A DNA stretch of 64,000 bases from Sphingomonas sp. (GTDB taxonomy: Bacteria > Pseudomonadota > Alphaproteobacteria > Sphingomonadales > Sphingomonadaceae). Below the pieces are notes generated by a model. It did no database searches. It saw only the letters and a program-made list of their open reading frames with translations, and was not told the DNA's origin. The DNA lies in the NCBI RefSeq assembly GCF_019746665.1, contig NZ_JAIERS010000008.1, forward strand, positions 1-64,000, written 5' to 3'. Shown here in pieces: positions 1 to 64,000 of the stretch; positions within the stretch are counted from its first letter, which is position 1; each line of letters starts with the position of its first letter. The translations under genes and the position numbers were made by a program.

Positions 1-2
1 CC

Positions 3-2006
<2,004 letters not shown>

Positions 2007-2008
2007 TG

Positions 2009-2389
2009 ATGGGGTTCGGTGCGCCGATCCCCATCCTGCGCAGCTTCGATGAGCGGCGGACCAAGGCCTTCTACCTCGATTTCCTGGGGTTCGAGGTCGG
2101 CTTCGAGCACCGCTTCGCCCCCGATATGCCGCTCTACATGGAGGTGCGTCGGGGCGGGTGCGCGCTGCATCTGTCCGAACATTATGGCGATGGCGCGCCC
2201 GGCATGGCGGTGCGGATCGCGGTGGACGATGTGTTCGCTTATGCCGCCGAGCTGCAATCGCGCGCGTTCGAGAACGCCAGGCCCGGTGCGCCGGTGACGC
2301 AAGACTGGGGAATGATCGAACTCGGCGTCCACGATCCCTCGCACAACCGGCTGGTGTTCTACACCCCGGTAGCCGCGGCGGAGGCGTGA
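2009..2389 (+). CDS. VOC-fold (glyoxalase/bleomycin-resistance type) protein
   Basis: A 126-residue single-domain protein with the beta-alpha-beta-beta-beta layout of the vicinal oxygen chelate fold: an N-terminal stretch [20 protein letters not shown] and a C-terminal strand [13 protein letters not shown]. It resembles the small bleomycin-resistance-like group, which often has no known substrate. An ATG at 2009 sits directly after the infB stop, and a GTG at 2006 is an alternative start. It lies between infB and rbfA, 2 bases before rbfA, so it is probably co-transcribed with the translation operon. The substrate cannot be read from the sequence; a role in antibiotic binding is only one possibility. 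Confidence 0.8.
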
Positions 2390-2391
2390 GC

Positions 2392-2772
2392 ATGGGCGGT
2401 GAAGCGCGCTCGCACCGCACCTTGCGCGTCGGCGAGCAGGTGCGCCACGCCCTGTCGGAAATCCTGATGCGCGGCGAGGTGCATGATCCGGTCTTGAGCG
2501 GCGCAACCGTGACCGTCACCGAGGTTCGCATGGCGCCCGATCTGCGCACCGCGACCGCGTTCGTGAAGCCGCTGCTCGGGCGCGATGAAGCGGTGGTGCT
2601 GAAGGCGCTGCGCACCAACACCGCCTATCTCCAGAGCGAGGTCGCGCGGCGGGTGCAGCTGAAATATGCCGCCAAGCTGCGCTTCCTGCTCGATGAAAGC
2701 TTCGACGAAGGCGGCAAGATCGACGCGCTGCTGCGCGCGCCGGCAGTCGCCCGCGACTTGGGCGGGGATTGA
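2392..2772 (+). CDS. rbfA: 30S ribosome-binding factor RbfA
   Basis: RbfA is a small KH-fold protein that helps late 16S rRNA maturation and cold adaptation. The 126-residue product shows the family hallmarks: N-terminal [14 protein letters not shown], a central [19 protein letters not shown] strand-helix segment, and the C-terminal [18 protein letters not shown] before a short tail. The start is the ATG at 2392, two bases after the upstream stop. The frame stays open further upstream, but that extension lies inside the VOC gene. Its place after infB is the standard one. Confidence 0.95.
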
Positions 2773-2787
2773 GGGCGCTAACCCGCG

Positions 2788-3375
2788 GTGGCCAAGCTCT
2801 ATTTCTATTATGCCAGTATGAACGCCGGCAAATCGACCACGCTGCTCCAAGCCGATTTCAACTATCGCGAGCGCGGAATGCGCACGATGTTGTTCACCGC
2901 CGCGATCGATACGCGCGCGGGGCCGGGAGTGATCGGCTCGCGGATCGGCCTGAGCGCGCCGGCGATCATGTTCGACGCGGCGACCGATCTTTACGCCTGC
3001 GTTACCGCCGACGCCGCTCCGCTCGCTTGTGTGCTGGTGGACGAAGCGCAGTTCCTGAGCGCGGCGCAGGTCGATCAGCTCGCCCGGCTGGTCGATGAGC
3101 GCCGGGTGCCGGTGCTCTGCTATGGCCTGCGCACCGATTTTTTGGGCGCGCTTTTCCCCGGCTCGGCGCGGCTACTCGCGATCGCCGATGTGCTGGAGGA
3201 GATCAAATCGGTTTGCGCCTGCGGCGCCAAGGCCACGATGAACCTGCGCGTCGACGATCAGGGCCGCGCGCTGGCGAAAGGGGCGCAGACGCAGATCGGC
3301 GGGAATGAGCGCTACGTCGCGCTGTGCCGCAAGCATTTCAACGCGGCACTGGCGGGATCGGGCGGCGGCGATTGA
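2788..3375 (+). CDS. tdk: Thymidine kinase, type II
   Basis: Phosphorylates thymidine to dTMP in the pyrimidine salvage pathway. The 195-residue protein has a P-loop at residues 9-17 (ASMNAGKST, Lys15), a Walker B-like LVDEAQFL, and a C-terminal zinc/lasso region with CACGAKATMN and a later LCRKHF, which fit type II enzymes. It starts with GTG at 2788, 15 bases after rbfA, and no ATG is suitably placed. The gene is not part of the classic infB-truB operon, so it is an insertion into that block along with the two genes after it. Confidence 0.93.
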   Translation: MAKLYFYYASMNAGKSTTLLQADFNYRERGMRTMLFTAAIDTRAGPGVIGSRIGLSAPAIMFDAATDLYACVTADAAPLACVLVDEAQFLSAAQVDQLARLVDERRVPVLCYGLRTDFLGALFPGSARLLAIADVLEEIKSVCACGAKATMNLRVDDQGRALAKGAQTQIGGNERYVALCRKHFNAALAGSGGGD

Positions 3376-3385
3376 CAGCTGCCAT

Positions 3386-3403
3386 GGTAAGACGCATCTT
3401 ACC
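3386..3403. promoter_or_regulatory. Inverted repeat, putative VapBC operator
   Basis: A perfect 7-bp inverted repeat (ggtaaga-cgca-tcttacc) ends three bases before the antitoxin ATG. Toxin-antitoxin operons of the VapBC type are usually autorepressed by the AbrB-like antitoxin binding such palindromes. The site overlaps the place where a ribosome-binding site would lie, so bound protein could block either transcription or translation. Function is inferred from position and symmetry only. Confidence 0.6.
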
Positions 3404-3406
3404 GAG

Positions 3407-3688
3407 ATGAACGCCCGGACGACGCTTTCGGCCAAAGGACAGGTAGTCATCCCCAAGGATGTGCGAGAGCGGCTGAACCTCGCGGTCGGCGATCGGCTGG
3501 AGATTGTCGAGCGGCCCGATGGGGTGCTGCTGCGTAAGCAGGCGCGCAAATCGGGCGAAAGTTTCGAAGCGATCGCGGCGCGAATCCGGGGGCGCGTGGC
3601 CTATCAGGGGCCGGCGGTGTCGATCGAGGAGATGGACGAGGCCCTCGCCGAAATGTGGGTGCGCGGTGGACCGCGCTGGGACGGATGA
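3407..3688 (+). CDS. AbrB/MazE-type antitoxin (VapB-like)
   Basis: A 93-residue protein with an N-terminal SpoVT/AbrB swapped-hairpin DNA-binding domain (TTLSAKGQVVIPKDVRERLN, then GDRLEIVERPDGVLLR). The acidic and hydrophobic C-terminal half (EEMDEALAEMW) would wrap and neutralise the toxin. Its stop overlaps the toxin start by 4 bases (ATGA), giving translational coupling. The ATG at 3407 is chosen because the DNA-binding domain begins right there; longer in-frame forms run into the thymidine kinase gene. It probably represses its own operon through the palindrome just upstream. Confidence 0.85.
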   Translation: MNARTTLSAKGQVVIPKDVRERLNLAVGDRLEIVERPDGVLLRKQARKSGESFEAIAARIRGRVAYQGPAVSIEEMDEALAEMWVRGGPRWDG

Positions 3689-4071
3689 AATCAGTCGATA
3701 CAAACGTGCTCGCGCGCTTCGTCGTGGGCGACGATCCGGCGCAGAGCGCCCGCGCGGCGCAGCTGCTGCAGGCGTCTTGCTTTATCGCCGACACGGTCTT
3801 GCTCGAAACCGCCTGGCTGCTCGGCTCGCGCTATGCGATGGACCGGGCGAGCGTGGCCGCGACCTTACGCGATCTGATCGACCTGCCCTCGGTCAGTGTC
3901 GGCGATGCCGATGGACTGTGCTGGGCGATCGAGCGCTTCGCGGCAGGGGCTGATTTCGCCGATATGCTCCATCTCCATGGCTCGCGCAGTGCCGATGCCT
4001 TCGTAACATTCGACCAGAAGGTCGCTCGCGTGGCAGCTGCGGCCAGCCCGCTGCCGATCGAAACGCTTTAG
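3685..4071 (+). CDS. PIN-domain ribonuclease toxin (VapC-like)
   Basis: A 128-residue PIN-domain protein, expected to be a Mg2+-dependent RNase toxin inhibited by the antitoxin encoded just before it. The acidic residues of the PIN active site are visible: Asp5 in VDTNVLAR, Glu in LLETAWLL, Asp in ADFADMLH and Asp in FVTFDQK. The ATG at 3685 overlaps the antitoxin stop. Another in-frame start lies upstream, but it would add residues that do not belong to the PIN fold. The truB start follows 6 bases later, so the toxin pair is embedded in an essential operon. RNA targets cannot be predicted. Confidence 0.87.
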   Translation: MKSVDTNVLARFVVGDDPAQSARAAQLLQASCFIADTVLLETAWLLGSRYAMDRASVAATLRDLIDLPSVSVGDADGLCWAIERFAAGADFADMLHLHGSRSADAFVTFDQKVARVAAAASPLPIETL

Positions 4072-4077
4072 TCCCCG

Positions 4078-4968
4078 ATGCACGGCTGGCTGATCCTCGA
4101 TAAGCCGCTCGGGCTGGGCTCGACGCAGGCCGTCTCTGCGGTGAAGCGCGCGCTGCGATCGGGCGGCTATCCCAAGCTGAAGGTCGGGCATGGCGGCACG
4201 CTCGATCCGCTTGCGTCGGGCGTGCTGCCGGTCGCGCTGGGGGAGGCGACCAAGCTTGCCGGGCGGCTGCTCGATAGCGACAAGGTCTATGATTTCACCA
4301 TCGCCTTCGGGGTCGAGACCGATACCCTCGATGCCGAAGGGCGCGCGATCGCGACGAGCGACAATCGGCCGACCCGCGCCGAGGTGGAAGCGGTGTTGCC
4401 CCATTTCACCGGCACGATCGAGCAGGTGCCGCCGGCTTATTCGGCGCTGAAGGTGGATGGCGCGCGGGCCTATGATCGGGCGCGGGCGGGGGAGACGGTG
4501 GAACTGGCGCGGCGTGCGGTGACGGTACACGCCCTCAAAATCCTCCCCGTGAACGGGGAGGATTTGGGCGCGATCACCCTCACCGCCCATGTCTCCAAGG
4601 GCACCTATATCCGCAGCCTCGCGCGTGACATCGCCCGCGCGCTTGGCACGGTCGGCCATGTCAGCTATCTGCGCCGCACCCAGGCGGGGCCGTTCGACCT
4701 GTCCCACGCGATTTCGCTGGACAAGCTCGCCGAATTCGGGCAGGCGGCGCGCCTTCAAGATTCACTCCTGCCATTGGGGGCGGGGCTGGACGGTATCCCG
4801 GCTCTTTCCCTCATGCCCGATCAGGCAGGGGCGCTCCGCCAGGGGCGGGAAGTGATCGGGCTCGCCGCCGCCGATGGCCAATATCTCGCGCTGCTGGGCG
4901 ATACGCCCGTCGCGCTGATCGCGGTCACCGCCCGTGCTGGGCGCGTGCTGCGCGGCTTCAACCTGTGA
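4078..4968 (+). CDS. truB: tRNA pseudouridine(55) synthase TruB
   Basis: Converts U55 of the T-loop to pseudouridine in nearly all tRNAs. The 296-residue protein starts with [17 protein letters not shown] and has the catalytic motif [12 protein letters not shown] with the nucleophile Asp43, followed by [34 protein letters not shown] and [15 protein letters not shown]. All are family hallmarks. The start ATG at 4078 lies 6 bases after the VapC stop. An unusual feature is a perfect 11-bp inverted repeat inside the coding region (4538-4565) that matches an intergenic element elsewhere in the window; it encodes [11 protein letters not shown] without breaking the frame. Confidence 0.96.
4538..4565. 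repeat. Palindromic repeat element inside truB
   Basis: Arms aaatcctcccc and ggggaggattt form a perfect 11-bp stem around a 6-base loop. The 19 bases from 4537 are repeated exactly at about 34109 in a non-coding hairpin downstream of the P450 gene. This suggests that an intergenic-type palindromic element has inserted into, or been retained in, the truB coding sequence in frame. Seen directly in the sequence; the insertion interpretation is inference. Confidence 0.75.
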
Positions 4969-4984
4969 TGCCGAAGGAAAGACG

Positions 4985-5254
4985 ATGTCGATTACCGCTG
5001 AGCGCAAGGAAGCGCTGATCAAGGAACATGCTCGTATCGAGGGCGACACCGGCAGCCCCGAGGTGCAGATCGCGATCCTGACCGAGCGCATCCAGAACCT
5101 GACCCAGCATTTCAAGACGCACGCCAAGGACAATCACTCGCGTCGCGGCCTGCTGATGCTGGTCAACAAGCGCCGGGCGCTGCTCGATTACCTCCGCAAG
5201 AAGGACGGGCCGCGTTATACCGACATCATCGCGAAGCTCGGGCTTCGCAAGTAA
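4985..5254 (+). CDS. rpsO: 30S ribosomal protein S15
   Basis: S15 binds the central domain of 16S rRNA early in 30S assembly. The 89-residue product carries the conserved [17 protein letters not shown], the [19 protein letters not shown] rRNA-binding segment and the C-terminal [16 protein letters not shown] at 4985 is preceded by an AAGGA-type ribosome-binding site. It is followed by a clear hairpin-and-T-run terminator, so pnp may depend on read-through or its own promoter. Confidence 0.97.
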
Positions 5255-5260
5255 CCCCAA

Positions 5261-5284
5261 GGGGCGGCTCCGGCCGCCCCTTTT
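5261..5284 (+). terminator. Intrinsic terminator after rpsO
   Basis: An 8-bp perfect GC stem (ggggcggc/gccgcccc) with a 4-base loop is followed directly by TTTT. It lies 6 bases after the rpsO stop and would end or attenuate the infB-rpsO transcript. Confidence 0.85.
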
Positions 5285-5414
5285 GCATTGGCCGGGCTTC
5301 AAGCCGGGCCTTGGCTGTTTTAAGGAATTGCCGTCCGCGCGACATGGTGTCGGCGGGCAGGCGTGAGGTGGCGCAATCCGGCGCCGCCCATCGGGGACAT
5401 TATCCCGCAACCGC

Positions 5415-5434
5415 GACGGGCCGGCTAGCCCGTC
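5415..5434 (+). promoter_or_regulatory. Hairpin in pnp leader region
   Basis: The 199-base stretch between the rpsO terminator and pnp has no gene. It contains a perfect 7-bp stem (gacgggc/gcccgtc) with a 6-base loop, about 50 bases before the pnp start. In other proteobacteria the pnp leader forms an RNase III-cleaved hairpin used for autoregulation. This hairpin is a candidate for that role, but the link is inference. Confidence 0.45.
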
Positions 5435-5483
5435 ACTTGAGAGGCCCCGGCCGGCATAGGGCCGCCGGGTGGAAGGAAATCAG

Positions 5484-7799
5484 ATGTTTGATGCAAAGAA
5501 GGTATCGATCGAGTGGGGCGGCAAGACGCTGACACTCGAAACGGGGAAGGTTGCCCGTCAGGCTGACGGCGCGGTGATCGCGACGCTCGGCGAAACGGTG
5601 GTGCTCTGCGCCGTCACCGCCGCCAAGAGCGTGAAGGAAGGCCAGGACTTCTTCCCGCTGACCGTCCATTATCAGGAAAAATTCTCGGCCGCCGGGCGCA
5701 TCCCGGGCGGCTTCTTCAAGCGTGAGCGCGGCGCCACCGAGCGCGAGACGCTGATCAGCCGCTTGATCGATCGCCCCGTGCGGCCGCTGTTCCCCGAAGG
5801 TTTCTACAACGAGATCAACGTCATCGCTCAGGTGCTGAGCTATGATGGCGAGAACGAGCCCGATATTCTGGCGATGATCGCCGCCTCCGCCGCGCTCACC
5901 CTGTCGGGCGTGCCCTTCATGGGACCGATCGGCGCCGCGCGCGTCGGTTATGACGGCACCGACTATCTGCTCAACCCCACCGACACGCAGGTCGCCGCCG
6001 GCCAGCTCGATCTGGTCGTCGCCGCGACGCAGGACGCGGTGATGATGGTCGAATCCGAAGCCAAGGAGCTGTCGGAAGAGGTGATGCTCGGCGCCGTCAT
6101 GTTCGCGCACAAGGCGAGCCAGCAGGTGATCAACGCGATCATCGATCTCGCCGAACAGGCCGCCAAGGATCCGTGGGAGCTGAAGCTCGCCGACGATACC
6201 GCGAGCGTGAAGGCCGAATTGAACGCGCTGATCGGCGACGATATCGCCGCTGCCTACAAGACCACGCTCAAGTCCGATCGCGCCGAAATGCTCAACGCGG
6301 CCCGCGCGAAAGCCAAGGCGGCGATGGCGGACAAGACCCCGCAGGAGCAGATGGCGGCGATCAAGCTCGTCAAGAAGCTCGAGGCGGAAATCGTGCGCGG
6401 CGCGATCCTGAAGGACGGTCGCCGCATCGACGGTCGTACCACCACGCAGATCCGCCCGATCGAGTGCGAGGTGCATTTCCTGCCCCGCGCGCACGGCTCG
6501 GCGCTGTTCACCCGGGGCGAGACGCAGACCATCGCCACCACCACGCTCGGCACCAAGGACGCCGAGCAGATGATCGATGGGCTGAACGGCATCAGCTATG
6601 AACATTTCATGCTGCACTATAACTTCCCGCCCTATTCGGTCGGCGAAGTCGGCCGCTTCGGCGCGCCCTCGCGGCGTGACATCGGCCATGGCAAGCTCGC
6701 CTGGCGCGCGCTGCACGCGGTGCTGCCGTCGAAGGAAGAGTTCCCCTACACGATCCGCGTCACCAGCGACATCACCGAGTCGAACGGCTCGTCCTCGATG
6801 GCGACGGTGTGCGGTGGCTCGCTATCGCTGATGGACGCCGGCGTGCCGATCAAGCGCCCGGTATCGGGCATCGCGATGGGCCTGATCCTGGAGGGCAAGG
6901 ACTTCGCCGTCCTGTCGGACATCCTGGGTGACGAGGATCACCTTGGCGACATGGACTTCAAGGTCGCCGGCACCAGCGAGGGCATCACCTCGCTCCAGAT
7001 GGACATCAAGATCGCCGGCATCACCGAAGAGATCATGCGCCAGGCCCTCGCCCAGGCGAAGGACGGTCGCGCGCATATCCTTGGCGAAATGGCCAAGGCG
7101 CTGGGCGAAGTCCGCACCGAGCTGAGCGCGCACGCGCCGCGCATCGAGACGATCACCATCGACAAGTCGAAGATCCGCGACGTGATCGGCACCGGCGGCA
7201 AGGTGATCCGCGAGATCGTCGCGACCACCGGCGCCAAGGTCGATATCGACGACGAGGGCGTGATCAAGGTCTCGTCGTCCGACGCCGCGCAGATCGAGGC
7301 GGCGATCGCCTGGATCAAGGGCATCGTCGAGGAGCCCGAGGTCGGCAAGATCTACACCGGCAAGGTCGTCAACCTCGTCGATTTCGGCGCTTTCGTGAAC
7401 TTCATGGGCGGGCGCGACGGGCTGGTCCACGTCTCCGAAATCCGCAACGAGCGGGTGGAGAAGGTGAGCGACGTGCTGAGCGAAGGCCAGCAGGTGAAGG
7501 TGAAGGTGCTGGAGATCGACCAGCGCGGCAAGGTGCGCCTGTCGATGCGCGTCGTCGATCAGGAGACCGGCGCCGAGCTGGAAGACTCGCGCCCGGCGCG
7601 CGCGCCGCGCGAGGGTGGCGATCGCGGTGACCGGGGCGGTCGCGGTGATCGGGGTGATCGTGGCGGTCGTGACCGTGGCGAGCGCGGCGAGGGCGGTGGC
7701 CGTCGTCGCGAGGGCCGTGGCCCCCGTCGCGAGCGTGACGGCGACGACGCGCCGGCCCCCGAATTCGCCCCCGCCTTCCTGACGGGCGACCGCGACTAG
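5484..7799 (+). CDS. pnp: Polyribonucleotide nucleotidyltransferase (PNPase)
   Basis: A phosphorolytic 3'-to-5' exoribonuclease and degradosome component. The 771-residue protein has two RNase PH domains (first around [19 protein letters not shown], second around [17 protein letters not shown] and [14 protein letters not shown]), a KH domain ([14 protein letters not shown]) and an S1 domain ([20 protein letters not shown]). The last ~70 residues form an Arg/Gly/Asp-rich tail with repeated GDRG and GGR units, which probably binds RNA or partner proteins. ATG at 5484 follows a GGAAGGAAA ribosome-binding site; a GTG at 5469 would add five residues and is less likely. Confidence 0.97.
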
Positions 7800-7902
7800 A
7801 GCGGTTTTCGATCCGATCAAATCGGATCGCCGCTCCAGGCTTTTGTTTATCCGCGATTTCCGAGCCGGCAGGTGATTCCACCTGCCTCGAAATCGCTCTA
7901 AG
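7798..7902. repeat. Composite palindromic element after pnp
   Basis: Two nested hairpins lie back to back. The first is tcgatccgat-caa-atcggatcg with flanking agagcgg/ccgctc arms. The second is cgatttccgagccggcaggt pairing imperfectly with acctgcctcgaaatcg. The outer ends also match as agagc and gctct. The arrangement looks like a mobile intergenic repeat and overlaps the pnp stop codon. No coding capacity is seen. Confidence 0.7.
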
Positions 7903-7920
7903 CGCTTCGGCTTCGGCTGA

Positions 7921-7957
7921 AAAAGGAGGGGGGCTCGGGCGACCGGGCCCCTTTTCT
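7921..7957 (+). terminator. Intrinsic terminator after pnp
   Basis: A 9-bp GC-rich stem (ggggctcgg/ccgggcccc with one G-U pair) and a 4-base loop are preceded by AAAA and followed by TTTTC. It ends the pnp transcript. Confidence 0.85.
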
Positions 7958-8021
7958 TTGGCGCCCGCTTCCCAGCCAGCCGCTCGGTGCGCTTGCATCA
8001 CCGGGCAGTCGGTTTTAATAG

Positions 8022-8037
8022 TGAACCATATGGTTCA
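8022..8037. promoter_or_regulatory. 16-bp palindrome over arsR start codon, probable operator
   Basis: tgaaccatatggttca is a perfect 16-bp palindrome whose centre coincides with the ATG at 8030. ArsR-type winged-helix repressors bind such palindromes, and the placement predicts autorepression of the arsR-SRPBCC pair by blocking transcription or initiation. The palindrome is seen directly; the binding is inferred. Confidence 0.7.
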
Positions 8038-8392
8038 GTCTTTGCCCTTGCCACTGGATGCCGCCTTCGCCGCGCTGGCCGATGCCACGCGGCGGGGCGT
8101 GCTCGAGCGCCTGGCACGCGCGGACGCTTCGATCACCGCGCTCGCGGCGCAGTTCGGGCTGACGCTGACGGGGATGCGCAAGCATGTCCGCGTGCTCGAG
8201 GCGGCGGGGCTCGTCGTCAGCGAGAAGCGCGGGCGGGTGCGCACCTGCCGGGTGAGCGGGCAGGGACTCGAAGCCGCGGCCGCGTGGATCGAGGCGCAGC
8301 GCCAGATCTGGGAAGCGCGTTTCGGGCAACTCGATGCCTTGGTCGGGGAACTCAAAAAGGAGCAGGACAATGGACACAAGCGAGACGAATGA
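8030..8392 (+). CDS. ArsR-family transcriptional repressor
   Basis: A 120-residue winged-helix protein. The recognition region ALAAQFGLTLTGMRKHVRVL and the wing GLVVSEKRGRVRTCRV match the ArsR/SmtB fold. It lacks the cysteine-rich metal site (CVC) of metal sensors, and fits the non-metal subgroup usually paired with SRPBCC/AHSA1 proteins. ATG at 8030 is chosen because the helix bundle begins there; a GTG lies just upstream. It overlaps the next gene by 23 bases, so the two are translationally coupled. Confidence 0.9.
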   Translation: MVQSLPLPLDAAFAALADATRRGVLERLARADASITALAAQFGLTLTGMRKHVRVLEAAGLVVSEKRGRVRTCRVSGQGLEAAAAWIEAQRQIWEARFGQLDALVGELKKEQDNGHKRDE

Positions 8393-8858
8393 AACGCATG
8401 TCGAGCGCCAGGGGGCGCGGGAGCTGGTCGTCACGCGGCTGGTCAACGGCCCGCTGCCGCTGGTGTTCAAGGCGTGGACCACGCCCGAGCTGTTTCGGCG
8501 CTGGTGGATACCGGCGTCGTTCGGCATCACCATTCTGGGCTTCGAAATGGATATCCGCACGGGCGGCAGCTACCGGCTGGAGATGCACCATCAGGCCTCC
8601 GGCCAGACGATGACCTTTTTCGGCACCTATCAGGAGGTGGTTCCGCTCGAACGGATCGTCTGGACCAATGACGAGAGCGAGACCGGGCCGGTCACCACCG
8701 CCAGTTTCGAGGCGCGCGGCGACCAGACATTGGTCACGGTGCGTGACCTCTACCCGAGCGAGGCAGCGCTGGACGAAGCCATCGCCTCGGGCAGCACCGG
8801 CGGCTGGAGCGAACAGCTGGCGCAGCTGGAAGAGCTGTTGCCGGCAATGGCCGGGTAG
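8370..8858 (+). CDS. SRPBCC (AHSA1-type) domain protein
   Basis: A 162-residue START/SRPBCC-fold protein with a hydrophobic ligand cavity. Family signals are NGPLPLVFKAWTTPELFRRW near residue 30, the conserved GGSYRLEM strand, FGTYQEVVPLERIVWT and the C-terminal helix GWSEQLAQLEELL. The family includes Aha1-like and polyketide cyclase-like proteins, and the ligand cannot be predicted here. It overlaps the ArsR gene and is probably the repressor's target. ATG at 8370 follows a GGAGCAGG ribosome-binding site. Confidence 0.87.
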   Translation: MDTSETNETHVERQGARELVVTRLVNGPLPLVFKAWTTPELFRRWWIPASFGITILGFEMDIRTGGSYRLEMHHQASGQTMTFFGTYQEVVPLERIVWTNDESETGPVTTASFEARGDQTLVTVRDLYPSEAALDEAIASGSTGGWSEQLAQLEELLPAMAG

Positions 8859-8881
8859 GGCGGTCGCGCGCCGGGCGCGCA

Positions 8882-10831
8882 TCAGCGCCCGACGCGCACC
8901 CCCAGCCAGAGCACGCGCGGGGTGCCCAGATCGATGCTCCCGCCCGAATTGCGGGTGACGACGCGGGCATCTGCGAGGTTCTCGCCGCGCAGCACCAGCG
9001 AAACCCCCCGCGTGATCGGCACGTGCGCCACCGCGTCGATCGTGTTCGCGGGCGGCAGCCGGTCGGATTCCAGATCGTCTTCGAACTGCGCGCCAAGATG
9101 GCGCAGCGTGGTGCTCAGCCCCCATCCGGCGCGCGCCCAGCCGAGCGTCGCGCTCGCGGCGTGGACCGGGCTTTGCGCCGGGCGGCGGCGGTCGAGCGCG
9201 GTGCCCGGCGCCTCTACCCGCGCATCGCTATAGGCATAGCTCGCGGTGAGCGACCAGGGACCGCGCACGACGCTGAAGTTTGCCTCGATCCCGCGCGTCG
9301 CGATTGCCGGCAGGTTGCGCCGCTCGCGCAAGGTGGGGGAGAGGGTGACGTTGCCGATCGCTCCCTCCAGCCGGTTATAGAAGCCGGTGAGCCCCGCGCG
9401 CAGTGGACCGGCGGTCAGCTCCAGTCCCAGCTCGCCGCCACGCAGCCGTTCTGGCGCGAGATCGGGATTGGCACGGGTCGTCACCGGGAAGACGACGAAA
9501 GGGCGGTAAAGCTCGTTGAGCGTCGGCAGGCGGAAGCCGGTATAGCCCGCCGCGCGCACGGCGAGCGGCGACGCCACGCGCCACAACAGCCCCGCGCGCC
9601 CGGTAAGCTCGGTGCCCTCGCGCGCGGGAAAACGGGTGTCGGTGATGCCTTGCTCGCGGAAATAGCCGCCGCTGATCGTCCAGCGATCGAGCCGTACCCC
9701 GCCGGTGAGCACAAGCGCGCCCAGCGTCCAATCATCCTCCGCATAGCCGCCAAGGGTGAGTGTGCCCCCGCCCGCGGTGCGCCGGGCAGTGACCGCGCCG
9801 CTCGCCGCATAGGCATCCTCGTAAAGCTGCCCCTCGGCACCGCGCAGATCGAATCCGATGCGCAGCAGATGGTCGCGTCCGACGGGAGGGCGCAGCTCCA
9901 GCTTGCCGCCATAGCCGGTTGCCGGGGTATGGCGCTGGTCGAGCGTCAGGCGAAAGCTGGTCGCGGAGATCACCCGATTGCCGAAGTCGCGCGCCTGGAG
10001 ATAGGCGATCGCATCCACCTGCCACCGCCCGCGATGGAGCACGCGCACGCTCGCATCCTGCCCCTCGGCGAAACTCGTCGCGCCCTGGAAGCGGAGCGTG
10101 CGATCATCGCGAAACAGGGTGAGCCGGCCTTGCAATTCGGTTCGGGGGCCGAGCGGGGTGACGGCGCGCGCGCTCGCGCTCCAATCCTCATAAGCAGCGC
10201 GGGCGGTGGCGGGCGCGCGCTGCTCGGGCGGCGTGGTGAAGAAACCGTCCGAGCGCTCCCATCGCCCGCCCAGCACCGCGAAGCCACGCCCAAGGCCGGG
10301 GGCGGTGGTGGCGGTGAGACGCAGGCTGTTGGAACTGCCGCCCTCCGCCGCACCGCTTACGCTGTCGAGATCGGCGCGGCCGGCGCTTTCGAGTTCGATC
10401 ACGCCTGCGACCGCGCCGGCCCCGAACGGTCCGGTCCCCGCGCCGCGCGTGATCCGGACTTGGGCGAGGCTGTCCGGCACCAGTGCGCTGAACGGGATGT
10501 AACCAAAGAACGGATCGGCGATCGGCACGCCGTCGAGCAGCACCAGCGCGCGGCTGGTCGCGTTGCCGCCGAGCGCGCGCAGCGTCACCCCTTGCGCGCT
10601 GGGGTTGGCCGAGCGGCTGTCGCTGCGGCGGAATTGCTGGAACCCCGCGACATCGCGCAGCGCGTTCTCGACCCGGCCCGAGGCTTCGTCGCGGAGCCGC
10701 TCGCGCGCGATGGTGACCGCGCCATAGGCCGGGCTGCCCGGTGGCGCCCGCAGCGGCGTGCCGAGCACCACGACTTCCTCCTGCGCCAGTGCGGGGGCGG
10801 GGAGGAGCAGCAGGGCGAGGGGCGCGCGCAT
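8882..10831 (-). CDS. TonB-dependent outer-membrane receptor
   Basis: A 649-residue outer-membrane barrel importing an unidentified ligand using TonB energy. It has an N-terminal signal peptide (MRAPLALLLLPAPALA), a plug domain with LRALGGNATSRALVLLDGVP and QVRITRGAGTGPFGAGAVAG, and a 22-strand-type C-terminal barrel ending in an aromatic-poor LWLGVRVGR. The barrel includes GYTGFRLPTLNELYRPF, typical of BtuB/siderophore-type receptors. It lies 36 bases after prfC on the same strand. No neighbouring periplasmic binding protein or ABC importer points to the substrate, so vitamin B12, siderophores or sugars all remain possible. Confidence 0.9.
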   Translation of the reverse strand: MRAPLALLLLPAPALAQEEVVVLGTPLRAPPGSPAYGAVTIARERLRDEASGRVENALRDVAGFQQFRRSDSRSANPSAQGVTLRALGGNATSRALVLLDGVPIADPFFGYIPFSALVPDSLAQVRITRGAGTGPFGAGAVAGVIELESAGRADLDSVSGAAEGGSSNSLRLTATTAPGLGRGFAVLGGRWERSDGFFTTPPEQRAPATARAAYEDWSASARAVTPLGPRTELQGRLTLFRDDRTLRFQGATSFAEGQDASVRVLHRGRWQVDAIAYLQARDFGNRVISATSFRLTLDQRHTPATGYGGKLELRPPVGRDHLLRIGFDLRGAEGQLYEDAYAASGAVTARRTAGGGTLTLGGYAEDDWTLGALVLTGGVRLDRWTISGGYFREQGITDTRFPAREGTELTGRAGLLWRVASPLAVRAAGYTGFRLPTLNELYRPFVVFPVTTRANPDLAPERLRGGELGLELTAGPLRAGLTGFYNRLEGAIGNVTLSPTLRERRNLPAIATRGIEANFSVVRGPWSLTASYAYSDARVEAPGTALDRRRPAQSPVHAASATLGWARAGWGLSTTLRHLGAQFEDDLESDRLPPANTIDAVAHVPITRGVSLVLRGENLADARVVTRNSGGSIDLGTPRVLWLGVRVGR

Positions 10832-10867
10832 GATGCGCTTCTAACGATCGGGGGATGCTAAAGGCGA

Positions 10868-12394
10868 TCAGCGTTCGCGCGTCGCCGCGAACATCACCTT
10901 GGGATAGCGATCCTGCACATAGCCCACTTCCCACGCCGATTTCGCCAGGAAGACCGGATTGCCGTCGCGGTCCTTCGCCATCGCCCCGCGGTTGAGGCTC
11001 GCGAAATGCTCCAGATCGGCCGGGCTTTCGGCGGAGACCCAACGCGCGGTATCGAACGGCGCGGGCTCCAGCCCGGCGGCGACCTTATACTCCGCCTCCA
11101 GACGCGAGATCAGCACGTCCAATTGCAGCTGCCCGACCACGCCGATGATCCAGTTGGAGCCGATTTCCGGGTAGAAAACCTGCGTCACGCCTTCCTCGGC
11201 CATGTCGTCGAGCGCCTTGCGCAGCTGCTTGGTCTTGGTTGGGTCTTTCAGGGCGACGCGGCGCAGGATTTCGGGGGCGAAATTGGGAAGCCCGGTGAAG
11301 CGCACATCGGCGCGTTCGGACAAGGTATCCCCAACGCGCAATGTGCCGTGATTGGGGATGCCGATGATGTCGCCGGGATAGGCCTCGTCGGCTAGCTCGC
11401 GATTCTGCGCGAAGAACAGGATCGGCGAGTGGATCGCGATCGGCTTGCCATGGCCGGTGGGGGTTAGCTTCATCCCCCGGCGGAAGGTGCCCGAACAGAG
11501 CCGCATGAAGGCGATGCGGTCGCGGTGCTGCGGGTCCATGTTCGCCTGCACCTTGAAGACGAAGCCGGTTACCTGGGGCGACTCGGGTGCGACGGGTGCG
11601 GGTTCGGCTGGTTGCGGGCGCGGCCCTGGTGCATGGGTGGCGAGCGCCTCGATCAGTTCGGCGACGCCGAAATCCTTGAGCGCCGAGCCGAAATAAACCG
11701 GCGTCAGGTCGCCATGCCGATAAGCCTGGGCGTCGAATTCCGGATAGCCAGCCTGTGCCAGCTCGACCGCTTCGGCGACATCCTCGGGCAGCGCGGCGCC
11801 GGCCTCCACCTTGCCCTGGAAGTTGCGGCTGTCGCCCTCGGGTCGGGCGATGGCGCCGGTCGCGAAGTTGAGGATGCCCTGGAAGGTGCCGCCCATGCCC
11901 ACCGGCCAGCTCATCGGGCAGACGTCGAGCGCGAGCATGTCGGCGATCTCGTCGAGCAGCGCGAAGGGATCGCGCCCTTCGCGATCGACCTTGTTGACGA
12001 AAGTGATGATCGGCACCGAGCGCAGCCGGCATACTTCGAACAGCTTGCGCGTCTGCGGCTCGATCCCTTTGGCCGCGTCGATCACCATCACGGCGGAATC
12101 GACGGCGGTGAGGGTGCGATAGGTGTCTTCGCTGAAATCCTCGTGGCCCGGCGTATCGAGCAGGTTGAAGGTGATGCCGTCACGCTCGAAGGTCATCACC
12201 GAGCTGGTGACCGAGATGCCGCGCTGTTGCTCGATCTTCATCCAATCGGAACGGGCGCGGCGGTTTTGCCCGCGCGCTTTCACCTCGCCCGCCAGATGGA
12301 TCGCGCCGCCGAAATAGAGCAGCTTTTCGGTGAGCGTCGTCTTGCCGGCGTCGGGGTGGGAGATGATCGCGAAGGTGCGGCGGGGGGAGGTCAT
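10868..12394 (-). CDS. prfC: Peptide chain release factor 3
   Basis: RF3 is the GTPase that removes RF1 or RF2 from the ribosome after peptide release. The 508-residue protein starts with RRTFAIISHPDAGKTTLTEK (P-loop), then GISVTSSVMTF (switch I), DTPGHEDFSEDTYRTL (G3) and FVNKVDREGRDP (G4), and shows the RF3-specific C-terminal region with FNFAPEIL-like LPNFAPEILRRV. The length is close to the usual 530. It is the only member of the EF-G-like family in the window. Confidence 0.96.
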   Translation of the reverse strand: MTSPRRTFAIISHPDAGKTTLTEKLLYFGGAIHLAGEVKARGQNRRARSDWMKIEQQRGISVTSSVMTFERDGITFNLLDTPGHEDFSEDTYRTLTAVDSAVMVIDAAKGIEPQTRKLFEVCRLRSVPIITFVNKVDREGRDPFALLDEIADMLALDVCPMSWPVGMGGTFQGILNFATGAIARPEGDSRNFQGKVEAGAALPEDVAEAVELAQAGYPEFDAQAYRHGDLTPVYFGSALKDFGVAELIEALATHAPGPRPQPAEPAPVAPESPQVTGFVFKVQANMDPQHRDRIAFMRLCSGTFRRGMKLTPTGHGKPIAIHSPILFFAQNRELADEAYPGDIIGIPNHGTLRVGDTLSERADVRFTGLPNFAPEILRRVALKDPTKTKQLRKALDDMAEEGVTQVFYPEIGSNWIIGVVGQLQLDVLISRLEAEYKVAAGLEPAPFDTARWVSAESPADLEHFASLNRGAMAKDRDGNPVFLAKSAWEVGYVQDRYPKVMFAATRER

Positions 12395-12446
12395 GGCGCG
12401 TTGCGATAGCGGATTTGTGGGGCCGCGCTAGGGGGAGGACGGAGGT

Positions 12447-12542
12447 GCCCTCACCCAACCCTCTCCCGTAAACGGGAGAGGGCTAGAAAGAAGAGCTACC
12501 TTAAGGCCCTCTCCCGCGTGCGGGAGAGGGTTGGGTGAGGGC
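12447..12542. repeat. Inverted-repeat element between prfC and epimerase
   Basis: A 22-bp perfect inverted repeat (outer arms gccctcacccaaccctctcc and its complement) encloses a second ccctctcccg/cgggagaggg pair. It could fold as one long cruciform or as two small hairpins (centred near 12469 and 12517). It lies before prfC and after the epimerase on the minus strand and may act as a terminator or RNA stabiliser. Confidence 0.75.
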
Positions 12543-12551
12543 CTTGTTCTG

Positions 12552-13424
12552 CTACGCGACCAACTCCACCCGCATCGCGCACCGCCAAGTCTTGCCCGTC
12601 GCCACCTCGAACACGCCCGGCTTCTCGCGAAACTCGCCGCCAAACCCTTCCGGGTCCGCGAGCCCATGCCAAGGCTCGACGCAGACGAAGCGGGCGCCCG
12701 GCTTGGTCCACACCCCCAGCCGGGGCGCATCCCAGGCGATGTCGAGCCACGGCCCTTGCGGCGGGCCATAGCGCAGGCCGCGCGATGCGACCGGGTTCCA
12801 CACCAGCGCGTCGTCCTCGAACAGGGTGTCGGCAAGCGGCAGCGTGTCGCCTTCGACCGGGCTGGGGCGAACCGGCGTGGTGCTGTAGCCCTCTGGCGTG
12901 ATCCGGGTGAGCAGGCCGGGCTCGTGCGCGTCGAATACCATGCTGTGCGCCTCCCGCGCAGCGCCATAGGGCAGCGGCCAGGCGAAGGCGGGGTGGAAGC
13001 CGAAGCCCGCGGGCAGCGGGCGGTCGCCGGGATTGTGCAGGCTGATCGTCGTGGTGAGCGTCGCGTCCTCGATGGCAAAGCTCGCGTCGAGCCGGAAGGC
13101 GAAGGGGTAGGCGGCGCGCGTCTCGGCGCTGTCCTCCAGCCGAAATAGCGCTCGGTCGGCGCCGTGCTCGATCAGCGCGAAGGCGCTGCGGCGAGCGAAG
13201 CCGTGTTTGGGCATCGGATAGGCCCGACCGTCTATTACGATGCGATCATCATGGCAGCGCCCGATGACCGGGAAGAGCAACGGCGCGCGGCCCGTCCAGA
13301 AGGCGGGGTCGGCGTCGGTCATCAGCTCGCGGCCGTCCGCGTCGCGAAGCGACGACAGCTCGGCACCCAGCGGGTTGATCGCGGCGGTGAGCGCGCCGGA
13401 GGTGATCGTGATCCAGTCGGTCAT
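12552..13424 (-). CDS. Aldose 1-epimerase family protein
   Basis: A 290-residue galactose mutarotase-like protein that would interconvert alpha and beta anomers of a sugar. Signals are LGAELSSLRDADGRELM near the N-terminus, PKHGFARRSAF with a conserved catalytic-type His, and GFHPAFAWPLP with the second His. A late acidic segment FVCVEPWHGLADPEGFGG holds the expected catalytic Glu. It fits the LacX/YeaD-like subgroup, often annotated as aldose 1-epimerase of unknown substrate. The second of two adjacent ATGs (13424) is chosen because it has the better spacing from AGGA. No sugar operon is nearby. Confidence 0.88.
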   Translation of the reverse strand: MTDWITITSGALTAAINPLGAELSSLRDADGRELMTDADPAFWTGRAPLLFPVIGRCHDDRIVIDGRAYPMPKHGFARRSAFALIEHGADRALFRLEDSAETRAAYPFAFRLDASFAIEDATLTTTISLHNPGDRPLPAGFGFHPAFAWPLPYGAAREAHSMVFDAHEPGLLTRITPEGYSTTPVRPSPVEGDTLPLADTLFEDDALVWNPVASRGLRYGPPQGPWLDIAWDAPRLGVWTKPGARFVCVEPWHGLADPEGFGGEFREKPGVFEVATGKTWRCAMRVELVA

Positions 13425-13457
13425 CATGTTCCTCGCGCCCCCGAACCTCAGTTTGCC

Positions 13458-13537
13458 GTCACCCCGGCCCCCGAGCCGGAGTCCTGCTGTCTCGCGACCG
13501 AAGAAGAAGCGGGACTCCGGGTCAAGCCCTGGGTGAC
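13458..13537. repeat. 80-nt GTC...GAC palindromic element
   Basis: The element begins gtcaccccgg and ends ccctgggtgac. Its inner arms (gccggagtcc and gggactccgg) pair imperfectly. It shares layout and end sequences with elements at 43222, 51608 and 51738, so it belongs to a dispersed family. It lies in the 139-base gap between the epimerase and pheT, which holds no gene. Confidence 0.65.
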
Positions 13538-13563
13538 GGGGAAGTGGGGGCACGCGGTGGCCT

Positions 13564-15933
13564 CTACCCCCGCAGCACCGCCCCCAGCTTCGCCGCCGCC
13601 GTCACCACCTTGTCGGCGATCGCTTTCAGCTCGGCATCGGTGAAGCTCTTCTCGCCCGGTTGCAGCGTTACTTCGACGGCGAGGCTTTTCTGCCCTTCGG
13701 GAACGCCCGCGCCGGCGAACATGTCGAACAGCCGCGCCGCGGTGATCGCTGCCTTGTCGGCGCCCTTCACCGCGCGCACCAGCGCGTCGGCGGTAAGCTC
13801 GGCGGGCACCAGGAAGGCGAAGTCGCGCGTCACCGCCTGCAAGGCGGGCGGGGCATAGGCCGGCCGCATGAAACCGCCCGCGCCACGCTTGGCGGGGATC
13901 GCATCCAGATAGAGCTCGGCCGCCGCGACCGGCCCGCTCAGGTCGAACGCCTTCAGCGTCAGCGGGTGCAGCATCCCGAAGCGCGCGAGCACGGTCTTCG
14001 GCCCCAGCCGCAAGGTGCCCGATTGCCCCGGGTGCCAGGCCTCGCCCGCCTCGCCGAACACTTGGCAGTTGTCGACCGGCGCCCCGGCCTCGCCCAGCAG
14101 CGCGAGCGCGAGCGCCTTGGCGTCGAACGCGTCGAAGCCGCGCGCCTTGCCCTGGCGCCAGCCGCGCGGCATGGCCTCGCCCGCCAGCACCAGGCCGAGC
14201 GTCGGATGCTCGCCCTCGGCCAGATAGCGCCGGCCCAGCTCGAACAGCCGCACGCCCGTCGCGCCGCGTTTCAGGTTGCGCGCGGCGGCGCTCAACAGGC
14301 CGGGGAGCAGCGAGGGGCGCATCGCCTTCAGATCCTCGCTGATCGGGTTGGCGAGTACCCAGGCGCTGCCGCCGAACACCGCCGCTTCGCGCTCGGGGAG
14401 AAAGCTCCACGTCACCGCCTCGTTCAGCCCGCGCGCGGCGGCGGCGCGGCGGACGCGACGTTCGAGCTTCTGCTCGGGCGTCGCGGTCGGCTTGGCGACG
14501 CCGGGCACGCGGGGCAGGGGAGTCGAGGGAACAAGGTCGATCCCCTGGATGCGGACCACTTCCTCGACCAGATCGGCGGGGCCGTCGACGTCGCGGCGCC
14601 AGGTCGGCACCGTCACCTGCCAATCAGGCGCCACCGAGAAGCCGAGCGACTCCAATATCTCGCGCTGGCGATCCTCCGCCACCGCCAACCCGCCCAGCTT
14701 TTCCGCGAGCGCGGGATCATAGCCGATCGTTCGCGCGAGCGCGGGCGGCTGGCCGGCATGGGTAACGCCGCTCGCCGTACCGCCGCACAGATCGAGCACC
14801 AGCCGCGTCGCGATCGCCAGCCCGTCCTCCAGAAAGGCAGGGTCGACTCCGCGCTCAAAGCGCTGGCGTGCATCGCTGGTGAGCCCGAGCTTTTGCCCCG
14901 TGCGCGCGATCGTCTCGGGGTCGAAATAGGCGCATTCGATGAGGACATCGGCGGTGCCCTCGCTCACCCCCGAATGCTCGCCGCCCATGATGCCGCCAAT
15001 GTCGTGAACCGCCGCGTCGTCGGCGATCACCGTCATCGTCGTGTCGAGCGCATAGCTCTTGCCGTTCAGCGCGACGAGGCTCTCCCCCTCGCGCGCCTTG
15101 CGCGCGACGAGCGGGCCGCTGAGCTTAGCCATGTCGTACACGTGCAGCGGGCGGCCGAGATCGAGCATCACATAGTTGGTGATGTCGACCAGCGCCGATT
15201 TGGGGTTCAGCCCCACCGCCTTCAGCCGCCGCGCCATCCAATCGGGCGCCGGGCGGTTGCTGACGCCCCGCACGGCCTGCGCGAAGAAGGCGGGGCAGCC
15301 GTCTGGATCATCGGTGCGCACATCCGGCCCCGCACCGCTCCCCTCGACCGGGCTGACCGCCAGCGGCTTCAGTGTCCCGAGCCCTGCCGCCGCCAGATCG
15401 CGGGCGATGCCGCGCACGCCCATGCAATCCTGCTTGTTAGGGGTGACCGACACGTCGATCACCGGATCGGCCAAACCCGCATAATCCGCGAACGCGGTGC
15501 CGACGGGCGCATTGGCGGGAAGCTCGATGATCCCGTCATGATCCTCGCCCAGCTGCAATTCGCGCGCGCTGCACATCATGCCATTGGATTCGACCCCGCG
15601 CACGGCGGCGACCTTCAGCACCATACCGTTCGCCGGCACCACCGCGCCCGGCGTCCCCAGCACGCCGACCAGTCCGGCACGGGCATTGGGCGCGCCGCAC
15701 ACGACTTGCAACGGCGCCCCCTCGCCGGTCTCGACCATCAGCACTTGCAGCTTGTCCGCCTGTGGATGGCGCTCGGCGGAGAGCACGCGCGCGATCCGGA
15801 AGCCCGCGAGCGCGGCCGCCGGGTCTTCCATCCCCTCCACCTCCAGCCCGACACGGGTCAGCGCTTCCACGATCGCCGCCAGCGGCGCCGCGGTCTCCAG
15901 ATGCTCCTTCAGCCAGGAAAGCGTGAACTTCAT
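13564..15933 (-). CDS. pheT: Phenylalanyl-tRNA synthetase beta subunit
   Basis: The beta chain of the alpha2-beta2 enzyme that charges tRNA-Phe, including the B3/B4 editing domain. The 789-residue product starts with [14 protein letters not shown], then the tRNA-binding OB domain ([28 protein letters not shown]), B5 ([11 protein letters not shown]), the catalytic-like core, and the C-terminal anticodon-binding FDX-ACB domain ([24 protein letters not shown]). ATG at 15933 overlaps the pheS stop by 4 bases, so the subunits are translationally coupled. Length is normal. Confidence 0.97.
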
Positions 15934-17018
15934 GCGCCAACCCCTCCCGAAAGCGTCGGCACGTCGAGCACGCCAAAGCCATAATGTTTCAACCAGCGCA
16001 GATCGCCGTCGAAAAAGGCGCGCAGATCGTCCATGCCATATTTCAGCATCGCCAGCCGATCGATGCCGCAGCCGAAGGCGAAACCCTGCCACTCATCGGG
16101 ATCGAGCCCGCAGGCGGCGATCACCTTGGGGTGGACCATGCCGCTGCCGAGCACTTCCATGAAGCCGCCGCCATTGCCGCCGCCGCCGATCACGCGCTTG
16201 CCGTTGACCAGGCTGTAGCTCACGTCGACCTCCGCCGAGGGCTCGGTGAACGGGAAATAGCTGGGGCGCAGGCGGAGCTGCACGTCGTCGCGCTCGAAAA
16301 AGGCGCGCAGGAAGGTCTCCAGCGTCCATTTCAGATGGCCAAGGGTGATGCCCTTGTCGATCACCAGCCCCTCCACCTGATGGAACATCGGCGTGTGGGT
16401 CGCGTCCGAATCCGAACGATAGGTGCGGCCCGGCGCGATGATGCGGATGGGCGGCTTCTGGTTGAGCATGGTGCGGATCTGCACCGGGCTCGTGTGGGTG
16501 CGCAGCAGCCAACGGCGCTCGTCGCCGGCGCGATCGGGGAAATAGAAGGTGTCGTGCATCGCCCGCGCGGGGTGCGTCTCGGGGATGTTGAGCGCGGTGA
16601 AATTGTGCCAGTCGTCCTCGATCTCCGGACCGGTCGCGACCGCGAATCCCAAATCGGCGAAGATTTCGGCGAGCTCGTCCATCACCTGGCTCACCGGGTG
16701 GATGCTGCCCATCGGCTGCGGCTCGGCCGGCAGCGTCATGTCGAGCGTTTCCGCCGCGAGCCGGGCGTCGAGCGCGGCACGATCGAGCACGTCCTTCTTG
16801 GCGGCGAGCGCGGCGGTGACGCCCTCGCGCAAGGCATGGATGCGCGGGGCGACGCTCTGGCGCTCCTCGGGGGAGAGGGCGCCCAGCGTCTTGAGCAGCG
16901 CGGTGACGCTGCCCGATTTGCCGAGCGCCTCCACCCGCACCGCCTCGATCGCCTCGGGGCTTTGGGCGGCGTCGATCCGGGCGAGCAGCGCGGCGTGCAG
17001 GGCTTCGGTGTCGGTCAT
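15930..17018 (-). CDS. pheS: Phenylalanyl-tRNA synthetase alpha subunit
   Basis: The catalytic chain of PheRS, a class II synthetase. The 362-residue protein has an N-terminal coiled coil (residues ~1-90), then motif 2 [13 protein letters not shown] with [20 protein letters not shown], and motif 3 [19 protein letters not shown]. The substrate pocket segment [12 protein letters not shown] is also present. ATG at 17018 is preferred; the frame is open further upstream without family similarity. The cognate tRNA-Phe gene is 32 kb away in this window. Confidence 0.97.
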
Positions 17019-17085
17019 GCGGGTGGTCCTGTTGCTGTGCGGCTCGAACCCCAGTTCGGGGGGCGGGGTCAAGCCTTCGGCCCAA

Positions 17086-17117
17086 GAAAAAGGCGCCGGT
17101 GGTTGCCCACCGACGCC
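17086..17117 (-). terminator. Intrinsic terminator/attenuator between rplT and pheS
   Basis: On the minus strand an 11-bp GC-rich stem (ggcgtcggtgg/ccaccggcgcc, one mismatch) with a 4-base loop is followed by TTTTTC. It lies between the rplT stop and the pheS start and would separate or attenuate transcription of rpmI-rplT from pheST. Confidence 0.8.
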
Positions 17118-17143
17118 TCAAATCCGTGTCGCGTGGCTGTGGC

Positions 17144-17509
17144 TCAGGCGGCCTGAGGCAGCGCCGCCTTCGCCTGCGCGACCAGGGCGCTAAACGCCTC
17201 GCCCTCGTGCATCGCGATGTCGGCGAGCACCTTCCGGTCGAGTTCGACGCCCGCGAGCTTCAGCCCGTGCATGAACTGCGAGTAGGTGAGGCCTTCGGCG
17301 CGCACGCCGGCGTTGATGCGCTGGATCCACAGCGCCCGGAACGAGCGCTTCTTAACCTTGCGGTCGCGATAGGCATACTGCCCGGCTTTCTCCACCGCCT
17401 GGCGGGCGATGCGAATCGTGTTCTTGCGGCGGCCATAATAGCCCTTGGCCTGATCCAGGATCCGCTTGTGCTTGGCGTGGGTGGTAACACCCCGTTTCAC
17501 GCGTGCCAT
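17144..17509 (-). CDS. rplT: 50S ribosomal protein L20
   Basis: L20 binds 23S rRNA early in 50S assembly and in many bacteria also represses its own operon. The 121-residue sequence has the basic N-terminal extension [18 protein letters not shown] and the core [40 protein letters not shown]. It follows rpmI by 14 bases. Length is normal. Confidence 0.97.
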
Positions 17510-17523
17510 TTACTGCGTCTCCC

Positions 17524-17727
17524 TCAATTCAGGCCGTAAGGCGCCCAGGCCTTCACGGTCTTGGTGTCCGCGTCCGACAGCACGCTGGTACCGCGATTCT
17601 GGCGGATATACTTGGCGTTGTGGCTGATCAGCCGGTGGCGCTTGCCGGCGACGCCGTGCTTGATCTTGCCGGTGGCAGTGATCTTGAAGCGTTTCTTCAC
17701 ACCGCTCTTGGTCTTGAGCTTGGGCAT
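17524..17727 (-). CDS. rpmI: 50S ribosomal protein L35
   Basis: A 67-residue basic protein with the L35 signature [20 protein letters not shown] and [19 protein letters not shown]. It is the first gene of the rpmI-rplT pair. infC, which precedes rpmI in many bacteria, is absent here; the 133-base upstream gap contains no gene and probably holds the promoter. Confidence 0.97.
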
Positions 17728-17860
17728 TTTCGTCTCCTGTACTGTCGCGACGATTACGAACGGCCACGGCAGCCCAGATTCGCCGGTCCGTTCCTCGAAT
17801 ATCGCGGGAAGCGTGCGCCGTTAGTCGAAACGCGCGGGAAAGGCAAGGGTAGGGGTAGCG

Positions 17861-18643
17861 TCAATGGCCCCGGCAGGCGAGGCTTTCGACGATTTCCTCG
17901 ATCCGCGCCGGGTCACCCGCCGCGATCACCTCGCCGCGGCTATTCTCGGTCAGCGGATCGCCCGACCAGTCGCACATCCGCCCGCCCGCGCCCTCGACCA
18001 CCGGGACGAGCGCCGCGAAATCATGGAGCTTCAGCCCGGCTTCGACGACGATGTCGCACCAGCCGCTGGCGACCGTGCCGTAATTATAGCAATCGCCCCC
18101 CAGGATCGTCGAATAGACCTTCGCATCAAGATGCTCGAAGGCGTGGAGCTGATCGTCGTTGAACAGGGCGGGCGAGGTGGTCGCGAGCAGCGCCTCGCCG
18201 AGCGCCGCGCAGGGCCGGGTTTCGGTGGGCTTGCCGTTGAACAGAGTCGGTCGGCCTGTCACCCCTAGCCAGCGCTCGCCGAGGATCGGCTGGTCGATCA
18301 CGCCGAGCAGCGGCCAGCCTTCCACCACCAACGCGATCAACGTGCCGAAGATCGGTCGCCCGGCGATGAAGGCGCGGGTGCCGTCGATCGGATCGAGCAC
18401 CCAGGCGCGCCCCGACGAGCCCGGCTTGGTGCCATATTCCTCGCCGATGATCGCGTCATCCGGGAAGCGTGCCTCGATCAGCCGGCGGATCGCGGCCTCG
18501 GCCTCGCGATCGGCGAGCGTGACGGGGGATTGATCGCCCTTTACCTCCAGCCCATGGGCGGCGCGGAAATAGGGGCGGATAACGCTGCGCGCCGCCTCGG
18601 CGCAGCGCTCGGCAAGCTCGATCTCGGCGTCGGTGATGCGCAT
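17861..18643 (-). CDS. hisN: Inositol monophosphatase-family phosphatase, probable histidinol-phosphatase
   Basis: A 260-residue Mg2+-dependent phosphatase. Metal-binding motifs are GEEYG (motif with Glu), WVLDPIDGTRAFI (the DPIDGT signature) and the late GLKLHDFAALVPVVEGAGG. The DGTRAFIAGRPIFGTLIAL sequence fits the HisN branch that hydrolyses histidinol phosphate in alphaproteobacteria and actinobacteria, rather than inositol enzymes. ATG at 18643 begins the conserved helix. It lies 54 bases after nudC on the same strand. Family assignment is firm; substrate is inferred. Confidence 0.85.
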   Translation of the reverse strand: MRITDAEIELAERCAEAARSVIRPYFRAAHGLEVKGDQSPVTLADREAEAAIRRLIEARFPDDAIIGEEYGTKPGSSGRAWVLDPIDGTRAFIAGRPIFGTLIALVVEGWPLLGVIDQPILGERWLGVTGRPTLFNGKPTETRPCAALGEALLATTSPALFNDDQLHAFEHLDAKVYSTILGGDCYNYGTVASGWCDIVVEAGLKLHDFAALVPVVEGAGGRMCDWSGDPLTENSRGEVIAAGDPARIEEIVESLACRGH

Positions 18644-18697
18644 GGCGCGGGCTTTAGGCGGCGCGCGGCGGCGAGGCAATGCAGGTGGCGATCCGGC

Positions 18698-19573
18698 TTA
18701 GCCGGCTTCCGCCCAGGCGGTCAGCAGCGTGTGGGCGATGGCATAAGGCGGCGGCGCCAGGAAGCGCGCGCCCGGATCGCCGGCGAGCGCCGCGCGCACT
18801 TCGTCCCGCGTCGCCCAGAAGGCATCCTCCAATTCCTGCGTGTCGAGGGTGATCGCGTCGTCCTCGGCCGCGCCGACGCACGCAATCATCAGCGAACTGG
18901 GGAACGGCCAGGGCTGGCTGGCGATGTAGCGCACGCCCGAGACACGTACGCCCGCCTCCTCGAACAGCTCACGCGCCACCGCTTCCTCGATCGACTCGCC
19001 CACTTCCAGAAACCCGGCGAGCGCCGAATAGCGCCCCTTGGGCCAGGCGGGTTGACGACCGAGCAGGCAGCGGCCCTGATGCTCGGCGAGCATGATCACC
19101 ACCGGATCGACGCGCGGGAAATGCTCGGTCCCGCAGCCATCGCAGCGCCGCGCCCAGCCGGCGCGGAACATCGCGGTCGGCTGACCGCAATTGGCGCAAA
19201 AGCCGTGGCGGCCGTGCCAATCGAGCAGGCTGCGCGCGGCGGCATAGGTCGCCGCTTCGCCCGGCGCCATCGCCCCCAGCATCGCGAACAGCCGCAACGA
19301 TCGACCCGGCGGCACGCGCGCGCCGGGCACCAACGCCGCGAAATGCGGCCGCTCGCGCTCGCCGAGGCCGAGCAGCACCAGCTCGGCGCCGTCGGGCGCA
19401 TCGGCGAGGCTCGTCCAGCTCAGCCGGCCCTCGCCGTCGAGCACGGGATCGAACGCATCGAGCACCAGCAGCCGCGCGCGCCAATCGCTCTGCGCCGCCG
19501 CGAGCGCCTCGGCATCGTGGCGCAACCGGTCGGCACGATCGAGCGTGCCGCCGGTAAAGCCGGGCGCGATCAC
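18698..19573 (-). CDS. nudC: NAD+ diphosphatase / RNA deNADding Nudix hydrolase
   Basis: Cleaves NAD(H) to NMN and AMP, and in E. coli NudC also removes NAD caps from RNA. The 291-residue protein has an N-terminal domain, a zinc ribbon (FCANCGQPT and RRCDGCG), the Nudix box GFLEVGESIEEAVAREL followed by FEEAGV, and the NudC-specific SQPWPFPSSLM segment. Its start overlaps the stop of the upstream serine hydrolase by 4 bases (ATGA). All key residues are present. Confidence 0.94.
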   Translation of the reverse strand: MIAPGFTGGTLDRADRLRHDAEALAAAQSDWRARLLVLDAFDPVLDGEGRLSWTSLADAPDGAELVLLGLGERERPHFAALVPGARVPPGRSLRLFAMLGAMAPGEAATYAAARSLLDWHGRHGFCANCGQPTAMFRAGWARRCDGCGTEHFPRVDPVVIMLAEHQGRCLLGRQPAWPKGRYSALAGFLEVGESIEEAVARELFEEAGVRVSGVRYIASQPWPFPSSLMIACVGAAEDDAITLDTQELEDAFWATRDEVRAALAGDPGARFLAPPPYAIAHTLLTAWAEAG

Positions 19574-20889
19574 CGCGCGATATCGGCGTAGAACGCCTTG
19601 CTGAAATCGCTGCGCAGCGGCCAGCGCTCGCCGGGGATGTAGTTCACCATCACCGTCACCCGCAGCTGCCGCGCGCGATCGACCCAGGCGATGGTACCGG
19701 CGGCACCACCCCAGCCATAAGTGCCCTTGCTCGGGCCGCCGGGAATATCGACCAGATAGACCGAGCCGCCCGCGCCAAAGCCCTGCGACGGGCCGGGCGC
19801 GCCGCCAGTGTTGGGCACCGCGCCGGGATAAGTGACACCCGCCGGCAGCAGGTTCGATAGCGCCAGCGCGACCGTCTGCGGCTTCATTACCCGCGCGCCA
19901 TCCAGTTCGCCGCCATTCTGGAGCATGTGGAGAAAGCGGTCATAATCCGCCGCCGACATCACCAGCCCTGCGCCGCCATAGGGGAAGCTCGGCGGCTGGA
20001 GATAGGCGCTCTGTGCGCCGGGATCGATCGGAATCGGGTTCTCGCCGAAGAAAGCATAGCCGGTGATCAGCCGGCTCGCGTCAGCCGCCGGCACCTGGAA
20101 ATAGGTGCTGTTCATCTTCAGCGGGGTGAAGATGCGGGTTTGCAGGAAGCTGTCGAACGGCATCCCGCTCGCCTTCTCGATCACCGCGCCCAGCACGTCG
20201 AGCCCGATCGAGTAGCTCCATTTGGTGCCGGGCTCGGCGATCAGCGGCAGTGTCGCGACGCGCTCGGCGAAGGCTCGCAGACTCGGCGGGCGGACCTTGC
20301 GCGCCTGAACCTCGGCGCCGACGGTGCTGGTGAAGGGGGTGATACCGTTCTTCTCATACTCCGCCAGCAGCGGCCCCTTGGTGACGATGGTATAGCCGAG
20401 GCCCGCCGTGTGCGTCATCAGATGGCGCACCGTGATCTGGTTCTTGGCGGGCACCGACTCGAGGCTTTTGTCGGGATCGGTCAGCACGCGCATATTCTTG
20501 TAAGCAGGGAAGAAATCGCTGATCGGCTGATCGAGCTTGAGCTTGCCTTCCTCGATCAGGATCATCGCCGCCATCGCGGTGATCGGCTTGGTCATCGAAT
20601 AGACGCGCCACAGCGTGTTCTCGTCGGCGGTCGGGGCGGCGCCCTCGAAGCTTAGTTTGCCGGCCTTGAGGATCGTGGTCGTCTGCCCCAGTCCGATGGC
20701 GGCGACGACGCCCGGCGCGCGGTTCTGGCGGACATAGCTGTCGACGACGCCCCGCGACTGCGTGAGCGCCGCGGGGGCGGGTACCGGCGCGCTCTGGCGC
20801 AGCGCCTGGCGCGCCTCGACCGCCACCAGGGGCAAAGCGACCAGCGGCAGGGCGAGGGCGAGCGTGCGGACGGTGAAACGGCGGGTCAT
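19570..20889 (-). CDS. Serine beta-lactamase-like hydrolase (class C/esterase type), secreted
   Basis: A 439-residue penicillin-binding-protein/esterase-fold hydrolase. An N-terminal signal peptide (RTLALALPLVALPLVAVEA) targets it to the periplasm. The catalytic SxxK motif is YSMTKPITAMAAM, and the second motif is WSYSIGLDVLG, where a Tyr-Ser pair sits at the YxN position. A late GGxG-like region YGWGGAAGTIAWVD supplies the third motif. Such proteins are mostly esterases or peptidases rather than antibiotic-resistance enzymes. It is translationally coupled on both sides, with mutY before and nudC after. Confidence 0.87.
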   Translation of the reverse strand: MTRRFTVRTLALALPLVALPLVAVEARQALRQSAPVPAPAALTQSRGVVDSYVRQNRAPGVVAAIGLGQTTTILKAGKLSFEGAAPTADENTLWRVYSMTKPITAMAAMILIEEGKLKLDQPISDFFPAYKNMRVLTDPDKSLESVPAKNQITVRHLMTHTAGLGYTIVTKGPLLAEYEKNGITPFTSTVGAEVQARKVRPPSLRAFAERVATLPLIAEPGTKWSYSIGLDVLGAVIEKASGMPFDSFLQTRIFTPLKMNSTYFQVPAADASRLITGYAFFGENPIPIDPGAQSAYLQPPSFPYGGAGLVMSAADYDRFLHMLQNGGELDGARVMKPQTVALALSNLLPAGVTYPGAVPNTGGAPGPSQGFGAGGSVYLVDIPGGPSKGTYGWGGAAGTIAWVDRARQLRVTVMVNYIPGERWPLRSDFSKAFYADIAR

Positions 20890-21935
20890 TCTTGTCTCCT
20901 CAGCGCGGCGGCCTTGGCGAAGACCGTCGGCAGCCCGGCCGAGTCGAGCGCGTCGATCGGCCACCACTCGGCGGTTGATGGCAAATCGGGCGGCCTCTCC
21001 GCAAGCGTCGCGACGGCGAGCGACAGATCGAGCCGGAAATGGGTGAAGACATGGCGCGCCGGGGAGGGGCGCACCGCCCAGGTGACCGGCACCGGCGCGG
21101 CAGCAAGGCCGGGCGGCGCGGCCTCCCACGGCCCGGTCGGCAGCGCCCGCATCCCCCCGAGCAGCCCCTTGGGCGGGCGTCGTACCAGCAGCACCCGGCC
21201 GGCATGTTCCAGCCAGAAGGCGGTGCCGTAACGCTGCGGCTTGGCGGCCTTGGGCTGCTTCACCGGATAGCGCTCGGGCGCTCCTTCGGCGCGGGCGGCA
21301 CAGGCGAAAGCGAGGGGGCACAGCGCGCAGGCCGGCGCGCGCGGCGTGCAGAGCATCGCGCCCAAGTCCATCATCGCCTGTGCGAAATCGCCCGCGCGCT
21401 CGTTCGGCGTGGTCCGGTCGGTGAGCGCGCGGATCGTGGGCTTGGCGGCGGGGAGCGGCTCGGCGCAAGCGAACAGGCGGGTGACGACCCGCTCGACATT
21501 GCCATCGACCACCACCGCGCGCTCGCCGAAGGCGATCGCGGCGATCGCGGCGGCGGTATAGTCACCGATCCCCGGCAACTCGCGCAGCCCTGCCTCGTCG
21601 CTTGGGAAACCGCCCCGCGCCGCCACCGCCCGCGCGCACGCCAACAGGTTTCGCGCGCGGGCATAATAGCCGAGCCCTGCCCAGGCGGACATCAGTTCGG
21701 CATCCTCCGCCCCGGCGAGCGACTCCACGCTCGGCCAGCGCGCGACGAATTCGGCGAAGCGCGGGCGGACGGTCGCCACCGTCGTTTGCTGGAGCATCAC
21801 CTCGCTCAGCCAAACCCGGTACGGATCGGGCCGCGCGCCACCGCGCACCCGCCACGGCAGGTCGCGCGCATGGATATCGTACCAGGCGAGCAGGGCGGGG
21901 GCGATGCTGGCGGGATCAAGCGGCTTGGCGGGCAC
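20886..21935 (-). CDS. mutY: Adenine DNA glycosylase MutY
   Basis: Removes adenine mispaired with 8-oxoguanine. The ~349-residue protein has LSEVMLQQTTVATV with the catalytic Glu, the helix-hairpin-helix LRELPGIGDYTAAAIAAIAF, the catalytic Asp in VVVDGNVERV, and a 4Fe-4S cluster motif C-x6-C-x2-C-x5-C in CTPRAPACALCPLAFAC. The C-terminal Nudix-like MutY domain (GTAFWLEHAGRVLLVRR) recognises 8-oxoG. The start is uncertain. A GTG at 21935 is the best candidate, with no clear ribosome-binding site and 27 bases from the divergent DUF721 gene, so the message may be near-leaderless. Confidence 0.93.
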   Translation of the reverse strand: MPAKPLDPASIAPALLAWYDIHARDLPWRVRGGARPDPYRVWLSEVMLQQTTVATVRPRFAEFVARWPSVESLAGAEDAELMSAWAGLGYYARARNLLACARAVAARGGFPSDEAGLRELPGIGDYTAAAIAAIAFGERAVVVDGNVERVVTRLFACAEPLPAAKPTIRALTDRTTPNERAGDFAQAMMDLGAMLCTPRAPACALCPLAFACAARAEGAPERYPVKQPKAAKPQRYGTAFWLEHAGRVLLVRRPPKGLLGGMRALPTGPWEAAPPGLAAAPVPVTWAVRPSPARHVFTHFRLDLSLAVATLAERPPDLPSTAEWWPIDALDSAGLPTVFAKAAALRRQE

Positions 21936-21962
21936 GGGGGCGCTATGGCATGAGGCAGGGCG

Positions 21963-22502
21963 ATGAGCAAAAGCGGCGGCAATCTTAAGGCGATCGATCC
22001 CGCCCGGGGCGGGCCGGCGCGCGCGCTCGCCGATCTGCTGCCGCAGGTGGGGGGGGCCGCCTTCCGCAAGTTCGGCTTCGTGCAAAGCTCCGTTGTCAGT
22101 CGCTGGGGCGAGATCGTGGGGCCACGCTTCGCCGCTGTCTCGGTGCCCGAATCGATCCGCTTTCCGCGCGGGGCAAAGCAGGGTGGGACGCTGCATCTGC
22201 TGGTGCGCGGAGCGCATGCGCCGATGATGCAGCATATCGTGCCCGAGATCATGGAGCGGGTGAACCGCTTCTTCGGATACGAGGCGGTCGCCAAGGTCGC
22301 GATCCGTAGCGGGGAGCTGCCGGCCAAGCCCGCGCCGACCCCCGCGCGACAGCTCCGGCCGGTGCCGCTCGAAATGGGAAACAGTCTGCGCGCGATCGCC
22401 GACCCCGAGCTGCGCGCGGTGCTCTCGGCGCTTGCGGCGGGCGTCGCGACCAGCCAAGGCGCCCCGGTGATCGAGTCGAGCAAGCGGGAAATCCAGGAAT
22501 GA
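21963..22502 (+). CDS. DUF721/DciA-family protein
   Basis: A 179-residue protein with the DUF721 fold: KFGFVQSSVVSRWGEIVGP, VRGAHAPMMQHIVPEIMERVN and FFGYEAVAKVAIRSG. In several bacteria DUF721 proteins are DciA, which helps load the replicative helicase DnaB. That role is plausible here since no DnaC homologue was seen in the window. The C-terminal 60 residues are variable. It is divergent from mutY and its stop overlaps the next gene by 4 bases (ATGA), suggesting co-transcription with the DsbA-like genes. Confidence 0.85.
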   Translation: MSKSGGNLKAIDPARGGPARALADLLPQVGGAAFRKFGFVQSSVVSRWGEIVGPRFAAVSVPESIRFPRGAKQGGTLHLLVRGAHAPMMQHIVPEIMERVNRFFGYEAVAKVAIRSGELPAKPAPTPARQLRPVPLEMGNSLRAIADPELRAVLSALAAGVATSQGAPVIESSKREIQE

Positions 22503-23203
22503 TCTTTCGGTTCGGGGTGCTGGCGGTGCTCGCCGGCGGGATGGCGCTCGCGGCGCCGGCGGCGAAGAAGCCGGTCGCTAAATCGGCGGCCGCCAAGTCC
22601 GCCACGACGACGGTGGCGACCACGCGCACTCCCGAGGGCTATTTCGTGCGCGGCGACCCGGCGGCGAAGCTGAAGCTGGTTGAATATGCGAGCTTCACCT
22701 GCCCGCACTGCGCCGCTTTCTCGCGCGAGGCGAAGGACGCGCTCGCGCCGCTGATCGCTTCGGGCAAGGTCAGCCTTGAGCTGCGCCCCGCGCTGCGCGA
22801 TCAGCTCGATCTCGCCGCCGCGATCGTCGCGCGCTGTGTCGGACCGCGCCGTTATTTCGAGGCGGTCGACACGATCTTCGCCGAACAGTCGAGCTGGTTC
22901 GACAAGGGCGCCACCTTCGCCCAGGGCGAGGGCACGAAGCTGAAGGGCTCGCTCGGAGAGCGGCTGCAGAAGCTCGCCGATGCCGCCGGCCTCAGCGCGA
23001 TCGGCGGCCGTTATGGCGCGACCCCGGCCAAGCTCACCGCCTGCTTCACCGATCGCGAGGCGAACCAGAAGCTCGCCGATCAGGCGCAGGCCGCGTGGCA
23101 GAAGATTTCGGGCACGCCGAGCTTCTTCATCGGTGACGACAAGCTGAAGGCGGGCGATTGGGCCACGCTCGAGCCGCTGCTCAAGGCAAAACTCAAGGGT
23201 TAA
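22499..23203 (+). CDS. DsbA-like periplasmic thiol oxidoreductase (CPHC)
   Basis: A 234-residue exported thioredoxin-fold protein. It has a signal peptide (~1-19), then an Ala/Lys-rich linker to about residue 45. The active site C68-PH-C71 lies in VEYASFTCPHCAAFS, and the cis-Pro loop is SGTPSFF. CPHC is the DsbA type, so it probably forms disulfides in exported proteins. No thioredoxin-type CGPC is present. It sits just before a second, lipidated paralogue, and the two are likely co-expressed. Confidence 0.9.
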   Translation: MIFRFGVLAVLAGGMALAAPAAKKPVAKSAAAKSATTTVATTRTPEGYFVRGDPAAKLKLVEYASFTCPHCAAFSREAKDALAPLIASGKVSLELRPALRDQLDLAAAIVARCVGPRRYFEAVDTIFAEQSSWFDKGATFAQGEGTKLKGSLGERLQKLADAAGLSAIGGRYGATPAKLTACFTDREANQKLADQAQAAWQKISGTPSFFIGDDKLKAGDWATLEPLLKAKLKG

Positions 23204-23212
23204 GGAGGCAAG

Positions 23213-23941
23213 ATGCGCAAGGGGCTGATACTGAGCGGGGCGATCCTGCTCGCGGCATGTGGCCAGCAGGGCACCACCGGCGGCACCACCGCGACCGCTG
23301 CCGCGCCCGTTGCCGGCAAGGCGCCGCCCGCGGGCAAGCAGTGGACCGAAGTGGTGAGCGCGACCCCCGAGGGCGGCTATCGCATGGGCAACCCCGACGC
23401 GCCGCTGAAGCTGATCGAATATGGCTCGCGCGCCTGCCCCTATTGCGCGAAGTTCGACGCGGAAGGTTACCCCGCGCTCAAGGACGGGCTGATCAAGCAG
23501 GGCAAATTGTCATACGAGTTCCGCGACTATCCGATCCACGGCGCGCTCGATCTGGCGCCGACCCTGCTCGGCCACTGCGTCGACCCCGACGCCTTCTTCC
23601 CGATGCTCGACCAGATGATGAGCAACCAGCAGACACTGCTCGCCAATGCCGAGCAAGTGGCGCGCGGCCTGCAGGGCCAGCCCGCGCCGCAGACCGCGCT
23701 CGGCTTCGCGCAAGGGCTCGGCTATCTCGATTTCGTCAAGCAGCGCGGCCTGCCCGAGGCCAAGGCGCGCGCCTGCCTCGCCGACCAGAAGGCGATCCAA
23801 GCGATCGCCGATCGTTATCAGGCGGCGAACCAGCAATATAATGTAAGCGGCACCCCGACCTTCATCCTCAACGGCCGCAAGCTGGAGAATGTGGGCGATT
23901 GGGCGCAGCTGCAGCCGGCGCTGAAGGCGGCGGGAGGTTGA
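23213..23941 (+). CDS. DsbA-like lipoprotein thiol oxidoreductase (CPYC)
   Basis: A 242-residue paralogue of the preceding gene, with a lipobox ILLAACGQQ (Cys16) that would anchor it to a membrane. The active site is C75-PY-C78 in IEYGSRACPYCAKFD, and the cis-Pro loop is SGTPTFIL. Residues 17-45 form a Gly/Thr/Ala-rich spacer lifting the domain from the membrane. An AAGGAGGCAAG ribosome-binding site precedes ATG. Compared with its neighbour, the changed dipeptide (PY instead of PH) predicts a different redox potential. Confidence 0.9.
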   Translation: MRKGLILSGAILLAACGQQGTTGGTTATAAAPVAGKAPPAGKQWTEVVSATPEGGYRMGNPDAPLKLIEYGSRACPYCAKFDAEGYPALKDGLIKQGKLSYEFRDYPIHGALDLAPTLLGHCVDPDAFFPMLDQMMSNQQTLLANAEQVARGLQGQPAPQTALGFAQGLGYLDFVKQRGLPEAKARACLADQKAIQAIADRYQAANQQYNVSGTPTFILNGRKLENVGDWAQLQPALKAAGG

Positions 23942-23981
23942 GGGGGGGGGCGACTTTGCGGGAGAGGTCGGAGCGCTCGCG

Positions 23982-24740
23982 GTGCTGACTGTCGCACTTT
24001 TCTCGGTAGCGAGCGGGTCGGTCGCTGCCACCCCTGCTAATTTCGCCGCAATCGTTCGGGAGGAGACTGCCCGTGTGGTCGTGGCTGACTTGCCGAGTGA
24101 GCCACGCCGCTTCCGCTTCAAATGCCGCACTGCCGTCTTTAAGGCGAATCCACGGTTCTACGCGCCGCCGCTCTGTGTACCCGATGCAGCCGACAAGGTT
24201 AACGACCCGGCTCAGCTAGACGCTGTCGCGGCAGCGGAGTTGGCGCGCCCGTTGGTCACTGCGGAAGACCGGCTTCGCCGAACCGCTTGGCTTCGCGTCG
24301 CCGTGTTGAATGACACGTCCGACCTTCCGACCGCCAAGGCGCGGCTGTTCACGGTAGAAGAAAGCATCAGTGTGGCGGACATTCCTGCCCGATTAGAACC
24401 GCGCGCCACGGTCAAGATGTCCGACGTGACGTTAACAGCACCGCTGCGCATCACGCTTTCGCCTCGGACGTTGCGGCATGGCGACGGGGCGCATTTTCGG
24501 TTCGCCTGCCGCGTGGGGAGCGACGTCCTCGACTGCCGATCCGTCGATCCGCTTGATCTGTCGAACCCGCAGGATGTTGACGGCGACCTCTCCAGTCGCG
24601 TGCGCGGTTTGTTCTTCACCCTGCGCGACGCGCAGGAGGGGCTTGCGGCTGCTCGGGTGGCGCCCCGCCTGACAAACGGTGAATCGGCGGAGGGCGTCGA
24701 CGTGATGCTCGGCGTAAACTTAACAATTGGCGAGCAGTGA
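23982..24740 (+). CDS. Unrecognised exported protein
   Basis: A 252-residue protein not assigned to a family. A GTG at 23982 gives a plausible signal peptide (MLTVALFSVASGSVAA). The mature part has two Cys pairs (FKCRTAVF with PPLCVP, and FACRVGSD with LDCRSV) that could form disulfides, and two regions that may be beta domains. Base composition and codon use look less GC-biased than the neighbours, a possible sign of recent transfer. It follows the two DsbA-like genes, which could oxidise its cysteines; that link is speculative. The gap to smc holds no gene. Confidence 0.6.
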   Translation: MLTVALFSVASGSVAATPANFAAIVREETARVVVADLPSEPRRFRFKCRTAVFKANPRFYAPPLCVPDAADKVNDPAQLDAVAAAELARPLVTAEDRLRRTAWLRVAVLNDTSDLPTAKARLFTVEESISVADIPARLEPRATVKMSDVTLTAPLRITLSPRTLRHGDGAHFRFACRVGSDVLDCRSVDPLDLSNPQDVDGDLSSRVRGLFFTLRDAQEGLAAARVAPRLTNGESAEGVDVMLGVNLTIGEQ

Positions 24741-24857
24741 CGTGGCCAAATCCTTTGCCTCGTGCAACCGCTCAGACCGCGACAATCATCCTACAGCGGG
24801 CTAAAGGACTCGACATCGGCGCTCCGCCTCAAGCAATATCCCCCAAAGGGGGCATAA

Positions 24858-27800
24858 GTGCAGATCAAGCGGCTGCGGCTGAGCGGCTTCAAGAGTTTCG
24901 TCGATCCGGCCGATCTGCGCATCGAGCCCGGCCTCACCGGCATCGTCGGCCCCAATGGTTGCGGCAAATCGAATCTGCTCGAAGCGCTGCGTTGGACGAT
25001 GGGTGAGTCCTCCGCCAAGTCGCTGCGCGGGGCGGGGATGGAGGACGTGATCTTCGCCGGCACCACCCGCCGCCCGGCGCGCGATTTCGCCGAAGTGGCG
25101 ATGCTGATCGAGGGCGCCGAGGGTGAGACCGAGGTCGTCCGCCGGATCGAGCGCGGCGCGGGCTCGGCCTATCGCATCAACGGGCGCGACGTGCGCGCGA
25201 AGGACGTGGCGCTGCTGTTCGCCGATGCCGCGACCGGCGCGCATAGCCCGGCGCTCGTCAGCCAGGGCCGGATCGGGGCGGTGATCAATGCCAAACCCGC
25301 GGAGCGCCGCGCGATGCTGGAGGAGGCGGCGGGGATCGCGGGCCTCCATGTCCGCCGGCGCGATGCCGAGCAGCGGCTGCGGGCGACCGAAGCCAATCTC
25401 ACCCGGCTGGGCGAGATCATGGCCGAGCAGGAGGCGCGGATCGGCGCGCTCAAGCGCCAGGCGCGCCAGGCCGAGCGCTACCGCGCGCTCTCCGACCAGA
25501 TCCGCGTCGCAGAGGCGCGGCTGATCTTCACTCGCTGGCAGGATGCCGCCGCCGCCGCCGATGCCGCCCGCGCCGAGGCGGAAGGAGCCGAGGCGCGCGT
25601 CGCCGAAGCAGCCGAGGCGCAGCGCGCGGCCGCCGCGCACCAGACCGCCGCGACCGGGGCGCTGGCGGAAGCCCGGGCAACCGCGCTCGCCGCGCGCGAC
25701 CGGGCGAGCGAGCTTGGCCATCAGCTGAGCGGCCTGCGCCAGGAAAGCGAGAGTGTCGCCCGGCGGCTGGCGGAAGCACAGGAAGCCCAGGGCCGGCTCG
25801 CCGCCGATCGCGCGCGCGAGGGCGAACTCGCCGAGGATGCCGCGGCGGCGCTCGCCCGGCTGACGGCGGAAGCCAAGGAGATCGACGCGCGCCTCGCCGA
25901 AGCGGTCAAGCGCGTGCCCGAGGCCGACGCCGCGCTGGTGGACGCCGAACGCGGCGCGCGCGATGCCGAAGTCGCGCTTGCCCAGGCGATGGCGGCGCAG
26001 GCTGCGGAAGCGGCGGAGGCGCGGGTGGCGGCCGCCGCGCTCCAGGCCGCGCGGGCACGGGCGCAGCGCGCGGAAGCCGATGCCGCGCGACTGGCGACGG
26101 AGGCGCGCGCGCTCGCCGATGCCGGCCCGATCGATGCCGAGCGTGCCCGCGCCGCCGCCGAGCGCGCCCAGGCGCTCGCTCATGCCGAACAGGCGCGCGC
26201 GGCGCTGAGCGAGGCGGAAGGGGCCGAACGCACCGCGCGGGCGAGCCGCGATCACGCGCAGGCCGAACGATCGCGCGCCCATGCCGAACTCACCGCGCTC
26301 GACAGCGAAAGCGCGGCGCTCGCCAAGGCGACGCGCCCCTCTGGCAAGGCGCGGGTGCTCGATGAATTGCGCCCGGCGGCGGGCTATGAGCGTGCGCTCG
26401 CCGCCGCGCTGGGCGACGATCTGGAGGCGGGGCTCGATCGCGAGGCTGAACGCCATTGGGCGGGAGCCGCGCCGCTGCCGAGCGATCCGCCACCCCCGGC
26501 GGGGGCGGTGCCGCTCGCCGATCGGGTCGCGGCGCCGGCGGCGCTCGCGCGGCGGCTGGCGCAGGTGTTCGTGGTGGAGGCTGACGGCGGGCAGCCACTC
26601 GCGGTGGGGCAGCGGCTGGTGACGCTTGGGGGGCAGTTGCGCCGCTGGGACGGGTTCGTCGCGCGATCGGGCGGGGCGGCGGCGGCCGAGCGGCTCGAAC
26701 GGCTCGGCCGGCTGCGCGCGCTGGAGGCGGCACGGCCGGCGGCGGTGCGTGCGGTCGAAGGCGCGGAGGCCGAACTGGCGCGGATCGACGCAGCGGTCAC
26801 CGAGGCGCGCCAGCGCGGGATCGAGGCACGTCGGCTGATCGATGCGGCCGAGGCGCGCGCGCGCGACGCCGCCCGCGCCGAGGACCGGGCGAGCGCCGCG
26901 CTCGAACGGCTCGAGGCGCAGCGCCGCGATCTCGCCGCGCGCCAGGCGCGGGTGGCGAGCGAAGCCGGCGAGGCCGCTGCTGATCTCGCCCGTGCCGAGG
27001 CTGCGCATGCCACGCTCCCCGATGGCCGCGCGGCACAGGCGCAGGTCGGCGCGCTCCAGCAAGCCGCGGAGGCGGCGCGGGCGCGGGTCGCGGAGGCGCG
27101 CAGCGCGCGGCTCGCGCTCGACCGGGCGCTGGAGAATGACCGGGGCCTGCGCGGTCGGGCCGATGCCGAGGCCAAGAGCTGGCGCCAGCGTGCCGGCGAC
27201 GCCGCCCGTCGCATCGCCGACATGGCGAAGCGCGCCGAGGCGCTCGGCGAGGAAATCGCGGTGCTCGCCGCCAAACCCGCCGGGATCGAGGCGCGGCTGG
27301 TCGCGCTCGCCGCCGAGCATGAAGCCGCGCGCGCCGCCGCCGACGTCGCGATGGCCGAGGAGCGCGCCGCCGAAGGCCGCCTGCGCGAGACCGAACGCCT
27401 CGCCGCCGCCGCCGCCGAAACGCTCGCCACCGCGCGCGAGACCCGCGCCGCCGCCGCCGCCCGCGCCGAGAATCAGGCGCTGCGCCGGGTCGAGATGGCG
27501 CGGCTGGCGGGCGAGCGCTTCGAATGCCCGCCACCCCTGCTCCCTGAGCGCGCGGGCTTCCGCGCCGACGAGGTGCGTGGCGCGACCGAGGAAAGCGCGC
27601 GCCACGACCGGCTGATAGCCGAGCGCGAACGGCTGGGCGCGGTCAACCTCGTCGCCGAAAGCGAGCTCGCCGAAATCGAGGCGGCGCTCGGCACCAGCGA
27701 GGGCGAGCGCGACGAACTGGTGCAGGCGGTCAACCGGCTGCGCGGCTCGATCGGCACGCTGAACCGCGAAGGGCGACAACGATTGCTGGCGGCGTTCGAA

Positions 27801-28256
27801 GCGGTGAACGGCCATTTCCAGCGACTGTTCACCACCCTGTTCAACGGCGGCCAGGCGCATTTGGCGCTGGTCGATTCGGATGATCCGCTCGAGGCTGGCC
27901 TCGAAATCATGGCGCAGCCGCCGGGCAAGAAGCTGCAGTCGCTCACCTTGCTCTCCGGCGGCGAGCAGGCGCTGACCGCGGTTGCGCTAATCTTTGGGCT
28001 ATTCCTCACCAATCCCGCGCCGATCTGCGTGCTCGACGAGGTCGACGCCCCGCTCGATGACGCCAATATCGAGCGTTTCTGCGACCTGCTCGAAGTGATG
28101 ACCCGCGAAACCGCGACGCGCTATCTGATCGTCACCCACAATGCGGTGACGATGAGCCGGATGCACCGGCTGTTCGGGGTGACGATGGTCGAGCAGGGGG
28201 TCAGCCGGCTCGTCTCGGTCGATCTGAGCGGGGCGGAGGCATTGCTCGCCGCCTAA
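24858..28256 (+). CDS. smc: Chromosome segregation ATPase SMC
   Basis: The core of bacterial condensin, which compacts and segregates chromosomes with ScpA and ScpB. The 1132-residue protein has an N-terminal Walker A (GIVGPNGCGKSNLLEALRW), long Ala/Glu/Arg-rich coiled coils on either side of a hinge (about residues 490-600), the ABC signature LTLLSGGEQALTAVALIF and Walker B ICVLDEVDAPLDD. Start is GTG at 24858 after an AAAGGGGG ribosome-binding site. scpA and scpB lie 20 kb downstream. The coiled coils are unusually alanine-rich, as expected for a high-GC genome. Confidence 0.96.
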   Translation: MQIKRLRLSGFKSFVDPADLRIEPGLTGIVGPNGCGKSNLLEALRWTMGESSAKSLRGAGMEDVIFAGTTRRPARDFAEVAMLIEGAEGETEVVRRIERGAGSAYRINGRDVRAKDVALLFADAATGAHSPALVSQGRIGAVINAKPAERRAMLEEAAGIAGLHVRRRDAEQRLRATEANLTRLGEIMAEQEARIGALKRQARQAERYRALSDQIRVAEARLIFTRWQDAAAAADAARAEAEGAEARVAEAAEAQRAAAAHQTAATGALAEARATALAARDRASELGHQLSGLRQESESVARRLAEAQEAQGRLAADRAREGELAEDAAAALARLTAEAKEIDARLAEAVKRVPEADAALVDAERGARDAEVALAQAMAAQAAEAAEARVAAAALQAARARAQRAEADAARLATEARALADAGPIDAERARAAAERAQALAHAEQARAALSEAEGAERTARASRDHAQAERSRAHAELTALDSESAALAKATRPSGKARVLDELRPAAGYERALAAALGDDLEAGLDREAERHWAGAAPLPSDPPPPAGAVPLADRVAAPAALARRLAQVFVVEADGGQPLAVGQRLVTLGGQLRRWDGFVARSGGAAAAERLERLGRLRALEAARPAAVRAVEGAEAELARIDAAVTEARQRGIEARRLIDAAEARARDAARAEDRASAALERLEAQRRDLAARQARVASEAGEAAADLARAEAAHATLPDGRAAQAQVGALQQAAEAARARVAEARSARLALDRALENDRGLRGRADAEAKSWRQRAGDAARRIADMAKRAEALGEEIAVLAAKPAGIEARLVALAAEHEAARAAADVAMAEERAAEGRLRETERLAAAAAETLATARETRAAAAARAENQALRRVEMARLAGERFECPPPLLPERAGFRADEVRGATEESARHDRLIAERERLGAVNLVAESELAEIEAALGTSEGERDELVQAVNRLRGSIGTLNREGRQRLLAAFEAVNGHFQRLFTTLFNGGQAHLALVDSDDPLEAGLEIMAQPPGKKLQSLTLLSGGEQALTAVALIFGLFLTNPAPICVLDEVDAPLDDANIERFCDLLEVMTRETATRYLIVTHNAVTMSRMHRLFGVTMVEQGVSRLVSVDLSGAEALLAA

Positions 28257-28371
28257 CCGCCGCCGCGATACTTCCTGCTTCGGCGCAGGGCGGAGCCCAT
28301 TATCGCCGTGCCTATGGCGCGCTCTGCGCTCTGCCGCTACCGCACCGCGACATTCCCCACGAAAGCCCGTC

Positions 28372-28686
28372 ATGGACCTGCCCGCGCTCTACCATCGTTT
28401 CATCGACTGGATCGGCGACGGCACCGGCTTGCCCGATACGATCCTGCACATCCACGCCGGGATGATCGTGCTGATGCTCGCCCGGTTGATAACAAGACGC
28501 TCGCTCGGGACGTTCGTACCGCTGTCGTGCGTGGTGGCGGCGGAGGCGTTCAACGAGGTGATGGACAGATTGCATTTTGGCTCGTGGCGCTGGCCCGATA
28601 CGCTTTCGGATGTGGCGAACACGCTGTTCTGGCCGCTCGTCATTTGCCTCGCGGTGCGCTTGCGCCCGCTCTTGCCGCTGCGCTAA
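28372..28686 (+). CDS. Small integral membrane protein, unknown function
   Basis: A 104-residue hydrophobic protein with three likely membrane segments (about residues 25-42, 47-63 and 82-98). The stretch between segments 2 and 3, EVMDRLHFGSWRWPDTLSD, resembles the conserved loop of VanZ-like proteins, but no secure family assignment is possible. It lies between smc and a DUF808 gene on the same strand, 28 bases from the latter. Confidence 0.6.
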   Translation: MDLPALYHRFIDWIGDGTGLPDTILHIHAGMIVLMLARLITRRSLGTFVPLSCVVAAEAFNEVMDRLHFGSWRWPDTLSDVANTLFWPLVICLAVRLRPLLPLR

Positions 28687-28714
28687 CCCGCCAGCGAGAA
28701 TTTGGGGGAAAGCA

Positions 28715-29647
28715 ATGCCCGGCGGTCTGGTTGCCCTGCTCGACGACGTGGCGGCGATCGCCAAGCTCGCCGCCGCCTCGCTCGACGATGTCGCGGGCGC
28801 GGCGGGCAAGGCCGGCGCCAAGGCGGCGGGGGTGGTGATCGACGATACCGCCGTCACCCCGGGCTATGTCGTCGGGCTGGCGCCGGCGCGCGAGTTGCCG
28901 ATCATCGGCAAGATCGCGCTCGGTTCGCTCCGCAACAAGCTGTTGTTCCTGCTTCCCGCCGCGCTGCTGCTGAGCGCGTTCGCGCCGTGGGGAATCATGC
29001 CGCTGCTGCTGGTGGGCGGCAGCTATCTCTGCTTCGAGGGCGCGGAGAAGCTTTGGGAGAAGATATCCGGCCACGGCCATGCCGAGGATGCGGTCGCTGA
29101 AATCACCGATCCCACCGAGCTTGAACAGCGCCAGGTTTCGGGCGCGATCCGCACCGATTTCATTCTGTCGGGCGAGATCATGGCCATCGCGCTGGAGGCG
29201 GTGGCCGGCCAAGGCATTGTCGCTCAGGCCGTCTCGCTGGTGCTGGTCGCGATCGCGATCACCGCCGGGGTTTATGGCGTCGTCGCGCTGATCGTGAAGA
29301 TGGACGATATCGGTCTCGCGCTCGCCGCGCGGGGATCATCGGCGCGGCAGGCGCTGGGGCGGGGCCTGGTCAAGACGATGCCGGTGCTGCTGCGCTGGCT
29401 TGCCGGCATCGGCACCGCGGCGATGCTGTGGGTCGGCGGCGGGATCGTGATCCACGCCCTCGAAAGCTTTGGCGTGGCCGAGCCCGGACACAGCCTGCAC
29501 CATTGGGCCGGACAGGCCGAGTACGCGCTGCCGCTCGGCGGCGCGGTCAACTGGGCGGTCTATGCGGCGGGATCGGCGGTGGTTGGGCTCACGATCGGCG
29601 CGGTGATCGTCGCCCTGCTTCACCTATTGCCGCGTCGCGAACATTAA
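28715..29647 (+). CDS. DUF808 (YedI-like) inner-membrane protein
   Basis: A 310-residue polytopic membrane protein of the DUF808 family, whose function is unknown. It begins PGGLVALLDDVAAIAKLAAA, a strongly conserved family start, with GVVIDDTAVTPGYV and RELPIIGKIALGSLRNK following. Four or more membrane helices occur in the remaining part (for example AALLLSAFAPWGIMPLLLVG). ATG at 28715 follows GGGGGAA. Its 3' end overlaps the convergent Crp/Fnr-type gene by 24 bases. Confidence 0.87.
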   Translation: MPGGLVALLDDVAAIAKLAAASLDDVAGAAGKAGAKAAGVVIDDTAVTPGYVVGLAPARELPIIGKIALGSLRNKLLFLLPAALLLSAFAPWGIMPLLLVGGSYLCFEGAEKLWEKISGHGHAEDAVAEITDPTELEQRQVSGAIRTDFILSGEIMAIALEAVAGQGIVAQAVSLVLVAIAITAGVYGVVALIVKMDDIGLALAARGSSARQALGRGLVKTMPVLLRWLAGIGTAAMLWVGGGIVIHALESFGVAEPGHSLHHWAGQAEYALPLGGAVNWAVYAAGSAVVGLTIGAVIVALLHLLPRREH

Positions 29648-30352
29648 CGGTAACCGCACCGGCGCCATTGGCGGCGGCGCGGGGAGCGGTTCGCCCGCCG
29701 CCCAGGCGCGCAGCACCGCGCCGTCGCGCACCGTGATCCGCCCGCGCGTGCAGCGCAAGGCGCGCTCGCCCTCGAGTAAATGCAGCGCCTCGGTAACGCT
29801 CGACCGACGCAGGCAGAGCATCTCGCTCAGCTCCTGATGGGTTATGGCGAGCGTATCGCCCTCGATCCGGTCGTGCAGCATCACCAACCACCGCGCGAGC
29901 CGCTGCGCGGCGCTGTCGCGCAGGCCCGAGGCGAGCAGTGCGCCGGTCTGCGCCAGGAAGCGCTGGCTGTGCGCGATCAGGCTGGCGAACAGGCTGGGGC
30001 TGGCGAGCGTCGCTGCCTCGAGCCGCGCCGCCGAAATGCTGAGAACGCTGCCGCCGCTCAACCGCACCGTCAGCCGCACCGGCTGCTCGGCGCCGAACAA
30101 CGGCCAGCCGGCGAGGCCTTCGCGCCCGATCAGCGCGGTCTCCGCCTTGCCGCCGATCGCCGCGCCGATCACCGCGCTTTCGGGAAACAGCACCCGCGCG
30201 CGGCCATCCTCGACCAGATCGAGCGGTCCCGGCGGCAGGGTGCGTCGGCGCAGATGCGGCGCGATCAGCAGCGCGTCTTGCGGGGCGAGACCGGCGAGCA
30301 GGTGGTTGGCGCGCAGCGCCTGCCAGGGTTCACCATTTCGGCCCAACATCAT
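29624..30352 (-). CDS. Crp/Fnr-family transcriptional regulator
   Basis: A 242-residue regulator with an N-terminal cyclic-nucleotide-binding-like domain (to about residue 150) and a C-terminal HTH_Crp domain: ITHQELSEMLCLRRSSVTEA as the helix-turn-helix. The N-terminal cysteines used by Fnr to hold an iron-sulfur cluster are absent, so it is not an oxygen sensor of that kind. The effector is unknown. Its start is ATG 30352, or the next ATG 3 bases in. It points toward DUF808, and its target genes cannot be inferred. Confidence 0.85.
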   Translation of the reverse strand: MMLGRNGEPWQALRANHLLAGLAPQDALLIAPHLRRRTLPPGPLDLVEDGRARVLFPESAVIGAAIGGKAETALIGREGLAGWPLFGAEQPVRLTVRLSGGSVLSISAARLEAATLASPSLFASLIAHSQRFLAQTGALLASGLRDSAAQRLARWLVMLHDRIEGDTLAITHQELSEMLCLRRSSVTEALHLLEGERALRCTRGRITVRDGAVLRAWAAGEPLPAPPPMAPVRLPLMFATRQ

Positions 30353-30416
30353 CGTCTCCTCGGCACTTTCGTGCCGTAGCTACGGTCGCCAGCAGGGCGT
30401 GGATGCACGCGTGAAC

Positions 30417-30450
30417 AAAAAAAGGCGCGGGGACCATCCGCCCCCGCGCC
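30417..30450 (-). terminator. Intrinsic terminator after fasciclin gene
   Basis: On the minus strand a 9-bp stem (ggcgcgggg/ccccgcgcc) is followed by a run of seven T. It lies 20 bases after the fasciclin stop and before the Crp/Fnr-type gene. Confidence 0.85.
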
Positions 30451-30471
30451 CTCGACAATGAACCCGCGCGG

Positions 30472-31113
30472 TTATTGCAGCTTGGGAATGAGCACGCCGT
30501 TCACCACATGCACGACGCCGTTCGACTGCTTGACGTCGGCGAGCTGCAAATAGCTGACATTGCCGCTCGCTGCGGTCAGCTTGATGCCCGGGCCTTCCTT
30601 CTCGGCGGTGATGGGCTGGCCTTCCACCGTGGTGAGCGTCGCCTTGCCGCCGCCCGCGTCGATCTGCTTGAGCAGGTCGGCGAGCAGGATAGTGCCGCTG
30701 ACCACGTGATATTTCAGCAGCTTTTCGAGCGTCGCCTTGTTCTCCGGCTTCAGCAGCGTGTCGAGCGTACCTGGGGCGAGGCGGGTGAACGCGTCGTTAT
30801 CGGGCGCGAACACGGTGAACGGGCCGGGGCCGGCGAGCACCGTGTCGAGCCCTGCGGCCTTCACCGCGCTGACGAGCGTCGTCAGGTTCGAAGCGGCGGC
30901 GGCGTTCTCCACGATCGTCCGGCTCGGCAGCATCGGCGCGCCGCCGACGATCGGGGCGTTGGCGTCGGCGGCCGGCGCCTGGCCCGCCGTCGCTTGGCCC
31001 TGGCCGGCGGGGGCCGGCTGAGCGGTGCCGGCGGGGGCCGTTTGCGCGAGCAGCGCGGCCGGCATCAGCGCCGCACCCGCGACACCCAACGTCAACGACT
31101 TCAATAAATTCAT
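30472..31113 (-). CDS. Fasciclin-domain secreted protein
   Basis: A 213-residue exported protein with a signal peptide (LTLGVAGAALMPAALLAQ) and an Ala/Pro/Gln-rich linker (to about residue 55). One FAS1 domain follows: VENAAAASNLTTLVSAVKAA, then GPFTVFAPDNDAFTRL, YHVVSGTILLADLL and VHVVNGVLIP. FAS1 domains mediate adhesion or surface interactions, and in sphingomonads they are often found in stress-induced or biofilm proteins. An AAGGAG ribosome-binding site supports the ATG at 31113. The upstream gap of 138 bases contains no gene. Confidence 0.9.
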   Translation of the reverse strand: MNLLKSLTLGVAGAALMPAALLAQTAPAGTAQPAPAGQGQATAGQAPAADANAPIVGGAPMLPSRTIVENAAAASNLTTLVSAVKAAGLDTVLAGPGPFTVFAPDNDAFTRLAPGTLDTLLKPENKATLEKLLKYHVVSGTILLADLLKQIDAGGGKATLTTVEGQPITAEKEGPGIKLTAASGNVSYLQLADVKQSNGVVHVVNGVLIPKLQ

Positions 31114-31251
31114 CTTCCACTCCTTCGTAGCGGGCGTCCTTGTCAGCCCTTCAAGGGTAATACGAACAAACCCCAATCCCGGTTGCGGCGAAGCGTGCCG
31201 GGAGGCAAGCGCCTTTCAGGACGAAGCGTGGCGCGGTCGGGGTGACGCGGC

Positions 31252-32157
31252 TCATGCCGCCGCCGCCAGCACCTGCGCCAATAGCTGAAAATCGCGCTCG
31301 CGCGGCGAGGCACGGCGCCAGACCAGCGCGATCGTGCGCGTCGGGTTGTCAGCGGCGAGCGGCCGCGCCGCGACCGAGGTGTGCTGCAGGATGCCCGCCT
31401 TGATCGCCATTTCCGGCAAAATCGTTACCCCCAGCCCGTTATCGACCATCTGGACGATGGTGTGGAGCGAGGTGCCGAGCATCGTCGCCTCGGCGCGCAG
31501 TTCCGGCCGGTTGCACGCGGCGAGCGCATGTTCCTTCAGGCAATGCCCGTCCTCCAGCAGCAGCAGCCGGTTCTCGTCGATGTCGCTCGCGGCGACCATC
31601 TCGCCCGGTGGCGCGGGATCGCTTTGAGGATAGGCGACGAACATCGCATCCTCGAACAACGGCGCGCTCGCCACTTCACCGCAAGCATAGGGCAGGGCAA
31701 GCAGCACGCAGTCGCTGCGGCCATTGTGCAGCCCTTCGCACGCCGCGCCACTCGGTTCCTCGCGCAGATAGAGCTTCAGGTCGGGATAATCGGCGCGCAG
31801 CCGGGGCAGGATGCGCGGCAGCATGAATGGCGCGATCGTTGGGATCACGCTCATCCGCATCTCGCCCGACAAGGGCCGGCCGGCGGCGCGGGCGAGATCG
31901 CCCAGTTCATCGGCCTCGCGCAGCACGCGGCGCGCCTTGTCGGCGATGCGTTCGCCAAGCGGGGTGAAGCGCACGACGCGGCGGGTGCGCTCGACGAGCG
32001 TCACGCCGATCAGCGTCTCCAGCTCGCGCAGCCCGGCGGAAAGCGTTGATTGGGTGACGAAGCACGCCTCTGCCGCGCGGCCGAAATGGCCGTGATCGCG
32101 CAGGGCGACAAGATATTGCAGCTGCTTCAGCGTAGGGAGGTAAATGCTCACTTTCAT
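31252..32157 (-). CDS. oxyR: Hydrogen peroxide sensor OxyR
   Basis: A LysR-type activator of peroxide defence. The 301-residue protein has an N-terminal HTH (FGRAAEACFVTQSTLSAGL) and a substrate domain. The redox pair Cys206 and Cys215 in EDGHCLKEHALAAC has the same 9-residue spacing as Cys199/Cys208 of E. coli OxyR, so disulfide activation is expected. It is divergent from ahpC, the classic OxyR target. Confidence 0.93.
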   Translation of the reverse strand: MKVSIYLPTLKQLQYLVALRDHGHFGRAAEACFVTQSTLSAGLRELETLIGVTLVERTRRVVRFTPLGERIADKARRVLREADELGDLARAAGRPLSGEMRMSVIPTIAPFMLPRILPRLRADYPDLKLYLREEPSGAACEGLHNGRSDCVLLALPYACGEVASAPLFEDAMFVAYPQSDPAPPGEMVAASDIDENRLLLLEDGHCLKEHALAACNRPELRAEATMLGTSLHTIVQMVDNGLGVTILPEMAIKAGILQHTSVAARPLAADNPTRTIALVWRRASPRERDFQLLAQVLAAAA

Positions 32158-32301
32158 TGAGATATTCGATCAATCCGCGACAGACAAACGATTTGTTCGC
32201 AGGCGCAGCAGTCCCTATGTGCACTGCAGCAACGGGGTGTGATGGCACACGCTCCGCGCGGGGAGAGGAGCCGCAGGGCTCGATTTTTATAGGAGGCACA
32301 G
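32158..32301. promoter_or_regulatory. oxyR-ahpC divergent control region
   Basis: 144 bases separate the two divergent genes, and no coding ORF is seen. OxyR is expected to bind here and control both directions. I could not identify a convincing ATAG-N7-CTAT type site by eye. A ribosome-binding site (AGGAGG) precedes ahpC. Confidence 0.6.
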
Positions 32302-32847
32302 ATGCTGACCGTTGGCGACAAGTTTCCCGATATCACCGTTCCCGTCCAGCAGGGCACCAACGCGCTGCCTGCCGGCGAGACGCTGAACCTGACCACCGCT
32401 TTCCCCGGCAAGTGGAAGGTGCTGTTCTACTGGCCCAAGGATTTCACCTTCGTCTGCCCGACCGAGATCGTCGGCTACAGCCAGCTGAAGGGCGATTTCG
32501 AGGACCGCGATGCGGTGCTGATCGGCGCCTCGACCGATACCGCCCATGTCCATCTGGCGTGGCGCAAGTCGGACCCCGATCTGGCGGCCGCTGATTTCCC
32601 CTGGCTCGCCGACAATGGCGCGATCCTCGCCTCGGCGCTCGGTATTCTCGATAAGAACGAGCATGTCGCCTATCGCGCTACCTTCACGATCGATCCCGAT
32701 GGCGTGATCCAGGCGGTGCAGGTGAACGGCCTGAACGTTGGCCGCAACCCGCAAGAAACGCTGCGCGTGCTCGACGCGCTGCAGACCGACGAGCTCTGCC
32801 CGTGCAACTGGAACAAGGGCGACGAGGTGCTGCAGGTCGCGGCCTGA
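32302..32847 (+). CDS. ahpC: Peroxiredoxin AhpC (2-Cys)
   Basis: Reduces hydrogen peroxide and organic peroxides. The 181-residue protein carries the peroxidatic Cys52 in DFTFVCPTEIVGYS and C-terminal Cys166/Cys168 in DELCPCNWNKGDEV, matching the AhpC type with an extra C-terminal cysteine that pairs with an AhpD reductase instead of AhpF. No ahpF is present, while ahpD follows 144 bases later, a consistent pairing. It is divergent from oxyR. Confidence 0.93.
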   Translation: MLTVGDKFPDITVPVQQGTNALPAGETLNLTTAFPGKWKVLFYWPKDFTFVCPTEIVGYSQLKGDFEDRDAVLIGASTDTAHVHLAWRKSDPDLAAADFPWLADNGAILASALGILDKNEHVAYRATFTIDPDGVIQAVQVNGLNVGRNPQETLRVLDALQTDELCPCNWNKGDEVLQVAA

Positions 32848-32861
32848 ATACGTCAATGTAG

Positions 32862-32966
32862 CCCCTCCCCCTGCGGGGGAGGGGTTGGGGTGGGGGCTTC
32901 CGGGGCGGAACGTCGCGCCAGGACCGACCCCACCCCTATCCCCTCCCCGGAAGGGGAGGGGTTTTT
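32862..32966. repeat. Paired GC-rich hairpins between ahpC and ahpD
   Basis: A first hairpin (cccctcccc/ggggagggg around tgc) and a second near-identical one (cccctcccc/ggggagggg around ggaa) lie about 55 bases apart. The intervening sequence has gttggggtgggg and ccccacccc arms that could pair over the whole element. The second hairpin is followed by TTTTT and could act as a terminator or RNA processing signal within the operon. Confidence 0.7.
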
Positions 32967-32991
32967 GTTGTTGAAGAAACAGGAGCTTCCC

Positions 32992-33513
32992 ATGTCGCTC
33001 AAGGATTTCGCGGCGGCCCTGCCCGATTTCGCCAAGGACATTCGCCTGAATGTCGGCTCGATGCTCACCGAGCCGTCGCTCACCGATCAGCGCAAATACG
33101 GCCTGATCCTCGCCTGCGCGCACGGCACCGGCCACAAGCCGCTGGTCGCGGCGGCCGAGGCGGAGTGCGCGCCGAAACTGAGTCCCGAGGCAGCCAATGC
33201 GGCGCGCGCGGCGGCGGCGGTGATGGCGATGAACAACGTCTATTACCGCTTCACCCACCTCGCCTCGAACCCCGAATATGGCAAGATGCCCGCCAAGCTG
33301 CGGATGAATGTGATCGGCGCGCCGGGGATCGACAAGGCCGATTTCGAGCTGTTCAGCCTTGCCGTCTCGGCGATGAATGGCTGCGGCATGTGCATTGACA
33401 GCCATGAGAAAGTGCTGAAGGCCGCTGGCGTCACCGCCGAGGTGATCCAGCACGGTGCGCGGTTCGCCGCGATCCTGAAGGCGGTCGCGACGATCCACGC
33501 CGCCACCGCTTGA
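32992..33513 (+). CDS. ahpD: Alkylhydroperoxidase AhpD
   Basis: AhpD reduces AhpC, ultimately using lipoamide and NADH in mycobacteria. The 173-residue protein contains the catalytic CxxC with downstream His in NGCGMCIDSHEK (Cys131, Cys134, His138), the defining carboxymuconolactone-decarboxylase fold motif. ATG at 32992 lies after an AGGAG-type site. It is the reductase expected for the AhpC encoded just upstream, although a palindromic element lies between them. Confidence 0.94.
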   Translation: MSLKDFAAALPDFAKDIRLNVGSMLTEPSLTDQRKYGLILACAHGTGHKPLVAAAEAECAPKLSPEAANAARAAAAVMAMNNVYYRFTHLASNPEYGKMPAKLRMNVIGAPGIDKADFELFSLAVSAMNGCGMCIDSHEKVLKAAGVTAEVIQHGARFAAILKAVATIHAATA

Positions 33514-33555
33514 GGGGCGAGCGGCCGCGCCCAGGCGCCGCCGCTCGACCTGTCC

Positions 33556-34047
33556 CTACGCCTTGCCGGGCGCGAAGTGCAGCGCGACGCCGTTCATGCA
33601 GTAACGCTTGCCAGTCGGCGGCGGGCCGTCATCGAACACATGGCCGAGATGCCCGCCGCAGCGGCGGCAATGGACCTCGGTGCGCGGCACGCCGATCGCC
33701 CAATCGGTCTTGCTACCGACCGCGTTGGCGAGCGGCTGATAGAAGCTTGGCCAGCCGGTGCCGCTGTCGAACTTGGTCTTGGACGAGAAGAGCGGCAGCG
33801 CACAGCCCGCGCAGCTGAAGGTTCCGGTGCGATGTTCGGCGTTGAGCGGGCTCGAATAGGGATATTCGGTCGCCTCGTGCCGCAGCGTGCTATAGGCAGC
33901 CGGCGACAGCTTCTTGCGCCACTGCGCGTCGCTCAGCTGATATTCGAATTGTTCCTTGGCCTCGGCGGGCTGGCTGCGCCAGCCGAGAAATGCCGCCACG
34001 CCAGCGCCCAGCGCGGCGAGCGACAGAAATTGACGTCGATCGGTCAT
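33556..34047 (-). CDS. msrB: Peptide-methionine (R)-S-oxide reductase MsrB, exported
   Basis: Reduces the R isomer of methionine sulfoxide in proteins. The 163-residue sequence has a twin-arginine-like signal MTDRRQFLSLAALGAG at its start, which suggests a periplasmic enzyme. The zinc cysteines are CAGC and CRRC, and the catalytic Cys150 is in GKRYCMNGVALHF. The core GTGWPSFYQP is conserved. It is convergent with ahpD and belongs to the local oxidative-stress group. Confidence 0.92.
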   Translation of the reverse strand: MTDRRQFLSLAALGAGVAAFLGWRSQPAEAKEQFEYQLSDAQWRKKLSPAAYSTLRHEATEYPYSSPLNAEHRTGTFSCAGCALPLFSSKTKFDSGTGWPSFYQPLANAVGSKTDWAIGVPRTEVHCRRCGGHLGHVFDDGPPPTGKRYCMNGVALHFAPGKA

Positions 34048-34097
34048 GCTCCACTCCTTTGCCCTAAGATACGGAGCAAAGGCGGCAAAGGGTTACG

Positions 34098-34121
34098 CGG
34101 GGAGGCAAAAAATCCTCCCCG
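34098..34121 (-). terminator. Perfect hairpin after the P450 gene
   Basis: An 8-bp perfect stem (cggggagg/cctccccg) with an A-rich 8-base loop lies 16 bases after the P450 stop. No T-run follows, so it is not a standard intrinsic terminator. The right arm and loop share 19 bases with the palindrome in truB at 4537. It could be a remnant of the same repeat element. Confidence 0.55.
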
Positions 34122-34136
34122 TGAACGCGACGGACC

Positions 34137-35375
34137 TTAATATTTGCTCAGTTGCACCGGCAGCGCCCGGTAGCCGTGGACGAAGCAGGCGGCGACGCGA
34201 GTCGGCTCGCCCACCACATTCACGCGCATCCGCCGCTTGGCCATTTCTTCGAGCAGCACGCCGATCTGCAATTCGGCGAGCCGCGCGCCGACGCAGCGGT
34301 GGATACCATGGCCAAACGCCAGATGGCGGCGGGCATTAGGCCGATCGACCACGATCTGGTCGGCGTCCGGCCCGAATACGCTCTCGTCGCGATTGGCCGA
34401 GATGTACCACATCACCAGCTTGTCGCCGGCCTTGATCTGGTGACCCTCCAGCACCGTGTCCTGGGTCGCGGTGCGGCGCATATGCGCAAGTGGCGTCTGC
34501 CAGCGGATGATTTCCTGCACCGCGTTCGGGATCAGGCTCGGGTCCGCCTCAAGCTTGGCGCGCTGTTCGGGGAACAGGTCCAGGCCATAGGCCGCGGCGG
34601 TCATCGAATTGCGCGTCGTGTCGTTGCCGCCGACGATCAGCAGGATCAGATTGCCCAGGAACTCCATGTCGTCCATATGTGCCATCGCTTCCGAATGGAT
34701 CATCATGGAGATCAGATCGGGGGTCGGCTCCTTGCCGATCTTCGAGTCCCACAGGGTTTTGAAATAGGCGGCGCATTCGAACATGATGTTCTGGCGCTGC
34801 ATCCGCAGTTCATCACTTTTCGACGGTTCGATGTCACCCGCCCAGTCGGACCAATAGGTCAGCTTGCGGCGGTCTTCCCAGGGGAAGTCGAACAGGATGG
34901 CGAGCATCTGCGTCGTCAGTTCGATCGACACCTTGTCGACCCAATCGAACGTTTCGCCCCAGGGCAGGCCATCGAGCACCTCGATCGTGCGGCGGCGCAC
35001 GTCGACGCCCATGCGCTCGATCTCGCTGGGCGTGAAGGCGGGGGCGACGGTGCGGCGCTGCCCGGTATGCTTGGGGCGGTCCATCGAGATGAACATCGGC
35101 GCCTTGATGTCGCCGCGCTCGGGTTTCAGATCGGCGACGACGATGCCGCCCATCTCGCTCGAATAAAGATCGGGCAGCGACTCTACCTCGACGATCGGCT
35201 TGTAGATGGAAATCGACCAATAGGGTCCGAAATCGCTGTTCTCGCAGCGATACACCGGCGCCTTGGCGCGTAGCTCACGGAATGGCGCCTGCCACAGATC
35301 GTCACGATAAAGTTCCGGGCGGGTGACATCGAGCGGGTCCACCTGCGCGGACATTTCGGGGGCCAGAGTCGCCAT
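34137..35375 (-). CDS. CYP153-type cytochrome P450 (alkane hydroxylase-like)
   Basis: A 412-residue soluble P450. The haem-binding loop is FGHGIHRCVGARLAELQ with the ligand Cys361, the I-helix is GGNDTTRNSM and the K-helix ExxR is in EIIRWQTPLAHMRRTA. The last segment and others (WSISIYKPIVEVES, VSIELTTQMLAILFDFPW) match the CYP153 family, known for terminal hydroxylation of n-alkanes. No ferredoxin or ferredoxin reductase gene is adjacent, so electron partners would be encoded elsewhere. ATG at 35375 follows AGAGGA. Confidence 0.8.
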   Translation of the reverse strand: MATLAPEMSAQVDPLDVTRPELYRDDLWQAPFRELRAKAPVYRCENSDFGPYWSISIYKPIVEVESLPDLYSSEMGGIVVADLKPERGDIKAPMFISMDRPKHTGQRRTVAPAFTPSEIERMGVDVRRRTIEVLDGLPWGETFDWVDKVSIELTTQMLAILFDFPWEDRRKLTYWSDWAGDIEPSKSDELRMQRQNIMFECAAYFKTLWDSKIGKEPTPDLISMMIHSEAMAHMDDMEFLGNLILLIVGGNDTTRNSMTAAAYGLDLFPEQRAKLEADPSLIPNAVQEIIRWQTPLAHMRRTATQDTVLEGHQIKAGDKLVMWYISANRDESVFGPDADQIVVDRPNARRHLAFGHGIHRCVGARLAELQIGVLLEEMAKRRMRVNVVGEPTRVAACFVHGYRALPVQLSKY

Positions 35376-35404
35376 GTTCCTCTCCTTATGCGGAGAGAAC
35401 AACG

Positions 35405-36658
35405 CTAATTTACATTGTTGTCAATAGCGGACGTGGCGGCGCCGATGCCGAGCAGGGCGAGCAGCCCTTTGCGCCCGCTGCCCGTTTTCAGCACGCCGCG
35501 CCGGAACGCGCTCGCGCCCAGCCAGATGGTGAGCGAAACCCAAAGGGCCTGCCAGGCAAGCGCGGCCAGATGCGGCCAGATTTCGGGCCTGTTGGCCGCC
35601 CGCGCCGCCATCGCGAAGGGCGAGGAGAGCGGGAAAATCTCGGCGATGGTCGCGGTCGTCGAACCCGGATCGGCGGCGGCGGCGGAGGCGAGGCCGAACA
35701 TCAGCATCTGGGTGATGGTGATCGGTAGCGACAGCATCTGGATCTCGCGCATCGTCTGCGCCTGCGCACCGACCGAGAGGAACACCGCGCCCAGCAGCAT
35801 ATAGGCCATCGCGAAATAGCCCGCGAACAGCAGCGCGAAGGCTGGCGTGCCGACGGCGGGGGCGAGATCGGTGAACAGTCGGCCCGGGCCGGTCGGCGGC
35901 ACGAAATGCCCGGCCTGGCTCGCCAATGTCCCCCAAAAGGCGACGAACAGCACCGCGACACCGAACATGCCGAGCAGCTTGCCGAGGAACACCGATTCGA
36001 GCGGCACCGCAGCGGCGAGGATCTCGATCACCTTGTTGCTGCGCTCCTCGGCCATCGTGCCGACCGCCTGGCCCGACAAGAACAGCGTCAGGAAGAAGAT
36101 GCCGAGCACGGCGAGGAACGCCGATTGGTTGCGTCCGGCAACGCTCGGCGCCTTGCGGGTGACGGGGATTCGCACCGGCGAAGAGGCGACCGGCGCGTTC
36201 ATGTCGCTGAGCGCCGTCTCCGCCAGTTGGGTGAGATAATCGGCGGTGCGCGTACCGGCCGGGGTGAACAGGATGTGCGGCGCCTCGAGCGGGCCGGTGA
36301 GCACCGTCGCGACCTCCTTGTCGGCGCGATCGAACGCGGCCTGTGCCTGCGCGCCGCCATCGCCGCGGGGCGCCTCGATCATCAGGGGCGGCGGGGCATC
36401 GCCCCGGCGGAAGATGCGGCGCAATTTGGCGTCGGCGGCACTCAGTGCCTGGCCTTCGGCGGCGGGGACGATCGCGATCAGCACTGCCTTATTCTCGCCG
36501 GCGCGCGCAAGGTTCGCGCCGCCTAGCCCGCCAAGCACGCCGAACAGTACCATGATCAGGGGCGAGAGCAGGAACAGCAGGAACAATGGCGTGAACACCG
36601 TCGCGGTGAAATCGCGGCGGGCGATGGTGAGCGTCTGGCGGATCAGGCGGCGGTTCAT
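35405..36658 (-). CDS. ABC-2 type exporter permease
   Basis: A 417-residue permease of the ABC-2 fold with an N-terminal helix (TATVFTPLFLLFLLSPLIMV), a large extracytoplasmic loop (to about residue 170), then five or six membrane helices. The family layout resembles NatB-type Na+ exporters with a large loop. It is coupled to the ATPase gene by a 4-base overlap (ATGA). Substrate unknown; Na+ or drug export are options. Confidence 0.85.
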   Translation of the reverse strand: MNRRLIRQTLTIARRDFTATVFTPLFLLFLLSPLIMVLFGVLGGLGGANLARAGENKAVLIAIVPAAEGQALSAADAKLRRIFRRGDAPPPLMIEAPRGDGGAQAQAAFDRADKEVATVLTGPLEAPHILFTPAGTRTADYLTQLAETALSDMNAPVASSPVRIPVTRKAPSVAGRNQSAFLAVLGIFFLTLFLSGQAVGTMAEERSNKVIEILAAAVPLESVFLGKLLGMFGVAVLFVAFWGTLASQAGHFVPPTGPGRLFTDLAPAVGTPAFALLFAGYFAMAYMLLGAVFLSVGAQAQTMREIQMLSLPITITQMLMFGLASAAAADPGSTTATIAEIFPLSSPFAMAARAANRPEIWPHLAALAWQALWVSLTIWLGASAFRRGVLKTGSGRKGLLALLGIGAATSAIDNNVN

Positions 36659-37572
36659 TGTGCGGCCTCCAGCGCCTTGCGGCCGACAATTTCCACGAAG
36701 GCATCGTGCAAGCTCGGCCGTTCGATCGACAGCCCCGAAATGCCGTGTCCGGCCTCGATCAGTTTCACCAGCAACGCTTCGATCCCCTGTTGCGGCATGG
36801 TGAAGACATAGCCGCCATTTTCATGCCGCGCGTCCGCCGGCAGCAGCGCGTCGATCGCCGGGTCCAGCCGGGTGGGGGCATAACGGACCTGCGCGGGCAG
36901 CGTGCCGCGCGCTTCCGTCACCGTGCCCTCGAACCGGCGCTTGCCGCCGGCGATGATCGCCAGCCGATCGCACAGCCGCTCGGCATGGCTCATGATGTGG
37001 GTGGAGAACAGGATCGTTGCTCCGCGATCGCGCTCGGCCTTGATCAGCGCCTCCAGCTTCTCCTGGTTAACCGGATCAAGCCCCGAAAAGGGCTCGTCGA
37101 GCACCAGCAGGCGCGGCTGATGCACCACCGAGCCAAGCAGTTGCACCAGCTGCGCCATGCCCTTGGAGAGCTTGCGAATCTTCTCGTCCGCCGCATAGCC
37201 GAGCCCGGCTTGCTCCAGCAGCGCGTCGGCGCGCTTGCGCCCGACATGCCAGGGCAGGCCGCGCAGGGCGCCCATGAAGGCGATCGCCTCGCGCGCTTTC
37301 ATCGCCGGATAGAGCCCACGCTCCTCGGGTAGATAGCCGACCTCGTCGCTCGCCTCGCGCGGGATGGCGCGGCCGAGCAGGGTGCGGTTCCCCGCATCTG
37401 GCTCGATGATGCCGAGCAGCATCCGCAAGGTCGTGGTCTTGCCCGCGCCATTGGGGCCGAGCACACCGTAGATAAGGCCGGGCGGCACCGCGATGTCGAC
37501 GCCGTCGACCACCCGCCGCTCGCCGAAACGCTTGACCAGGCCGTGCGCGCTGATCGCGAGATTACTTTCCAA
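36655..37572 (-). CDS. ABC exporter ATPase subunit
   Basis: A 305-residue nucleotide-binding protein. It has Walker A (GVLGPNGAGKTTTLRML), the Q-loop region, the signature RKLSKGMAQLVQLLGSVV (a LSKG variant of LSGG), Walker B LLVLDEPFSGLDPV and the switch His in LFSTHIMSHAE. A TTG at 37572 is preferred: AAGGGGGAG lies a few bases upstream. An alternative TTG at 37611 would overlap the divergent queG region. It pairs with the permease encoded after it. Confidence 0.88.
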   Translation of the reverse strand: MESNLAISAHGLVKRFGERRVVDGVDIAVPPGLIYGVLGPNGAGKTTTLRMLLGIIEPDAGNRTLLGRAIPREASDEVGYLPEERGLYPAMKAREAIAFMGALRGLPWHVGRKRADALLEQAGLGYAADEKIRKLSKGMAQLVQLLGSVVHQPRLLVLDEPFSGLDPVNQEKLEALIKAERDRGATILFSTHIMSHAERLCDRLAIIAGGKRRFEGTVTEARGTLPAQVRYAPTRLDPAIDALLPADARHENGGYVFTMPQQGIEALLVKLIEAGHGISGLSIERPSLHDAFVEIVGRKALEAAQ

Positions 37573-37613
37573 GCGCTCCCCCTTATGTGCTGGGCCATGG
37601 GTAGCGGCCAAGG

Positions 37614-38669
37614 ATGAACGAAGACAAGCCTTTCGCGGTGCGATTGAAGGCGAAGGCGGCCGAATTTGGCTTCGTCGCCTGCGGCATCGCGCGTGCCGAC
37701 GCCGCGCCGCGCGCCAGCGAGCGGCTGCGCCAGTGGCTCGCGCAAGGGATGCACGGCGAGATGCTGTGGATGGAAGCGCGCGCCGACCAGCGCGCCGCCC
37801 CGCGCGGGCTTTGGCCGGAGGTCGAAAGCGTGATCGCGCTTGGCATGAGCTACGCGCCGGGGCGCGATCCGCTCGCGCTCGCCGCGCATCCCGATCGCGG
37901 GCGGGTGTCGGTCTATGCGCAAGGCGGCGATTATCACGATGTGGTGAAGCGCGCGCTGAAGGCGCTCGCGCGCTGGATGGTCGAGACCGAGGGCGGGGCG
38001 CTGAAAGTTTTCGTCGATACCGCCCCGGTGATGGAAAAGCCGCTCGCCGAGGCCGCCGGGCTCGGCTGGCAGGGCAAGCACAGCAATCTCGTCAGCCGCG
38101 ATCATGGCAGCTGGCTGTTCCTGGGGGCGATCTACACGACGCTCGCGCTGCCGTCCGACGCGCCGGGGCGCGACCGTTGCGGCCGCTGCGACGCCTGCCA
38201 GCGCGCCTGCCCGACCGACGCCTTCCCCGCGCCCTACTGGCTCGATGCCCGGCGCTGCGTCTCGTATCTGACGATCGAGCATAAGGGGCCGATCCCGCCC
38301 GATTTGCGCGAAGCGATCGGTAATCGTGTCTATGGCTGCGACGATTGCCTGGCGGTGTGCCCGTGGAACAAGTTCGCCGCGCAGGCCGCCGCCCACCGCG
38401 CTTTTCTGCCGCGCGCGGAACTGACCGCGCCCGCGCTCGCCGATCTGCTCGCGCTCGATGACGCGGCCTTTCGCGCGGTGTTTGCGGGCTCGCCGATCAA
38501 GCGCATCGGCCGCAACCGGCTGGTGCGGAACGCGGCGATCGCAGCGGGAAACAGTGGGGACCGCGCGCTGGTGCCGCCGCTGCGGGCGCTGCTTGGGGAC
38601 GAGGATGCTGTCGTGCGCGAGGCGGCGGGGTGGGCGCTGGCGCGGCTGGACGGGGAGGGCGCATCCTGA
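37614..38669 (+). CDS. queG: Epoxyqueuosine reductase QueG
   Basis: Catalyses the last step of queuosine biosynthesis, reducing epoxyqueuosine to queuosine in tRNA. The 351-residue protein has a cobalamin-binding N-terminal domain and two ferredoxin-type 4Fe-4S cluster motifs ([16 protein letters not shown] and [13 protein letters not shown]). A HEAT-like C-terminal repeat (about residues 300-350) follows, normal for the longer form. It is divergent from the ABC pair with 41 bases between. Confidence 0.93.
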
Positions 38670-38675
38670 TCCGCC

Positions 38676-38700
38676 GGAACCTTCGGCCGCCGCATGCGCT
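38676..38700 (+). promoter_or_regulatory. Candidate EcfG-type promoter before DUF4142 gene
   Basis: GGAAC at 38676-38680 is followed, after 17 bases, by GCT in the -10 position (consensus GTT, so one mismatch). It is 28 bases before the DUF4142 start. The general-stress sigma factor EcfG in this window uses this kind of element. Weak because of the mismatch. Confidence 0.35.
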
Positions 38701-38727
38701 TGCCTTGAGCGCTTCACGGAGACCGAT

Positions 38728-39207
38728 ATGCGGATCAGTTGGAGCCTGCTCGCTTTGTCGCTTGGCATGGCGGGCGTGTCGCCGGCGCTCGCGGCGCCCG
38801 GCGCTTTCCTTGCCAAGGCGATCAAGGGTGATAACGCGGAGATGCGCCTCGGCAAGCTCGCCCAGACGCATGGCCAAAGCACGGCGGTGCGGCGCTTTGG
38901 CGCGACGCTCGCGCGCGATCACGGCACCGCCCGGCGCGCGGCGCTGCCGGTGGCGCGGCGGCACGGCGTCGCCATTCCAGACGGTATGACCGACGAGGCG
39001 CAGGCGGAATATGCGAAGCTCGATCAGCTGCGCGGCCCGTCATTCGACCGCGAATTCGCGCGCTACATGGTCGAGGATCACCGCAAGGACATCGCCGCCT
39101 TCAGCCGTGAGGCGGCGATCCGCGATCCGGGCGATGTCCGCGCGCTTGCCCGGCAGACGCTGCCGGCACTGCGTCGCCATCTGCGCATGGCGCGCGCGCT
39201 GGGCTGA
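38728..39207 (+). CDS. DUF4142 exported protein
   Basis: A 159-residue DUF4142 family protein with a cleavable signal peptide (SLLALSLGMAGVSPALAA). The alpha-helical core has an N-terminal ALAKAIKGDNAEMRLGKLA-like segment and GATLARDHGTARRAALPVA, plus YMVEDHRKDIAAFSREA near the end. DUF4142 proteins often resemble ferritin-like stress proteins but their function is unknown. It could be controlled by the general stress response via the candidate promoter before it. Confidence 0.85.
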   Translation: MRISWSLLALSLGMAGVSPALAAPGAFLAKAIKGDNAEMRLGKLAQTHGQSTAVRRFGATLARDHGTARRAALPVARRHGVAIPDGMTDEAQAEYAKLDQLRGPSFDREFARYMVEDHRKDIAAFSREAAIRDPGDVRALARQTLPALRRHLRMARALG

Positions 39208-39218
39208 GGGAACGGCTG

Positions 39219-40118
39219 CTATTCGGTGCCGCCGCCCAAAAGGTGCCCGGCGATCGTCTGCCCGTAATAGTCGCCGCTTTCGTGGAACTGCGCCCGCGCG
39301 TTCTCGATGCTGCCCGTCTGGCGCGGATCGCGCGGACGTTGGTGGCTGTCGATGAAAGCGGCGACGTCCCAGGCTTCCTGGTCGGTCAAACTATTGCCGG
39401 CGCCAAACGGCATGTTGACCTTGATGAAACCCGCTGCGGTCGCGACGCGCGCCATCCCTGCGCCCCAGTTGAACGATTTCGACCCCCAAAGTGGCGGCGC
39501 GACGTAGCCGCCCGCGCCATCGGGCGTGCCGTGTCCGTCGGCGCCGTGGCATGCCGCGCATTTGTTGGCGAACACCGCGCTCCCGCGCGCCGGATCATGG
39601 CCGAGCGTGGTCTTGGCGAGCGCGATATAGCCGCGCCCCGGCGGCGGCTTGCCCACCGCCACCCCTTGCGCGAGCCAGGCGAAATAGCTCTGCAGATCGC
39701 GGTAGATCGGGTCGTCGAGCGGCGGCGGCCCCTTCGCCGGCGCGGCCGGCGCGTTCATCGAGTAAAGGAAGCAATCGTGAATCCGGTCGGCCATGGTGTT
39801 GATCCGGCCGTTCTTCTTGCGGAAGGCGGGGTAGCTCACCCAGGCCGCCCACATCGGCGCGGCATCGGCCTTGCGCCCTGCGTCCAAATGGCAATTGCCG
39901 CAGGCAAGGGCGTTGCCGACATAGCGTGGCGCGTGGCGGGCGGTCGCGAGGAACAGGTCGCGGCCGCGCCGGATCGCGTCGCCATCGGGGCCTGATGGGA
40001 TGGCCGACTCGTCGGGCGGGCTGAAGGCGGCTGGTTTGGCCGGTGGTGCCGCCGCACGCGGCTGGCACGCGCCGAGCACCACCGCGCCGAACGCCAGCAG
40101 CACCGTTCGATACCGCAT
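39219..40118 (-). CDS. Dihaem cytochrome c lipoprotein, TsdA-like
   Basis: A 299-residue exported cytochrome with two CxxCH haem sites (Cys73-Cys76-His77 in CGNCHLDAG, Cys187-Cys190-His191 in CAACHGADG). A lipobox (VVLGACQP, Cys18) would anchor it. The N-terminal half shows RINTMADRIHDCFLYSMN, the arrangement seen in thiosulfate dehydrogenase TsdA, whose haem 1 has an unusual Cys ligand; Cys116 may be that ligand. TsdA converts thiosulfate to tetrathionate. The DsrE-like gene starts 4 bases upstream of it on the same strand. Confidence 0.78.
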   Translation of the reverse strand: MRYRTVLLAFGAVVLGACQPRAAAPPAKPAAFSPPDESAIPSGPDGDAIRRGRDLFLATARHAPRYVGNALACGNCHLDAGRKADAAPMWAAWVSYPAFRKKNGRINTMADRIHDCFLYSMNAPAAPAKGPPPLDDPIYRDLQSYFAWLAQGVAVGKPPPGRGYIALAKTTLGHDPARGSAVFANKCAACHGADGHGTPDGAGGYVAPPLWGSKSFNWGAGMARVATAAGFIKVNMPFGAGNSLTDQEAWDVAAFIDSHQRPRDPRQTGSIENARAQFHESGDYYGQTIAGHLLGGGTE

Positions 40119-40122
40119 CGCC

Positions 40123-40836
40123 TCAGTCGACGATGTTGATGAAGCTATAGCCACGCTCCTGCGCGCGGTTCACCGCGACGATGCCGGCGGGCACGATCAC
40201 CGCACCGGGGATCATGTTGGCGCGCAGCTCGGCGTTGATCGCCTTCGCATCGCCGCCGCTCGCCCGGGCGAGTTGCGCCGCCATGCCCTCCGTCGCGATG
40301 CCGCACACCGCGAAGCGCGCGCCGCGCTCGGCGAGCACCGCCAGCGTCACCGGCGGCTCGTCATCCCCCTTCTTGGCGGCGGGCGTGGGCTTGGCGGGGG
40401 CGGGCGCCGAGAGGTTCGGATTGCCCTTGATCGCGCGGATCGCCTGTTCGCCCTGCATCTTCATCTTGTCGGCGATGGTCGCGCCATATTTGGCCCACAT
40501 GGCGTCGTTGAAGCCGAACGGGGTGGAGAAGTGGCGGAAGACGATGATCATCCCGAGCGCTTCGGGGCCGATGCCGTACCCCGCCTTGTTCTGAGCGTAG
40601 AAATTGTCGGCGTAGAACATCGCCGCCGTGCCCGAATCGATCGTGGTGGTATCAAGCACCAGGCGGTGGCGGGTGCCGGGGCGGTCCATCCAGGCGTCCT
40701 GCTCTTCCATCGCCGGGCGCCAGGGCGTGGCACCGGCGGCGGCCGGCGTCTGAGCGAGCGCGGGCATAGCCCCCGCCGCGCCCATCAGCCCGCCCACGCC
40801 GATCATCGCGCGCCGATCGATCATCTTGTCGCCCAT
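40123..40836 (-). CDS. Tat-exported DsrE-like protein
   Basis: A 237-residue protein with a twin-arginine signal (MIDRRAMIGVGGLMGAA). The mature part matches a DsrE/DsrF-like fold: RHRLVLDTTT near the N-terminus, and a single conserved Cys178 in RFAVCGIATEGMAAQLARA, with PGAVIVPAGIVAVNRAQERG at the end. DsrE-type proteins carry sulfur on a cysteine in sulfur-transfer chains. Residues 137-160 form a Pro/Ala/Lys-rich insertion. Its position next to the TsdA-like cytochrome and a TauE/SafE permease supports a role in sulfur metabolism, which remains inferred. Confidence 0.72.
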   Translation of the reverse strand: MGDKMIDRRAMIGVGGLMGAAGAMPALAQTPAAAGATPWRPAMEEQDAWMDRPGTRHRLVLDTTTIDSGTAAMFYADNFYAQNKAGYGIGPEALGMIIVFRHFSTPFGFNDAMWAKYGATIADKMKMQGEQAIRAIKGNPNLSAPAPAKPTPAAKKGDDEPPVTLAVLAERGARFAVCGIATEGMAAQLARASGGDAKAINAELRANMIPGAVIVPAGIVAVNRAQERGYSFINIVD

Positions 40837-40897
40837 CGTTGGTCCCCCCGAATTTGGCACCGAGCCTAGCCGCAGCCGGGGCGAGCGCACAAGCGCG

Positions 40898-41671
40898 CTA
40901 CAGCACCGGTCCGCTCTTCCACAGCATATAGCCCGCCACCGCGAAGATCAGCGCGGCGAACACCGGGGTGAGCGCGCCGCGCCGGGACAGCCGCTGGGCT
41001 AGTCTGGTGCCGGTCACGCCCCCGGCGATGCCGCCCAGAATGAAGATCGCGGCGAGCGACCAATCGATCATGCCCGATGCTGCATAGTTGAGCGCGGTGG
41101 TCAGCCCGAACGCGGTCACCGCGACCAGGCTGGTGCCGACCGCGTTGATCATCGGCATCCGCGTCGCCGCGATCAGTCCAGGAACGATCAGGAAGCCGCC
41201 CCCGATCCCGAAGAAGCCGGAAAGCAGCCCCGTCGCCCCGCCAAGCACGATCAGGCGTGGCGCGGTCGCGCGGGTGAGGCCGCCGCCGACGACTCCGGCT
41301 TGCTCGCGCCGGCGCAGCATCAGTACGCCCACCACGATCATCAGCAGCGCGAACAGGAACAGCAGGCGGTGCCCGTCGACCGCCTTGCCCAGGGTCGATC
41401 CCGCCAGCGCGCCGAGCACGCCCGCCGCCGCGAACGCGATCCCCGCGCCCCAGCGCACGTTGCGCGCGCGGGCATGTTGGGCAAGGCCGCTCGCGGCATT
41501 GGCGGCGACAGCGAGTGCCGAGCTGCCGATCGCGACATGCGGGTTCGCCACCCCCACCAGATAGACCATCAGCGGCATTGCCAGGATCGATCCGCCACCC
41601 CCCACCAGCCCGAGCGTGAAGCCGACCAGCCCGCCCGAGGCGGCGCCGAGCAGATATTGGAGCGGGGTCAG
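40898..41671 (-). CDS. TauE/SafE (TSUP) membrane permease
   Basis: A ~257-residue permease of the sulfite exporter TauE/SafE family with about eight membrane helices in two repeats, each with a GxGGG motif (GLVGGGGSILAMPLMVYL and GFFGIGGGFLIVPGLI). TSUP proteins export sulfite or sulfonates, or transport similar anions. The N-terminal segment LTPLQYLLGAASGGLVGFTL belongs to the family, but there is no ATG, GTG or TTG before it and a stop codon lies 6 codons upstream. The likely start is a CTG at 41671, which follows GGAGG at good spacing. A GTG start at 41605 would delete most of the first helix. Confidence 0.85.
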   Translation of the reverse strand: MTPLQYLLGAASGGLVGFTLGLVGGGGSILAMPLMVYLVGVANPHVAIGSSALAVAANAASGLAQHARARNVRWGAGIAFAAAGVLGALAGSTLGKAVDGHRLLFLFALLMIVVGVLMLRRREQAGVVGGGLTRATAPRLIVLGGATGLLSGFFGIGGGFLIVPGLIAATRMPMINAVGTSLVAVTAFGLTTALNYAASGMIDWSLAAIFILGGIAGGVTGTRLAQRLSRRGALTPVFAALIFAVAGYMLWKSGPVL

Positions 41672-41853
41672 CCCCGCCTCCGTGGGCTAAAGGGTCGACA
41701 GGGCAACGGCTTCATCGCCCAAACGCCGATGCTGGCTCTTCCCATCGCACCCCCCCTGGCGCGAGTGTGTCACAGCCCGCCGCGATTGGCCACGGGCGCG
41801 TACCTGCGCGCGGCGGGCTAGCAATCTCGCCCTCAGCCGCTACATCGCGCGCC

Positions 41854-42300
41854 ATGACTCGTTCCAAGGCCCGCGCCGCCGCCCGGCTCGCCGCCGTTCA
41901 GGCGCTGTATCAACATGCGATGGAAGCCACCCCGGTGCCGGCGCTGCTGCACGAATTCCATCAGCATCGCCTGGGCGCGACGATCGAGGAGGCCGAATAT
42001 GCCGAGGCCGACGTCGATTTCTTCAACGATCTCGTCCGCGGCACGCTCGCGCGCGGGGGCGAGGTCGATGCCTTGATCACCGCCAAGCTCGCCAAGGGCT
42101 GGACCCTGGAGCGGCTCGATAAGCCGATGCGCGAAATCTTGCGTGCGGGCACCTATGAACTGCTCGCCCGGCCCGATGTGCCGATGGGGGCGGTGATCAC
42201 TGAATATGTCGATGTCGCCCACGCCTTTTACGAAAAGCGCGAGGCAGGTTTCGTGAACGGTTTGCTCGACGCGATCGCGAAGGACGTGCGGGGCGGTTGA
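41854..42300 (+). CDS. nusB: Transcription antitermination factor NusB
   Basis: NusB binds boxA RNA with S10 and helps rRNA antitermination. The 148-residue protein shows RAAARLAAVQALYQHAME, LDKPMREILRAGTYELLARPD and VITEYVDVAHAFYEKREAGF with FVNGLLDAIAKD. All are standard. ATG 41854 is preceded by no strong ribosome-binding site. It overlaps thiL by 4 bases (TTGA). Confidence 0.94.
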   Translation: MTRSKARAAARLAAVQALYQHAMEATPVPALLHEFHQHRLGATIEEAEYAEADVDFFNDLVRGTLARGGEVDALITAKLAKGWTLERLDKPMREILRAGTYELLARPDVPMGAVITEYVDVAHAFYEKREAGFVNGLLDAIAKDVRGG

Positions 42301-43193
42301 CCGAGGCCGAGTTCCTCGCCGCCCTGCGCGCCCTGCCGCTGCACCGGGGGGCAGGCGATCTGCGCGACGATGCCGCCCGGCTCGGTGAACTGGTGCTGAC
42401 GACCGATACCCTCGTCGAAGGCGTCCATTTCCTGCCCGCCGACCCGCCGCAAGACGTCGCGTGGAAGCTGCTCGCGGTGAACCTGTCCGATCTGGCGGCG
42501 AAAGCGGCGGCGCCCGAGGGAGTGTTGCTCAACTATCCCTTGAGCGGTGGCGATTGGGACGCCGCGTTCCTCGCCGGGCTCGACGCGGCGCTCCGCGCGC
42601 TCGGCACGCTGCTGCTGGGGGGCGACACGGTTTCGCTGCCGGCGGGCGCGCCCCGGGTGCTGAGCCTTACCGCGATCGGCCGCACGGCGGCGCCCCCGGC
42701 GCGGAGCGGCGCGCGGGCGGGGGAGGCGCTCTACGTTACCGGCACGATCGGCGATGCCGGCGCCGGCTTGCGGATCGCGCGCGGCGAGGTTGGGCCAGAG
42801 GCGTTGCTCGCCGCTTATCGCCGGCCGCAGCCCCGGCTGGCCGAGGGGCGGGCGCTCGGCGGGATCGCGAGCGCGATGATGGACGTGTCCGATGGGCTGC
42901 TGATCGACGCCGCCCGGCTGGCGGCGGCGAGCGGGCTCGGCGTCGAGATCGCGCTCGACGCCGTGCCGCTCTCGCCGGCCTACCGCGCGTTCGCGGGCGA
43001 TGACCGCGCCGCCCGGCTCGCGGCGGCGACAGCGGGGGACGATTATCAGCTGCTGTTCGCCGCGCCCGCCGATGCGGTGCTGCCAGTGCCGGCGACGCGC
43101 ATCGGTGCGCTGCGAGCGGGGGCAGGTCTCATCCTCACCGAGCACGGCGAGCCGGTGCCGCTGCCCGAGCGGCTGGGGTTCGAGCATGGTTAG
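42297..43193 (+). CDS. thiL: Thiamine-monophosphate kinase ThiL
   Basis: Phosphorylates thiamine monophosphate to the active cofactor TPP. The 298-residue protein has GDLRDDAARLG, TTDTLVEGVHF, the PurM-like core LLLGGDTVSLPAG and MMDVSDGLLIDAARLAA, and a C-terminal TAGDDYQLLFAAP. Start is TTG at 42297, overlapping the nusB stop. Sphingomonads often have nusB and thiL adjacent. Normal length. Confidence 0.93.
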   Translation: MTEAEFLAALRALPLHRGAGDLRDDAARLGELVLTTDTLVEGVHFLPADPPQDVAWKLLAVNLSDLAAKAAAPEGVLLNYPLSGGDWDAAFLAGLDAALRALGTLLLGGDTVSLPAGAPRVLSLTAIGRTAAPPARSGARAGEALYVTGTIGDAGAGLRIARGEVGPEALLAAYRRPQPRLAEGRALGGIASAMMDVSDGLLIDAARLAAASGLGVEIALDAVPLSPAYRAFAGDDRAARLAAATAGDDYQLLFAAPADAVLPVPATRIGALRAGAGLILTEHGEPVPLPERLGFEHG

Positions 43194-43221
43194 GACAACC
43201 CTGCAGCGAAAATATACCCTC

Positions 43222-43304
43222 GTCGCCCCGGCCGAAGAGCCGGGGCTGGGCTTTTATTCAGCGGTCGCAAGGCAGCCAAGCCCCGGCTCTTCGGCCGGGG
43301 CGAC
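43222..43304. repeat. 83-nt GTC...GAC palindrome between thiL and hppA
   Basis: Arms gtcgccccggccgaagagcc and ggctcttcggccggggcgac are perfect complements over more than 25 bases, with a ~26-base loop. Flanking taccc/gggta extends the symmetry. The same layout appears at 13458, 51608 and 51738. No gene lies in the 254-base gap between thiL and hppA. Confidence 0.8.
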
Positions 43305-43447
43305 GGGTATAGCGGGGTCGGGAAGCCGATCATCCCAAGCTATTGTCCCACCCGCCCGCCAACCCGCTTGCGCTGGCGCGCGAAGCGGTTAGGCTCCCCT
43401 TCACAACCACAAAAGCCCGGCCAACCCGGCGAAAAGGGGATTAGGGG

Positions 43448-45592
43448 ATGCAGATAGTTTATGCGGCCATCGTCTGTGGCCTCATCGCGGTGCTCTATGG
43501 CTTCATCACCGCGCGGCAGGTGATCGCGGCGCCGGCGGGCAATGAGAAGATGCAGGACATCGCCGCCGCGGTGCAGGAAGGCGCACAGGCCTATCTCGGG
43601 CGGCAGTATCGCACGATCGCGATCGTCGGCGCGGTGGTCGCGGCGATCCTGGTATTCACGCTCGGCTGGATCTCCACCGTCGGGTTCCTGATCGGCGCGG
43701 TGCTCTCGGGCGTGGCGGGTTATGTCGGCATGAACATCTCGGTGCGCGCGAACGTCCGCACCGCGGAGGCGGCGCGGACCTCGCTGCAGGCGGGGCTGAC
43801 GCTCGCTTTCCGCTCGGGGGCGATCACGGGGATGCTGGTCGCGGGGCTCGGCCTGCTCGCGATCGCGGGCTTCTATTGGTATCTCGTCGCGGTCGCCGGG
43901 CACCGGATCGACAATCCCGCCGACCGCACGATCGTCGAGGCGCTCACCGCGCTTGCGTTCGGCGCCTCGCTGATCTCGATCTTCGCGCGGCTCGGTGGCG
44001 GCATCTTCACCAAGGCGGCGGATGTCGGCGCCGATCTTGTCGGCAAGGTTGAGGCCGGTATCCCCGAGGACGATCCCCGCAACCCCGCCGTGATCGCCGA
44101 TAACGTGGGCGACAATGTCGGCGACTGCGCGGGTATGGCGGCCGATCTGTTCGAGACTTACGTCGTGACGCTCGGCGTCACCATGATTTCGGTCGCGCTG
44201 CTGCTGCCCAAGGCGGACAAGCTGCCGCAGTTGATGGCGCTGCCGCTGATCGTCGGCGGCGCGTGCATCCTCACCTCGATCATCGGCACCTATTTCGTGC
44301 GGCTCGGCAAGGGCAGCATCATGGGCGCGCTCTACAAGGGCTTCTGGACCTCGGCGATCCTGTCGGTGCCGCTCATCTATGCCGCGACTGCGTACGCGCT
44401 GGGGGACATGAGCGCGCCGGTCGGCGGCAACGCCTTCCTCTCGGGCGGCACGCCCGAGCTGGTGGAGGGGCAGCGGATCGGCAATTTCACCGGCAACGCG
44501 CTGTTCCTGTGCATGTTGATCGGCCTCGCGGTGACGGGCGCGATGGTGTGGATAACCGAATATTACACCGGCACCAATTTCCGCCCGGTGCGCTCGATCG
44601 CCAAGGCTTCGGTGACGGGGCACGGCACTAATGTGATCCAAGGCCTCGCGATCAGCCTGGAGGCGACCGCGCTGCCGACTTTGGTAATCGTGATCGCGGT
44701 GATCGCCGCTTTCCAGCTGGCGGGGGTGATCGGCGTCGCCTTCGCCGCGACCGCGATGCTGGCGCAGGCCGGCATGGTGGTGGCGCTCGACGCTTACGGC
44801 CCGGTGACCGATAACGCCGGCGGTATTGCCGAAATGGCCGGCCTGCCCGACGAGGTGCGCCAGAAGACCGACGCGCTCGACGCGGTGGGCAACACCACCA
44901 AGGCGGTGACCAAGGGCTATGCGATCGGCTCGGCCGCGCTCGCCGCGCTGGTGCTGTTCGGCGCGTACACGACCGACCTGCGGACCTACTTCAGCGGCCT
45001 CACGGTCGATTTCTCGCTCTCCAACCCGTACGTGATCGTCGGCCTGCTGCTCGGCGCCTTGCTCCCCTATCTGTTCGGGGCGATGGGGATGACGGCGGTG
45101 GGCCGCGCGGCGGGCGCGGTGGTGGAGGAAGTCCGCGACCAGTTCCGCAACAATCCCGGGATCATGGCAGGCACCAGCCGCCCCGATTATGCCCGCACCG
45201 TCGACCTGGTGACCAAGGCGGCGATCGCCGAGATGATCGTGCCCTCGCTGCTGCCGGTGCTCTCACCGATCGCGGTCTATTTCATCATCACTTTGGTGGC
45301 GGGCCAGGCCGAGGGCTTCGCGGCGCTCGGCGCGATGCTGCTGGGGGTGATCGTCTCGGGCCTGTTCGTCGCCATCTCGATGACCTCGGGCGGCGGCGCG
45401 TGGGACAATGCCAAGAAGTACATCGAGGACGGCAATCACGGCGGCAAGGGCAGCGACGCCCACAAGGCCGCGGTGACCGGCGACACGGTGGGCGATCCCT
45501 ACAAGGACACCGCCGGCCCGGCGGTGAACCCGATGATCAAGATCACCAATATCGTCGCGCTGCTGCTACTGGCGGCGCTGGCGGCGGGGTGA
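43448..45592 (+). CDS. hppA: K+-independent proton-pumping membrane pyrophosphatase
   Basis: A 714-residue integral membrane pump that couples PPi hydrolysis to H+ translocation, with about 16 membrane helices. The PPi-binding motif [20 protein letters not shown] includes acidic residues, followed by [20 protein letters not shown]. At the K+-dependence switch, Lys485 and Thr488 lie in [10 protein letters not shown], the pair that marks K+-independent enzymes; K+-dependent ones have Ala in the lysine position. The start ATG is supported by AGGGG. A terminator follows. Confidence 0.95.
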
Positions 45593-45623
45593 GGGGGGCG
45601 GGTTAACCGTATGAACATCAAGC

Positions 45624-45660
45624 GGCGGTGGGGCACCAACGGGTGTCTCACCGCCCTTTT
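45624..45660 (+). terminator. Intrinsic terminator after hppA
   Basis: A 7-bp outer stem (ggcggtg/caccgcc) with an inner pairing region is followed by CTTTT. It lies 31 bases after the hppA stop. Confidence 0.7.
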
Positions 45661-45758
45661 CTTGCGCCTGGTAGAGCAGCAGGATGGCTTGCCCTCGTGC
45701 CAGAGCGGCCCAATACCGCACGGCTTGTCCGCGAAAGTTCTTGATCCGGAGCATTGAT

Positions 45759-46619
45759 GTGAGCGTCACGTTGCCCAGGCATGAAGATTTGATGCTACCC
45801 ACGTTAAAAGTGCTCGACGAACTGGGCGGCTCCGGCTCGAATGACGAGATCAACGATGCAGTGATTGCCGGGCAAGGTTTCAGTCAAGCTCAGCTCGACG
45901 TTGTTTACGAGAAGAGCGGGGCACCGGTCCTTGTGGACCGCCTCTCCTGGGCGCGAAGCTATCTGAAGATGCCCGGCTTCCTCGCAAGCGCTGGGCGGGG
46001 CGTCTGGGTGTTGACCGATGCGGGCCGCGAAGCGCTGTCCCTGAACGCGGATCAGCTCCGCAAGAAAGTGAACGAGGCTTATCGGCGCTTGAATGCCGAG
46101 CGGCAGAAAAAGTCCGCGATCGACAATGCCGAAGCACACAAGGCCGAGGATGAAGCCGACTGGTCCGACCGGCTGCTCGCCAAGCTCAAATCAATCGAAC
46201 CCGCTGCGTTCGAGCGGCTCGCGCAGCGGCTGTTGCGTGAGAGCGGCTTTGTGAAGGTGGAGGTGACCGGCAAGGCCGGTGATGGCGGCATCGATGGAGT
46301 GGGCGTGCTGCGGATGAACCTCATCTCGTTCCAGGTACTGTTCCAGTGCAAGCGCTATGCTGGCTCAGTCTCGGCGGGCACGGTGCGGGATTTTCGCGGC
46401 GCGATGCAGGGCCGGGCGGACAAGGGGCTGATCATCACCACGGGCACTTTCACGACCGACGCCAAGCGCGAGGCGACACGCGACGGGGCGCCGGCGATCG
46501 ATTTGGTCGACGGCGAACTGCTCTGCCAGCTGCTTAAGGAACGCGGCTTGGGCGTTACCGTGCGGCAGGTCGTCGTCGAGGAGGTCGACATCGACGCCGG
46601 GTTCTTCGACGGGCTGTAG
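45759..46619 (+). CDS. Mrr-type restriction endonuclease (type IV-like)
   Basis: A 286-residue protein with an N-terminal Mrr winged-helix domain (RHEDLMLPTLKVLDELGGSG, EALSLN) and a C-terminal PD-(D/E)xK nuclease: FERLAQRLLRESGF (Glu152), GDGGIDGVG (Asp179) and FQCKRY (Gln196/Lys198). It is likely a type IV enzyme cutting modified foreign DNA; no methylase gene is adjacent. A GTG at 45759 is preferred because GGAG lies 7 bases before it. It is inserted between hppA and infA, so it is probably an accessory gene. Confidence 0.85.
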   Translation: MSVTLPRHEDLMLPTLKVLDELGGSGSNDEINDAVIAGQGFSQAQLDVVYEKSGAPVLVDRLSWARSYLKMPGFLASAGRGVWVLTDAGREALSLNADQLRKKVNEAYRRLNAERQKKSAIDNAEAHKAEDEADWSDRLLAKLKSIEPAAFERLAQRLLRESGFVKVEVTGKAGDGGIDGVGVLRMNLISFQVLFQCKRYAGSVSAGTVRDFRGAMQGRADKGLIITTGTFTTDAKREATRDGAPAIDLVDGELLCQLLKERGLGVTVRQVVVEEVDIDAGFFDGL

Positions 46620-46707
46620 CACGGGACAACTGCCACCCCCGCTTTCCTTTTCCCCCCGCCTGGGCTATGGCCGCGCCCAATTTTCCTGACATTGTAAAGA
46701 GGGTTGT

Positions 46708-46926
46708 TTGGCCAAGGAAGAATTGCTCGAAATGCGCGGCACGGTGGTGGAACTGCTGCCCAATGCCATGTTCCGCGTCCGCCTCGAAAATGATCACGAA
46801 ATCCTCGGCCATACCGCCGGCAAGATGCGCAAGAACCGCATCCGCGTGCTGGTGGGCGACGATGTGCTCGTGGAACTCACGCCCTATGATCTCACCAAGG
46901 GGCGCATCACCTATCGCTTCAAGTAA
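46708..46926 (+). CDS. infA: Translation initiation factor IF-1
   Basis: IF-1 occupies the ribosomal A site during initiation. The 72-residue OB-fold protein is nearly invariant: [37 protein letters not shown] and [12 protein letters not shown]. The start is a TTG at 46708 with GAGGG just before it; no ATG is present. The maf gene begins on the base after the infA stop. Confidence 0.95.
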
Positions 46927-47496
46927 GTGGCGCTGATCCTCGCTTCCACCTCGCCGCGGCGGCGTGACTTGCTCGCGCGGCTGGGGGTGGTGCCCGATCG
47001 GATCGCCGCGCCCGATATCGACGAGAGCCCCGCGCGCGGCGAGCTACCCCGCGCCTATGCGCTGCGCCTCGCCGAGGCCAAGGCTCGCGCGGTGGCGTGC
47101 GATCCCGGTGACGTGGTGATCGCGGGCGACACGACGATCGCGCTGGGCCGCCGCATCCTGCCGCCCGCCGAAACCGAAGCGGTGCAGCGCGAGCTGCTGG
47201 GTCTCCTCTCCGGCCGGCGCCACCACTGCCTCGCGGCGGTGTGCGTGATCGATGGCGTGGGCACGGCGCGGCTGCGGCTCGCTGATACCGTCGTCACCTT
47301 CAAGCGGCTGTCAGCCGACGAGATCGACGCCTATGTCGCCTGCGGCGAAGGGCTGGGCAAGGCGGGCGGCTATGCCATCCAGGGGCGCGCGGAAGCGCTG
47401 GTGAAGCGTCTCGCCGGCAGCCATTCGGGCGTGATCGGCCTGCCGCTTTACGAAACCCGCGCGCTGCTTCGCACCGCCGGCGTGCCGCTTGGCTAA
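46927..47496 (+). CDS. Maf-family nucleotide pyrophosphatase
   Basis: A 189-residue Maf/ASFV-fold protein, an all-alpha/beta pyrophosphatase acting on non-canonical nucleotides. It starts with LILASTSPRRRDLLARLG, followed by DIDES, GDTTIALGRRIL, FKRLSADEIDAYVACGEGLGKAGGY... motif regions and GLPLYETRALLRTAG. A GTG start directly after infA fits tight coupling. In E. coli, Maf/YhdE act on dTTP and UTP, while the YceF type acts on m7GTP; subgroup not determined. Confidence 0.9.
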   Translation: MALILASTSPRRRDLLARLGVVPDRIAAPDIDESPARGELPRAYALRLAEAKARAVACDPGDVVIAGDTTIALGRRILPPAETEAVQRELLGLLSGRRHHCLAAVCVIDGVGTARLRLADTVVTFKRLSADEIDAYVACGEGLGKAGGYAIQGRAEALVKRLAGSHSGVIGLPLYETRALLRTAGVPLG

Positions 47497-48520
47497 GTGG
47501 CTCTATGAAGACGGCATCGGCGAGGCGCGCGCGGCGCTGATCGATGAGGGCCGCATCCTGAAGGCGCGGATCGAGCGGCCGGGGCTCGGCCCGCGCGCCG
47601 GAGCTGTGGTCGCGGCGCGCTATGCCGCGCAGTGGAGCGGGGGCGGCAGCTTCATGCTGGCGGACGGGCTGGAAGCCTATGTCGAGGGCGTGCCCCGCGC
47701 GCTCAGTCCGGGCAGCACGGCGCGGCTCGAAATCCTGCGCCAGCACAGCCCGCGCGGTGGGCGGGCGAAGCGGATCAAGGCGCGGATCGTGCACCCCGAC
47801 ATCCCCTTGAGCGACGGGCCGAGCCTCGCCGAGGCGATCGCCGCCACCCCCTGGCCGGTGCGGATGCTGCGCGCGGTCGATGCCGATGCGCTCGAGGAAG
47901 CCGGCTGGAGCGAACTGCTCGAAGAGGCGCGCACCGGCCTGGTCGACATCCCCGGCGGACGGCTCACCATCGAGCTCACCGAGGCGATGACGGTGATCGA
48001 TGTCGATGGGGGCGGGGATGCCGAGAAGCTCGCGGTGGCGGGCGCGCGCGCGGCGGCCGAGGCGATCGAGCGGCTGAACCTCGCCGGCTCGATCGCGATC
48101 GACCTGCCGACCGCGAATAGCAAGGCGGCGCGGCTCGCGGCGGCCGAGGCGTTCGACGCGGCGATGCTGAGCAAGGTCGAGCGGACGGCGGTGAACGGCT
48201 TCGGCTTGCTCCATGTCGTGATGAGGAAGCGCCGCCCCTCGCTGATCGAGCTGATCCAGGGTGAACCCGCGCGTAGCGAGGCGCTCGCGCTCTATCGCCG
48301 GGCGGAGCGCGAGCCGCTGCCGGGGTCGATCGTCTTCACCGCCAACCCCGCGACCGCCGCCGGACGCGCGGCGGAAGACGCCGAGCTCGCCCGGCGGCGC
48401 GGAACGCCGGTGCGCTGGCACGCCGACGCGACGCCCATTGGTCACGGCAGCGTGAACCGGGTGATCGAGACGGGCGTTGCCGCGATGCCCGCGCGACCTA
48501 TGGAAGACAATGATGGCTGA
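47489..48520 (+). CDS. Short RNase E/G-family protein
   Basis: A 343-residue protein with the RNase E/G core but lacking the long C-terminal scaffold of RNase E and most of the RNase G linker. Catalytic acidic motifs are AMTVIDVDGGG and GSIAIDLPTANSKAA, which correspond to the two Asp of RNase E; MRKRRPSLIEL follows. It starts with TTG at 47489, overlapping the maf stop. The typical N-terminal S1 region is hard to see. It may be an alternative RNase G-like enzyme or a specialised nuclease; a full RNase E is probably elsewhere. Confidence 0.75.
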   Translation: MAKWLYEDGIGEARAALIDEGRILKARIERPGLGPRAGAVVAARYAAQWSGGGSFMLADGLEAYVEGVPRALSPGSTARLEILRQHSPRGGRAKRIKARIVHPDIPLSDGPSLAEAIAATPWPVRMLRAVDADALEEAGWSELLEEARTGLVDIPGGRLTIELTEAMTVIDVDGGGDAEKLAVAGARAAAEAIERLNLAGSIAIDLPTANSKAARLAAAEAFDAAMLSKVERTAVNGFGLLHVVMRKRRPSLIELIQGEPARSEALALYRRAEREPLPGSIVFTANPATAAGRAAEDAELARRRGTPVRWHADATPIGHGSVNRVIETGVAAMPARPMEDNDG

Positions 48521-48695
48521 TCCCCGCTGCCCGATCTGCGAGCGCCCGACCGATCCCGCCTTCCGCCCCTTTTGCAGCAGGGGCTGCAAGGATCGCGATC
48601 TGTTGCAATGGCTTGGCGAGGGGTATCGCTTGCCCGGCCGCCCGACTCCGCCAGGCATGAATCCCGGGCTGGACAGCGCGGAGGAAGGCGACTAA
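48513..48695 (+). CDS. yacG: DNA gyrase inhibitor YacG
   Basis: A 60-residue zinc protein with four Cys in CPICERPTDPAFRPFCSRGC (Cys6, Cys9, Cys21, Cys25), a fit to YacG, which inhibits DNA gyrase by binding GyrB. The second of two ATGs (48513) has better spacing from GGAAG; the first, at 48510, also works. It overlaps the preceding gene. tRNA-Phe follows 29 bases downstream. Confidence 0.88.
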   Translation: MADPRCPICERPTDPAFRPFCSRGCKDRDLLQWLGEGYRLPGRPTPPGMNPGLDSAEEGD

Positions 48696-48724
48696 GAGGC
48701 CCGCTCTTGCCGCGACCCGGCAGC

Positions 48725-48800
48725 GCCCAAGTAGCTCAGTTGGTAGAGCATGCGACTGAAAATCGCAGTGTCGGTGGTTCGATCCCGCCCTTGGGCACCA
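48725..48800 (+). tRNA. tRNA-Phe (GAA)
   Basis: A 76-base cloverleaf. The acceptor stem GCCCAAG/CTTGGGC pairs fully, the D-arm is GCTCAGTTGGTAGAGC, and the anticodon loop CTGAAAA gives anticodon GAA (Phe). The T-arm GGTGGTTCGATCCCGCC is standard, and the 3' ACCA is encoded in the DNA. Confidence 0.97.
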
Positions 48801-48842
48801 TCCCCTTCCCGCTGACCCAAGCCCCGCTTATGCTGGGCGGCG

Positions 48843-49565
48843 ATGGCCGATACGCTGACGATCGATATTGATGGCTGGGAAGGGCCGCTCGACCTGCTGC
48901 TCGCGCTTGCCCGCACGCAGAAGGTCGATCTGCGCGCGATTTCGATTCTTCAGCTGGTCGAGCAATATCTGGATTTCATCGAGCGCGCCCGCGCGCTGCA
49001 GCTTGAGGTCGCGGCCGATTATCTGGTGATGGCGGCCTGGCTCGCTTACCTGAAATCGGCGCTGCTGCTGCCGCGCGACCCCGAGCAGGAGCCGAGCCCG
49101 GATGAGCTCGCGCTGCGGCTGCAATTGCGGCTCGAACGGTTGGAGGCGATGCGCGAGGCGGGCGGGCGGCTGATGGCGGGCGACCGGCTGGGCCGCGACG
49201 TGTTCCGCCGGGGCGCGCCCGAAGGCTTGCGGGTACGGCGCAAGGCGGCGTGGCAGGCCGAGCTTTACGAGCTGATCGCGGCCTATGGCCAGGTCTCGGC
49301 GCGGACCCGGCCGGTGATGCACGTCGTCGCCAACCGCCCGGTGATGACGCTGGAAACCGCGCTCGATCGGCTGCGCGACATGATCGGCCTCACTCCCGAT
49401 TGGCGCGCGCTCCAGGCGTTCCTGCCCGCGGGCGTGAGCGAGCCGTTCCGCCGATCGGCGCTTGCCTCGTCGTTCGTCGCCGCGCTCGAACTCGCGCGGC
49501 AGGGCAAGGTCGAGCTGCGCCAGCATGAGCCGTTCGCGCCGCTTTATCTGCGGGGTCCGGCATGA
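48843..49565 (+). CDS. scpA: Segregation and condensation protein ScpA
   Basis: A kleisin that bridges the SMC dimer. The 240-residue sequence starts with the typical WEGPLDLLLALARTQKVDL and continues with SILQLVEQYLDFIERAR and LVMAAWLAYLKSALLLPRD. The winged-helix C-terminus ends in QGKVELRQHEPFAPLYLRG. It overlaps scpB by 4 bases (ATGA). smc is about 20 kb upstream. Confidence 0.94.
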   Translation: MADTLTIDIDGWEGPLDLLLALARTQKVDLRAISILQLVEQYLDFIERARALQLEVAADYLVMAAWLAYLKSALLLPRDPEQEPSPDELALRLQLRLERLEAMREAGGRLMAGDRLGRDVFRRGAPEGLRVRRKAAWQAELYELIAAYGQVSARTRPVMHVVANRPVMTLETALDRLRDMIGLTPDWRALQAFLPAGVSEPFRRSALASSFVAALELARQGKVELRQHEPFAPLYLRGPA

Positions 49566-50131
49566 CCGATTCCTTCGTCCGCGCTGTTGAAGCAGTGCTG
49601 TTCGCCGCCGACGCGCCGCTCACCGTCGAGGCGATCCGCGCCCATGCCGGGGAGGGGGATGTGCGCGCCGCGCTCGACGCGATCGCCGCGCACCATGCCG
49701 GGCGCGGCTTCGAGCTCGTGCGGCGGGGCGAGCGCTGGCATTTCCAGACCGCGGGCGATCTCGCGCATCTGCTCCGCCGCGATCGCGAGGAAGTGAAGAA
49801 GCTCAGTCGCGCGGCGATCGAGACGCTGGCGATCATCGCCTATCACGAGCCCGTCACCCGCGCCGAGATCGAGGCGATTCGCGGCGTCGCCATCTCCAAG
49901 GGCACGCTCGACGTGCTGATGGAGGCGCTATGGGTGCGCCCCGCTGGGCGGCGCGAGAGCCCGGGGCGACCGCTGACTTACGCCACCACTCCGGAATTCC
50001 TCGCCCATTTCGGCCTTGCCAGCCGGCGCGATCTGCCTGGGATCGACGATCTGCGCGCCGCTGGCCTGCTCGACCCGATTGATCTCGCGCTTGAACGGAT
50101 CGAGGTGGCAAAGGACGGTGAAGACGACTAG
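49562..50131 (+). CDS. scpB: Segregation and condensation protein ScpB
   Basis: The second condensin accessory subunit, with two winged-helix domains. The 189-residue product has VEAVLFAADAPLTVEAI, the second-domain signature LSRAAIETLAIIAYHEPVTR and EIEAIRGVAISKGTLDVLM with GRPLTYATTPEFLAHFGL. It is translationally coupled to scpA. tatA follows 32 bases later on the same strand. Confidence 0.94.
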   Translation: MTDSFVRAVEAVLFAADAPLTVEAIRAHAGEGDVRAALDAIAAHHAGRGFELVRRGERWHFQTAGDLAHLLRRDREEVKKLSRAAIETLAIIAYHEPVTRAEIEAIRGVAISKGTLDVLMEALWVRPAGRRESPGRPLTYATTPEFLAHFGLASRRDLPGIDDLRAAGLLDPIDLALERIEVAKDGEDD

Positions 50132-50163
50132 ATAGGCGCCACTTCGGCTTTTGGAGACAAGCG

Positions 50164-50358
50164 ATGGGTGGTTTCAGCCTGATGCACTGGCTGCTGTTTG
50201 GCGGCGTCGCGATTCTGGTGCTCGGTGGCGGTCGTTTCTCGGCGATGATGGGCGATGTCGCCAAGGGCGTGAAGCAGTTCAAGAAGGGCCTTGCCGAGGA
50301 AGATGAGGCCAAGCCCGCGCAGATCGACGCCAAGGAAGCGCCCGCGCCCAAGGATTGA
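50164..50358 (+). CDS. tatA: Sec-independent translocase TatA
   Basis: A 64-residue pore-forming Tat subunit. It has an N-terminal membrane helix (MHWLLFGGVAILVLGGGRFS), an amphipathic helix FSAMMGDVAKGVKQFKKGL and an acidic/Ala-rich tail. The Phe-Gly turn GRFSAMM replaces the more common KLP. Start is supported by GGAGA. It forms tatABC with the next two genes; the window contains Tat-type signal peptides (MsrB, DsrE-like). Confidence 0.92.
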   Translation: MGGFSLMHWLLFGGVAILVLGGGRFSAMMGDVAKGVKQFKKGLAEEDEAKPAQIDAKEAPAPKD

Positions 50359-50360
50359 CC

Positions 50361-50756
50361 TTGTTCGGTATCGATTCCTCCGAACTGCTGCTGGTCGCGA
50401 TCGTCGCGCTGGTGGTGATCGGCCCCAAGGATTTGCCCCGGGTAATGCGGCTCGTCGGCCAATGGGTCGCCCGGGCGCGCGGTGCCGTGCGCCAGTTTCG
50501 CGAGGGGTTCGACCAGATGCTGCGCGAGGCCGAGCTGAAGGAGCTCGAGGCCAAATGGGCAGCCGAGAATGAGCGGATCATGCAGCAATTCCCGGCGGGC
50601 CAGCCGGCGATGCTCGCCGGAGCCGATCCCGCCGATGCGCCGCCGGTGATGACGCCGCAACCCGTTGTCTGGACGCCGCCCGCACCCGCTTACGACGCGC
50701 CGAGCGACGACGATATCGCCGTCGCCGAAGGCATCCCCAGCGAGCCGAAGCCATGA
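50361..50756 (+). CDS. tatB: Sec-independent translocase TatB
   Basis: The receptor partner of TatC. The 131-residue protein has an N-terminal helix with SSELLLVAIVALVVIGPKDL and an amphipathic helix RVMRLVGQWVARARGAVRQF, then a long acidic helix and a Pro-rich tail. The preferred start is the TTG at 50361, which gives the usual MFxI N-terminus and lies 6 bases after AAGGA. A TTG at 50355 would add two residues. It overlaps tatC by 4 bases. Confidence 0.92.
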   Translation: MFGIDSSELLLVAIVALVVIGPKDLPRVMRLVGQWVARARGAVRQFREGFDQMLREAELKELEAKWAAENERIMQQFPAGQPAMLAGADPADAPPVMTPQPVVWTPPAPAYDAPSDDDIAVAEGIPSEPKP

Positions 50757-51526
50757 ACGCTGAGCCGCTCGACGAGATCGAGGCCAGCCGCGCGCCACTG
50801 ATCGAGCATCTGGTCGAGCTGCGCCGGCGGCTGATTTATTGCCTGCTCGCGGTGGCGATCGCCTTCGCCGGCTGTTTCGCCTTCGCGCGCGAGATTCTGG
50901 CGCTGCTTGTCCATCCGCTCGCGGTCGCGGGGCAGAAGGAGATCATCAACACCGATGTGTTCGGCGGCTTCTTCGTCCAGCTGAAAGTCGCGTTCTTCGC
51001 GGCGGTGATGATCGGATCGCCGGTGATCGCGAACCAGGTGTGGCAGTTCGTCGCCCCCGGTCTTTATCGCCAGGAGCGGCGCGCGCTGCTGCCGTTCCTG
51101 CTGGCGACCCCGGTGCTGTTCACGACCGGCGCGGCAATGGCTTATTATGTCGCGGTGCCGATCGCGCTTAAATTCCTGCTCGGCTTTCAGGGGGAATTGG
51201 GCGGGGTGGAGCAGCGCGCGCTGCCGGATGTGAACAGCTATCTGGGCTTCATCATGCAGTTCATGTTCGGCTTTGGCATTTCGTTCCTGCTGCCGGTGCT
51301 GCTGATGCTGTTGGAGCGCGCGGGGATTGTTACCCGGCGCCAGCTGATCCAGTTCCGTCGCTACGCGATCGTGCTCGCGGTTGGGATCGCGGCGGTCCTG
51401 ACTCCGCCCGACATCGGATCGCAGCTGCTGCTCGCGGTGCCGCTGATTCTGCTCTACGAACTCGCGATCATCGGCATCTGGATCAGCGAGCGCGGGCGCG
51501 GGAAAGCCAAGGCCGAGGCGGCATAA
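50753..51526 (+). CDS. tatC: Sec-independent translocase TatC
   Basis: The multi-spanning Tat receptor that binds twin-arginine signals. The 257-residue protein has six membrane helices. The N-terminal region APLIEHLVELRRRLIYCL matches the family, with the first periplasmic loop before NTDVFGGFFVQLKVAFFAAV and conserved residues in FVAPGLYRQERRALLPF and VLTPPDIGSQLLLAVPLILL. Overlaps tatB (ATGA). Confidence 0.95.
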   Translation: MNAEPLDEIEASRAPLIEHLVELRRRLIYCLLAVAIAFAGCFAFAREILALLVHPLAVAGQKEIINTDVFGGFFVQLKVAFFAAVMIGSPVIANQVWQFVAPGLYRQERRALLPFLLATPVLFTTGAAMAYYVAVPIALKFLLGFQGELGGVEQRALPDVNSYLGFIMQFMFGFGISFLLPVLLMLLERAGIVTRRQLIQFRRYAIVLAVGIAAVLTPPDIGSQLLLAVPLILLYELAIIGIWISERGRGKAKAEAA

Positions 51527-51607
51527 GCGCAATTCGCCTGGTTATCGAAACTTGATGCCTGCCCTGGTCCGACCACCTCTTTCGAGCCATGCCGCCCCGC
51601 GGTGCCC

Positions 51608-51688
51608 GTCAGCCCGGCCGTGAGCCGGGGCCTCGTTGCTTTCTTCCGTCCAGAGAAAAGCGGGGCACCGGATCAAGACCGGGGTGAC
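51608..51688. repeat. 81-nt GTC...GAC palindromic element, first of tandem pair
   Basis: Begins gtcagcccgg, ends ccggggtgac; inner arms gagccgggg and ccggatcaagaccggggt pair imperfectly. The 335-base gap between tatC and the entericidin-like gene (51527-51861) holds no gene and consists mainly of this and the next element. Confidence 0.65.
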
Positions 51689-51737
51689 GCCGAAAGTGAT
51701 GTGGGGCTTAGAGCAGATTGCCGCTACATCGATCCGC

Positions 51738-51814
51738 GTCGCCCCGGCGAAAGCCGTGGCTTGGCTGCCTTGCGCCAGAAAAACAGCAAGGCCCCGTGTC
51801 GAGCACGGGGCGAC
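51738..51814. repeat. 77-nt GTC...GAC palindromic element, second of tandem pair
   Basis: Begins gtcgccccgg and ends cacggggcgac. Imperfect pairing occurs between ccccggcgaaagccgtgg and the right arm. The layout matches the elements at 13458, 43222 and 51608. It lies before the entericidin-like gene and may end its transcript. Confidence 0.65.
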
Positions 51815-51861
51815 CCGTAATTTCTGCGGGCGACTCTAAAGGCCGACAAGCTGCTCCAGCC

Positions 51862-51996
51862 CTATTTCGCGCCGTCCGCCGTCTTGGCGACGGTGTCGCC
51901 CGCCGATTTAACGTCCTTGCCGACGCCTTCCACGGTGTTGCACGCGCCCAGCAACAGGCCGCTGGCCAGCAGGATGCCGCCGATGAATTTACGCAT
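51862..51996 (-). CDS. Entericidin-like small lipoprotein
   Basis: A 44-residue lipoprotein: MRKFIGGILLASGLLLGACN carries a lipobox (LLGAC, Cys19), then a TVEGVGKDVKSAGDTVAKTA tail typical of entericidin A/B. Entericidins are stress-induced membrane lipoproteins, sometimes toxin-antitoxin-like. A strong AAGGAGAAAC ribosome-binding site precedes ATG. It is followed by the palindromic elements and lies downstream of the general stress response genes on the same strand. Longer in-frame forms are implausible. Confidence 0.85.
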   Translation of the reverse strand: MRKFIGGILLASGLLLGACNTVEGVGKDVKSAGDTVAKTADGAK

Positions 51997-52274
51997 GATG
52001 TTTCTCCTTTGCCGCATTTTCCGCACCGACAATGCCGGGCGGGGGCAAAGCGTTCCCAGCGAGGCGAGCACGTCATCCATACCCCGCGAACGAAGCGCGG
52101 ACGCAATAAGGCCCGGATGCGCAACCGGGGGGGAGGGGGTAAGCGCATCCGGGCCCATTTGGTGGATAGCGAGAGCGGGGGGGCAAAAATTCACTATCCG
52201 AAGCTGAAAACGGGCAGGCGCGAAGCTAGTTCCAAGCATCCGCCAAAAAATTCGCCCACCGCCGATTTTTCGTG
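51997..52274. other. Non-coding gap between PhyP-like kinase and entericidin
   Basis: 278 bases with no convincing gene. It presumably contains the entericidin promoter. A GGAAC box on the minus strand (52052-52056) has no good GTT partner at the expected distance, so it is not claimed as a promoter. Confidence 0.5.
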
Positions 52275-53852
52275 TCAGCCGCGTCCGGTTACCGACACCA
52301 GGATTTCATAGGCCCCGCTTAGCGGTTCGTAATGGAGCTTGGAGTGTAGCTGGCGCGCCAGCCCCTCGATCACCCGGCCATAGCGTTCGGCGAGCAGATC
52401 GCGCAGCCGGTCGCCGTCCACCAGCGCCGGACTGCTGACGCGCAACAGCGCGCGGCCTTCCGTGCCGTCGGGGGCGGGGCGCAGCGATACGCGCAGCGCG
52501 GCGTCGGCCTGCACCATCATCGCCAGCTCGATCATTTCGGTCAGCAGGAACGCCATCGCGATCGCCATGTCCTGATTGGCGAGATAGCCGTCTATATCGA
52601 GAGTGATGGTGAGATGCGTATCCTCGGGCGCGGTCGCGCGGATGTTCGAGGCGAGGTCGCTCACCATCGTCCGCAGCTGCAGCCCGCGCGTTTCCTCCAG
52701 CTCGGCGAAGTGATTGCGGTGGACGACCGATAGCGCATCCACCCGCCGCTGGATCGAGGCATAGGCGCCGCGCGCCTCGCCGCTATGCGCGCCGCGCGCG
52801 TGCAGGTTGATCAGGCTGGAGATCACCTGAAGGTTGTTCTTCACCCGGTGGTGGACTTCGCGCGTCAGCTTGGTCTGGCGCACCAGCCCCTCGGCGAGCC
52901 CGGCCTCGTGCGCGACCACCGTCTGGCTGATCGCGCGGAAAGTGTCGCCCAGCTCGCGGATTTCCTGCGCGGCGGCGTCGGCGGGGGGCGTGATCACCTC
53001 GCCCGGGCGATAGGCCGCGACCTCGCGGCGGAGCGTGCGCAATGGGCGGATGAGCAGCGCATCGACCACGAACCAGCCAATCACCGCGGCCGCCACCCAC
53101 ATCAGCACCGGCAGCAGCATCGCGACGATCAACGGCGAGGTGATCGGCGCGCTGCGCACCGTCATCTCGAAGCTCAGATTATCGACGCCGACCGGCACGC
53201 TGAGCGATTCGGTGCGATCGAGCGGGCCAAGCCCCGCCAAGCCCTCCAGCGGCAGGCGATCATTGCCACGCGTCAGCACGGAGGAATAGGCGGGCAGGAA
53301 ACCGCTTGGCCGGGCGATCTGGGCGAGCGCGTCGCCGCCGAACTGGGCGACCGCGTGCAGCCGCCCCGAAGGCGCGGTGAGGCCCAGCGCCAATCCGCGC
53401 GCGGGATCGATCGCGGCGCTGATCGGCCCGTCGCTTGGCGGGTAGACGATGCGCAGATCGGGGCGCCGCATCGAACTGCACAGCGGCTGGCCGTTGCCAC
53501 CGACGATCGCGAAGCGCGCGCCGCTCGCCAACTGATCGGCGAATACACCCTGGACGCGGGCACAGCTCGGCGCGTCCTCAGGGTCCTGGTCGAGCGCGTT
53601 GAGCGCGACGCGGATCGCGGTCATGTCGCCCACCAGCTCGATCCCGAGCGCGCGCGCGCTTTCGCTCGCCGCCACGCGCAGCCGGGCGCGGGTCTCTGCG
53701 TCGGCGATACGGTTGCTCTGCATCGCCGCCAGCAGCGCGATCAGCGCGAGCGGCATCAGCGCCGCGGTAAGGATCAGGAACAGCTTGGCGCCCGTTGGCA
53801 GGGATGCGAAACGCCACCGCCGGGGATGCTGCGGCTCGGGCTCCGCGGCCAT
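52275..53852 (-). CDS. HisKA_2 sensor histidine kinase/phosphatase, PhyP-like
   Basis: A 525-residue membrane sensor. TM1 spans about residues 22-44, a periplasmic domain about 45-236, TM2 about 238-268, then a HAMP-like linker. The dimerisation domain has REVHHRVKNNLQVISSLI with His334/His335, the HisKA_2/HWE type found in PhyR partners. The C-terminal ATP-binding domain is degenerate: the usual Asn of the N box is absent (LLTEMIELAMM) and no DxGxG is visible. PhyP of Sphingomonas acts mainly as a PhyR phosphatase, so this protein may do the same. It follows nepR by 9 bases. Confidence 0.83.
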   Translation of the reverse strand: MAAEPEPQHPRRWRFASLPTGAKLFLILTAALMPLALIALLAAMQSNRIADAETRARLRVAASESARALGIELVGDMTAIRVALNALDQDPEDAPSCARVQGVFADQLASGARFAIVGGNGQPLCSSMRRPDLRIVYPPSDGPISAAIDPARGLALGLTAPSGRLHAVAQFGGDALAQIARPSGFLPAYSSVLTRGNDRLPLEGLAGLGPLDRTESLSVPVGVDNLSFEMTVRSAPITSPLIVAMLLPVLMWVAAAVIGWFVVDALLIRPLRTLRREVAAYRPGEVITPPADAAAQEIRELGDTFRAISQTVVAHEAGLAEGLVRQTKLTREVHHRVKNNLQVISSLINLHARGAHSGEARGAYASIQRRVDALSVVHRNHFAELEETRGLQLRTMVSDLASNIRATAPEDTHLTITLDIDGYLANQDMAIAMAFLLTEMIELAMMVQADAALRVSLRPAPDGTEGRALLRVSSPALVDGDRLRDLLAERYGRVIEGLARQLHSKLHYEPLSGAYEILVSVTGRG

Positions 53853-53861
53853 GGTCGAGCC

Positions 53862-54029
53862 TTAGTCGAGCTTGCCGAGCAGATCGAGCATTTCCGGCGG
53901 CACGGGCTCGTTCACGGCCTCCTGATAGGCCGCGCGCAGCGAATCGCCCACATCCTTGTGATCGCCGCGCGCCTTGGGCTTGCGCGGTGGCATTGGCGGC
54001 TGATTCGATCCGTGCTGATCGGCGTTCAA
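53862..54029 (-). CDS. nepR: Anti-sigma factor NepR
   Basis: A small protein that sequesters the sigma factor EcfG. NepR helices are seen in GDSLRAAYQEAVNEPVPPEM with a terminal LLGKLD. The N-terminal part is polar and Pro/Lys-rich. A TTG at 54029 is the likely start, preceded by GAGG; other in-frame starts are an internal ATG at MPPRK, which gives only 43 residues, or long upstream extensions without similarity. It is followed by the PhyP-like gene, so anti-sigma factor and phosphatase form one operon. When phosphorylated PhyR binds NepR, EcfG is released. Confidence 0.83.
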   Translation of the reverse strand: MNADQHGSNQPPMPPRKPKARGDHKDVGDSLRAAYQEAVNEPVPPEMLDLLGKLD

Positions 54030-54142
54030 GAACCTCGTCCCCCAAGCGAGCCATGCCCCTGGAACGTATCGCTGGGGCGGGTGGCAACAAACGTCAAACT
54101 GGCCGGATACGCAACAAATGAAACACCGGCTTAGAGTGGTGA

Positions 54143-54167
54143 AACCAAAACCGGGCTCGATAGTTCC
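54143..54167 (-). promoter_or_regulatory. EcfG-type promoter upstream of nepR
   Basis: On the minus strand GGAAC (54163-54167) is followed, after exactly 17 bases, by GTT (54143-54145). GGAAC-N17-GTT is the consensus for EcfG-dependent promoters of general stress response genes. It would start nepR-phyP transcripts about 100 bases before nepR, giving negative feedback on EcfG activity. Confidence 0.72.
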
Positions 54168-54279
54168 ACCCCCAGTGCAAATTCTGCTGAGCGGCAGGGG
54201 GCGCACACAACCATTGCAATGGCCGGGCGGGGGGTGCAGTGTCGACTCGCTTCGTCGCGGCAGGGAGATACCCAGGATC

Positions 54280-55077
54280 ATGTCGCTAGGACAACAACTT
54301 GCCCCGCATCTTCCGTTCCTGCGTCGCTATGGCCGCGCGCTGACCGGCAGCCAGTCGCAGGGGGACCGCTATGTCCGCGCCGCGCTGGAGGCGATCGTCG
54401 CCGCGCCCGATCAGTTCCCCCGCGATGTCGATCCCCGGCTGGGACTGTACCGCACCTTCCAGGCGATCTGGACATCCGCCAATCCCGACAACGCATCGGA
54501 CGGCCCGGAGGTTCAAGACGCCGAGGCGATCGCGCGCGCCCGGCTTGCGCGGATGACGCCGCTCTCGCGCCAGGCGCTGCTGCTTACCGCGATGGAAGGC
54601 TTCACCCCCGAGGACGCCGGCTATCTGATCGGCGTCGCCCCCGACGAGGTGGAGGATCTGGTCGCGGAGGCGCTGTCGGAGATCGAGAAGCAGACCCGCG
54701 CGCGCGTGCTGATCATCGAGGACGAGCCGATCATCGCGATGGACATCGAAACCATCGTCCGCGACCTGGGCCATGACGTGACCGGGGTCGCGATAACGCG
54801 CGACGAGGCGGTCGCGCTCGCGATGGAGGACCGCCCGGGGCTCGTACTCGCCGACATTCAGCTCGCCGACGACAGTTCGGGGATCGACGCGGTGAAGGAC
54901 ATATTGGCGGAGTTTCAGGTGCCGGTGATCTTCATCACCGCTTTCCCGGAGCGGCTGCTGACGGGCGAGCGGCCCGAACCGACCTTCCTGATCACCAAGC
55001 CGTTCCAGCGATCGACGGTGAAGGCGGCGATCAGCCAGGCGCTGTTCTTCGACGAGGCCACGCTGCCGGCGGTGTGA
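54280..55077 (+). CDS. phyR: Response regulator PhyR (sigma-factor mimic)
   Basis: A 265-residue hybrid protein. The first ~140 residues resemble the sigma2/sigma4 domains of EcfG (MSLGQQLAPHLPFLRRYGRA; LSRQALLLTAMEGFTPEDAG), and the C-terminal half is a receiver domain with Asp192 in VLADIQLAD, the acidic pair EDEP and Lys in LITKPFQ. Phosphorylated PhyR binds NepR and frees EcfG. FITAFPERLLTGERP fits the receivers of this class. ATG at 54280 follows AGGGAG and AGGA. Divergent from nepR. Confidence 0.93.
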   Translation: MSLGQQLAPHLPFLRRYGRALTGSQSQGDRYVRAALEAIVAAPDQFPRDVDPRLGLYRTFQAIWTSANPDNASDGPEVQDAEAIARARLARMTPLSRQALLLTAMEGFTPEDAGYLIGVAPDEVEDLVAEALSEIEKQTRARVLIIEDEPIIAMDIETIVRDLGHDVTGVAITRDEAVALAMEDRPGLVLADIQLADDSSGIDAVKDILAEFQVPVIFITAFPERLLTGERPEPTFLITKPFQRSTVKAAISQALFFDEATLPAV

Positions 55078-55124
55078 TCCAAGCCACCGAAAAAGCGGGG
55101 GAAACGCAAAGTTCCCACGCTTAC

Positions 55125-55149
55125 GGAGCCAAAACGGCAATGGCGCGTT
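55125..55149 (+). promoter_or_regulatory. Candidate EcfG-type promoter before small membrane gene and ecfG
   Basis: GGAGC at 55125-55129 followed by 17 bases and GTT at 55147-55149 matches the EcfG consensus except one base (GGAGC rather than GGAAC). The spacing is exact. It lies just before the small membrane protein gene (start 55159) and would allow sigma factor autoregulation. The transcript leader would be very short. Confidence 0.42.
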
Positions 55150-55158
55150 GGGGTGGGC

Positions 55159-55305
55159 ATGGCTGATCCCCGTGACGAAACCCGGCTCAACGCCACCCGC
55201 GCCCGCGCCGGCGCGACGCCGCACATGACGCGCTACATCTTGGCGATTTCGCTCGTGTTGATCGTGGTCGCGTTTGGCGCCTTGTTCTGGGCGGGCAGCC
55301 GCTGA
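55159..55305 (+). CDS. 48-residue single-pass membrane protein
   Basis: A small ORF: a polar N-terminus (MADPRDETRLNATRARAGA), one membrane helix (YILAISLVLIVVAFGALFW) and a short basic end. It has no recognisable domain. It sits between phyR and ecfG, and its TGA overlaps a possible ecfG ATG at 55305 as TGATG, so it may be translated with the sigma factor. It could modulate the membrane side of the stress response, but that is speculation. The coding potential rests on its position and hydrophobic profile. Confidence 0.65.
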   Translation: MADPRDETRLNATRARAGATPHMTRYILAISLVLIVVAFGALFWAGSR

Positions 55306-55361
55306 TGGTGCTGCTTGCCGATGCGACGCCGGACCGCCGATCGGTCGATGACGGAGACTGC

Positions 55362-55997
55362 GTGACCGAAACTTCCTCGCCCCCTGCCGAAACCCCGCCC
55401 GACGGCGAGCGCATCGCGCTGTCCGATGTCGAGTTCAAGGCGCAGCTCGCACAGGTGATCCCGCATCTGCGCGCGTTCGGCCGTTCGGTTTCGGGCAGCC
55501 GCGATCTCGCCGACGACCTGGTGCAGGAAACGCTGATGAAGGCGTGGGCGGCGCGCAAGCGCTTCCAGGCCGGCACCAACATGCGCGCCTGGACCTTCAT
55601 CATCCTGCGCAACCTGTATCTCTCGCAAATGCGACGCTCGCGCTTTCGCGGCGAGTGGGATGATCTGGTCGCCGACCGCATCCTCGCCGCGCCGGCGGGG
55701 CAAGACAAGCAGGTGGAACTCGGCGACATGCAACGCGCGCTGATGCACCTGCCGCAGCCACAGCGCGAAGCGCTGATCCTGGTAGGCGCGGGCGGCTTTG
55801 CCTATGAGGAAGCCGCCGAGATTTGCGGCGTCGCGGTGGGCACGATCAAGAGTCGCGTCGCGCGTGGACGGGTCGCGCTGGAGGCATTGCTGTCGGGCGG
55901 GATGCTGTCGTCGCGCCGCAGCCATCAAAACCCCAACGGCCGCTCGGCGCTCGACACGATCATGAACGATGTCGATGAGTTGAGCCGGGATCGGTGA
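55362..55997 (+). CDS. ecfG: General stress response ECF sigma factor EcfG
   Basis: The sigma factor of the alphaproteobacterial general stress response. It has a sigma2 region around LADDLVQETLMKAWAARKRF and RAWTFIILRNLYLSQMRRSR, and a sigma4 region LPQPQREALILVGAGGFAYE then EAAEICGVAVGTIKSRVARG. A GTG at 55362 preceded by GGAG is the preferred start (211 residues); an ATG at 55305, overlapping the upstream small gene, would add 19 residues. nepR is not next to it, unlike in most alphaproteobacteria. Confidence 0.92.
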   Translation: MTETSSPPAETPPDGERIALSDVEFKAQLAQVIPHLRAFGRSVSGSRDLADDLVQETLMKAWAARKRFQAGTNMRAWTFIILRNLYLSQMRRSRFRGEWDDLVADRILAAPAGQDKQVELGDMQRALMHLPQPQREALILVGAGGFAYEEAAEICGVAVGTIKSRVARGRVALEALLSGGMLSSRRSHQNPNGRSALDTIMNDVDELSRDR

Positions 55998-56070
55998 GCG
56001 ATCGGTTTTCACCTCCCGCGCGGCAAGTGTTGGATGGGATGCGCTTTGTGTCCGCTCCTTATCTTCCTGC

Positions 56071-56168
56071 CTTCCCCGGCGAAGGCCGGGGTCCAGCAGG
56101 GCGGCGATTGATGCGGCGCGCTCCCCCTGCGATCGGAGAATACTGGACCCCGGCCTTCGCCGGGGAAG
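56071..56168. repeat. 98-nt palindromic element after ecfG
   Basis: A 25-bp perfect inverted repeat (cttccccggcgaaggccggg and its complement) separated by 48 bases containing GC-rich inner arms. It lies in the 326-base gap between ecfG and the NepR-like ORF, which otherwise holds no gene, and may act as a bidirectional terminator. Confidence 0.8.
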
Positions 56169-56323
56169 AAGGGTTTGATCGTATGTGCAAGCACTTGCCA
56201 ATCAAGGGGTGCACGCCAGCATCAGCGACTTAGACTTTAGCAGGTTGGCTGATCCGGCCTGCGTCGCTAGGGCCGGGGTCTGCTACAGGCTCCCGTGACG
56301 ACCCATCTTAAGTGGCGCCGCGC

Positions 56324-56518
56324 TCAGGCGTTCGGTCCGCTGTGTTTGTCGAGTTCGCGGAGCATCGCCGCGAAATCTTCGGGCATCTCCTGGTTCACGT
56401 CATAAGCCGCGTTGAGCGCGAAAGCGACGCTGTCGCCGGCGCGCGGGGCGCGCAGCGTCACCGCGGCCGGCTGGCGCTGCTCGTTCAACTTATATCGCAT
56501 GGTCGACATGATGCGCAT
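56324..56518 (-). CDS. Small protein with NepR-like C-terminus
   Basis: A 64-residue protein, MRIMSTMRYKL at the start, whose C-terminal part FALNAAYDVNQEMPEDFAAM then LRELDKHS resembles the NepR helix pair (LxxAY...E.vP...LL..LD). No other family is evident. It is encoded just after ecfG on the opposite strand, in front of glnE. It could be a second anti-sigma factor, or a protein with chance similarity. The start is ATG 56518, with ATGs at 56509 and 56500 also in frame. It is divergent from glnE with 74 bases between. Confidence 0.55.
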   Translation of the reverse strand: MRIMSTMRYKLNEQRQPAAVTLRAPRAGDSVAFALNAAYDVNQEMPEDFAAMLRELDKHSGPNA

Positions 56519-56592
56519 AACGGCCTAATGACGGTTTTGTTGCCGCCGCAAGCGCTTGGCTTAAGCTGCTAATACGCGATTTATCGTGGGGA

Positions 56593-59292
56593 GTGTTCCA
56601 GTCGCCGCAGGATAGGCAAAAACTTGCCGCCGCGCTAGACCGAGCCGAGCGGTATTCGCCCTTCCTTGCGCAACTCATCGCGCGCGAGCGGGCGTTGGTC
56701 GCAAAGCTGGCAGAGGGCGCGCTTCCTTCCCCCGCCGCGCTGCGCGACACCGACGACTCGTTACCCATTGCCACCCGGTTGCGGATCGAGCGCCGCCGCC
56801 AGGCATTGAGCGTCGCGATTGGCGATCTGGCGGGCGTGCTGGACCTGAGCGCCGTCACCCGGCAGCTCACGGACTTCGCCGATTACGCGCTCGACGCCGC
56901 GATCCGCGCCGCGCTGATCGAGCGCGCGCCGGGCGACGAGCCGCGCGGGCTGGTCGGCATCGCGCTCGGCAAGCAGGGCAGCCGCGAGCTGAACTATTCG
57001 TCGGACATCGATCCGCTGCTGCTGTTCGATCCCGCCACGCTCCCGCGCCGCCCGCGCGAGGCGCCTGAAGAGGCGGCGGTGCGGATCGGGCGGCGGGTGA
57101 TCGAGCTGCTCCAGGCGCGCGACGCTGATGGCTATGTGCTGCGCGTCGATCTACGGCTGCGGCCAAGCCCCGAGGTGACGCCGATCGTGCTGCCGGTGGA
57201 AGCGGCGATCTCGCACTATGAGTCCGCCGCGCTGCCCTGGGAACGCGCCGCCTTCATCCGCGCGCGCGTGGCGGCGGGCGACCAGCCGCTCGGCGACTAT
57301 TTTCTTGCCGCGATCCGATCGTTCGTGTGGCGGCGCAGCCTCGATTTCGGCGCGGTGCGCGAGATCCGCTCGATCTCGCAGCGCATTCGCGATCACCATG
57401 CCCAGGGGCAGGCGTTCGGCCCGGGCTATGACCTGAAGCGCGGGCGCGGCGGCATCCGCGAGTGCGAGTTCTTCGCGCAGATCCACCAGCTGATCCATGG
57501 CGGCCGCGAGCCGGCGGTACGCGCGCCGGCGACCCGCGACGCGCTGGCGGCGCTCTCCCAACGTGGCTTCATCGATGCGGGCGACGCCGCCGCGCTGAGT
57601 GATGCCTATACGCTGCTCCGCACCATCGAGCACCGTGTGCAGATGATCGACGACCGCCAGACGCATACCCTGCCCGCAGGCGAAGCGCTCGATAATGTCG
57701 CAAGGTTGCACGGGCTTGAGGACGGCGCGGCGTTGCTCGCGCAGCTCGCGCCGCCCGTCGAGCGCACGGCGGCGATCTATGCGAGCCTCGAGCCCGAGGC
57801 GCCCGCCGGCCTGCCGATCGACCGCGACCAGCTCGCCGGGGCGATGGCCGAGCTGGGGTTCGGCGATCATGCCGCGCTCGCCGCCGATCGCGTCGCGCGC
57901 TGGCGCGGCGGCACTTATCCGGCGCTGCGCAGCGCCGCCGCGCAAGCCGCGCTCGAAGCCGCGCTCCCCGCGCTCGCCAAGGCATTGGGGGCGGCGCCTG
58001 ATCCGGCGGGGGCGGTGCTGCGGCTCGACGACATGCTCGCCGGGCTGCCGAGCGCGCTCAACCTGTTCCGCCTGCTGGAGGCCCAACCGGGGCTCGCGCA
58101 ATTGCTGGGGACGATCCTGAGCCATGCGCCGCCGCTTGCCGAGGCGCTGGGGCGCCGCCCGGCGCTGCTCGACGGGCTGATCGACGCGACCGCGCTCGAT
58201 CCGCTGGGGAGCGTGGCCGATCTCGTCGCGCAACTCCGTCCCGCCGAGCCGCTCGCCTATGAGGCGTTGCTCGATCACCTCCGCGCTGGGGTCAACGAAC
58301 GGCGCTTCGCGCTTGGCGCGCAACTGGTCGCGGCGAGCAGCGATCCGCTCGAAATCGCCGGCGGCTATGCCCGGCTCGCCGAGGCGGCGATCGAGGTGGC
58401 GGCGGCGGCGAGCGTCGCCGAATTCGCCAAGCGCCACGGCCAGGTGCCGGGCAGCGAACTGGTGATCCTGGCGCTGGGGCGGCTCGGCGGCGGGCTGCTG
58501 ACTCATGCGTCGGACCTCGACCTGGTCTATCTCTTTACCGGCGATCACCTGGCGGAATCGGATGGCGAGAAGCCGCTCGGCGCGGTGCTCTATTACAACC
58601 GGCTGGCGCAGCGGGTGAGCGCCGCGCTCTCGGTCCCGACCCCGGCGGGGGCGCTGTATGAGATCGACACCCGCTTGCGTCCCTCGGGCGCCCAGGGGCC
58701 GCTGGTGGTGTCGCTCGCCGGCTTCGCCGCCTATCAGCGCGGCGAGGCGTGGACGTGGGAACATATGGCGCTGGCGCGGGCGCGGGCGGTGTTCGGATCG
58801 CCCGGCGCGCGCGCGGCGGTGGCTGGGGAGATCGCGGCGGTGCTCGGCGGTGCCCGGCCAGGGCGCGACATTGCCGCGGATGCGCGCGCGATGCGCGCCG
58901 AGATTGCTCGCCACAAGCCCCCCGCCGGCCCGCTCGACGTGAAGCTGCTCCCCGGCGGCCTGGTCGATCTCGAGTTCGCGGTGCATGTGACGCAGCTCGT
59001 CCACCGCACTGGCTTCGACCCTGATTTACGCAACGCGATCAAGCATTTGGCGGGCGAGGGGCTGCTGCCGCCGACGCTGGGGGCGGCGCATGATTTCTTC
59101 ACCCGGCTGCTCGTCGCGATGCGCCTGATCGCCCCGGGCGGGCATTTGCCCGGCCCGGCGAGCTGCGCGCTGCTCGCGCAAGTGCTCCAGATGTCGGGCT
59201 GCGACCAGGTGGTTGCGCGGGTCGAGGCGCTGCGGCAGGAGATCGCAACGCTCTGGCATGCAATCGGAAAGGTGGAAGATGGCGCTCACTGA
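56593..59292 (+). CDS. glnE: Bifunctional glutamine synthetase adenylyltransferase/deadenylase
   Basis: Adenylylates and deadenylylates glutamine synthetase to tune nitrogen assimilation. The 899-residue protein has two nucleotidyltransferase domains: the N-terminal one (deadenylase) with GKQGSRELNYSSDID and the C-terminal one with LGRLGGGLLTHASDLDLVYL. GlnD-like UR helices lie between. Length is normal. The start is GTG at 56593; a nearby ribosome-binding site is weak. The C-terminus overlaps bcp by 14 bases. Confidence 0.93.
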   Translation: MFQSPQDRQKLAAALDRAERYSPFLAQLIARERALVAKLAEGALPSPAALRDTDDSLPIATRLRIERRRQALSVAIGDLAGVLDLSAVTRQLTDFADYALDAAIRAALIERAPGDEPRGLVGIALGKQGSRELNYSSDIDPLLLFDPATLPRRPREAPEEAAVRIGRRVIELLQARDADGYVLRVDLRLRPSPEVTPIVLPVEAAISHYESAALPWERAAFIRARVAAGDQPLGDYFLAAIRSFVWRRSLDFGAVREIRSISQRIRDHHAQGQAFGPGYDLKRGRGGIRECEFFAQIHQLIHGGREPAVRAPATRDALAALSQRGFIDAGDAAALSDAYTLLRTIEHRVQMIDDRQTHTLPAGEALDNVARLHGLEDGAALLAQLAPPVERTAAIYASLEPEAPAGLPIDRDQLAGAMAELGFGDHAALAADRVARWRGGTYPALRSAAAQAALEAALPALAKALGAAPDPAGAVLRLDDMLAGLPSALNLFRLLEAQPGLAQLLGTILSHAPPLAEALGRRPALLDGLIDATALDPLGSVADLVAQLRPAEPLAYEALLDHLRAGVNERRFALGAQLVAASSDPLEIAGGYARLAEAAIEVAAAASVAEFAKRHGQVPGSELVILALGRLGGGLLTHASDLDLVYLFTGDHLAESDGEKPLGAVLYYNRLAQRVSAALSVPTPAGALYEIDTRLRPSGAQGPLVVSLAGFAAYQRGEAWTWEHMALARARAVFGSPGARAAVAGEIAAVLGGARPGRDIAADARAMRAEIARHKPPAGPLDVKLLPGGLVDLEFAVHVTQLVHRTGFDPDLRNAIKHLAGEGLLPPTLGAAHDFFTRLLVAMRLIAPGGHLPGPASCALLAQVLQMSGCDQVVARVEALRQEIATLWHAIGKVEDGAH

Positions 59293-59746
59293 AGGCGAGA
59301 TGATCCCCGACCTCACATTGGTCGACAGCGGCGGTAACACGATCAAGTTGCGCGATTTCGTCGGGCGGAAGCTGGTGCTGTACTTCTATCCCAAGGACGA
59401 TACCTCGGGCTGTACCAAGGAAGCGCAGGATTTCAGCCAGCACCGCGCGGCGTTCGACGCGGCCGGCGTGCGGCTGCTTGGCGTGTCGAAGGACTCGCCG
59501 GATAAGCACCGGAAATTCATCGACAAATACGCGCTCACCGTGCCGCTCGCGAGCGACGAGCCGGGCACCGTGCTGGAGGCGTTCGGCGCCTGGGTCGAAA
59601 AATCGATGTACGGCAAGAAATATATGGGGATCGAGCGCTCCACCTTCCTGTTCGGCGCCGATGGCCGGCTGGCGCGCGCCTGGCCCAAGGTAAAGGTGCC
59701 GGGCCATGCCGCGGCGGTGCTGGAGGCGGCGACCGCGCTCGGCTGA
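59279..59746 (+). CDS. bcp: Thiol peroxidase Bcp (PrxQ type)
   Basis: A 155-residue atypical peroxiredoxin that reduces peroxides. The peroxidatic Cys is in KDDTSGCTKEAQDFSQ. A second Cys five residues later, typical of many Bcp proteins, is not present here, so it may be a 1-Cys form. Core motifs include LVLYFYPKDDT, GVSKDSPDKHRKFIDKY and GIERSTFLFGADG. It overlaps glnE by 14 bases, so it is co-transcribed with it. Confidence 0.9.
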   Translation: MALTEGEMIPDLTLVDSGGNTIKLRDFVGRKLVLYFYPKDDTSGCTKEAQDFSQHRAAFDAAGVRLLGVSKDSPDKHRKFIDKYALTVPLASDEPGTVLEAFGAWVEKSMYGKKYMGIERSTFLFGADGRLARAWPKVKVPGHAAAVLEAATALG

Positions 59747-59982
59747 GCGGCGAATCGCTGCCCCGGAGTCCTACGGGCGTAACGGTCTCGCCCGGTTGCG
59801 AATTTGCGACGCTTGAACGACTCATCGCGCGACGGGAGCAGCCCGCCCTGCTATTGTGGCGGCGCTATTGCCGAAATACGCCCAGTTGGCCCAAGACCCG
59901 ATCGCCGGACCGGAGGGAGGGGCTGACGGACCGGCAGTAACGAACGTGGGCAGCGTTCGTTCATCGCAGGCATTGGGGTTTC

Positions 59983-61161
59983 ATGATCGCTATTGATACG
60001 GCTCGGCTGAAGCAGGTCGCGGCGCATGTCGCGCAGAACTTCAAGACCCGCGATTTCATCTTCCATGATGGCCGCGCGCTGCGCCGCTTCAGCATCGCGG
60101 GCCGTACCCAGGCGGCGCTCGCGGGGGTCGCGACTTTGAGCCTGTGCTTCACTGCTTATGGGGTCGCCCATGCCGGCGCTGCGGCGGCGTCGATCGTCGG
60201 GCTTACCCCGCAAGCGGCGCCCGAAAGCGCCGAGGCCAAGCTGGCTCGCTTGCAGACCAAGGTCGCGGCGATGCAGGCGCAGGTCGCGACGATCAAGCAG
60301 GCGGCGCAGATCCAGGCGCAGCGGGTCGAGGAGCGTCAGGCGCTGATCGCCGCGGTGCTGGCGGGCGATGGCAGCGCCAAGCTCGCGCTCAACGCGCCGG
60401 CGCTCGATGCCCATGCGGCGCGCGTCGCCGGCGATGTCGTCGCGCCGCTCACCAAGGTTGAAGCGCATCAGCGCCAGCTCGCCGCCAAGGCGCGGGAGCT
60501 TGCCGAGCGTCGCTACGCGCTGGCGACGGCGCATTTCCGCAAGCTCGGCCTTTCGCCCGAACGCTTCGTGCGCGGCGGGCAGGGCGGCCCCTATGAGCCG
60601 GTCGCGACCACCGGCACCACCGACGCCAATGCCGATGCGCAGTTCCGTTCGCTGTTCCTCACCTGGAAAAAGCTGGAAACGCTGGAAAAGGCGGTGATCG
60701 CGATCCCCGCGAGCCAGCCGGTGCCGAAGGTGAATTTCAGCAGCTATTATGGCGTGCGCAGCGATCCGTTTCGCGGCACCGCCGCGATGCACGCCGGGGT
60801 CGACATTCCGGGCTCGGTCGGCACGCCGATCTACGCGACCGCCGATGGCATCGTCAGCCGCGCCGAGCGTTCGGGTGGCTATGGCAATCTGATCGAGGTC
60901 AATCACGGCCGCGGTATCGCGACGCGCTATGGCCATTTGTCGAAGATCATCGTCGCGCCCAACACCCGCGTCACGCGCGGCCAGCTGATCGGGCTGATGG
61001 GCTCGACCGGCCGCTCGACCGGCAGTCATCTGCACTATGAAGTGCGGATCGACGGCCAGGCGGTGAACCCGATGCCATTCCTGCAGACGGTCGATTATCT
61101 GAAGGGCCGCACCCCGGTCGAGCATCCGCTGGTCGAGGGCGGGACCGACGCCGCCAACTGA
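59983..61161 (+). CDS. M23-family metallopeptidase (LytM/NlpD-like)
   Basis: A 392-residue protein with a cytoplasmic N-terminus, a membrane helix (about residues 42-65, AALAGVATLSLCFTAYGVAH), a coiled-coil region rich in Gln/Ala (about 80-200) and a C-terminal M23 domain. Zinc ligands are in MHAGVDIPG (HxxxD) and SHLHYEVRIDG (HxH), with the linking ATRYGHLS. It cleaves peptidoglycan cross-links or activates amidases. The 236-base gap before it holds no gene. Confidence 0.89.
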   Translation: MIAIDTARLKQVAAHVAQNFKTRDFIFHDGRALRRFSIAGRTQAALAGVATLSLCFTAYGVAHAGAAAASIVGLTPQAAPESAEAKLARLQTKVAAMQAQVATIKQAAQIQAQRVEERQALIAAVLAGDGSAKLALNAPALDAHAARVAGDVVAPLTKVEAHQRQLAAKARELAERRYALATAHFRKLGLSPERFVRGGQGGPYEPVATTGTTDANADAQFRSLFLTWKKLETLEKAVIAIPASQPVPKVNFSSYYGVRSDPFRGTAAMHAGVDIPGSVGTPIYATADGIVSRAERSGGYGNLIEVNHGRGIATRYGHLSKIIVAPNTRVTRGQLIGLMGSTGRSTGSHLHYEVRIDGQAVNPMPFLQTVDYLKGRTPVEHPLVEGGTDAAN

Positions 61162-61198
61162 GTTGCGCGCGCGGCCCCGGCGTCCTATTTTCGCAGGC

Positions 61199-61525
61199 AT
61201 GACCGACGTTACCTTCACCGAGGCCGCCGCTGCTCGTGTCGCCTGGATCGCCGAGCGCCAGGGCAAGCCCGCGATTCTGCGCCTGTCGGTGGAAGGCGGG
61301 GGCTGTTCGGGCTTTCAATATCGCTTCGGTCTGGCCGATGCGCCCGAGGCGGACGACGTGATCGTCGAGGCGGGGCCGGCGCGGCTGGTGGTCGATAGCA
61401 TGAGCCTAGATCTGGTGCGCGGCGCCGAGGTGGATTTCGTCGACAATCTGGGCGGCGCGCACTTCAAGGTCGCGAACCCGATGGCGGCCGCCGGGTGCGG
61501 TTGCGGCAGTAGCTTCGCGATCTGA
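61199..61525 (+). CDS. erpA: HesB/IscA-type iron-sulfur insertion protein (ErpA-like)
   Basis: A 108-residue A-type carrier protein that inserts Fe-S clusters into enzymes. The three conserved cysteines are Cys36 in EGGGCSGFQY and Cys100/Cys102 in CGCGSSFA. The start is ATG at 61199. ErpA, IscA and SufA cannot be told apart with certainty; ErpA is favoured because no isc or suf genes are nearby. xthA follows 7 bases after its stop. Confidence 0.87.
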   Translation: MTDVTFTEAAAARVAWIAERQGKPAILRLSVEGGGCSGFQYRFGLADAPEADDVIVEAGPARLVVDSMSLDLVRGAEVDFVDNLGGAHFKVANPMAAAGCGCGSSFAI

Positions 61526-61532
61526 TCCGCGC

Positions 61533-62306
61533 TTGAAGATCGTCAGCTATAATCTGAACGGCATCAAGGCGCGGCTGCCGCGCCTGATCGAGTATCTTAC
61601 CGAGCAGCAGCCCGATATTGTCTGCCTGCAAGAGCTGAAATCGGCGGACGAGGGCCTGCCGATCGCCGAGGTCGAAGCCGCCGGCTATCACGGCGTGTGG
61701 CACGGGCAGAAGGGGTTCAACGGCGTCGCGATCCTCGCGCGCGGGGCGGCGCCGGTCGAGCGCCAGCGGGGTCTCGCGGGCGAGAGCGAGGACGATCATA
61801 GCCGCTATATCGAGGCCGAGGTGAGCGGGGTGATCGTCGCTTCGATTTATCTGCCCAATGGCAATCCGGTGCCGGGGCCGAAATTCGATTATAAGCTGCG
61901 CTGGATCGACCGCCTCCGCGCCCGCGCGCGCGACCTGCTCGCCGAGGAGCGGCCGGTGGTGCTGGCGGGTGATTACAATGTGATCCCCAATGACGATGAT
62001 ACCTTTTCGGTGCGCGCGATGGCGGACGACGCGCTGATGCAGCCTGAAAGCCGTGCCGGGTTCCGTGCGCTCGTCGCGCAAGGCTGGACCGATGCGCTGC
62101 GCACCCGCCACCCGCGCGGCGGGGTATGGACTTTCTGGGACTATCAGGCCGGCGCCTGGCAGCGCGACGCGGGCTTCCGCATCGATCATCTGCTGCTCAG
62201 CCCGCAAGCCGCCGACCGGCTGGTCGATGCCGGCGTCGACAAGGAGTATCGCGGTCGCGAGAAGGCGAGCGACCATGCCCCCACCTGGGTGCGCCTGCGC
62301 GGTTAG
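61533..62306 (+). CDS. xthA: Exodeoxyribonuclease III
   Basis: An AP endonuclease and 3'-exonuclease for base-excision repair. The 257-residue protein has KIVSYNLNGIKARL, LQELKS with Glu34, GDYNVIP with the catalytic Asp/Asn and SDHAPTWVRL with the catalytic His. The N- and C-terminal motifs match ExoIII. It starts with TTG at 61533, seven bases after the ErpA stop. Confidence 0.93.
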   Translation: MKIVSYNLNGIKARLPRLIEYLTEQQPDIVCLQELKSADEGLPIAEVEAAGYHGVWHGQKGFNGVAILARGAAPVERQRGLAGESEDDHSRYIEAEVSGVIVASIYLPNGNPVPGPKFDYKLRWIDRLRARARDLLAEERPVVLAGDYNVIPNDDDTFSVRAMADDALMQPESRAGFRALVAQGWTDALRTRHPRGGVWTFWDYQAGAWQRDAGFRIDHLLLSPQAADRLVDAGVDKEYRGREKASDHAPTWVRLRG

Positions 62307-62315
62307 GCTCTCTGC

Positions 62316-62335
62316 CGTATTATTGGCGTAATACG
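62316..62335 (+). terminator. Hairpin after xthA
   Basis: A 7-bp stem (cgtatta/taatacg) with a 6-base loop lies 10 bases after the xthA stop. No T-run follows. It may mark the 3' end of the transcript. The following 140 bases are AT-rich and probably contain the promoter of the small secreted protein. Confidence 0.45.
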
Positions 62336-62475
62336 CTAGCTATTGGCCGTTACCGCCAAGATAACTCGTGCTCAAGTTAAAGAAAACATAGATATATCAA
62401 TCATCTAAGTGATTGGCACGGGTAATGCACTACTCCCGATATGGCCGATACCGGTCATTGGTTTGGGAGGTTTTT

Positions 62476-62730
62476 ATGATCGCCAAATTTGTGATCGTCG
62501 GGGCGGTCGGCGCGCTCGCGCTGGCGGTGCCGGCGTCCGCACGCAGTCCGCATCCGCTCGCCCCGCCCGATCCCGGCGCCGAGCGGCTCGCCGTCGCGCT
62601 GAAGCACGATGCGCGTGGTCAGCCCCTCTACTGCTATCGCTTCACGCCCCCGGCCAAGCTCGTCGCGCGCGAGCTGTGCCGCACCCGCCAGGGCTGGTCG
62701 GCCTGGGGCGTCGATGTCGATCGCCAATAA
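62476..62730 (+). CDS. Small exported protein, paired-Cys motif (paralogue 1)
   Basis: An 84-residue protein with a signal peptide (VIVGAVGALALAVPASA) and a mature part of about 60 residues containing PLYCYRFTPP and ARELCRTRQGW. The spaced Cys pair followed by [KR]TR and Trp is shared with the next gene. No family is known to me. The start ATG has a GGGAGG ribosome-binding site. Disulfide formation is likely. Function unknown. Confidence 0.7.
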   Translation: MIAKFVIVGAVGALALAVPASARSPHPLAPPDPGAERLAVALKHDARGQPLYCYRFTPPAKLVARELCRTRQGWSAWGVDVDRQ

Positions 62731-62825
62731 GCGGGCCTAACCGCACCCGATCCCTGACCCTTCGCGGTCGGGCAAGGCCGCACCCCAAGTGACCCACAAT
62801 GTCTTGAGTAAGCAGGAGAAGCCAA

Positions 62826-63095
62826 ATGCGTATTCATCGTGTGATCGGTAGCGCGAGCGCCGCGCTCGTCTCGGGCCTGCTCGTCGCCAGCATCAACCCC
62901 GCCGCCGCCAAGCCCCGTCCGGAGCCGGCCCCCGCCGCGCAATCGACCGACGAGGCGAAGCCGGCGACCACCGACCGCCGTCGCTATTGCCTGATGGCGG
63001 AGCGGACGGGCAGCCGCATCCTCGAAAAAGTCTGCAAGACCCGCGCCGAATGGGACCTCGAAGAAGGCGCCCACATCAACTATCCGAAGGAATAA
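62826..63095 (+). CDS. Small exported protein, paired-Cys motif (paralogue 2)
   Basis: An 89-residue exported protein with a signal peptide (ASAALVSGLLVASINPAAA), a Pro/Ala-rich linker (about residues 28-48), and a C-terminal module RRYCLMAERTGSRILEKVCK followed by TRAEW. This is the same YC-x(12-14)-C-[KR]TR-xx-W pattern as in the preceding protein, so the two are paralogues. AGGAG precedes ATG. It stands convergent to the GNAT-like gene. Function unknown. Confidence 0.7.
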   Translation: MRIHRVIGSASAALVSGLLVASINPAAAKPRPEPAPAAQSTDEAKPATTDRRRYCLMAERTGSRILEKVCKTRAEWDLEEGAHINYPKE

Positions 63096-63096
63096 G

Positions 63097-63134
63097 CGCC
63101 CGCGCCCGCTCCCGAACCGGCGGGGGCGGGCGCT
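63097..63134. terminator. GC-rich hairpin between convergent genes
   Basis: Arms gcgcccgc(gc)ccgc and gcggg(g)gcgggcgc pair around a 10-base loop between the small secreted gene and the GNAT-like gene. No T-run; may serve as a bidirectional terminator. Confidence 0.4.
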
Positions 63135-64000
63135 ACAGCGGCTTGGCGTAGATCTGGTAGACGCGGTTGACCTTGCTATCGATCGCATCGGCGATCGCGT
63201 TCATCCCCTGATTGTCGTCGAGCACCCAGCCGATCTCGCCGCGCGTCGCGCCGTAATGGGTGACCGATGCGCGGCGGATATATTCGATCATCATGAAAGC
63301 GAGCTGGCTCGCCAGGCGCGATGCCTGCAGCTTCTTCACCACGCCCATCAGCGGCACGCGCATCGTCCGCACCTTTGGCCGACGCAGCCACAGCAGCAGC
63401 TTGGCCCAGCCGAACGGGAGGAGATTGCCTTTCAGGGGTTTGATCACCTCGTTCAGGTCGGGCAGCGTGATCATGAAGGCGACCGGCTCGCCGTCCAGCT
63501 CTGCGATGCGGATCAGGTCGTTGAACACGATGGGTTTGAGCTTCTTGCCGACATCGGCGATCTCGGGCGGGGTGAGGGGGACGAAGCCCCAGTTATCCGA
63601 CCAGGCATCGTTCAAGATCGAAAGGATGATCGCCGCTTCCTCGTCGAACTTGTTCTTAGTCACCTCGCGGATGCGGATGCGTGCGTTCTTTTCGCCCGCC
63701 GCGACGATGCGCTGAACGATCGGGGGGAACTCTTTGCTGATGTCCAGCTCATAGGTCATCAGCTTCTTGGCCGGGGCATATCCCGCCGCCTCGATCCAAC
63801 CCTGATAGCGCGGCAGATGGTGCCCCATCATGATCGTTGGTGGATGGTCATGCCCCTGGACCAGCAGCCCCGGTTCCTCCCAGATCGACATGCTCACCGG
63901 GCCGAGCGCGCGCGTCATGCCCTGGCCGCGCAGCCAATCCTCGGCGGCGGCGATCAACTGATGCGCGGTCGCTTCATCCTCGGCGTCGAGATGCCCCCAA
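63133..64000 (-). CDS. GNAT-like protein, N-terminus outside window
   Basis: At least 289 residues of an open frame that continues beyond the window edge, so the start and probably the first ~100 residues are missing. The visible part begins at a GHLDAEDEATAHQLIAAAED region; PTIMMGHHLPRYQGWIEAAG and LDGEPVAFMITLPDLNEVI follow. These fit a two-domain acetyltransferase-like fold, a group sometimes annotated as dATP pyrophosphohydrolase. Catalytic activity cannot be deduced. The internal TTG at 63957 is not the real start. Confidence 0.7.
   Translation of the reverse strand, partial: WGHLDAEDEATAHQLIAAAEDWLRGQGMTRALGPVSMSIWEEPGLLVQGHDHPPTIMMGHHLPRYQGWIEAAGYAPAKKLMTYELDISKEFPPIVQRIVAAGEKNARIRIREVTKNKFDEEAAIILSILNDAWSDNWGFVPLTPPEIADVGKKLKPIVFNDLIRIAELDGEPVAFMITLPDLNEVIKPLKGNLLPFGWAKLLLWLRRPKVRTMRVPLMGVVKKLQASRLASQLAFMMIEYIRRASVTHYGATRGEIGWVLDDNQGMNAIADAIDSKVNRVYQIYAKPL

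Follow-up and report, generated by a model that had tools for sequence, protein, structure and literature searches.

The window, a 64,000-nucleotide stretch of a Sphingomonas contig (NZ_JAIERS010000008.1), contains a compact group of three genes (Table 1). As an earlier note on this DNA had claimed, all three lie on one strand. The gene for a TsdA-like dihaem cytochrome c (here TsdA) follows head to tail downstream of that for a predicted DsrE-fold protein, which we term DsrEl. A gap of 4 nt separates the DsrEl stop codon from the TsdA ATG, and the two genes may be translationally coupled. A gene for a TauE/SafE-family permease is located upstream of DsrEl at a spacing of 61 nt.

Table 1. Genes of the TsdA-DsrEl locus, in window coordinates
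Feature	Position	Strand	Length	Remark
TsdA-like dihaem cytochrome c	39219..40118	-	299 aa	
DsrEl, DsrE-fold protein	40123..40836	-	237 aa	
TauE/SafE-family permease	40898..41671 (approximate end)	-		probable CTG start at 41671

We compared the cytochrome with solved structures using phmmer and obtained E values of 2.5e-78 for 5lo9 and of about 1e-56 to 1e-57 for thiosulfate dehydrogenase structures. The protein also matches the SoxA-TsdA_cyt-c domain PF21342 (32.2 bits; cut-off 27) and has two CxxCH haem motifs (residues 73-77 and 187-191). A haem-ligand check on Cys116 had been suggested, and alignment with solved TsdA chains places this residue as the cysteine that ligates haem 1; the column is Cys in 57 of 60 aligned TsdA rows, the other three having been cut short in extraction. 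The haem-2 methionine is Met236, which is Met in all 60 rows. Because a SoxA model scores 39.9 bits on the protein (cut-off 110) and TsdA structures score 195-267 bits, score comparison places the cytochrome with TsdA and not with SoxA. From this identity, thiosulfate/tetrathionate chemistry would be expected at the locus, whereas for sulfide oxidation, which the earlier note had also entertained, we found no supporting evidence. A lipobox (LGAC), recognized by eye, suggests that TsdA is probably a lipoprotein.

TsdA enzymes are reversible (PMC5146829), and the pair could run toward tetrathionate reduction, with DsrEl capturing tetrathionate for TsdA as terminal reductase. At the Lys208 position the window protein has Asn235, and the pair Asn235-Met236 matches that of the tetrathionate reductase from Campylobacter (PMC5146829). 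However, 57 of 60 aligned TsdA rows share this asparagine, which therefore says little about direction. We dropped it as a sign of tetrathionate reduction, and we give the reductive explanation little credence.

For DsrEl, Pfam gave no match up to E 1, including to PF02635, and a sequence search of the PDB found nothing, so that its assignment rests on fold and profile comparison. The AlphaFold model (mean pLDDT 78.6, with residues 1-37 and 150-157 below 50) matches 2pd2 with Z 13.2, YchN (1jx7) with 11.1 and DsrEFH (2hy5) with 9.9. The description of the protein as DsrE-like thus stands as far as predicted fold and profile comparison go but finds no counterpart in Pfam, and we propose superfamily membership at the level of fold. 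Judged by eye from their leaders, which in DsrEl is of the twin-arginine type, both DsrEl and TsdA are probably exported. The single conserved cysteine that had been ascribed to DsrEl is borne out: Cys178 is the only cysteine in the protein, and all 21 exported DsrE-superfamily proteins in the alignment, which come from three sequence classes, have Cys in this column. In the model, Cys178 is at a strand-helix junction (E174-178/H179). The haem motifs and ligands, the DsrE fold and Cys178 support the picture of a cytochrome of TsdA type whose DsrE partner is exported and has a single cysteine.

DsrEl scores 34.6 bits (E 1.2e-8) against NF052225, a family named 'thiosulfate dehydrogenase' (TSD) that has a curated cut-off of 300, and profile comparison with TSD gives a probability of 96.7%. 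The similarity is confined to the C-terminal half, the N-terminal half being without a match, and we count DsrEl as a distant relative of TSD and not as a member. This kinship was absent from the earlier note. AFE_0042 of Acidithiobacillus ferrooxidans is a haem-free thiosulfate dehydrogenase encoded in a tsd-sbp-doxDA cluster; the name of NF052225, together with the gene order TSD-SBP-DoxDA at one of our loci (L122), suggests that the family describes this protein. Of the 12 plasmid genera with true TSD genes (those over the cut-off), six have TsdA no more than 5 kb from TSD and three have DoxD next to it. Genome draws that started from TSD found it over the cut-off in 5 of 398 and 1 of 372 genomes; in the five genomes of the former draw the cluster includes TsdA in two (G941 and G823), DoxDA in one (G660) and neither in two. 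In three plasmid genera and two genomes, TSD has neither TsdA nor DoxD in its neighbourhood. Both kinds of tetrathionate-forming enzyme are accompanied by exported DsrE proteins, in many cases together with a solute-binding protein. DsrEl itself was not found in the plasmid collection, nor any relative of it in the viral collection.

These relationships raise the possibility that DsrEl, in the manner of AFE_0042, is a haem-free thiosulfate dehydrogenase in its own right, for which TsdA or another cytochrome serves as electron acceptor, such that the locus would encode two unrelated tetrathionate-forming enzymes. Both the NF052225 match and the profile comparison point this way, as does the finding that in 9 of 12 plasmid genera true TSD genes have TsdA within 5 kb or DoxD alongside. 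According to a review, neither ubiquinone nor horse cytochrome c accepts electrons from the A. ferrooxidans enzyme (PMC6335251), which leaves its natural acceptor open. However, DsrEl scores below the TSD cut-off and resembles TSD in one half, and a one-cysteine protein for which no cofactor is known offers no obvious redox centre. We regard a dehydrogenase activity of DsrEl as unlikely.

We found no description in the open literature of a linkage between exported DsrE proteins and TsdA. In 5 of 10 DsrEl loci TsdA is the adjoining gene, and in a sixth a single gene separates the two; the outer neighbours differ. Sphingomonas koreensis S11.1Y (L014) has another such pair. The other four DsrEl genes, one of them on a 3-kb contig, have no TsdA in the stretch examined. 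A draw of genomes from the family gave four with full-length DsrEl, all of which carry TsdA, as against 12 of 249 overall (G576 and G623 were examined over 1.5 kb on each side). In a class draw the DsrEl profile found 1 of 385 genomes, the window's own, and a profile scan of genome contigs gave five DsrEl loci through two narrow peptide patterns, a count that is low and not proof of rarity.

In a phylum-wide draw we examined 35 TsdA loci, several of whose stretches end early at contig ends; 7 have an exported DsrE-superfamily gene nearby, compared with 0 of 35 control regions (Fisher two-sided p 0.011). The loci come from 35 of the 42 TsdA genomes other than the window's (G823, G922, G877, G946, G970, G782 and G999 were omitted; G823, examined later for its TSD, stays outside the count), and the control regions from 27 genomes that carry TsdA and have long contigs, with eight of these genomes used twice. 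Three classes of exported DsrE occur near TsdA, and for the final count the class-iii profile had been rebuilt to include four loci from the same draw; six of the seven matches predate the rebuild, and the seventh (L095) appeared only after it, with subsequent confirmation by Pfam. A quick TsdA tree (58 rows) requires at least nine changes for the association. Genes for exported DsrE proteins are linked to TsdA, which agrees with the earlier proposal that cytochrome and DsrE-like protein form a unit, and the recurrent pairs suggest a previously unrecognised protein partner of TsdA. A partnership of DsrEl and TsdA at the protein level is what we infer from this linkage. The four of ten DsrEl genes without TsdA would be expected if the two were neighbours without functional cooperation, but the same pair recurs in differing surroundings, all three classes are represented near TsdA and the control regions gave none, which makes mere adjacency very improbable.

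By the profiles used, an exported DsrE is missing from the surroundings of TsdA in 28 of the 35 loci; in 18 of the 28 a TsdB cytochrome is present in its place. A 36-kb stretch around the TsdA of G044 contains TsdB and neither an exported DsrE nor a SoxB-like gene. Some related clusters also hold SoxB-like and thiol-disulfide (Dsb/TlpA) proteins. SoxB-like genes were rejected as a general cluster feature: we found one each in Bradyrhizobium betae (TsdA test loci), a wider Bosea stretch and Bradyrhizobium SK17, and all of them score under the SoxB cut-off.

DsrEl could alternatively maintain TsdA, either by freeing the haem cysteine of sulfane or thiosulfonate adducts that arise off-pathway or by aiding maturation. 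The thiosulfonate of TsdA is reported to decay to cysteine S-sulfane (PMC4423706). The Dsb/TlpA genes of some clusters would also fit such a function, but 28 of 35 TsdA loci do without a nearby exported DsrE. The related TSD, moreover, also accompanies DoxD, which is not known to be a haem protein, and we consider a maintenance role decidedly unlikely.

The permease matches PF01925 (171.5 bits; cut-off 32.6). Ahead of its conserved first helix there is no ATG, GTG or TTG start, only the CTG of Table 1 behind a GGAGG. We initially judged TauE to be unrelated to the TsdA locus and reversed this judgement on finding close relatives (62-69% identity) in TsdA clusters of Sphingomonas FARSPH (175 of 253 identities), Bosea and Methylobacterium; in Caballeronia SBC2, TauE, an exported DsrE, TSD and TsdA share a single cluster. 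It was not found in the examined stretches of five other DsrEl-TsdA loci, nor, with a one-sequence profile, in the 35 phylum TsdA loci. The case for a constant third gene in the unit, as first proposed for the permease, is weak, since among the DsrEl loci examined it was found in the window only, although its relatives in other TsdA clusters speak for a connection. Its substrate may be sulfite or a related anion.

We propose, with a probability of about 0.5, that the locus performs periplasmic thiosulfate/tetrathionate chemistry by TsdA together with a dedicated exported DsrE-fold partner. DsrEl would most likely act alongside TsdA and carry thiosulfonate or sulfane sulfur within the periplasm. 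TsdA catalysis runs via a cysteine S-thiosulfonate (PMC4423706), and by analogy with the established family mechanism thiosulfate would be bound as S-thiosulfonate on Cys116 at haem 1, electrons would leave through haem 2, and reaction with a second thiosulfate would release tetrathionate. Cys178 of DsrEl could then accept a thiosulfonate group, either from tetrathionate or directly from TsdA, such that DsrEl would drain tetrathionate and pass sulfur to a later step. In some related clusters this step might be carried out by a SoxB-like hydrolase and Dsb/TlpA thiol reductases, and TauE would transport sulfite, or an anion related to it, through the inner membrane. The chemistry suggested for Cys178 has a parallel in DsrE3A of Metallosphaera cuprina, which forms a Cys-S-thiosulfonate with tetrathionate in vitro and is reported not to react with thiosulfate itself (PMC4175335). 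The kinship of DsrEl and DsrE3A is remote, which counts against the carrier role, and direct transfer from TsdA is uncertain because in the model Cys178 is not evidently on a mobile arm. In the window genome (94.9% complete) there was no SoxB match at E 0.001, whereas 10 of 14 control genomes gave matches, none over the cut-off; no SoxY match was found there or in the control genomes. Because SoxB is unmatched, no downstream hydrolase is known in this genome.

A more specific version of the carrier proposal, which we hold to be doubtful, is that the exported DsrE serves TsdA as SoxYZ serves SoxAX: as a carrier with a single cysteine, it would take thiosulfonate straight from the haem cysteine. 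Thiosulfate oxidation would then proceed via a protein-bound intermediate and not free tetrathionate, and the principle would extend to the Acidithiobacillus-type TSD beside DoxDA or TsdA, with the oxidoreductase neighbour as electron acceptor. In the Sox system, too, a cysteine carrier has been proposed to take thiosulfonate (PMC4423706), and SoxA and TsdA share the PF21342 domain; unlike Sox, the window genome gave no SoxB match and the carrier would be of DsrE fold.

The window cytochrome resembles the TsdA/TsdBA enzymes of A. vinosum, M. purpuratum and C. jejuni in homology over most of its length, two CxxCH motifs, the cysteine ligand of haem 1 and the methionine of haem 2, but it lacks an adjoining TsdB and has an exported DsrE-fold protein as neighbour. 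The TsdA-SoxB pathway of Erythrobacter flavus 21-3 is likewise a TsdA-based thiosulfate oxidation in a related bacterial group, but it uses SoxB, TsdB is proposed to take part, and the word DsrE is absent from the main text of its description (PMC7608252). DsrE3A belongs to the same superfamily and is the model for the proposed carrier chemistry; it differs in its location beside an hdr-like complex, its two conserved cysteines and its partner TusA (PMC4175335), whereas DsrEl is probably exported, has one cysteine and is encoded with TsdA. With TSD, DsrEl shares an apparent exported DsrE-superfamily character, the conserved cysteine and a gene near a tetrathionate-forming enzyme, and it differs in its subthreshold score, its unmatched N-terminal half, the lack of an adjoining solute-binding protein and the replacement of DoxDA by TsdA. 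Haem TsdA and the haem-free Acidithiobacillus protein have been treated, in the review cited, as separate systems of different bacteria (PMC6335251). Here, relatives of both kinds of thiosulfate dehydrogenase share gene clusters, which makes two questions testable: what receives the electrons or sulfur of the haem-free enzyme, and where the tetrathionate group ends up in TsdA organisms that lack sox genes.

Judged by its sequence, the window's cytochrome is a dihaem protein of the TsdA (thiosulfate dehydrogenase) type, which bears out the earlier note. A sequence search of the PDB matched it to 5lo9 (E 2.5e-78), which we take to be TsdBA of M. purpuratum, and to the thiosulfate dehydrogenase entries 4wqc, 4v2k, 4wq7 and 4wqd (E 2e-57 to 2e-56), presumably the A. 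vinosum enzyme. It carries two CxxCH motifs and Met236, and the SoxA model scores 39.9 bits on it, under the cut-off of 110. The proposed check of Cys116 as a haem ligand was made by alignment: the residue falls at the haem-1 ligand position, which is cysteine in 57 of 60 TsdA rows (two rows duplicate the organism of another; the remaining three were incomplete at extraction). The haem-2 methionine is present in 60/60 rows and asparagine in the Asn235 column in 57/60, whereas A. vinosum TsdA has Lys208 at that position, according to a passage of PMC5146829.

The TsdA ATG lies 4 nt past the stop codon of the gene for DsrEl, an exported DsrE-fold protein. In the stretch 41605-41689, no ATG, GTG or TTG precedes the conserved first membrane helix of TauE, and the gene likely starts at the CTG at 41671, 5 nt behind GGAGG. 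No sigma-70-like promoter was found across 39100-41900.

Genes of the TsdA locus and its flanks in the window
Feature	Coordinates	Strand	Remark
TauE/SafE permease	40898-41671	minus	
DsrEl, exported DsrE-fold protein	40123-40836	minus	
TsdA-type cytochrome	39219-40118	minus	
DUF4142 gene (weakly also DUF305)	38758-39207	plus	flank, convergent with TsdA
NusB gene	about 41857-42300	plus	other flank

DsrEl matches nothing in Pfam and nothing in the PDB by sequence. Its AlphaFold model (input 6 sequences, mean pLDDT 78.6; residues 1-37 and 150-157 below 50) gives Z scores of 13.2 against 2pd2, 11.1 against YchN and 9.9 against DsrEFH, and on this model the protein has a DsrE fold. Its sole cysteine, Cys178, sits at a strand-helix junction in the model, and that column is cysteine in 21/21 aligned exported DsrE-superfamily proteins of three classes (10 DsrEl, 4 TSD and 7 PF02635-type, the members known before later finds). 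The sole NCBIfam match of DsrEl is NF052225, the haem-free 'thiosulfate dehydrogenase' family (TSD), at 34.6 bits; because this is far under the cut-off of 300, DsrEl is a distant relative of TSD rather than a member. We infer that NF052225 represents the haem-free enzyme AFE_0042 of Acidithiobacillus ferrooxidans. A section of PMC2754497 names the A. ferrooxidans TSD gene a 'Tat pathway signal sequence domain protein', and passages there and in PMC6335251 place a periplasmic solute-binding protein and then doxDA after it. Genome G660 has an over-cut-off NF052225 gene, then a solute-binding protein, then a DoxD/DoxA protein.

DsrEl is rare. It is full-length in 4 of 149 Sphingomonadaceae genomes, with weak partial matches in three more, and occurs in 1/385 genomes of a class draw, namely the window's own; a profile scan of the searched genome contigs gave 5 loci. 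TsdA adjoins it in 5 of 10 distinct loci (the window, L014, L015, L011 and L026; L015 and L009 are the same contig). At L022 a solute-binding protein separates the two and TsdA runs past the contig end, and TsdA was not found in the examined stretches of L010, L016 (a 3-kb contig), L017 and L018. Outer neighbours of the pair vary: QueG and NusB in the window, tgt and rpsD genes at L011 and an upstream transposase at L014 (the last two by Pfam). TsdA occurs in 12/249 genomes, including all 4 with full-length DsrEl; in one of these four, G111, the two genes are far apart. Of the triad proposed earlier (TsdA-like cytochrome, DsrE-like Tat protein and TauE/SafE permease), the pair is supported, and the permease as a constant third member weakly so. 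The window is the one DsrEl locus in which TauE was found (for L022 and L026 the examined stretches are short).

The association of TsdA with exported DsrE proteins is well supported. Three exported DsrE-superfamily classes were counted near TsdA: DsrEl (class i), over-cut-off TSD (class ii), mostly accompanied by a ModA/CysP-like solute-binding protein, and PF02635 proteins whose leader was assigned by eye (class iii). TsdA is present in 43 of 398 Pseudomonadota genomes, the window's counted, and 35 of the 42 other loci were examined over ~6 kb around TsdA where contigs allow. An exported DsrE-superfamily gene lies near TsdA in 7/35 (class ii in L078; class iii in L081, L089, L092, L095, L099 and L102) versus 0/35 control regions from TsdA-bearing genomes (Fisher two-sided p 0.011). 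The cytochrome TsdB is found in 20/35, two of these also with exported DsrE. Within Sphingomonadaceae, exported DsrE is beside TsdA or one gene off in 6 of 12 TsdA loci (the window, G136, G065, G600, G137 and G025) and in neither position in G044, G111, G020, G106, G576 and G623. A quick TsdA tree (58 rows, among them added plasmid loci picked for their TsdA) requires at least 9 changes in the association, which has therefore been gained or lost repeatedly. One TsdA clade has, in this order, a cNMP-binding/rhodanese protein, exported DsrE, TsdA and a sulfate permease in L092 (by Pfam), L099 and L102 (both by eye); its member L095 has DsrE, TsdA and the permease, and L101 is without a DsrE gene.

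True TSD matched 24 plasmid records from 12 genera by tblastn, and exceeds the NF052225 cut-off in 15/15 records examined; the survey of neighbours covers all records but H38 and H51. TsdA lies within 5 kb of TSD in Bosea, Bradyrhizobium betae, Caballeronia, Methylobacterium, Burkholderia and Paraburkholderia, and within 3 kb, by match coordinates, in seven more records (Caballeronia SBC1, B. arboris and five P. fungorum). TSD, solute-binding protein and DoxD stand in a row in Kozakia, Gluconobacter (2/3 plasmid records examined) and Acetobacter. Neither TsdA nor DoxD was found within 6 kb in Methylocella, Novosphingobium (2 records) and Rhizobium; the examined Bradyrhizobium SK17 stretch stops before the point where TsdA would come. 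The 43-kb Acetobacter ascendens plasmid NZ_CP015167 holds both a TSD-SBP-DoxD row (L178) and a DsrE-SBP-SBP-TsdB-TsdA row (L042). At L012 (4270-8877, with a solute-binding protein), L120 and L123, TSD is near sulfite-oxidase-kind molybdopterin oxidoreductases (by Pfam, Pfam and eye, respectively), not TsdA. In L121 (3794-8795), TSD and a solute-binding protein share a row with two YeeE/YedE proteins (Sulf_transp) and a multi-haem protein that contains a TsdA domain. Nine plasmid TSD proteins (L041, L161, L160, L168, L169, L170, L171, L172 and L178) are annotated 'transcriptional initiation protein Tat' in public records, a name that misleads, since these are exported sulfur proteins.

Some clusters are richer. 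In Bradyrhizobium betae the cluster includes DsbD, DsbA, TSD, a solute-binding protein, a SoxB-like hydrolase (326 bits), TsdB and TsdA; Bosea has its own SoxB-like gene (315 bits; cut-off 550 for both) and further carries TlpA, a gene resembling sulfide-quinone reductase, Blh, YeeE/YedE and TauE. Caballeronia SBC2 combines TauE, class-iii DsrE, TSD, TsdB and TsdA and is the nearest repeat of the TsdA/DsrE/TauE triad. The window TauE shares 69% identity (175/253) with its counterpart in the Sphingomonas FARSPH cluster and 62% with TauE of the Bosea and Methylobacterium TsdA clusters; among the tree rows, the FARSPH TsdA is also the closest to the window's. A one-sequence TauE profile found TauE in 0/35 phylum TsdA loci.

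The simplest reading, to which we give roughly even odds, is that DsrEl would act as a periplasmic carrier receiving thiosulfonate from tetrathionate or from TsdA. It draws on the thiosulfonate chemistry of TsdA and DsrE3A, the conserved cysteine and the export leader, and also on the 4 nt that separate DsrEl from TsdA and on the thiol reductases that some of the richer clusters encode. The TsdA reaction runs through an S-thiosulfonate on a cysteine, and for SoxAX a transfer of this group to SoxYZ has been proposed (passages of PMC4423706); cysteines of archaeal DsrE3A accept thiosulfonate from tetrathionate and do not react with thiosulfate (part of PMC4175335). Direct transfer of the SoxYZ kind, from TsdA to DsrEl, seems rather unlikely. 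The window's genome, 94.9% complete, gave no SoxB match at E 0.001. A SoxY search likewise drew a blank there, as it did in every control genome.

One review distinguishes two kinds, TSD and TsdA, that occur in different sulfur oxidisers (PMC6335251), and we found no description of exported DsrE or TSD beside TsdA in open-licence PMC papers. The parts are all of known types, combined here in a new variant.
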